From the IMG/VR virus record IMGVR_UViG_3300046524_000217, positions 1-22,518 of that record: 22,518 bases of DNA. One strand, given 5' to 3'. Below are positions 1 through 22,518 of this stretch, piece by piece. The notes beneath the pieces were generated by a model. It worked only from the letters and a program-made list of their open reading frames with translations. It was not told where the DNA came from and made no database searches. The stretch is from a virus. The first letter of the stretch is position 1, and each line of letters opens with the position of its first letter. A program made the translations under genes and the position numbers.

Positions 1-62
1 TGCGAGCAATGCCGGCTGTGTTCGCACCGGCTTGACTGACTTGCTCTGTTGGGCGAGGCTCA

Positions 63-71
63 TGCTACGAT
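63..71 (+). promoter_or_regulatory. possible extended -10 promoter for the 99-716 gene
   Basis: TGCTACGAT at 63-71 fits an extended -10 (TG, one base, TACGAT). A TTGCTC hexamer at 41-46 could be a -35, but the 19-base spacing is long. A purine-rich ribosome site (AAAAGGGA, about 85-92) lies 6 bases before the ATG at 99. This is a motif reading only. Confidence 0.35.
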
Positions 72-98
72 CGCGAAAAAAAGTAAAAGGGATCGGAT

Positions 99-716
99 AT
101 GCAAAAGTGGCTTGTAAGCTATATCAGCGCGGTACTTGTTATCGGGGCAGTCGTTATAGTTCAGAACGTTTGGGATCTCAGCAAATCGGATTGGGCCGCT
201 TGGGCGCAAGCTGTGGGGGCGACGATAGGTATAGGGATTGCCATCTGGATTCCACGCAATCAAAGGCAATACGAGGCGGATAAACTGCGGGAAGCGGTCT
301 TGCACGAAAAGGCTCGCGTCGTTACCAATGCGCACGAAATCGCAAAGGATGCGCTGATGGCACTGGAGGGTGCCAGTACGTATATGGCGAACTACAATCC
401 TGAGCTCGAGTTCTCCCACACGACGGATCGGTTGGATATAGCTCAGGCGATGCTTAAGGACGTGATGAATACCGAAATCATGCCCGTGGTCCTCAGGCGA
501 ATTTTGCGAATCAGTCGTCAAGTCACACTCACAATTAGAGATGTTCGATTGCGGCATGGAAACGAGGATGCTACGGTCGGAGACGTTATGAAGCGCAATA
601 TGACTGTGCGCATGGAACGCGCAACCGAGAGCCTTAACCAGATTCGCGAGCACGCCGAAAAGGCGAAGGCGGATTGGCGAGAAGTTCGGGACCTCAACAA
701 ATCGGTCTGGAGGTAA
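99..716 (+). CDS. two-TM membrane protein with cytoplasmic helical tail, unknown function
   Basis: The 205-residue product has two hydrophobic segments near residues 6-24 and 31-51, joined by a short loop. A long charged region rich in Lys, Arg, Glu and Ala follows and probably forms cytoplasmic helices. The ATG at 99 is supported by an AGGGA-type site 6 bases upstream. I recognise no enzyme motif and no family. It stands alone on the plus strand and converges with the leftward operon that ends at 746. Its bases are visibly more A/T-rich than those of the structural genes to the right, which suits a cargo or host-derived gene. An exclusion-type membrane protein is possible, but that is only a guess from topology and position. 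Confidence 0.7.
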   Translation: MQKWLVSYISAVLVIGAVVIVQNVWDLSKSDWAAWAQAVGATIGIGIAIWIPRNQRQYEADKLREAVLHEKARVVTNAHEIAKDALMALEGASTYMANYNPELEFSHTTDRLDIAQAMLKDVMNTEIMPVVLRRILRISRQVTLTIRDVRLRHGNEDATVGDVMKRNMTVRMERATESLNQIREHAEKAKADWREVRDLNKSVWR

Positions 717-745
717 GTCAGCCATGCCCTTTCGATTTTTTCTGA

Positions 746-1111
746 TCACGCTACTTTTCTCGCGTCGTAGATGACCCATGTGATGATCTCGGTGCGCTTG
801 GTCTTGCTGATCTTCGGTGCGCCGTTCTTGTCGTGTGACACGCCGCGGCACTTGACGACGTACCCTTCGTAAAGACCGGTCGTGCGGGCAAGCGAGATCC
901 ATTCGTCACAGAAGTGAGGCGCATCGAACGCCGGAGATACCTGCACCGGCTTCATTGCCGCGAAGATCTCGGTTGCCACTTCTTCGATGGCTGCGCGGTA
1001 TTCGACTTCGGTCAGAAGCACCTTCGTTTTGGGGTCGCGCGTCGGCACGCGCTTTTCAGCACGCTCGCGCGCGATCTGCATCGAGGATGCAAAAACACAA
1101 AATCCGCTCAT
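746..1111 (-). CDS. hypothetical phage protein, last gene of leftward operon
   Basis: The 121-residue protein begins MSGFCVFASSM. I chose the ATG at 1111 because GGAG lies 8 bases before it; an upstream in-frame TTG at 1126 overlaps that ribosome site and is less likely. The protein is mixed alpha/beta with a Lys/Arg-rich C-terminal third (KISKTKRTEIITWVIYDARK) and no recognisable motif. It is the most distal gene of the operon transcribed leftward from the operator-covered promoter at 1767-1795, so it should be repressed in the lysogen. I cannot assign a function. Confidence 0.65.
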   Translation of the reverse strand: MSGFCVFASSMQIARERAEKRVPTRDPKTKVLLTEVEYRAAIEEVATEIFAAMKPVQVSPAFDAPHFCDEWISLARTTGLYEGYVVKCRGVSHDKNGAPKISKTKRTEIITWVIYDARKVA

Positions 1112-1186
1112 ATATAGAGACTCCAAAAAGAGTGGGCCAGCACAGCGCCCACAAAGTCGCGGCCCTGGGAGCCGCCGGACCGAGAG

Positions 1187-1372
1187 TTAGTCGCCAATGC
1201 GCGGATAGCAGTGCGCATCGCATTCGTGTTCAAACTCGCGCGGCAGAAGCGGATCACCGCAATCTGCACGAGCGCTGGTGGCGCAAAGGCTCCCCAGGAT
1301 GAACCCGGCGCAGCCAGCCACAAACGCCGCAATCAGAAGCAGTACTAACTGGGACCACAGGAAGGAATCCAT
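1187..1372 (-). CDS. small single-pass membrane protein
   Basis: The 61-residue protein has one strong hydrophobic stretch (residues about 5-30, starting LWSQLVLLLIAAFVAGCAGF) and then a short polar tail with three Cys. The Cys in VAGCAG weakly resembles a lipobox, so a lipoprotein is possible. AAAGG upstream of the ATG at 1372 serves as a ribosome site. It is the third gene of the leftward operon. A longer overlapping frame (1108-1332) lacks a coherent composition and is treated as a shadow. Confidence 0.55.
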   Translation of the reverse strand: MDSFLWSQLVLLLIAAFVAGCAGFILGSLCATSARADCGDPLLPREFEHECDAHCYPRIGD

Positions 1373-1390
1373 GGGTGAGCCTTTACGGGG

Positions 1391-1519
1391 TCAGGTGTTA
1401 CGCATCGACACGCGAACGTGTTCGGTTTCGGCGTCGTCCCATTTCTGAGCGATACCGAGGATCACGACGATCGCGACGAGAGCCGCGGTCATGCGCAGGC
1501 AGAATTTCAGATCGCGCAT
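1391..1519 (-). CDS. very small membrane protein (42 aa), translationally coupled
   Basis: The protein starts MRDLKFCLRM and has a transmembrane segment at residues about 10-26 (MTAALVAIVVILGIA). Its ATG overlaps the stop of the upstream gene in the arrangement TAATG at 1517-1521, which is strong evidence for this start over the longer 65-residue frame. It is the second gene of the leftward operon. Function is unknown. Confidence 0.55.
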   Translation of the reverse strand: MRDLKFCLRMTAALVAIVVILGIAQKWDDAETEHVRVSMRNT

Positions 1520-1728
1520 TACCAGGCTCCGAACAAACGGCAGAGGCCTTCGATGATGAACGGCGAAGCGGCGAGGAGGGCAAAGCACAGCAGCGGGCGT
1601 TTCGTCGTGCGGCGCGCGTACCGGTCGAGCTCGGCGTCGGTCATGCCGCCGTTCTCGAAGTAATCGATCTCGTTCGTCGTCCGCGTTGCCTCTGTGAGGC
1701 GCGCAGCGGGTGCGTGCAGGGTGCTCAT
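1519..1728 (-). CDS. small membrane-anchored protein, first gene of leftward operon
   Basis: The 69-residue product has a polar N-terminal half, a basic stretch (RYARRTTKRP) and one C-terminal hydrophobic segment (LLCFALLAASPFIIEGL, about residues 46-62), so it may be tail-anchored. A good ribosome site (GGGAG) sits 8 bases before the ATG at 1728. The gene begins about 35 bases after a TTGACT-17-TTTAAT promoter covered by repressor operators. In lambda this place holds N, but this protein is not Arg-rich like an N antiterminator. I cannot name a function. Confidence 0.6.
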   Translation of the reverse strand: MSTLHAPAARLTEATRTTNEIDYFENGGMTDAELDRYARRTTKRPLLCFALLAASPFIIEGLCRLFGAW

Positions 1729-1766
1729 CTCAAGGTCTCCCGTAGGTCGGTGAGTGCGTGAGATGA

Positions 1767-1795
1767 ATTAAACACGATGTTTATACTTCAGTCAA
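1767..1795 (-). promoter_or_regulatory. leftward early promoter (PL-like)
   Basis: Read on the minus strand, TTGACT (1795-1790) and TTTAAT (1772-1767) are separated by exactly 17 bases, a near-consensus sigma-70 promoter. It faces the four-gene operon that starts at 1728. The -10 overlaps operator 1769-1783 and the -35 overlaps operator 1793-1807, so repression by the CI-type protein is expected. Confidence 0.75.
1769..1783. promoter_or_regulatory. repressor operator (leftward control region, site 1)
   Basis: TAAACACGATGTTTA is an inverted repeat with perfect 6-base arms around a 3-base centre. It overlaps the -10 of the leftward promoter in the same register as the operator at 4337-4351 does for the cro promoter. 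It is probably bound by the repressor encoded at 3276-4268. Confidence 0.7.
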
Positions 1796-1807
1796 ACAAA
1801 ATGTTTA
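1793..1807. promoter_or_regulatory. repressor operator (leftward control region, site 2)
   Basis: CAAACAAAATGTTTA matches the same 6-3-6 inverted repeat with one arm mismatch. Its centre is 24 bases from that of the first site, so it overlaps the -35 of the leftward promoter. The pair would allow cooperative binding. Confidence 0.65.
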
Positions 1808-1969
1808 GTTGGGTGGTCCTGCAGTGCGGCGTGCAGTTAGCGATTCGTTGCACAAAACGCCCGATTGCCCAAACCGCTTGCGTATTAAAGCGTCGTAAGT
1901 CGCTGGCTGATCCAGAGAGCACGGGTGATCTGGAAGCCGCAGCGATGCCTGCTTCGTTATGCGTAGACG
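1808..1969. other. intergenic stretch without a supported gene
   Basis: Between the operators and the terminator at 1970 I see no supported coding region or RNA. A short plus-strand reading frame (1777-1998) runs through the operators and into the terminator hairpin, so it is not a gene. Confidence 0.5.
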
Positions 1970-1996
1970 AAAAAAAGCCCGCTCGGGGCGGGCTTT
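1970..1996 (-). terminator. intrinsic terminator of the protease gene (and perhaps cI)
   Basis: AAAGCCCGC (1974-1982) pairs with GCGGGCTTT (1988-1996) across a 5-base loop. On the minus strand the stem is followed by a run of seven T (1976-1970). It lies about 35 bases beyond the stop of the minus-strand protease gene. Confidence 0.8.
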
Positions 1997-2031
1997 AGCG
2001 TAGATGTGTGGCGTTTCACCGGTGCATCAAT

Positions 2032-3054
2032 TTATTCAGGTCCGGAATCCGGGTCTGTGACCCGGCCGAGGCTGCCGAAGGTGAGTGCGATCGAGCGTAG
2101 CTGTTGAGCTTGCTCGCTGTCTGAGCCGTCTTGAGGCTGGCTTGCGCCATCGCCTCCTTGACCCGGTTCGGGGTTTGGTACGTTCTCATCGGTCGCTCCG
2201 TCAGTAGGATCTTGGCTTGCTTCTTGTTGTCCGCCGAGTGTGAACAGCTTAACGCTTGGCGGATCATTTTCAAATGTTGGTTTACTCGAATCGTATAACG
2301 CTTGGCTGATTTGTGCCAGGAGGCCTTCTGGTCTCCCGACGCGCACAAACACACTCGATGCTTCCTTGCGGTCGATAACAAATCCGTGCGAAGGGTAACC
2401 GATAATCAACTTATCCAGCCCTTCAGCACGCAAATTATTACTTTTCGAGTTCAGCCGCTCGCCATAGGCGAATGCAATGTCAGTTGCCCGCTGCATCTCG
2501 GCAAGGCGCATAGGATCAATTTGAGCAAAAACCGGGCCAAACAGCCCCGTCGCCAGTTTCGTTGAGATGTCGGACGCTACGCGCGTCGACAGCGCGGCCT
2601 TGCGCGTCAGTTCCATCAGGTATGAGCGGAAAGCAGTCATCGCCTGATTTTGCAAATAATTCACCGCTTGAAAGATGTCGAGTCCCGAGTTTCGACCGAC
2701 GATCTCGTCCATCTTTTTCACTTGCACGTCCAACGGGCCCAATTCGCTCTGATCGTCGAGCCAAAGATGGGCTGCGCCTATGCATATGAGAGTGCCGGCG
2801 CTTTTACATAGCCACGGAATCAAGGCTTCGAACTGGTCATAGTCGTGCTGCAGCGCCCGAGCAATCCGAAATCCGGAATGCGGATCGCCGCCCGGCGTTG
2901 AAAGGACGAGCAACAGCTTTTTCGACTTCTTGTTGCGCAATTCGTTGCATACCAGATCATAGCCGCTCCTACTGATCTGCCCGGAATAAACGAGCACGTC
3001 GATCGACGCATTGTCCGGTTGCTTCGCTGGAGCGCCTTCCACTTGTTCATTCAT
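2032..3054 (-). CDS. SDH/ClpP-fold serine protease-like protein in rex position
   Basis: The 340-residue protein looks like a member of the serine dehydrogenase proteinase (SDH_sah) group of the ClpP/crotonase fold. Visible marks are LSTPGGDPHSG (residues 51-61, the substrate-binding loop of ClpP/SppA-type proteases), KSAGT with probable nucleophile Ser85, and SELGPLDVQ (about 103-111), all in family order. A helical region follows. The last ~70 residues are Gln/Asp/Gly/Pro-rich and probably disordered. I chose the ATG at 3054 because GGGGA lies 5 bases upstream; a TTG at 3066 is possible. No signal peptide or membrane span is seen, so it should be cytoplasmic. It lies downstream of and co-oriented with cI, inside the operator-bounded region, as rexAB do in lambda. 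Expression in the lysogen and a role in exclusion or host interference are inferences. Confidence 0.75.
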   Translation of the reverse strand: MNEQVEGAPAKQPDNASIDVLVYSGQISRSGYDLVCNELRNKKSKKLLLVLSTPGGDPHSGFRIARALQHDYDQFEALIPWLCKSAGTLICIGAAHLWLDDQSELGPLDVQVKKMDEIVGRNSGLDIFQAVNYLQNQAMTAFRSYLMELTRKAALSTRVASDISTKLATGLFGPVFAQIDPMRLAEMQRATDIAFAYGERLNSKSNNLRAEGLDKLIIGYPSHGFVIDRKEASSVFVRVGRPEGLLAQISQALYDSSKPTFENDPPSVKLFTLGGQQEASQDPTDGATDENVPNPEPGQGGDGASQPQDGSDSEQAQQLRSIALTFGSLGRVTDPDSGPE

Positions 3055-3275
3055 GTTGGTCCCCAAGATTTCTTCTTAACGGCAGCGCGGTGGAAAAGTT
3101 AAGGCGTAGTCTGGTTATTTTTGCCGACCTTGCCGTCGAGCTGACGCGTTGGATGCGCTGTCCAGATCACAAATTTGACTCTGCACTCTGCTGCTTGGCT
3201 TTGAGCCGCTGTGCCTGCTTGGACGACAATCTTTCTTTTTTGAGGGCTGCAAATCCAGCCTAGTTCAAAGCGTCT

Positions 3276-4268
3276 TCAGCCTGGTCTCCAAGCGGACGGC
3301 TTCGCGATCCATCCAACGTAGTGGATCTTCTCAATGTTGTCCTTATCGATCGCGATGGGTGCGTGCGTCTCATTAACCGAGATCAGGTGCACCCGTCCCG
3401 CGCGTTCGTAAAGAAACTCCTTCACCATGACCCGACCGTCTTTCGATTTGACCAAGACCTCGTCGCCGGGCTCGACTACATGGTTTGGCTCGACAACCAC
3501 GAATTCCCTGTCCTTAATTCGCGGGCGCATTGAGTCGCCTACGCAGCGCAGGGCGTACGCGTCTTTGTCTTCTGTCGGTGCGGCAACGAACCCCTCGCCG
3601 TATCCGACGGGATAATCGATGTCGACAAAATGTCCGTTATCGCCCAATTGAGCAAACCCCACCACTGGCACGCCTTGCCATTTAAGATTCGTGATCGGGT
3701 CGAACGCGTCCGCGTACCGTACGGCCACACCGGGCTCTCCCTTGCCCTTGAGCAACCACACCGAATTCACGCCATAGGTATTCTGTATCGCAACGGCTTG
3801 AACCATCGAAATATCGGGACCAATACCGCCCAGCCAGAGTGCAGCCGTTTCAACGCCAACGCCCGCAACGGACGCCAGTTCGGTTGGCGACACTTCTTTA
3901 TCACTGAGTGCCCTGCGCAGACGGTGCACGGAAGTTTCCCCGGCAGGCAGTGTATCGCGGTCGGATTCAGTCTGCGTTTTGATTACTGGTTTCTTTCGGT
4001 CACTTTTCGGTGAATCGGACCCAGCGCGGCCATGGTGGGTCGCTGTGAGATTCGCGGCCATCATCGGCGGTTCGCCAGTTTCCAGCCAAGTGGCGCTGCA
4101 ACCGACCTTCTTTTGCGCATCGAGCATCCCGCCCTTGGAGATGCCGCGGCGTTGCCAATTATTAACCAGTTGCTCTGAAATATTTAAAAAATTGGCGAGC
4201 TTCGCCGGCCCCTCGATTTTGTGGAGGAGACGAGCGGCTTCGTATAACCGTTCCATTGTCGCGTGCAT
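3276..4268 (-). CDS. cI: CI/LexA-type prophage repressor with two HTH modules and S24 peptidase domain
   Basis: The 330-residue protein has a first helix-turn-helix region (about 18-65, with LANFLNISEQLVNNWQRRG), a charged linker (about 80-110), a second HTH-like region (about 113-175, with PTELASVAGVGVETAALWL) and a C-terminal S24 domain (about 198-325). Catalytic Ser246 in GDSM and Lys283 in VMVKEF are intact, so RecA-stimulated self-cleavage is expected. The likely cleavage region reads FAQLGDNG, with Leu-Gly where Ala-Gly is usual. Family repressors are normally 210-240 residues long; the extra length comes from the second HTH. The frame stays open to 4688, but that extension would be antisense to cro. 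The ATG at 4268 or at 4256 begins the first HTH; neither has a clear ribosome site. It should bind the operators at 1769-1807 and 4289-4351. Confidence 0.9.
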   Translation of the reverse strand: MHATMERLYEAARLLHKIEGPAKLANFLNISEQLVNNWQRRGISKGGMLDAQKKVGCSATWLETGEPPMMAANLTATHHGRAGSDSPKSDRKKPVIKTQTESDRDTLPAGETSVHRLRRALSDKEVSPTELASVAGVGVETAALWLGGIGPDISMVQAVAIQNTYGVNSVWLLKGKGEPGVAVRYADAFDPITNLKWQGVPVVGFAQLGDNGHFVDIDYPVGYGEGFVAAPTEDKDAYALRCVGDSMRPRIKDREFVVVEPNHVVEPGDEVLVKSKDGRVMVKEFLYERAGRVHLISVNETHAPIAIDKDNIEKIHYVGWIAKPSAWRPG

Positions 4269-4286
4269 GCGCGCAATGGTCGCCGA

Positions 4287-4292
4287 AGTAAA
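4287..4292 (-). promoter_or_regulatory. possible -10 of the cI maintenance promoter
   Basis: TTTACT on the minus strand sits against the operator-like repeat 4289-4303 in the same register as TTTAAT in the other two control regions. No -35 is visible 17 bases upstream; the next repeat (4304-4318) lies there instead. That would fit a promoter that needs activation by bound repressor, as lambda PRM does. It is inference from spacing. Confidence 0.35.
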
Positions 4293-4303
4293 CGTTTTGT
4301 TGT
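4289..4303. promoter_or_regulatory. weak repressor operator (OR3-like)
   Basis: TAAACGTTTTGTTGT has one good arm (TAAACG) and a degenerate partner (4 of 6). It abuts the next repeat, with centres 15 bases apart, and covers the supposed cI -10. Confidence 0.4.
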
Positions 4304-4318
4304 TCAACGGCGCGTTTA
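4304..4318. promoter_or_regulatory. repressor operator (OR2-like)
   Basis: TCAACGGCGCGTTTA is a 6-3-6 inverted repeat with 5 of 6 arm positions matching. It lies between the cro -35 and the cI promoter. Confidence 0.5.
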
Positions 4319-4324
4319 AATTGC

Positions 4325-4353
4325 TTGCGGCAAAACTAAACGTGGTGTTTAAT
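4325..4353 (+). promoter_or_regulatory. rightward early promoter (PR-like) of cro
   Basis: TTGCGG (4325-4330) and TTTAAT (4348-4353) are spaced by 17 bases. The -10 is identical to that of the leftward promoter. The predicted start, about 6-8 bases after the -10, falls at or just before the cro ATG at 4362, so the message would be leaderless or nearly so. Operator 4337-4351 overlaps the -10. Confidence 0.6.
4337..4351. promoter_or_regulatory. repressor operator (OR1-like)
   Basis: TAAACGTGGTGTTTA has 5 of 6 arm positions matching and shares the outer bases of the leftward operators. It continues into AT to make the cro -10 (TTTAAT), exactly as operator 1769-1783 does on the minus strand. Confidence 0.65.
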
Positions 4354-4361
4354 GGCGTCTC

Positions 4362-4574
4362 ATGAACACACCCACCTTCTCCCCCGAATCCGACCGGGCT
4401 CTCATTGAGCGGCTCGGCGGCCCCGCGCGCGTCGCCAAGCTTCTCGGCTTCAAGAGAGGTGGAACCCAGCGCGTCCACAACTGGAAGGTTCGCGGAATCC
4501 CCGCCAGCGTCCGCTTGCGTCGCCCCGACATCTTCAATGACGACGGCGGTGGCGTTTTCTCGAGAGCTGCCTGA
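4362..4574 (+). CDS. cro: Cro-like repressor
   Basis: The 70-residue protein contains an HTH typical of Cro/YdaS-type proteins: residues about 13-55, LIERLGGPARVAKLLGF then RVHNWKVRGIPASVRLRRPDIF, in which the first block forms the helix pair and VHNWKVRGIP leads out of recognition. It is divergent from cI across the operators, as in lambda. No Shine-Dalgarno site precedes the ATG at 4362, and the promoter -10 is only 9 bases upstream, so translation of a leaderless message is likely. It should bind the same operators and favour lytic growth. Confidence 0.85.
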   Translation: MNTPTFSPESDRALIERLGGPARVAKLLGFKRGGTQRVHNWKVRGIPASVRLRRPDIFNDDGGGVFSRAA

Positions 4575-4641
4575 CATGAGATTCACCTTTGTGAGGAAGC
4601 TGTGTGCGCACAACGCTTGATAGAGAGGCTGCCTGATATGA
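4562..4641 (+). repeat. imperfect direct repeat spanning two start regions
   Basis: GAGAGCTGCCTGACATGA (4562-4579) recurs as GAGAGGCTGCCTGATATGA (4623-4641) with one insertion and one change. Each copy ends in an ATG. The first ATG (4576) opens a 14-codon frame ending at 4620; the second (4638) opens the next gene. It looks like a local duplication of a ribosome-site/start segment, and the 14-codon frame may be a leader or a remnant. Confidence 0.4.
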
Positions 4642-4877
4642 AGCGACTGTACGTCGAAGTGATGCTTTTCTTGTGGTCTCTGCTGCACACGATGCTCGCC
4701 CCTGTCCGGGCGGAGGCGCTCCGACGCGCCGAGGCGACGCCGGAGTTTCGAGCGTGGTACGACGAGGCCGTCCGGCCGTTCGCATGTCTCGCGGAGTGCG
4801 AGGCTGAGGTTAGTCTCGGATCAGCGCAGCCTGAGCGGGCGGAAGCAATTCCCGGAGCGTCTTCTTTGCATGGGTGA
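4638..4877 (+). CDS. small protein with N-terminal membrane segment, unknown
   Basis: The 79-residue frame starts MKRLYVEVMLF, with a hydrophobic segment at residues about 5-22 and then an Ala/Glu-rich region. GAGAGG lies 9 bases before the ATG at 4638. It follows cro on the same strand, so it may be the second gene of the rightward early transcript. The last 68 bases overlap the 3' end of the reverse-strand gene at 4810-5121, which lowers confidence in the C-terminus. No family is recognised. Confidence 0.5.
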   Translation: MKRLYVEVMLFLWSLLHTMLAPVRAEALRRAEATPEFRAWYDEAVRPFACLAECEAEVSLGSAQPERAEAIPGASSLHG

Positions 4878-5121
4878 CGATCGGTTGCTGACTGTGCGGC
4901 ACGAGTTGGCCCGGTTGGGGAAGTGCTTTCGAAAGCTGCTGTTCCAGTTCGCGCTTGAATGCCTCGTTGTCGGATAGCGCAGCAGCGATCGCGGCGATGA
5001 CGACCTTCAGCGCCTGAATATCGCCGGTGTGCGAGTCCAGAATCTGTAGCGCTTTGGGAAGGTTCGTTAACGCCTGTTGTTGAGCAGCTGCAGTTTGCTG
5101 CGGATTTTGTAGAAAGGTCAT
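4810..5121 (-). CDS. hypothetical helical protein on reverse strand within the early region
   Basis: The 103-residue protein is Gln/Ala/Leu-rich (MTFLQNPQQTAAAQQQALTN at the start), suggests a helical or coiled-coil protein and has no Trp or Cys. GGGGA precedes the ATG at 5121 by about 7 bases, which supports the start. It points against the surrounding rightward early genes and is divergent from the 5220 gene, so it needs its own promoter in 5122-5219. Such an isolated reversed gene may be expressed in the lysogen. Function is unknown. Confidence 0.6.
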   Translation of the reverse strand: MTFLQNPQQTAAAQQQALTNLPKALQILDSHTGDIQALKVVIAAIAAALSDNEAFKRELEQQLSKALPQPGQLVPHSQQPIVTHAKKTLRELLPPAQAALIRD

Positions 5122-5219
5122 GAGGGTCCCCGTAGAGATCGGTTGTGTGAGAACTCCGAATTCTACTGGCGAAAGCCGGGATCCTCACCCCAATTCGCAG
5201 CACGTTGGAGATAGAGAGC

Positions 5220-5387
5220 ATGGCGCTCACAGCAACGGAACAGAAACAGATCCGCGAGGCCCTGTGCGCGATTGCGGTACGCGGCGCGCGCCACCCAGCT
5301 GAATACGACGTGGCGCGTGCGGAACTGGCCAAGCAGTTTGAGGCGCTGAAAGTGGCTGCAGCGCAACCAGCAGTAGCAGCGAAGTAA
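5220..5387 (+). CDS. small hypothetical protein (55 aa)
   Basis: The product starts MALTATEQKQIREAL and is an Ala-rich, probably helical protein without motifs. GGAG at 5207-5210 lies 9 bases before the ATG at 5220; an in-frame TTG at 5205 overlaps that site and is unlikely. It is divergent from 4810-5121. A hairpin starts immediately after its stop. Function is unknown. Confidence 0.5.
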   Translation: MALTATEQKQIREALCAIAVRGARHPAEYDVARAELAKQFEALKVAAAQPAVAAK

Positions 5388-5417
5388 CTGCCGCTGCCCC
5401 ATCGGGCAGGGCGGCAG
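5388..5417 (+). terminator. hairpin after the 5220 gene, weak terminator candidate
   Basis: CTGCCG and CTGCCC (5388-5399) pair with GGGCAG and CGGCAG (5404-5417) around a 4-base loop and a 2-base bulge. The following bases are A-rich, and T-runs appear only from 5434, so termination is uncertain. Confidence 0.3.
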
Positions 5418-5499
5418 CAAAAGATTCCCGTAGCGTTTTCATTTTTTCTCTCCCTGTGTCACGTGCGGCGGCTTAGTTGTCCTTATCGCACGTTGACAC

Positions 5500-5511
5500 T
5501 GTAGCTACTAA
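5500..5511 (+). promoter_or_regulatory. TGTAGCTAC motif at the early operon start
   Basis: TGTAGCTACTAA is the same motif found twice in front of brnT (10211 and 10246). Here TACTAA (5506-5511) could be a -10, just as TACAAT is in the brnT copy. It lies 14 bases before the ATG at 5525. The -35 is unclear. Confidence 0.45.
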
Positions 5512-5524
5512 CGAGTGACAGATC

Positions 5525-6121
5525 ATGCGAGACAGTTCGCACAAGTCCCGAATCCAAATCATCCGCGACCATGTCGCCGCCTGGCGCAAGGCGCGCAGCT
5601 GGAGCCGCGAGACGGCGGCGGCCGAGATCGTCGCGGCCCACGAGCGAATTGGCGGTCACCTGTCGGGCGTGATCGTGTTCGACAAGCACGGCGACGTCTA
5701 CACCACACAGAAGAACCACGCGGACCGCATCTGGCGCTGGCTCGACGACGAGTCGAAAGACAACAACCTGATGCCGGCCAACTTCGAGAATTCGATTCTC
5801 GCCGCGCTGCCGCTCGAGCGGCGCGTCGATTTGCTGAACGAGATCCTCGTCCAGATTGATTGCGCGGCGCGTGCGCGCCATCACGATGCCGATGCGCAGA
5901 TCAACGCTCACGAGCTGGTGCAGACGATCATGCGCGCGAATCATCGGACCGAGTCCGACGCCGCTGACTTACTCGACGGCGTCGACCCGGGCGAACTGCC
6001 GAGACTTCACAGCAGCCTGGTCGATGACATCCGCGTCAAGCAACGCACCTTGCGCGTCGTCGAATCGGCGCTGTCCACGACCGGCGAAGCGGTCCAACAC
6101 GATCTCCGAAAGGTGTCCTGA
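5525..6121 (+). CDS. YdaT/CII-like phage regulator (tentative)
   Basis: The 198-residue protein opens the replication operon. Residues about 8-45 (IRDHVAAWRKARSWSRETAA, then EIVAAHERIGG) and the segment with DRIWRWLDDESKDNNLMPAN followed by AALPLERRVDLLNEIL resemble the YdaT family, which sits near cro in lambdoid prophages and is thought to act like CII. The C-terminal half is helical and charged. The position after cro and before the replication genes fits. The ATG at 5525 is chosen from position alone; no strong ribosome site is visible. A general replication accessory role is the alternative. Confidence 0.5.
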   Translation: MRDSSHKSRIQIIRDHVAAWRKARSWSRETAAAEIVAAHERIGGHLSGVIVFDKHGDVYTTQKNHADRIWRWLDDESKDNNLMPANFENSILAALPLERRVDLLNEILVQIDCAARARHHDADAQINAHELVQTIMRANHRTESDAADLLDGVDPGELPRLHSSLVDDIRVKQRTLRVVESALSTTGEAVQHDLRKVS

Positions 6122-6399
6122 TGCGCGCCACACACACGCAACTGGCCGGCTATGACTTCGTCGCGGGCGCGAAGCGCCGCACGCAACACGAGATCATTCT
6201 CGACCTGTTCTACGACGTGGGAGTGACTCTGACGCGTCAAGAGATCTCCGATCGCACGAACATTCGTCTTGGCAGTGTTTGTGGCCGCGTCCCAGAATTG
6301 ATCGAGCAGGGCGCGCTCGTGGTTCGTGGCTCGCGCAAATGCCTGGAAACCGGCTTGTTCGCTGACACCGTTGGCCTGCCGGTCGAGGACGCCGCGTGA
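6121..6399 (+). CDS. winged-helix DNA-binding protein
   Basis: The 92-residue protein has a winged-helix pattern: TQHEIILDLFYDVGVTLTRQ, then EISDRTNIRLGSVCGRVPEL as the HTH (about 40-60) and a wing GALVVRG. Its ATG shares one base with the previous stop (TGATG, 6119-6123), so translation is coupled. It may assist replication or control the operon; nothing in the sequence decides between these. Confidence 0.6.
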   Translation: MRATHTQLAGYDFVAGAKRRTQHEIILDLFYDVGVTLTRQEISDRTNIRLGSVCGRVPELIEQGALVVRGSRKCLETGLFADTVGLPVEDAA

Positions 6400-7493
6400 A
6401 GCTGACAGACTTGCTTCGCGAGATCGGGCGTCCGATCGCGTATCACCCCGGCCTTGCGCCGAAGCTTGGAGGCGTGAACGCAGCGGTTCTGTTTGGCCAG
6501 CTTTTCTACTGGCAGGCACGCACCCAGAACCCGCTCGGCGTTTTCAAAACGGCCGATGAGCTTCAGGAAGAGACTGGGCTTTCCTACGAAGAACAGCGCA
6601 CTGCTCGCAAGGCGCTGCGCACGCGTGGCGTGCTGGTCGAAACCAACAAGCGACTCGAACATAAGCTGTTTTTCCGCATCGACGAGGACGCTCTCGAAGC
6701 GCTTTTGTGCGGTGATACGCCGAAACCGGTTAAGTCCATTCCCCGGAATGGGGAAAGTCCATTTCGGGAAACAGGGAAACACAACTCCGCCGACGAGCAA
6801 AAACCCTGTCCGCCGACCGTTGAAAACCTCGACCGCGGGGATGGAAAAGACCAAGTCGTTATTCAGACAAAGACTACTGCAGAGACTACTTCAGAGATTA
6901 CAGCAGCAACGCACGCGAAGCCGCCTGTGGATAACTTTGCCGCTGCTGCTGCCAGTGATTCAAAAAGCGACATCAACCCCGAGCGTGAACTCACGGATCT
7001 CCTGATCGCTCTGGAAGCCGAACGCGGCAAGAGCTTGACCATTGATCGCACCAAGGATCGGGTCCACGTGCTCACGTGGGTCGGTAAGGGCGTGAATGCT
7101 GACCAGCTTCGTGAAGCGCATCGCCGCGCTGTTGCGCGCCGCGGCGATGATTGCGACGAGCGCCCGACGTATACAGGCTTCGTTGCTCCTTTCGTTGCCG
7201 AGGTCATGACGCCGACGAGCGCGCCGGTAACGGTTGCCGCCGTTCAGCTTGGGGAATGGTTCAAGTCCCCTGAAGGCGTCGATGCGAAGGGCAAAGAGCT
7301 TGGTCAGCGCGAGCGCAAGGCAGATGAGGACTGGCGCTACTACCGGGTGATCGTTGCCCGCGCTGCGAAAGACATGAAGGCCGTAGAACACGCGCTCAAT
7401 GATGCGCAGCGGTTCAATTCCGCCGATCTGTACCAATTCGCTCGCCGCACGTTTGGCGATGCGCTAATGCCTGTGGACGACTACGCCTCATGA
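6396..7493 (+). CDS. phage replication initiator, O-like
   Basis: The 365-residue protein has an N-terminal winged-helix domain (about 1-105, with LFGQLFYWQARTQNP and ELQEETGLSYEEQRTARKAL) as in phage replication proteins of the O/DnaT type. A low-complexity linker follows (about 105-195, rich in Thr, Ala, Asp), then a helical C-terminal domain that would contact host replication proteins. The GTG start at 6396 overlaps the preceding stop in GTGA. The linker-coding DNA contains direct repeats, an inverted repeat, a 12-base tandem repeat and a DnaA box, as expected if the origin lies inside the gene as in lambda O. Confidence 0.7.
   Translation: MKLTDLLREIGRPIAYHPGLAPKLGGVNAAVLFGQLFYWQARTQNPLGVFKTADELQEETGLSYEEQRTARKALRTRGVLVETNKRLEHKLFFRIDEDALEALLCGDTPKPVKSIPRNGESPFRETGKHNSADEQKPCPPTVENLDRGDGKDQVVIQTKTTAETTSEITAATHAKPPVDNFAAAAASDSKSDINPERELTDLLIALEAERGKSLTIDRTKDRVHVLTWVGKGVNADQLREAHRRAVARRGDDCDERPTYTGFVAPFVAEVMTPTSAPVTVAAVQLGEWFKSPEGVDAKGKELGQRERKADEDWRYYRVIVARAAKDMKAVEHALNDAQRFNSADLYQFARRTFGDALMPVDDYAS
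6724..6934 (+). other. candidate replication origin within the initiator gene
   Basis: Visible elements, in order: AAGTCCATT twice (6732-6740 and 6755-6763, 23 bases apart); an inverted repeat CCATTCC-CC-GGAATGG (6736-6751); three tandem 12-base units related to AGACTACTGCAG (6871-6906); and a perfect DnaA box TGTGGATAA (6926-6934). The stretch around 6840-6910 is A/T-richer than its surroundings. The arrangement matches origins inside phage initiator genes. Confidence 0.5.
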
Positions 7494-7981
7494 CCAAGAA
7501 CGCACTCCGCTACCCGGAAAGCGCTATCACTGGCGGCATGTTCGGCACGGCCCGCGTGCGCGGACAGATCGCCAGCGCGGCGGCCCGCCTGGAATCTACA
7601 GAACAGCCGGCGCTCGGTACCGAGATCGCGACAATGGTCGGTGATCCGCGCGCGGTGCATCGACAGTTTGGCCGGATGGGCGGCGGAAAGATGAACAAGT
7701 CTGAAACAGCATACGCAGCGCGCCTTGAAGCGCTCAGGCACATCGGCGAAGTGCTCTGGTTCCGCTTCGAGGGAATCAAGCAGCGTCTCGCCGACAACAC
7801 GTTCTACACGCCCGACTTCGCGGTGATCGTCGCGAGCGGTGCGCTTGAGCTGCACGAATTCAAGGGTTTCATGGAGGAAGACGCGAACGTGAAGATCAAG
7901 GCGGCCGCGTCTCAGTATCCGTTCGTCATTCGCCTGGTGCGCAAAGCCAAGGGCGGCATGTTTGACATTGGAGAGGTGTGA
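7490..7981 (+). CDS. DUF1064 predicted PD-(D/E)XK nuclease
   Basis: The 163-residue protein carries the DUF1064 core at about 68-160: MNKSETAYAARLEAL, WFRFEGIKQRLADNTFYTPDF and ELHEFKGF. Glu72, Asp109 and Glu123-x-Lys125 form the expected metal-binding nuclease set. Proteins of this family sit in phage replication/recombination modules and may process branched DNA. The N-terminal 65 residues are extra and poorly conserved-looking. The ATG at 7490 overlaps the previous stop (ATGA). Confidence 0.7.
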   Translation: MTKNALRYPESAITGGMFGTARVRGQIASAAARLESTEQPALGTEIATMVGDPRAVHRQFGRMGGGKMNKSETAYAARLEALRHIGEVLWFRFEGIKQRLADNTFYTPDFAVIVASGALELHEFKGFMEEDANVKIKAAASQYPFVIRLVRKAKGGMFDIGEV

Positions 7982-7982
7982 C

Positions 7983-8408
7983 ATGGGAAGACCTTCAATC
8001 TATCGACCGCTGTTCATGAAATTGATGAGCGACGCGGTGGCGCGCTCCTCCAAGGAAATTGAAGACGAGATCGGCTGCGGAAACAAGTTCGTGCGCGTGA
8101 TCCTGAATCAGCTGATCGCCGCTGGTGAGGCGCACATCGAATCCTACCGGGGGCGACATCACGAAGTCTTCTATCGCCTCGGCGCCGGCAACAACGCGCC
8201 CATGCCAGCATTCAAGACACCTGAAAGCGAGCGTTCGCGCCGCTGGGCTGCGAATCGCAAGCTCATGAAGTCCGTTGTCGACCCTCGGTGCCTCGAGCGC
8301 GCGCTCGACGAGCAATATCGCGCATCTGCTGAATGGTGGCCGCGTGCCGATTCAGTCGTGGCTGGCGCGATGGCGGCGATGGTGCGAAGCGGTCGGATGG
8401 CGGCATGA
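7983..8408 (+). CDS. hypothetical protein with winged-helix-like N-terminus
   Basis: The 141-residue protein starts MGRPSIYRPLFMKLM. Residues about 15-65 (SSKEIEDEIGCGNKFVRVIL, then LIAAGEAHIESYRGR and VFYRL) look like a winged helix. The C-terminal half is helical and basic. GGAGAGG about 8 bases before the ATG at 7983 decides the start. It belongs to the same transcript as its neighbours. Exact function is unknown. Confidence 0.6.
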   Translation: MGRPSIYRPLFMKLMSDAVARSSKEIEDEIGCGNKFVRVILNQLIAAGEAHIESYRGRHHEVFYRLGAGNNAPMPAFKTPESERSRRWAANRKLMKSVVDPRCLERALDEQYRASAEWWPRADSVVAGAMAAMVRSGRMAA

Positions 8409-8575
8409 CGGATAGAGAGGAATTCGATGCATGGTTTGACCGCGAATTCAACGCCGCAGCAGTCGCGCCATCGTTGCGCGAGCTGGCGTTCCACTTCTGG
8501 CGCGAAGGTCGGCGTTCGGTGTTGGCCGCGAGTGGCGTATCGGTCGAAATGCGCTGCTTGCCGGAGGCAGGATGA
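8405..8575 (+). CDS. small phage protein (56 aa)
   Basis: The product starts MTDREEFDAWFDREF and is acidic at the front and helical. ATGA overlaps both at its start (8405-8408) and with the next gene (8572-8575) mark it as a real link in the coupled operon. The longer frame from 8333 would overlap the upstream gene and is rejected. Function is unknown. Confidence 0.6.
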   Translation: MTDREEFDAWFDREFNAAAVAPSLRELAFHFWREGRRSVLAASGVSVEMRCLPEAG

Positions 8576-9036
8576 AGCGCTCGGCACCGATGAAGCGCGG
8601 CGTGCCGCTCGCACGCACCGGATTCAAGCGCAAGCAGACGGACGCCTTCAAGACGACGTTCCACACCCAAACACTGATGCGCAAGGCAGCGATCAAGACG
8701 AAGAAGAAGCGCGTCAAGGTCGCTGAGGGATCGAAGTATCTCGCTGCCTGCCGCAACGAGCCGTGTTATTTGCGCGTGCCGGGCGTGTGCCGCTTTAATC
8801 CCGTCGACGAGACGGTCGTCCCGTGTCATTCGAATTTGCTGGAGCACGGCAAAGCGAAGGGGCGCAAGGCTGATCACGAGTTTACGTTTCCAGGTTGTGG
8901 CGTTTGCCATTACTGGCTTGACCAGTCGAAGGTGCCGACCAAGGAACAGCGGCGCGATGCCACCCACGCAGCACTCGCGCGGTGGGTTCCGGTACGCGCT
9001 CGAAAGATGGGATTGGAAATGCAGGAGGCGGTTTGA
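8572..9036 (+). CDS. DUF1364/YbcO-like predicted nuclease
   Basis: The 154-residue protein has a basic N-terminus (about 1-55) and then a Cys/His-rich core: Cys60, Cys65, Cys73, CysHis85-86, His92, AspHis101-102, Cys109 and CysHis112-113. The order (LAACRNEPC, PCHSN, KADHE, GCGVCH) matches the YbcO/DUF1364 family of lambdoid phages, thought to be zinc-dependent nucleases of the recombination region. It overlaps its upstream neighbour by ATGA. Confidence 0.7.
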   Translation: MKRSAPMKRGVPLARTGFKRKQTDAFKTTFHTQTLMRKAAIKTKKKRVKVAEGSKYLAACRNEPCYLRVPGVCRFNPVDETVVPCHSNLLEHGKAKGRKADHEFTFPGCGVCHYWLDQSKVPTKEQRRDATHAALARWVPVRARKMGLEMQEAV

Positions 9037-9371
9037 GATTGTGGATTGAGATCCCCGACGGCGTTGGCTGGTTGAGGCATGGCCGTCGGGTGGGTCGGGC
9101 GCAGTTCGCGACCTACGGAAAGACCAGGCGTATCGAGACGACGGTCTACCGGCTCGAGCGCGTGATGTACGAGCATCGCGGCCCGCGCTTTGTCTACGCC
9201 GAGGCGTGGATACCGGAACACTATCGCGGCGGCTTTTTGCCGGGTGATCTGGATTGGGTCGGTGACGGCATTTACCGCGCGAAAGCGCCGGTCGAATATA
9301 ACCGCACCACATTGACGGCGTTTCTCGCCAGTGGTGATCTGGAATGGGACGTCAAGGAGATGGAATCATGA
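9033..9371 (+). CDS. hypothetical phage protein with TTG start
   Basis: The 112-residue protein reads LRLWIEIPDGVGWLRHGRRV in the open frame, the first codon being TTG at 9033. This start is favoured because AGGAGG lies 4 bases upstream and TTGA overlaps the preceding stop. An in-frame ATG at 8982 would overlap the nuclease gene by 55 bases. Composition is aromatic-rich and beta-like. No family is recognised. Confidence 0.6.
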   Translation: MRLWIEIPDGVGWLRHGRRVGRAQFATYGKTRRIETTVYRLERVMYEHRGPRFVYAEAWIPEHYRGGFLPGDLDWVGDGIYRAKAPVEYNRTTLTAFLASGDLEWDVKEMES

Positions 9372-9628
9372 GCGCACACGCATACATCCATTTTGCTGAC
9401 GTGCCCAGCGTATTGGTCGCGTCAAGCTGCCAACACGTCGACAGCGTTACCCGCGCCAAAATTATTTCGTTCGACGGCTGTCCACTCGCTGGGCAGATTG
9501 ACGCGCGCAATCCCGCCGAGCCGATGAGGCTACAGGTCGAGTTCCCGTTTCCGCGCGATGCCGAGCTGCGCGCTGCACTGGTCGATTGGCTCATGCACCA
9601 CGGCATTCACTTCACGGTGGTTATGTGA
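9368..9628 (+). CDS. hypothetical phage protein (86 aa)
   Basis: The product begins MSAHAYIHFADVPSVLVASS. Its ATG overlaps the previous stop (ATGA, 9368-9371), which decides the start. It is a small mixed alpha/beta protein with no motif I can name. It is part of the early coupled operon. Confidence 0.55.
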   Translation: MSAHAYIHFADVPSVLVASSCQHVDSVTRAKIISFDGCPLAGQIDARNPAEPMRLQVEFPFPRDAELRAALVDWLMHHGIHFTVVM

Positions 9629-10206
9629 CGGCGCGGCCGCGTGGCATATATCGCGATCCGGTCGAAACGCTGATCGCGTTGGAAAGCAGGACATGCAAAG
9701 GCTGTCCGCATGAACGAATTTACGAATTTCTCGGTGCAATGCAAACGATCTGCGCAATTGGAATGAAGCATGGCGAACGCTGCGAACAATACGGAAAGAG
9801 GCTACCCAACATGACGACAAGCGCCATTGCTGCAGACGAGATCGACGCGGTGCTGACGGAGTGGTACGAATGGAGCCAAGCATACGAGCCCGCGCTCGGT
9901 TACGGCCGGGCGGATCCGACTTGCCGTGATTTCAAGATCAGCAACCAGTGGATGGACTATGACGACCTGTCGGAAGTCGTCGATCGACAGTTGCGCGCAG
10001 CGACCGGCGAAGCGGTCGATCCGCTCATACAGAAGCTGTCGCTCGCGCATCGCGTTGCAGTCATGACCGCAGTGCGCAACTTCGTCGCTGGCGCGGTTGT
10101 GTTCCGCAATCCGCGCAGCCCCGCGTCGCAGGACGCCGACTATGCCGAAGCTAAGCGGCTATTGAGGCCGGCCCTGTTCGCGAAGAATCTCATTCGCGGC
10201 GTATAA
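9625..10206 (+). CDS. Cys-containing protein, possible late regulator, maybe a gene fusion
   Basis: The GTG at 9625 overlaps the previous stop (GTGA) and gives 193 residues. The N-terminal ~60 residues hold CKGCPHERIYEF and CAIGMKHGERC, four Cys in a zinc-ribbon-like pattern. The rest (from MTTSAIAADEID) is helical, with YEWSQAYEPALGYG and HRVAVMTAVRNFVAGAVVF. The second part has its own ATG (9811) with AAAGAGG 9 bases upstream, so two genes may have fused or an internal start may be used. As the last early gene before cargo and packaging, it stands where lambdoid phages carry a Q-type antiterminator, but no Q family signature is certain. Confidence 0.5.
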   Translation: MTARPRGIYRDPVETLIALESRTCKGCPHERIYEFLGAMQTICAIGMKHGERCEQYGKRLPNMTTSAIAADEIDAVLTEWYEWSQAYEPALGYGRADPTCRDFKISNQWMDYDDLSEVVDRQLRAATGEAVDPLIQKLSLAHRVAVMTAVRNFVAGAVVFRNPRSPASQDADYAEAKRLLRPALFAKNLIRGV

Positions 10207-10210
10207 ATAT

Positions 10211-10221
10211 TGTAGCTACTA
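10211..10221 (+). promoter_or_regulatory. upstream TGTAGCTAC motif of brnTA
   Basis: TGTAGCTACTA follows the stop of the preceding gene by 4 bases. Its centre is 35 bases before that of the second copy. It is identical over 11 bases to the motif at 5500. Confidence 0.5.
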
Positions 10222-10228
10222 ATATCAC

Positions 10229-10257
10229 TTGCGTTCCCTATTAACTGTAGCTACAAT
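10229..10257 (+). promoter_or_regulatory. brnTA promoter with palindromic operator
   Basis: TTGCGT (10229-10234) and TACAAT (10252-10257) are separated by 17 bases. The perfect palindrome TGTAGCTACA (10246-10255) overlaps the -10. BrnA-type antitoxins repress their own promoters by binding inverted repeats, so this is the probable BrnA site. The brnT ATG lies 7 bases after the -10, so the message has almost no leader. Confidence 0.65.
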
Positions 10258-10264
10258 TATTCAC

Positions 10265-10531
10265 ATGGACATCACCTACGACACCGCAAAAAACGAATCG
10301 AACATCGACAAGCACGGTGTTTCGCTTGAACTGGCTGCAATGCTGGACTGGTCGGAAGTGATGGCCTACGTCGATGCGCGTCGCGACTACAAAGAAGTGC
10401 GCGAAGTTGGATTCGGCGTAATCGGCGACCGCCTGTATTGTGTGGTGTTCACGCAGCGCGGCGAAGCAATGCACATCATCAGCATGCGGAAGGCGAACAA
10501 GCGCGAGGTGAAGAGCTATGAGCAAACGTAA
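10265..10531 (+). CDS. brnT: BrnT family toxin (RelE-like ribonuclease)
   Basis: The 88-residue product matches BrnT: DITYDTAKNESNIDKHGVSL at the start, then DARRDYKEVREVGFGVIGDR, LYCVVFTQRGEAMHIISMRK and AnkrEVKSY at the end. BrnT toxins are RelE-fold ribonucleases that stop translation. The ATG at 10265 is preferred over an upstream in-frame start within the operator region because the family begins at this residue. It overlaps brnA by 14 bases. The pair would stabilise the prophage or act in defence; which one is not shown. Confidence 0.9.
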   Translation: MDITYDTAKNESNIDKHGVSLELAAMLDWSEVMAYVDARRDYKEVREVGFGVIGDRLYCVVFTQRGEAMHIISMRKANKREVKSYEQT

Positions 10532-10799
10532 GATCATCATGCCGACGGACGAAGAGGACGCGGCAATCAACCGCGGCATTGCCGCAGATCCGGACACATA
10601 CGAGGTTCCGGCAGAAGACTTTGCCAAGATGAAAAAACTTGGGGCACGCGGCCGACCTCGTTTGAGTTCGACGAAAGTGTTGCTGTCGGTTCGGTACGAT
10701 GCGGACATCGTCGAGGCGTTCAAGGCGTCCGGCGATGGTTGGCAGACGCGCATGAATGATGCGCTGCGCGATTGGCTGAAAGATCATCAACCTGCTTGA
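10518..10799 (+). CDS. brnA: BrnA family antitoxin
   Basis: The 93-residue product has an acidic N-terminal half with MPTDEEDAAINRGIAADPD and a C-terminal ribbon-helix-helix: KVLLSVRYDADIVEAFKASG followed by GWQTRMNDALRDWLKDH, the typical BrnA ending. It neutralises BrnT and represses the operon. It is translated from an ATG inside the end of brnT. The palindrome at the brnT promoter is its likely target; the copy at 5500 may be a second one. Confidence 0.9.
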   Translation: MSKRKIIMPTDEEDAAINRGIAADPDTYEVPAEDFAKMKKLGARGRPRLSSTKVLLSVRYDADIVEAFKASGDGWQTRMNDALRDWLKDHQPA

Positions 10800-10830
10800 T
10801 TGCGACTCTCTTTGGCGGAAGGAAATGAAC

Positions 10831-11967
10831 ATGTCGGGGTTCATGCATAAATATTACGACTGGGCGTCGTTCGAAGTCTTTGTGAAAGAGCTATACGAAG
10901 GCGACGGGGAAGTTACGGTACAGCGCGACGTAACCGAGGTCGATCGCTACGGTGCGAGGCGACAGACCGACGTCAAGATCGTCCGCCGATCGCGCTTTCA
11001 CAAGTTTACGACGCTTGTCGAATGCAAGCGATGGAAGGAACCTGTGGGGCGCGATCGAATTGACGTTCTTGCATCGAGCATTGAGGCGTTGAATGCAAAC
11101 AACGGAGCCATATTCACGACGTCCGGTTTCGAGGAAGGTGCAATCGCCTACGCCAAAGGAAAGGGCATTGATCTTTTTGTTGTGCGGGACCTGACGCCAG
11201 AAGAGTGGGGTCTTCCAGGTCGACACATTTCATTTTATCTGCACGTGAATGCAGCGGAATTCACAGAGATAGGGTTCGCAGCGCAAGCGGTCATGTTGAT
11301 AGACGATACGCCGGGCGAAAAAAAGATTGATCTTGCCTTGAATCCTGACTACGCGACCGACCCGGACCATGATCTGTTCTCGGTTAAGACTGGTGAACGG
11401 GGCATGAATCTCGTCGGGATTTTGGGTGATGCTCACGGCATCATCCTGTCCGAGATTGCCAAGTCAGTTGGCCTGTTTGAGGGAGGGAAGGACTTGACAT
11501 ATGAGATAAATGCTCGATGCGAGGTCGATCTCACTGCAACGCCGTTCCATCAGCTCCGGCTCCCTGAGTGTGCGGTTCGGATTGAGCGCATTGGGTTCAA
11601 GCTTCGCGCCCACATCAGCCAGTCGGAAATTGCAGTTGACCGAGGTGCGAATCTAGACTTCGCAGTGATGGTGGAAAGCTATGTTTCGGACGAACGGCTA
11701 CTCGCTCATAGACGCAAGGGAGATGCGGGTATAGTGTTTGCGGAGGCGCGATCGGCGGCCGGAAAGCCTGACGAAGACAGCATGCCACTTAAAAATGGAT
11801 CTCTTATGAACGTCCAGTTTTCGCCGTGGACAGGCCTAGGCGAAAAAAAAGCCGATCGCGTCGGCGTTACTTCGCAGCTGCTCCGAGTCATTGTTGAGAC
11901 GGAGGGCAAGAAGCCTCGGCTCTCTTTCGTTTCGGTACCGCCCGCCGGCACATCGGTCACACAATAA
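10831..11967 (+). CDS. Mrr-type PD-(D/E)XK nuclease with unknown C-terminal region
   Basis: The 378-residue protein has an N-terminal Mrr/restriction-endonuclease-like domain (about 8-125): YDWASFEVFVKELYE, RQTDV with Asp47, VECKRW with Glu64-x-Lys66, then NNGAIFTTSGFEEGAIAYAK and LFVVRDL. All catalytic positions are present. The remaining ~250 residues form a beta-rich region I do not recognise. AAGGA lies 7 bases before the ATG at 10831; the ATG at 10825 is too close to it. It follows brnA by 31 bases, so it may share that transcript. Mrr-type enzymes cut modified or foreign DNA; no methyltransferase is nearby. The gene is more A/T-rich than its neighbours, and a strong terminator closes it. 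Confidence 0.75.
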   Translation: MSGFMHKYYDWASFEVFVKELYEGDGEVTVQRDVTEVDRYGARRQTDVKIVRRSRFHKFTTLVECKRWKEPVGRDRIDVLASSIEALNANNGAIFTTSGFEEGAIAYAKGKGIDLFVVRDLTPEEWGLPGRHISFYLHVNAAEFTEIGFAAQAVMLIDDTPGEKKIDLALNPDYATDPDHDLFSVKTGERGMNLVGILGDAHGIILSEIAKSVGLFEGGKDLTYEINARCEVDLTATPFHQLRLPECAVRIERIGFKLRAHISQSEIAVDRGANLDFAVMVESYVSDERLLAHRRKGDAGIVFAEARSAAGKPDEDSMPLKNGSLMNVQFSPWTGLGEKKADRVGVTSQLLRVIVETEGKKPRLSFVSVPPAGTSVTQ

Positions 11968-12036
11968 TACCGGTTGAGTTTCTTCGTAACTTTGTTATTA
12001 TTCGGTTCGTGGGGCGTTCGCTCGCCCATAGGAAAA

Positions 12037-12070
12037 GAAGCCCGCTAGGTGAAAACCTCGCGGGCTTTTT
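12037..12070. terminator. bidirectional terminator between nuclease gene and reverse-strand gene
   Basis: AAGCCCGC (12038-12045) pairs with GCGGGCTT (12060-12067), extended by AGGT/ACCT around a GAAA loop. TTTTT follows on the plus strand; a T-rich TTCTTTT follows on the minus strand. A smaller hairpin (GGGCG/CGCCC, 12012-12027) precedes it. It serves the Mrr-type gene and the converging 12074-12295 gene. Confidence 0.8.
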
Positions 12071-12073
12071 GCT

Positions 12074-12295
12074 TTAGCCGTGCTCGCGGTGAACGAGCAT
12101 GGCGTCCGCGAATTTATATGCCACCGCAGCGACATGCTTCTCGTCTCGTGCGAATGCCTCGCTCGTGACGAGCCCCATCATTGCTTGAGCGGCGAAGTAG
12201 TCGCGCAAAGTCATCCCGGTAAATTCGGATGTCAATTTAACCGTACCCTTGACAACGTCTGGTACGGGAAACGCTGGTTTGCTTTGGTCTGCCAT
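12074..12295 (-). CDS. small phage protein of the MTLRDYFAA type
   Basis: The 73-residue protein starts MADQSKPAFPVPDVV and contains GMTLRDYFAAQAMMGL, a motif common in small conserved phage proteins of unknown role. AAGGA lies 7 bases before the ATG at 12295, which decides that start over the longer frame to 12358. It is on the reverse strand between rightward modules and needs its own promoter. A hairpin (GCCGG/CCGGC, about 12316-12330) lies in its leader region. Confidence 0.7.
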   Translation of the reverse strand: MADQSKPAFPVPDVVKGTVKLTSEFTGMTLRDYFAAQAMMGLVTSEAFARDEKHVAAVAYKFADAMLVHREHG

Positions 12296-12382
12296 TCTGT
12301 TTCCTTTTATGTTGAGCCGGCCCTTCCGGCGCAACGATTCTACAGTGGGTGTAATCAAGGTTGCGTGTGATTGGAGCGCAGA

Positions 12383-12703
12383 ATGAGCCGCAAGCTATCG
12401 ACGCTCAAGCCGCGCATTCAGGCGGCGAACACCAATCGCGTTGCAACACTCGAAGCCAAGGCAGGCACGACGCCACGAGTACGCGGTAGCAAGTGGGTGA
12501 AGACGCGGCAGCGCATCGCTGTCGAGCAGCAGTTCAAGTGCAAGCGCTGCGGCTGCGTATGGCTGCCGTGGCGCGATCAGGTTGACCATGACGTGCCGCT
12601 CGAGCAGGGCGGCAGCAACGAGGATGAGAACCTCAACCTTTTGTGCGTCGAGTGCCACAGCGCGAAGACGGCACAGGAGGCAGCGGCGCGCGCGCGAGGC
12701 TGA
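12383..12703 (+). CDS. HNH endonuclease of the packaging module
   Basis: The 106-residue protein has the HNH core CKRCGC (Cys53, Cys56), QVDHDVPLEQGG (Asp68, His69), NEDENLNLLCVECH (Asn85, Cys88, Cys91, His92). Such HNH proteins stand directly before terminase genes in HK97-type phages and help the terminase cut DNA ends. The ATG at 12383 has GGAG 6 bases upstream. Confidence 0.85.
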   Translation: MSRKLSTLKPRIQAANTNRVATLEAKAGTTPRVRGSKWVKTRQRIAVEQQFKCKRCGCVWLPWRDQVDHDVPLEQGGSNEDENLNLLCVECHSAKTAQEAAARARG

Positions 12704-12841
12704 ACGCGGCCGTCCTGCGGCCTGCTGATGGCCTCTGCGGCGACGTTGGGGGTGGGGGTATCGAATCTCTAGCGTTTCGCATGCCGGGAAACCGATCGTT
12801 CTCTCACGCGCAGAATTTTTCCCTTTTTGGAGCTTTTGTTA
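12704..12841. other. non-coding gap before terminase, candidate cos/packaging region
   Basis: The 138-base gap contains repeated CTGCGGC blocks, GGGGGTGGGGGT (12748-12759) and a ribosome site GGAG before TerS. In many HNH-bearing HK97-type phages the cohesive-end site lies near here. I cannot locate a cut site from sequence alone. Confidence 0.3.
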
Positions 12842-13312
12842 ATGGCTTTTAACAGCAAGAAACGGCTCTTCGCCGATGCTGTTTTAGCCGGGAAGTCCAA
12901 TAAGGACGCGGCTATCGCGGCAGGGTACAGTGCGGCGACGGCCTCGGCTGCTGGATCGCGGCTTGTTAAAGACAAGGACGTTGTCCTCTACCTGGCTGCC
13001 CAGCGCATCCAGCAGGAATCGAAGCCGAAAGCCGAACCGCCGGCGCCGGAAGAGAAGTCGGTCCCGAAATTCGATGTCGAGTCGATGACGAACTTCACCG
13101 ACCCGAAGGCGTTTCTGATCGCCGCCATGAATGACGGCCGCACGGAACCGAAATTGCGCGTCGACGCGGCGAAGGCGCTCATGCCGTTCGTACACGCCAA
13201 GGTAGGCGAGGCCGGCAAGAAAGACGCGAAGGCTGATGCAGCAAAGAAGGTCGGTGCCGGCAAGTTTGCGGCGACGGCTCCCCCGAAGCTGGTGGTGAAC
13301 AACCGGAAGTGA
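12842..13312 (+). CDS. terS: terminase small subunit
   Basis: The 156-residue protein has an N-terminal DNA-binding HTH (KKRLFADAVLAGKSNKDAAI followed by AAGYSAATASAAGSRLVKDK) typical of TerS, and a Lys/Ala-rich tail. It recognises the packaging site and delivers it to TerL. GGAG 9 bases before the ATG at 12842 sets the start. TerL begins 3 bases after its stop. Confidence 0.85.
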   Translation: MAFNSKKRLFADAVLAGKSNKDAAIAAGYSAATASAAGSRLVKDKDVVLYLAAQRIQQESKPKAEPPAPEEKSVPKFDVESMTNFTDPKAFLIAAMNDGRTEPKLRVDAAKALMPFVHAKVGEAGKKDAKADAAKKVGAGKFAATAPPKLVVNNRK

Positions 13313-13315
13313 TCG

Positions 13316-14974
13316 ATGGAATGGAAGACAAGCTGCCTCGACTGGGCCGACCGGCTCAAGCGAGGCGAGTCCATCATTCCGCCGCCAATTTTTCCCGAGC
13401 AGGCCGAGCAGGCGCTTCTGATCTTCAAGCAACTGAAGATCGTCGATGCGCCTGGCAGCCCGACGTTCGGTGAGTCATGCGCTCAGTGGGTTTTCGATCT
13501 GGTGGCGTCGATTTTCGGCGCGTACGACCCCGACAGTGGTCGGCGCCTGATCACCGAGTGGTTCATCTGCCTGCCGAAAAAGAACTCGAAGTCGACGATC
13601 GCGGCCGGGATCATGATGACCGCGGTCATCCTCAACTGGCGGCAGTCTGCCGAGTTCGCAATTCTGGCGCCGACGATTGAGGTTGCGCAGAACAGTTTCA
13701 GTCCCAGCCGGGACATGGTGAAGCACGATGACGAGCTCGACGAGCTGCTGCAGGTTCAGACGCACATCAAGACGATCACGCACCGGAACAGCGGCGCGAC
13801 GCTGAAGGTCGTCGCGGCAGATTCAAATACCGTCGGTGGCAAGAAGAGCGTCGGCACGCTGGTCGACGAGCTTTGGCTTTTCGGCAAGCAGGCCAACGCC
13901 GAGAATATGCTGCGCGAGGCGATCGGCGGCCTGGCATCGCGCCCGGAAGGCTTCGTGATCTATCTGACGACCCAGTCCGATGATCCGCCGGCGGGCGTGT
14001 TTCGCCAGAAGCTGCAGTACGCGCGCGATGTGCGCGACGGCAAGATCGAGGACAAGCGTTTTGTCCCGGTGATCTTTGAGCACCCGCCGGAAATGGTGGC
14101 GAGCAAGCGGCATCTGAAGGTCGAAAACCTCGGAATGGTCAACCCGAACCTCGGCTATTCGGTTGATCAGGAGTTCCTCGAGCGCGAGTTCAAGAAGGCG
14201 CAGACCGAGGGCGAGGAGTCGTTCCGCGGCTTTCTCGCAAAGCATGCAAACGTCGAAATTGGCCTTGCGCTGCGCTCCGATCGTTGGGCCGGCGCGGAAT
14301 TCTGGGAAGACGCAGGCTCGGTGCCGAAGCTGACGCTTGATGACCTGATCGAGCGGTGCGAAGTGATCGACGTCGGCATCGACGGCGGCGGTCTTGACGA
14401 CTTGCTCGGGCTGGCGGTCGTTGGTCGCGAGAAACTGACACGCCGCTGGTTGTTTTGGGCGCACGCATGGGCGCATCCATCCGTGTTCGAGCGCCGCAAA
14501 GAAGTTGCACCGACACTCCGCGACTTTGAGAAGGAGGGCGACCTCACCGTCGTTGAGCAGATCGGTGACGATGTGCGCGACGTCGCTGACATTGTCGCAA
14601 TCGTCTATGCCTCCGGATTGCTAGATAAGGTCGGCGCAGATCCGGCCGGGATCGGCGGCATTCTCGACGCGCTGGTCGAGGCCGGCGTCCCTGAAGAGCT
14701 CGTCATTGGTATTTCGCAGGGCTGGAAGATGTCCGGCGCGATCAAGACGACCGAGCGGAAGCTTGCCGAAGGCGTGCTCGTGCACGGCGGCCAGCGAATG
14801 ATGGCGTGGTGCGTCGGCAATGCGCGCGTGGTGCCGGTTGGAAATGCCGTGAATATCACCAAACAGGCCAGCGGGACGGCAAAAATCGACCCGCTTATGG
14901 CTGGTTTCAACGCCATAACCCTGATGAGTCTTAATCCGCAGTCCGCACCTACACCGGGAATCGTTATCCTATGA
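13316..14974 (+). CDS. terL: terminase large subunit (ATPase/nuclease)
   Basis: The 552-residue protein has the HK97-type TerL plan. The N-terminal ATPase has Walker A LPKKNSKST (86-94) and Walker B TLVDEL (181-186). The C-terminal RNase H-like nuclease starts near IDVGIDGGGLDDLLG, with Asp356 and Asp361-362 as metal ligands. It drives DNA into the prohead and cuts it. Length is normal for the family. The portal ATG overlaps its stop. Confidence 0.95.
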   Translation: MEWKTSCLDWADRLKRGESIIPPPIFPEQAEQALLIFKQLKIVDAPGSPTFGESCAQWVFDLVASIFGAYDPDSGRRLITEWFICLPKKNSKSTIAAGIMMTAVILNWRQSAEFAILAPTIEVAQNSFSPSRDMVKHDDELDELLQVQTHIKTITHRNSGATLKVVAADSNTVGGKKSVGTLVDELWLFGKQANAENMLREAIGGLASRPEGFVIYLTTQSDDPPAGVFRQKLQYARDVRDGKIEDKRFVPVIFEHPPEMVASKRHLKVENLGMVNPNLGYSVDQEFLEREFKKAQTEGEESFRGFLAKHANVEIGLALRSDRWAGAEFWEDAGSVPKLTLDDLIERCEVIDVGIDGGGLDDLLGLAVVGREKLTRRWLFWAHAWAHPSVFERRKEVAPTLRDFEKEGDLTVVEQIGDDVRDVADIVAIVYASGLLDKVGADPAGIGGILDALVEAGVPEELVIGISQGWKMSGAIKTTERKLAEGVLVHGGQRMMAWCVGNARVVPVGNAVNITKQASGTAKIDPLMAGFNAITLMSLNPQSAPTPGIVIL

Positions 14975-16326
14975 GCGAAGCATTCAAGGTAGCACAAGCG
15001 AAGGCCCGATTGCCGGGTTCCGCTGTGCTTAACGCCTGGCGCGCTCAACACGGGCCGGAGACGACAGGTCGCGTGAATAATCTCAATGAGACGCGCCAGA
15101 GCCTGACGGTTCAGGAGCTGGCGAATATCATCGGCGGCGGCGCAATCAGTAACGCCGGACCGGTCGTCAACGAGACGACCGCGATGAAGGTGTCCGCGGT
15201 CTACGCGTGCGTTGCTCTGATCGCGGGCGCCATCTCCACCCTCCCGATGCCGGTGTATCAGCGCACAGCAACGGGCCGCGAGCGTGTCGAGCATCCGTAT
15301 TGGTGGCTCCTGAACGAACAGCCTGAGTCGGATGTGTCGGCAGCGGTGTTCTGGGAATACATGGTTGCTGCGCGACTCTTTTATGGCGACTGTTTCGCTG
15401 AAATCGTGCGCCCGTCGTTTCACAGCAATACGGTGACGGCGTTCAGGGCACATCATCCATTGCGGGTGTTCCCATTCCGCGACAGCCGCGGCGAGCTTTA
15501 TTACCGGGTGCAGCCGTTGGTCGGCGCCGAATACATTCTGCATCCAGCCGACATCATTCACATTCCTAGCCTCGGATACGACGGCATTCGTAGCCCGAGC
15601 CCGATCACCTACGCGGCTCGGCAGTCGGTGGGGACGGCGCTCGCGGCAGCGGAGTACAGCGCGCGATTCTTTTCGAATGGCGCCCGTCCGGATTTCGCGC
15701 TGACGACTGCTGGGAACATGACCGAGGAGCAGGCTAAGCTTCTGCGCGCGACTTGGGGCGAGCGCCATAGCGGCGTCGCGAATTCGCATCTCCCGGCGAT
15801 TCTCACCGGCGGATTGCAGATCAAAGAATTGACCATGTCGCCGGTCGACGCGCAGATCCTCGAGACGTCCAAGTGGGATCTCGAGGAAATTTGCCGCATC
15901 CTGGGCGTCCCTCCGTTCATGGTCGGGTCTACCGAAAAAACGACGTCGTGGGGCAGCGGCATTGAGAACATGAGCCGTGGCTTCGTGAAGTTCACGCTGC
16001 TGCGCGACCTGGTCAAGTTCAATCAGGAATTCAACCGGAAACTCTGGCCTACCCGGCAAAAATTCTTCGTGGAATTCGATGTTTCCGGCATGGAGCGAGG
16101 CGATCTGAAGAGCGAGAACGATGCGCTCCGTATCGCACTCGGTCGTGCGGGTGAGCCCGGCTGGATGACGCAGAACGAGGTGCGTCACCTCAAACTACTG
16201 CCGCCTGTTAAGGGTGGAGACGTCGTGAACAGCGGTATAGCGCAGACCGCCAATGTCACCGAACCGGCGCCAAAGCCGGATTCGGCGCCGGCGCCGGACG
16301 GGCAACCAGACCAAGGGGCAACATGA
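14971..16326 (+). CDS. portal protein (HK97 family)
   Basis: The 451-residue protein has the HK97 portal signatures KVSAVYACVALIAGAISTLP, HPYWWLLNEQPE and the C-terminal block SKWDLEEICRILGVPPFMVG, with WGSGIENMSRGFVKFTL. It forms the dodecameric DNA channel at one capsid vertex. ATGA overlaps at both ends show coupling with TerL and the protease. The last ~40 residues are Pro/Ala-rich. Length is usual. Confidence 0.95.
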   Translation: MSEAFKVAQAKARLPGSAVLNAWRAQHGPETTGRVNNLNETRQSLTVQELANIIGGGAISNAGPVVNETTAMKVSAVYACVALIAGAISTLPMPVYQRTATGRERVEHPYWWLLNEQPESDVSAAVFWEYMVAARLFYGDCFAEIVRPSFHSNTVTAFRAHHPLRVFPFRDSRGELYYRVQPLVGAEYILHPADIIHIPSLGYDGIRSPSPITYAARQSVGTALAAAEYSARFFSNGARPDFALTTAGNMTEEQAKLLRATWGERHSGVANSHLPAILTGGLQIKELTMSPVDAQILETSKWDLEEICRILGVPPFMVGSTEKTTSWGSGIENMSRGFVKFTLLRDLVKFNQEFNRKLWPTRQKFFVEFDVSGMERGDLKSENDALRIALGRAGEPGWMTQNEVRHLKLLPPVKGGDVVNSGIAQTANVTEPAPKPDSAPAPDGQPDQGAT

Positions 16327-17057
16327 GCAAGCTGATCAAGCTGCTGGCGAGCAATCGCCGGCCGGTGAAGCCGTGCGCGTTCGACGTGCAGGGCGAAGAA
16401 ACCACTATCTATATCTACGATGCGATCGTTGCAGACGACGACACGGCGGAATGGTGGGGCGGTGTTTCGGCACAAACGCTCGTGCCGCAAATTCGCGGCA
16501 TCAAGGGCGGCACGGTTCATCTGCGCATTAATTCGCCGGGCGGCGACGTGTTCGCGGCGCAGGCTATCGTCGCGGCGATGCGCGACACCGGCGCGAAGGT
16601 TATTGCTCATATCGACGGCGTCGCGGCGAGCGCAGCGACCGTGATTGCGTCGGCCGCCGATGAGGTCGAAATGTCGGACGGCGCCATGTACATGATTCAT
16701 TGTGCGTGGACTGTGGCTATCGGCAATTCGGCCGACCTCGCCGCTACGTCGGCGCTGCTGGACAAGACTGACGGCGTGATCGCGGGCCAGTATGCAAAGC
16801 GCAGTGGCAAGAGCGCGGATGACATGAAGGCGCTCATGAGCGCCGAGACGTGGTTCACGGCGGAAGAGGCTGTTGAGATCGGCCTCGCCGACCGTGTCGC
16901 CGAGAATGCGCCGAGGGCGCAGGCATCGTGGGATCTGAGCGCCTACGCCAACGCTCCGAAGCCGCAAGAGCCCGAGCAGATTGATGCCATCGCAGCAGAA
17001 CACCGCGAACGTCAGCAGCAGCGCATGAAGATGCTGAATCGCATTTCCCATCAGTGA
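16323..17057 (+). CDS. ClpP-type prohead protease
   Basis: The 244-residue protein is a ClpP-fold head maturation protease: RINSPGGDVFAAQAI (69-83), DGVAASAATVIASAA with nucleophile Ser103, and MIHCAW with His126. It cleaves the capsid scaffold domain. The C-terminal ~35 residues are Glu/Gln/Arg-rich and probably bind the prohead. HK97 itself uses an unrelated U35-type protease; many Burkholderia phages use this ClpP type. It overlaps the portal stop. Confidence 0.9.
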   Translation: MSKLIKLLASNRRPVKPCAFDVQGEETTIYIYDAIVADDDTAEWWGGVSAQTLVPQIRGIKGGTVHLRINSPGGDVFAAQAIVAAMRDTGAKVIAHIDGVAASAATVIASAADEVEMSDGAMYMIHCAWTVAIGNSADLAATSALLDKTDGVIAGQYAKRSGKSADDMKALMSAETWFTAEEAVEIGLADRVAENAPRAQASWDLSAYANAPKPQEPEQIDAIAAEHRERQQQRMKMLNRISHQ

Positions 17058-17080
17058 CGCGCCTCGCGCAACTGAGATCA

Positions 17081-17103
17081 GCCGCCTCCGGGCGGTTTTT
17101 TTT
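17081..17103 (+). terminator. intrinsic terminator before the capsid gene
   Basis: CCGCC (17082-17086) pairs with GGCGG (17091-17095) across a TCCG loop, followed by eight T (17096-17103). It lies between the protease and the capsid gene, inside the morphogenesis operon. Confidence 0.8.
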
Positions 17104-17150
17104 CGTCCCCACGACCTGCGCGAGCGGTCAACCCTGTCTGGAGATCACAA

Positions 17151-18407
17151 ATGAAGCTGCAACAACTGCGTGAACTGCGCAACTCGAAGGCTAAGGAAGC
17201 CAACGAGATCAACAACAGGTTTCCCGCCGACCAGCGTATGCCGGCTGCGGATGCAGAACGTATGGACTCGATTCTCGCTGAGATTGAGGCTATCGACACC
17301 GAAATCGCCCGCGAGAGTCGCCGCGCGCAGCTCGCCGCGGAAGACCCGGCTGTGATGGCCGCAGCCTTGTTGAACGCTGCCACGCGTGACCCGGCAAAAC
17401 AGGGCGATGAAACCAAGGCGCTGCGCGCGTTCTTGTCCGGCGGTATCGTCAGCATGTCCGACGAAGATCGCGCCCGCATGCTGGCTCGCCAAACTCCGGA
17501 CATCCGAAATGCGATGTCAACGACGACGTCGACGGAAGGCGGCTTCACGGTCGCGACCGAATATCAGCGCTCGCTGGAAATCGCGATGAAGGCATACGGC
17601 GGCATGCGCGGCGTGGCGCACGCGATTCGCACCGCAACGGGTGCGTCGATGAATTTCCCGACCACCGATCCGACGGCAGAAGTTGGTGAAATCGTCGGCC
17701 AGAACGCTCCAGTTACGGGGCTGGACACGACGTTCTCGAACATTTCACTGGACGTCTACAAGTACAGCTCGAAGAAGATCGCGCTGCCGTTCGAACTGGT
17801 GCAGGACTCGTTCATCGACATCGAGGCATACATCCAGAGCTTGCTGGCCATGCGCCTGGGCCGTATCCAGAACACGCACTTCACCATCGGCACGGGCACC
17901 GGCCAGCCGCGCGGCCTCATCACCGGCGCCAACACGGGTAAGGTCGGCGCCACCGGCCAGACGCTGACTGTCGTCTATGACGATCTAGTAGACCTGGAGC
18001 ACTCGATCGATCCGGCCTATCGTAGCCAGCCGGGCGTCGGCTACATGATGCACGACACGTCAGTCAAGGTGATCCGCAAGATCAAGGACACGCAAGGGCG
18101 CCCGATCTTCGTGCCGGGCTACGAGGCCGATGCCATGGTCAACGGCGGCGCACCGGATCGTCTGATGGGTCGTCCGATCTACATCAACCAGGACATGCCG
18201 GTGATGGCGGCGAACGCGGAGTCGATCGCGTTCGGCCAGTTCTCCAAATACGTTATCCGTGACGTGATGGACCTGACATTGTTCCGTATGACCGACTCGG
18301 CATTCACGCTGAACGGTCAAATCGGCTTCGTCGGTTTCCTTCGCACCGGCGGCAACCTGATCGACGCAGGGGGCGCTGTCAAGACGTACGCGAACTCGGC
18401 CACCTAA
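17151..18407 (+). CDS. major capsid protein, HK97 fold, with N-terminal delta domain
   Basis: The 418-residue protein has a coiled-coil N-terminal scaffold (about 1-65, starting MKLQQLRELRNSKAKEANEI). A linker leads to STEGGFTVATEYQRSLEI (from about 127), where mature HK97-type capsids usually begin, then GASMNFPTTDPTAEVGEIVG, the capsid core and a C-terminal FVGFLRTGGNLID. The delta domain would be removed by the ClpP-type protease. GGAG 8 bases before the ATG at 17151 sets the start. Confidence 0.95.
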   Translation: MKLQQLRELRNSKAKEANEINNRFPADQRMPAADAERMDSILAEIEAIDTEIARESRRAQLAAEDPAVMAAALLNAATRDPAKQGDETKALRAFLSGGIVSMSDEDRARMLARQTPDIRNAMSTTTSTEGGFTVATEYQRSLEIAMKAYGGMRGVAHAIRTATGASMNFPTTDPTAEVGEIVGQNAPVTGLDTTFSNISLDVYKYSSKKIALPFELVQDSFIDIEAYIQSLLAMRLGRIQNTHFTIGTGTGQPRGLITGANTGKVGATGQTLTVVYDDLVDLEHSIDPAYRSQPGVGYMMHDTSVKVIRKIKDTQGRPIFVPGYEADAMVNGGAPDRLMGRPIYINQDMPVMAANAESIAFGQFSKYVIRDVMDLTLFRMTDSAFTLNGQIGFVGFLRTGGNLIDAGGAVKTYANSAT

Positions 18408-18435
18408 CGGGACGCGAGTCTTTCGGTTCATCCAA

Positions 18436-18455
18436 CGGCGGGCTTCGGCTCGCCG
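18436..18455 (+). other. UUCG-loop hairpin after the capsid gene
   Basis: CGGCGGGC (18436-18443) pairs with GCTCGCCG (18448-18455), one G-T pair, around a TTCG loop. No T-run follows, so it is more likely an mRNA-stabilising or processing hairpin than a terminator. Confidence 0.5.
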
Positions 18456-18480
18456 CATCACCTCTCTCAGGAACTCCATC

Positions 18481-18759
18481 ATGGCAAAAGTTCAAACGGC
18501 GCGCGCGCGCGTGCTTGCCGATCACGTTGGCTTGGGCATCAAGTGCGGCCAGCTTGTCGAGGGCCCGGAAAACGTCATCAAGGCGCTGGCCACCGCCGGC
18601 GTTGTCGACAATCATGAGGATGCCGTCGCATACGCGTCCAGCAAGGGCGCTGACATTGTCGCGATTGAAGATCCAGCGACGGCCGCCGAGGTGGCCGCCG
18701 CGATTACTGAAGATAAGCAGCCCGACCCGGCTGGCGCTTCGCAGGCTGCGGCAAGCTAA
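18481..18759 (+). CDS. small protein between capsid and connector genes
   Basis: The 92-residue protein starts MAKVQTARARVLADHVGLGI, has an alpha/beta core to about residue 75 and an Ala/Pro-rich tail. Its place directly after the capsid gene is often held by decoration or minor head proteins, but no family is recognised. AGGA lies about 9 bases before the ATG. Confidence 0.65.
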   Translation: MAKVQTARARVLADHVGLGIKCGQLVEGPENVIKALATAGVVDNHEDAVAYASSKGADIVAIEDPATAAEVAAAITEDKQPDPAGASQAAAS

Positions 18760-18762
18760 AGC

Positions 18763-19437
18763 ATGGGCATCAGACTGACGCAGGCGCCGGCGGAAGAGCC
18801 GGTCACGGTGGATGAGGCAAAGCTGCATCTGCGCGTGACCGGCTCCGGCGAAGACACACTGATCGCAATGCTGATCAGCGCCGCGCGGATTCACGCAGAA
18901 AACGTATGTCGCCGCGTCTTCGTGACCCAGAAGTGGGACCTGTTCCTCGACGCGTTCCCGTTTTACACCTACTACGGCGTGATCCCGGGCTACGTGCCGG
19001 TCGACCAGTTGCCGTCGGCCTGGATGACGATGCGCAATTACGCGGTGCGCTTCCGTGGAAGCAAGATCGACATTCCGTTTCCGCGTCTGCAGTCCGCCGA
19101 TGCTGTGAAGTACACCGATGCGAACGGCGTGACGCAGACAATGGACCCGTCGACATACGTTGTCGATGCGATTAGTGAGCCTGGCGTTTTGACGCCGAAA
19201 ACGGGCACCTATTGGCCCGACACGCAAAACACGACGAATGCCGTGCAGATTAGCTTCACGGCTGGGTACGGCGCCGCCGTGGATGTTCCGGCCGGCATCA
19301 AGTCATGGATCCTGCTGCGCGTCGGCGCGCTGTATGAGAACCGTGAAGAGGTCTCAGTAGCCACTCGCGTGACGGTTCAGGAGCTGCCCTACGTCGACAC
19401 GCTGCTCGATCCATACCGAATCATGGGCTACGCCTGA
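18763..19437 (+). CDS. head-tail connector (phiE125 gp8 / HK97 gp6-like)
   Basis: The 224-residue protein begins with TQAPAEEPVTVDEAKLHLRV and then TLIAMLISAARIHAENVCRR, the marks of the phiE125 gp8/gp6-like connector family. These form a ring below the portal. The C-terminal region carries AGIKSWILLRVGALYENREE, also typical. It overlaps the next gene by one base (TGATG). Confidence 0.85.
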   Translation: MGIRLTQAPAEEPVTVDEAKLHLRVTGSGEDTLIAMLISAARIHAENVCRRVFVTQKWDLFLDAFPFYTYYGVIPGYVPVDQLPSAWMTMRNYAVRFRGSKIDIPFPRLQSADAVKYTDANGVTQTMDPSTYVVDAISEPGVLTPKTGTYWPDTQNTTNAVQISFTAGYGAAVDVPAGIKSWILLRVGALYENREEVSVATRVTVQELPYVDTLLDPYRIMGYA

Positions 19438-19778
19438 TGCGCGCCGGCGACCTTCGTCATCTCCTAACGTTCCAGGCCAAGTCGACCGCCCAGGATGAAC
19501 TTGGCGAGCAGACCAATGCGTGGGTGGACATTTTCACCTGTTGGGGAAAGGTCTCGCCGACGACCGGCCGCGAACGGCTTGCGGCGCAGGCCGTCCAGTC
19601 GTCCGTGACGCACTCGGTGACGGTGCGCTACGTGCCGCAGCTCGCCAACCCGAAAGACGTTGCCGCGATGCGCATCGTATTCGGCACGCGGATTTTCGAA
19701 ATTCACGACTCGATCAACGAGGACGAGCGGAACCGCATGGTCACGCTGATGGCGGAGGAGGGCTTGAACAATGGCTAA
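19437..19778 (+). CDS. head closure / head-tail joining protein (SPP1 gp16-like)
   Basis: The 113-residue protein begins MRAGDLRHLLTFQ and has LGEQTNAWVDIFTCWGKVSP and RIFEIHDSINEDERNRMVTL, the Phage_H_T_join signature. It closes the connector and stops DNA leakage. The ATG shares a base with the preceding stop, and it overlaps the next gene by 8 bases. Confidence 0.85.
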   Translation: MRAGDLRHLLTFQAKSTAQDELGEQTNAWVDIFTCWGKVSPTTGRERLAAQAVQSSVTHSVTVRYVPQLANPKDVAAMRIVFGTRIFEIHDSINEDERNRMVTLMAEEGLNNG

Positions 19779-20142
19779 TTCCGCTGAGGCAATCGTCTTT
19801 GCCGCAGTTAAGGCACTCTTGCCCAACAGCGACGGTACATTCCGGGTCTATCCCGACGTGGCGCCTGCTGGCGTCGCGCGCCCGTACATCACGTATCAGG
19901 CCGTGGGCGGCCACTCGCCGAACTACTTGAGCAACACCGTCGATCTGCAGAATGCTCGCATGCAGGTCAACGTGTGGGCCGATACGCGTTCGATCGCGAA
20001 TAGCCTGATGCAGAACGTTATCGCCGCACTCACGGGGCAGCTGATCAAAGCCGTAACGATCGGCGCGCCGGTCAGTAGCTACGAGCCCGACACGAAGCTT
20101 TACGGCTCCCGATCCGATTTCAGCATCTGGTTTTACCCGTAA
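19771..20142 (+). CDS. tail completion protein (DUF3168)
   Basis: The 123-residue protein starts MANSAEAIVFAAVKALLPNS and has YPDVAPAGVARPYITYQAVG and ARMQVNVWADTRSIANSLMQ, as in the DUF3168/SPP1 gp17 family. It sits at the top of the tail tube. It overlaps the head closure gene and is followed by a terminator. Confidence 0.85.
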   Translation: MANSAEAIVFAAVKALLPNSDGTFRVYPDVAPAGVARPYITYQAVGGHSPNYLSNTVDLQNARMQVNVWADTRSIANSLMQNVIAALTGQLIKAVTIGAPVSSYEPDTKLYGSRSDFSIWFYP

Positions 20143-20186
20143 CACCGAATTCATACCGCGTTGCCGCGGCTTTTGCTTCAACCACC

Positions 20187-20214
20187 AACCCGCCCTGAGT
20201 GGGTTTATTTATTT
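20187..20214 (+). terminator. intrinsic terminator before the tail tube gene
   Basis: AACCCGC (20187-20193) pairs with GTGGGTT (20199-20205), one G-T pair, across a 5-base loop. TTTATTTATTT follows from about 20203. It lies 45 bases after the tail completion stop, within the structural operon. Confidence 0.65.
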
Positions 20215-20228
20215 GTGAGGTCTGAAAA

Positions 20229-20867
20229 ATGACAAGCACTGCGATTTCCGCTCAGGGATCGACTCTCTCGGTATCTGGCACGACTGGTGCCGCGAAGGCG
20301 ATCACGGGCCTGGCTCTCGGCTTTCCGTCGATCGTCACCTCGGCGGCACACGGTTTTTCGAATGGCGACATCGTGACCTTCGCGGCGCTGGCCGGTAACA
20401 CCACGCTGAACGGCCTCACTGCCGTCATCAAGAACGTGACGGCGAACACCTATGCGGTGGACGTCGACACAACCGGCGGCGCCGCATATACGAACGGGGG
20501 CACGGCGACCCCTGTTACCTGGACACCGATCGGCAACCTGAACAACTTCAAGGGCTTCGACGGCCAAGCCAACGAAATCGATAAGACAAACCTGTCGAGC
20601 ACGGCCAAGGAATTCATGCTCGGCCTGCAGGACTTCGGACACTTCACGTTCGACGTCGACAAGGACTTCACCGACCCCGGCCAACTGGCGTGCGACGCCG
20701 CAAAGCGCGCGGGCACGTTGAAGCAATTCAAGCTCACGCTGCCGAACACGAAGACCGCAACTTTCAGCGGCTACGTCAAGAACAGCCCGCTCGATGGCGG
20801 CGTCGATCAGATCCTCAAAACGACCGGCGTCTCGCTCCGCATCACCGGCGACGTGGTCTACGCGTAA
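20229..20867 (+). CDS. major tail tube protein with FCCH-like insertion
   Basis: The 212-residue protein is a phage tail tube protein: FKGFDGQANEIDKTNLSSTA, KEFMLGLQDFGHFTFDVDKD and GTLKQFKLTLPNTKTATFSG. Residues about 24-97 (LGFPSIVTSAAHGFSNGDIV, then NTTLNGLTAVIKNVTANTYA) look like an E1-FCCH/Ig-like insert seen in other phage tail proteins and could decorate the tube. GAGG precedes the ATG at 20229. Confidence 0.85.
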   Translation: MTSTAISAQGSTLSVSGTTGAAKAITGLALGFPSIVTSAAHGFSNGDIVTFAALAGNTTLNGLTAVIKNVTANTYAVDVDTTGGAAYTNGGTATPVTWTPIGNLNNFKGFDGQANEIDKTNLSSTAKEFMLGLQDFGHFTFDVDKDFTDPGQLACDAAKRAGTLKQFKLTLPNTKTATFSGYVKNSPLDGGVDQILKTTGVSLRITGDVVYA

Positions 20868-20907
20868 CCCGCGGCCCGCGCAACTCCATCACAACACAGG
20901 ACATACC

Positions 20908-21327
20908 GTGCCCATTCTCAGTAAAGAAACCAAGGCCGCCATTCTCGGCGCCATCCACCTCAAGACCGAGTCCGTCGACGTGCCCGAGTGGGGCGATGGC
21001 GTGACGGTGATCGTGTCGGAGATGTCAGGTCTCGCGCGCGACGCTTTCTATTCAAAAAAGGAAGCGGGAAAGGTTCCCATCAGTGAATCGCAGGCCGATC
21101 TGCTGCTGGCCACTGTCGTCGACGAATCCGGCGCGCTGGTTCTCGACGGGTCCGACATCGCCAACTTGCGCGCTCAAGGTACCGCGGTGATGGATCGCAT
21201 CGTGGCAGTCGCTGTTCGCCTGAACGGCATGCAGCCGGCCGCCGTGGAGGATGCAGTAAAAAACTCCGCAGCCGCCCCGAGCGGCGATTCTGGCTCCAGC
21301 TCAGCATCGACTTCGGTATCCCAGTAA
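20908..21327 (+). CDS. tail assembly chaperone, G-type
   Basis: The 139-residue product starts at GTG 20908 with AGGA 7 bases upstream; the longer frame to 20794 would run into the tail tube gene. It begins VPILSKETKAAILGAI and has an alpha/beta chaperone-like core. Its place between tube and tape measure is that of lambda gpG. A slippery site lies at codons 118-119. The zero-frame tail after it is Ser/Ala-rich low complexity, as in other G proteins. Confidence 0.8.
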   Translation: MPILSKETKAAILGAIHLKTESVDVPEWGDGVTVIVSEMSGLARDAFYSKKEAGKVPISESQADLLLATVVDESGALVLDGSDIANLRAQGTAVMDRIVAVAVRLNGMQPAAVEDAVKNSAAAPSGDSGSSSASTSVSQ

Positions 21328-21620
21328 GGGAGTTGCAGCAGCGGATCACCAGCGCGGAGTTCGTCGAATACATGGCTTCCTACCAGGTCGACCATCGCGG
21401 GAGCCACTACGACGATCTGCGCGCCGGCACGATCACGTCGATGCTGGCGAACATCAACCGAAATGCCAAGGTTAGAGCGGAGCCGTGGGGCCCGCTGGAC
21501 TTCATGACGTGGAACGAATTGCACATGGCGAAGGCGGAGGAAGAAACGGCCGTGCTTCTGGATGATCCAGATGCGCAGTCGAACCTCCTTTTGTCGATGC
21601 TGTTTCCCAGTAAGGCGTAG
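20908..21620 (+). CDS. GT-type tail chaperone made by -1 frameshift
   Basis: A -1 shift at A AAA AAC (21258-21264) joins the first 119 codons of the G-type frame to a second open frame ending at 21620, giving about 237 residues. The second part contains DFGIPVRELQQRITSAEFVE and YMASYQVDH, which resembles the T domain of lambda-like GT proteins. No stop occurs between the slip site and the second frame. The second frame has no convincing start of its own; the first candidate is a TTG at 21333. GT recruits the tail tube subunits to the tape measure. Confidence 0.8.
21258..21264 (+). other. slippery heptamer for programmed -1 frameshift
   Basis: AAAAAAC is in the correct phase (gtA AAA AAC). 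A perfect 5-base stem GCCGC/GCGGC (21271-21275 with 21281-21285) begins 6 bases downstream, the usual stimulator distance. Confidence 0.8.
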
Positions 21621-21622
21621 CC

Positions 21623-22057
21623 ATGGCAAAGAGCTTCGTCATTGAGAATCCGGAGGCGTTGACCGACGCGCTTCGGGCGCTCGACAGCGCCACGAGCGAG
21701 TCGGTTTTGCGGCAGGCAGCAGTTGCTGGCGCTCGGGTCTATTTCGACGAGATGAAGGTGCGCGTGCCTGTAGGCATTCGGGCGTACGAGCGGAAGGGCA
21801 CTGAGATCTATCCTGGCTTCCTCCGCGACAACATCCTGATTGCCTATGACAAAGAGCAGTCCGTCGAAGGGCGGATTGCCTCTTACATCGTGACGTGGAG
21901 CAAGCAGGCGTTCTACGGGCGCTTCGTTGAAACTGGTACGTCCAAGATGGCAGCCAATCCGTTCCTTCGACCGTCGTACGAAGCGAAAAAAACGGCCGCC
22001 GCCGATGCGGTGGATGCGGTGTTCCAGCAAAAGGTAACGGAGTTGACAGGTGGCTGA
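21623..22057 (+). CDS. HK97 gp10-like tail/head-tail protein
   Basis: The 144-residue protein starts MAKSFVIENPEALTDALRAL and has LRQAAVAGARVYFDEMKVRV, FLRDNILIAYDKE and QAFYGRFVETGTSKMAANPF (then LRPSYEAKK), the HK97 gp10-like pattern. Such genes usually precede the DUF3168 gene; here it follows the tail chaperones. It overlaps the tape measure start by 8 bases. Confidence 0.8.
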   Translation: MAKSFVIENPEALTDALRALDSATSESVLRQAAVAGARVYFDEMKVRVPVGIRAYERKGTEIYPGFLRDNILIAYDKEQSVEGRIASYIVTWSKQAFYGRFVETGTSKMAANPFLRPSYEAKKTAAADAVDAVFQQKVTELTGG

Positions 22058-22518
22058 CAAAGAAACACTCATCCGGGTTTCGCTAGATGCCACCGGCGTT
22101 GAGGCCGGCGTTCAGCGCGCGAAGCGCAGCATGGATGCGTTCGTGTCGTCGCAGGAGGCGGCGGCGCAACGCACGGAAATTGCACAGGCCGCGATTGCGG
22201 AGGCGAACGCAAACGGCAGCAAGGCGAGCGAGCGCGCCATCAACGCACTCGTACAGCAAGCGGCGAAAATGGCCGACACGTACGGGATGAATTCTCGGCA
22301 ACTGCTGGCCTATAAGGCGTCGCTGCTCGGTGTGTCCGACGCGATCGCGCCGTACATCGAAAAGATGAATGCGATCGACGCGGCCAATGGACAGGTTGCC
22401 GGCTCGACTGCCGCGGTGGGCGAGAGCAGCGAGGCTGCTGCGGCTCGCATTTCGGCTATGGTCGCAGCGTCGCTCGAGGTGACGGCCGCCGTAACCGGTA
22501 GCACGGAGGCGGCCGACC
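22050..22518 (+). CDS. tape measure protein, N-terminal part (cut by window end)
   Basis: The open frame from GTG 22050 (VADKETLIRVSLDATGVEAG) runs without a stop to the window edge, 156 codons. The opening beta strand followed by GVQRAKRSMDAFVSSQEA and Ala-rich helices is typical of siphovirus tape measure proteins, which set tail length. GGAG lies 7 bases before the GTG. It overlaps the stop of the gp10-like gene, so translation is coupled. The C-terminal part is not in the window. Confidence 0.85.
   Translation, partial: MADKETLIRVSLDATGVEAGVQRAKRSMDAFVSSQEAAAQRTEIAQAAIAEANANGSKASERAINALVQQAAKMADTYGMNSRQLLAYKASLLGVSDAIAPYIEKMNAIDAANGQVAGSTAAVGESSEAAAARISAMVAASLEVTAAVTGSTEAAD

Follow-up and report, generated by a model that had tools for sequence, protein, structure and literature searches.

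Gene content of the rex-like slot

The window, i.e., the complete 22,518 nt of the IMG/VR virus record IMGVR_UViG_3300046524_000217, carries on its minus strand a CI-type repressor gene of the S24 (LexA-like) family and, 221 nt downstream of it, a gene for a ClpP/SDH-fold serine protease-like protein. The 3' end of the protease gene is overlapped by a small gene, and an intrinsic terminator follows (Table 1). The original prediction had placed the protease in the rex position between OL and OR, co-oriented with cI, and both statements are borne out. Repressor and protease share the same strand, and the 13-bp palindrome AAACN5GTTT, of which the 22.5-kb window contains three copies vs. 0.18 expected, occurs twice to the left of the protease and once to the right of the repressor, as expected of OL and OR. 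The protease gene is thus found where rexAB lies, downstream of cI in the predicted lysogenic operon, and a search for a terminator between the CI repressor and the protease of the window found none. The higher A/T content relative to the structural genes was also correctly noted, the GC content being 54% over 2001-3000 vs. 60-62% over 13-22 kb. The strong terminator thought to close the protease gene is indeed present, reading from 1996 to 1974, but it follows the overlapping small gene, which ends at 2016.

Table 1. Features of the repressor-protease region (positions in the window).
Feature	Position	Strand	Remarks
OL-like operator palindromes AAACACGATGTTT and AAACAAAATGTTT	1770-1782, 1794-1806		exact AAACN5GTTT
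Intrinsic terminator, operon end	1974-1996	-	9-bp stem with 6 GC pairs, T-run; 19 nt past the small gene
Small overlapping gene, 57 aa, MRTYQTPNRVKEAMAQASLKTAQTASKLNSYARSHSPSAASAGSQTRIPDLNKLMHR	2016-2189	-	+1 frame relative to the protease; 158-nt overlap
GGAG Shine-Dalgarno-like site	2196-2199	-	6 nt 5' of the ATG of the small gene
ClpP/SDH-fold serine protease-like gene, 340 aa	2032-3054	-	ATG at 3054, TAA 2034-2032; Ser85 is the nucleophile candidate
cI-protease intergenic stretch	3055-3275	-	GGGGA ribosome-binding-like site precedes the protease ATG
CI-type S24 (LexA-like) repressor	3276-4256	-	start 4256, stop ends 3276; Peptidase_S24 63 bits; phrog_4 transcriptional repressor
OR-like operator palindrome AAACGTGGTGTTT	4338-4350		exact AAACN5GTTT
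Cro-position gene, divergent	4362-4574	+	YdaS-like / phrog_8008 DNA-binding protein

The STPGGD loop (residues 52-57) and the KSAG motif (residues 84-87) of the protease were both found intact, as originally described, and the position of the latter makes the numbering of the nucleophile as Ser85 correct. Pfam and the structural model agree with the assignment as a serine protease-like protein. The score against SDH_protease (PF01972) is 35.1 bits, above the gathering cut-off of 31.3, and that against PHROG_21683, a phage family of unknown function, is 332 bits. Against NCBIfam NF047768 (SDH family Clp fold serine proteinase, an equivalog) the protein scores 45.5 bits, with a curated cut-off of 250, and it is much too distant for this equivalog. 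A PADLOC scan of the protease gave no match to any known exclusion family, and a sequence search of the PDB with the single protease sequence returned nothing. The AlphaFold2 model, built on a family alignment of 75 sequences (mean pLDDT 84.6), comprises a ClpP/crotonase fold, with a pLDDT of ~97 for most of residues 21-270, and a low-confidence C-terminal tail of ~65 residues, which is probably disordered. Among solved structures the model comes closest to ClpP and PH1510-N (Z up to 14.5), and among viral models to giant-virus “serine dehydrogenase proteinases”; SppA, suggested earlier for structural comparison, is present among its Foldseek matches. All 75 members share Gly55, Gly56, Lys84, Ser85, Gly87, Asp109, and His223. 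Asp109 is located 24 residues past Ser85 and His223 far downstream; in the ClpP (S14) triad, the His is found ~25 residues past the Ser. Since these catalytic-type residues are invariant, the protease is likely an active enzyme.

The small gene overprints the region that codes for the presumably disordered tail of the protease. Its product is modeled as one long helix (28 residues, 8-35) and one short helix; a structure search gave no significant fold match, and comparison with Pfam and PHROGs no convincing family. Neither the Klebsiella phage record nor any of the three E. coli prophages inspected has it annotated. The earlier reading of a protease gene alone in the slot is right with respect to fold, nucleophile, and slot, but it overlooked the conserved small gene in the +1 frame, with which the protease forms a two-gene unit.

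Several other genes of the window and of a related contig were noted. To the left of the OL-like sites lie a gene for a phrog_20424 protein of unknown function (749-1126, minus strand) and one for a weakly holin-like, probably membrane-anchored protein (99-716, plus strand). A second metagenome contig with an identical protease gene (L001) reaches further left and contains two ORFs (14740-15732 and 15947-16681), named by inspection as integrase-like and truncated SelB-like, which suggests an integrated prophage with the attachment site region nearby. Between the early genes and the terminase region of the window, a gene on the plus strand (10825-11967) encodes a protein of 380 aa that contains an Mrr_cat restriction endonuclease domain (60 bits) and is a possible second defence-type cargo. 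The second ClpP-fold gene of the window (16323-17057, plus strand) encodes an ordinary head maturation protease (phrog_94), with a role unrelated to that of the rex-slot protease.

Conservation of the overlapping gene

Relatives of the protease were gathered from viral contigs, genomes, phages, and plasmids, and amount to 94 distinct family loci when clustered at 85% identity. Pattern scans with the single protein yielded just the identical contig; the family was recovered by alignment-based scans. At the 3' end of the protease gene, 83 of 91 members possess an out-of-frame small ORF, nearly always in the +1 frame, which begins inside the stretch that encodes the tail and usually extends past the protease stop by a few dozen nt. 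The length of the +1 ORF was dropped as proof of a gene because synonymous shuffles keep the frame open as well (mean 67 vs. 79 codons). This openness is largely due to the acidic composition of the tail and the case for the small gene is, therefore, built on tests of Shine-Dalgarno sites, similarity, and substitutions.

An ATG preceded by a Shine-Dalgarno site occurs in the +1 ORF of 67 of the 91 members vs. 22.8 expected from synonymous shuffles, and the site is AAGGAG in 15 members (2.1 expected), while the +2 frame, used as a control, has such a start in one of 91. Of 120 betaproteobacterial pairs, 119 align better in their +1 products than in their protease tails, with median Z values of 5.2 and 0.6, respectively, although not all of these pairs are independent, and the same trend is seen in five further clades, in two of them more weakly. 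Substitutions in the protease core, counted over 15 pairs that are likewise not all independent, peak at codon position 3 (621/274/2004 for positions 1/2/3), whereas those in the overlap peak at frame-0 position 1 (306/217/196), which is the wobble position of the +1 frame; the alternative frame thus appears to be under purifying selection. Of 84 members, 61 have a terminator behind the small ORF, at a median of 16 nt past its stop, compared with 11 of 252 random positions. Taken together, start with Shine-Dalgarno site, alignability, substitution periodicity, and terminator are four lines of evidence which indicate that the +1 ORF is a real gene.

Small-gene profiles of one clade pick out the same ORF in other clades. 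At locus L081 the homologous small gene is a separate ORF that starts 4 nt before the protease stop (a 4-nt overlap); at L122 the small ORF is arranged in the same way, yet it is not retrieved by the profiles. A search for orphan copies of the small gene by alignment-based scanning was abandoned since the alignment is insufficiently conserved, and tblastn searches for such copies returned just the known phage copy or nothing. Similarity to the small-gene profile (E 0.02) was also noted at L117 for an ORF that ends in PPPTLRDALMRASMKSETS and is located ~4.0-4.3 kb past the protease gene, at a place with no protease 3' end; this ORF is possibly a stray relative, or a chance match.

Genetic neighborhoods of the protease family

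At 21 of the 94 loci an S24 repressor gene is located upstream of the protease, co-oriented and within 2 kb, and in 17 of these 21 cases within 600 bp; no S24 gene was found within 2 kb downstream of the protease or on the opposite strand at any of the 94 loci. No terminator between repressor and protease was detected in 16 out of 16 loci. About three quarters of the members with enough flanking sequence lack an adjoining S24 repressor. When repressor linkage is treated as a trait on a tree of 93 members, 15 changes are required, at least 10 of them, independent of each other, on well-supported branches, which indicates that the association with the repressor was gained or lost repeatedly. Among 5,426 complete E. 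coli genomes, 48 contain the protease family. In the three E. coli lambdoid prophages that were inspected, the protease directly follows a LexA-family repressor and precedes the early-left genes, which include cIII and kil (N is annotated in one of the three), and it occupies the rex position there.

Other members of the family are found beside an integrase gene, in a filamentous phage, or beside pairs of an HTH protein and an M78 peptidase; in these pairs, matches to the CBASS regulator CapP were obtained for three of the peptidases and a match to CapH for one of the HTH proteins. These homes are likewise cargo or defence-type sites. Many members adjoin neither an S24 repressor nor an HTH/M78 pair, and a conserved upstream partner of the protease was rejected as a candidate since the neighbors are heterogeneous apart from CI and the HTH/M78 pairs. 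At L127 (1216-6556) the member is situated beside a strong CapP match (211 bits), followed by E2, ThiF (E1), and DUF6527 genes, and this region looks like a defence island. Remote SDH-type proteins on Rhizobium and Methylocystis plasmids (L007, 4734-5630; L008, 4737-5630) are encoded close to multiubiquitin-(E2)-ThiF-(DUF6527) gene sets or as the last gene of such a set. A link with ubiquitin-like conjugation, considered on account of the remote SDH proteins in these multiubiquitin-E2-E1-DUF6527 operons, was not adopted, because among the family loci L127 is the only one near a full set of such genes. At two loci (L038, 9953-11044; L143, 9932-10761) the protease gene is split into two ORFs, so that the gene is evidently sometimes broken. 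A literature search for the protease family by name gave no report on its function and no published phenotype for any member.

Possible function of the protease and its partner

Since the slot recurs across relatives, an accessory role of the protease, either in exclusion or in control of the lysogen, is likely. That exclusion genes occupy this slot is already well described: RexAB, the 933W kinase, and 434 Hex are repressor-linked (PMC3564112), as is BstA, and the cI-n region has been called a hotspot (PMC8585504). The rex genes of lambda lie downstream of cI and are expressed in the lysogen, and the protease has a similar position, known here from sequence. Both lambda RexAB and the RexAB-type system of the Pseudomonas putida prophage P1 resemble the present pair in being two-gene prophage modules, but in P. 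putida RexA binds DNA and RexB is a membrane effector (PMC12894663), whereas the locus described here encodes a protease of the ClpP fold together with a small helical protein. A sequence link between this module and RexAB-type proteins was not found; as far as the libraries contain Rex models, Rex-family matches were nil for the protease (Pfam, PHROGs, PADLOC, and NCBIfam) and for the small protein (Pfam and PHROGs). BstA is similar in that one family occurs in many prophages, often directly after the repressor and with a terminator behind it, but it is an unrelated protein that localizes to where phage DNA is replicated, and it comes with a self-immunity element, aba (PMC8585504). Hex of phage 434 shares the rex slot, co-transcription with the repressor, and reportedly partly overlapping reading frames; however, it is an unrelated protein of 158 aa that overlaps the repressor gene (PMC3564112), while the small gene overlaps the protease gene. 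The olg1/olg2 genes of Pseudomonas phage Fc02 (PMC9936078) are also same-strand overlapping genes on a lysogenic transcript, one of them with exclusion activity, but they are located upstream of the repressor and their proteins are unrelated to the protease and the small protein. The entries PF01972, PHROG_21683, and the PGAP “SDH family Clp fold serine proteinase” have the fold, GG-loop, SAG nucleophile, LGPxDxQ, and YPxH in common with the protease; these libraries assign them no function, however, and the overlapping small gene is unannotated in the records inspected. Lit, a protease of the E. coli prophage e14, cleaves a host protein in the presence of a phage peptide and thereby excludes phage. 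Like the rex-slot protease it is prophage-encoded, but it is a metalloprotease, whereas the rex-slot protease has a ClpP fold.

In view of Lit and of the exclusion precedents in the slot, a two-component exclusion module is favored. The locus consists of repressor-linked prophage accessory genes, i.e., one of known fold and one unannotated overlapping gene, and the pair, which recurs in scores of prophages, is probably a phage-exclusion module. We propose with moderate confidence that it is a two-protein module expressed in the lysogen, a ClpP-fold protease with a small helical partner, for which phage exclusion, inferred from the genetic position, is the likeliest function; that the protease is cytoplasmic and belongs to the proposed lysogenic operon is part of this explanation. 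Somewhat more tentatively, the pair may represent a new protease-based two-component exclusion system that is widespread in proteobacterial prophages, including those of E. coli. Its second component would have escaped annotation owing to its location in the +1 frame across the 3' end of the protease gene, and the low-complexity tail of the protease would be a by-product of overprinting.

In its distal part, the lysogenic operon of this lambdoid-type prophage would thus read cI, protease, small helical protein, terminator, and transcription from the repressor promoter would provide repressor, protease, and small protein in every lysogen, the latter translated from its own ribosome-binding site within the protease 3' end. 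The small partner may keep the protease quiet or direct it, by inhibiting, targeting, or triggering it; an infection signal would then free the protease, which would cut a host or phage protein, and the infection would be aborted. Gene order, fold, the conserved nucleophile, conservation of the overlapping gene, the shared terminator, and recurrent recruitment beside repressors are evident from the sequences; expression, proteolysis, and exclusion are presumed, as is regulation or adaptation of the protease by the small protein, for which the link is a genetic one.

The main rival to exclusion is a Hex-like control of lysogeny, in which protease and partner tune the stability of the repressor or prophage induction, comparable to 434 Hex and to ImmA-type peptidases acting on XRE repressors. 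Hex, co-transcribed with the 434 repressor, blocks its RecA-stimulated cleavage (PMC3564112), and the present family adjoins S24 repressors or HTH/M78 peptidase pairs. Nevertheless, we consider such control unlikely: S24 repressors already cleave themselves, and some members of the family adjoin an integrase, belong to a filamentous phage, or lie at loci where no repressor was found nearby, and these varied homes make a fixed repressor partner unlikely. Even less probable is an addiction system in which a toxic protease, neutralized by a short-lived small protein, stabilizes the prophage; the two-gene unit with its translational overlap and small downstream partner and the mobile, patchy distribution of the family would suit it, but no known toxin-antitoxin family was hit by the protease in Pfam, PHROGs, PADLOC, and NCBIfam or by the small protein in Pfam and PHROGs. 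General lysogenic conversion, with the protease processing a host protein for the fitness of the host and unrelated to phage, ranks lower again, since the repeated recruitment into repressor-linked slots known for exclusion genes argues against it, even though SDH-type proteases are widespread and remote relatives adjoin ubiquitin-like conjugation genes on plasmids. That the +1 frame merely supplies an alternative C-terminus through programmed frameshifting is highly improbable, for although the long overlaps all share this frame, ATG and Shine-Dalgarno sites are enriched, many members have +1-frame stops shortly upstream of the ATG of the small gene, and at L081 the homologous protein has an ORF of its own, with a start 4 nt ahead of the protease stop, which also speaks against an extension by frameshifting.

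Few phage genes are expressed in every lysogen; accessory genes linked to the repressor belong to these few, and they are a proven source of exclusion systems. The small second gene described here is hidden in the +1 frame and unannotated in the inspected records. For annotation this means that cloning or mutating an “SDH/SppA” gene alone may cut through a second gene. The overlap furthermore provides a well-sampled case of gene overprinting, in which the separate-gene arrangement persists in relatives such as L081. Such a pair in the rex-like slot, whose protease family occurs in 48 of 5,426 complete E. coli genomes, would lend itself to direct tests in laboratory E. coli.
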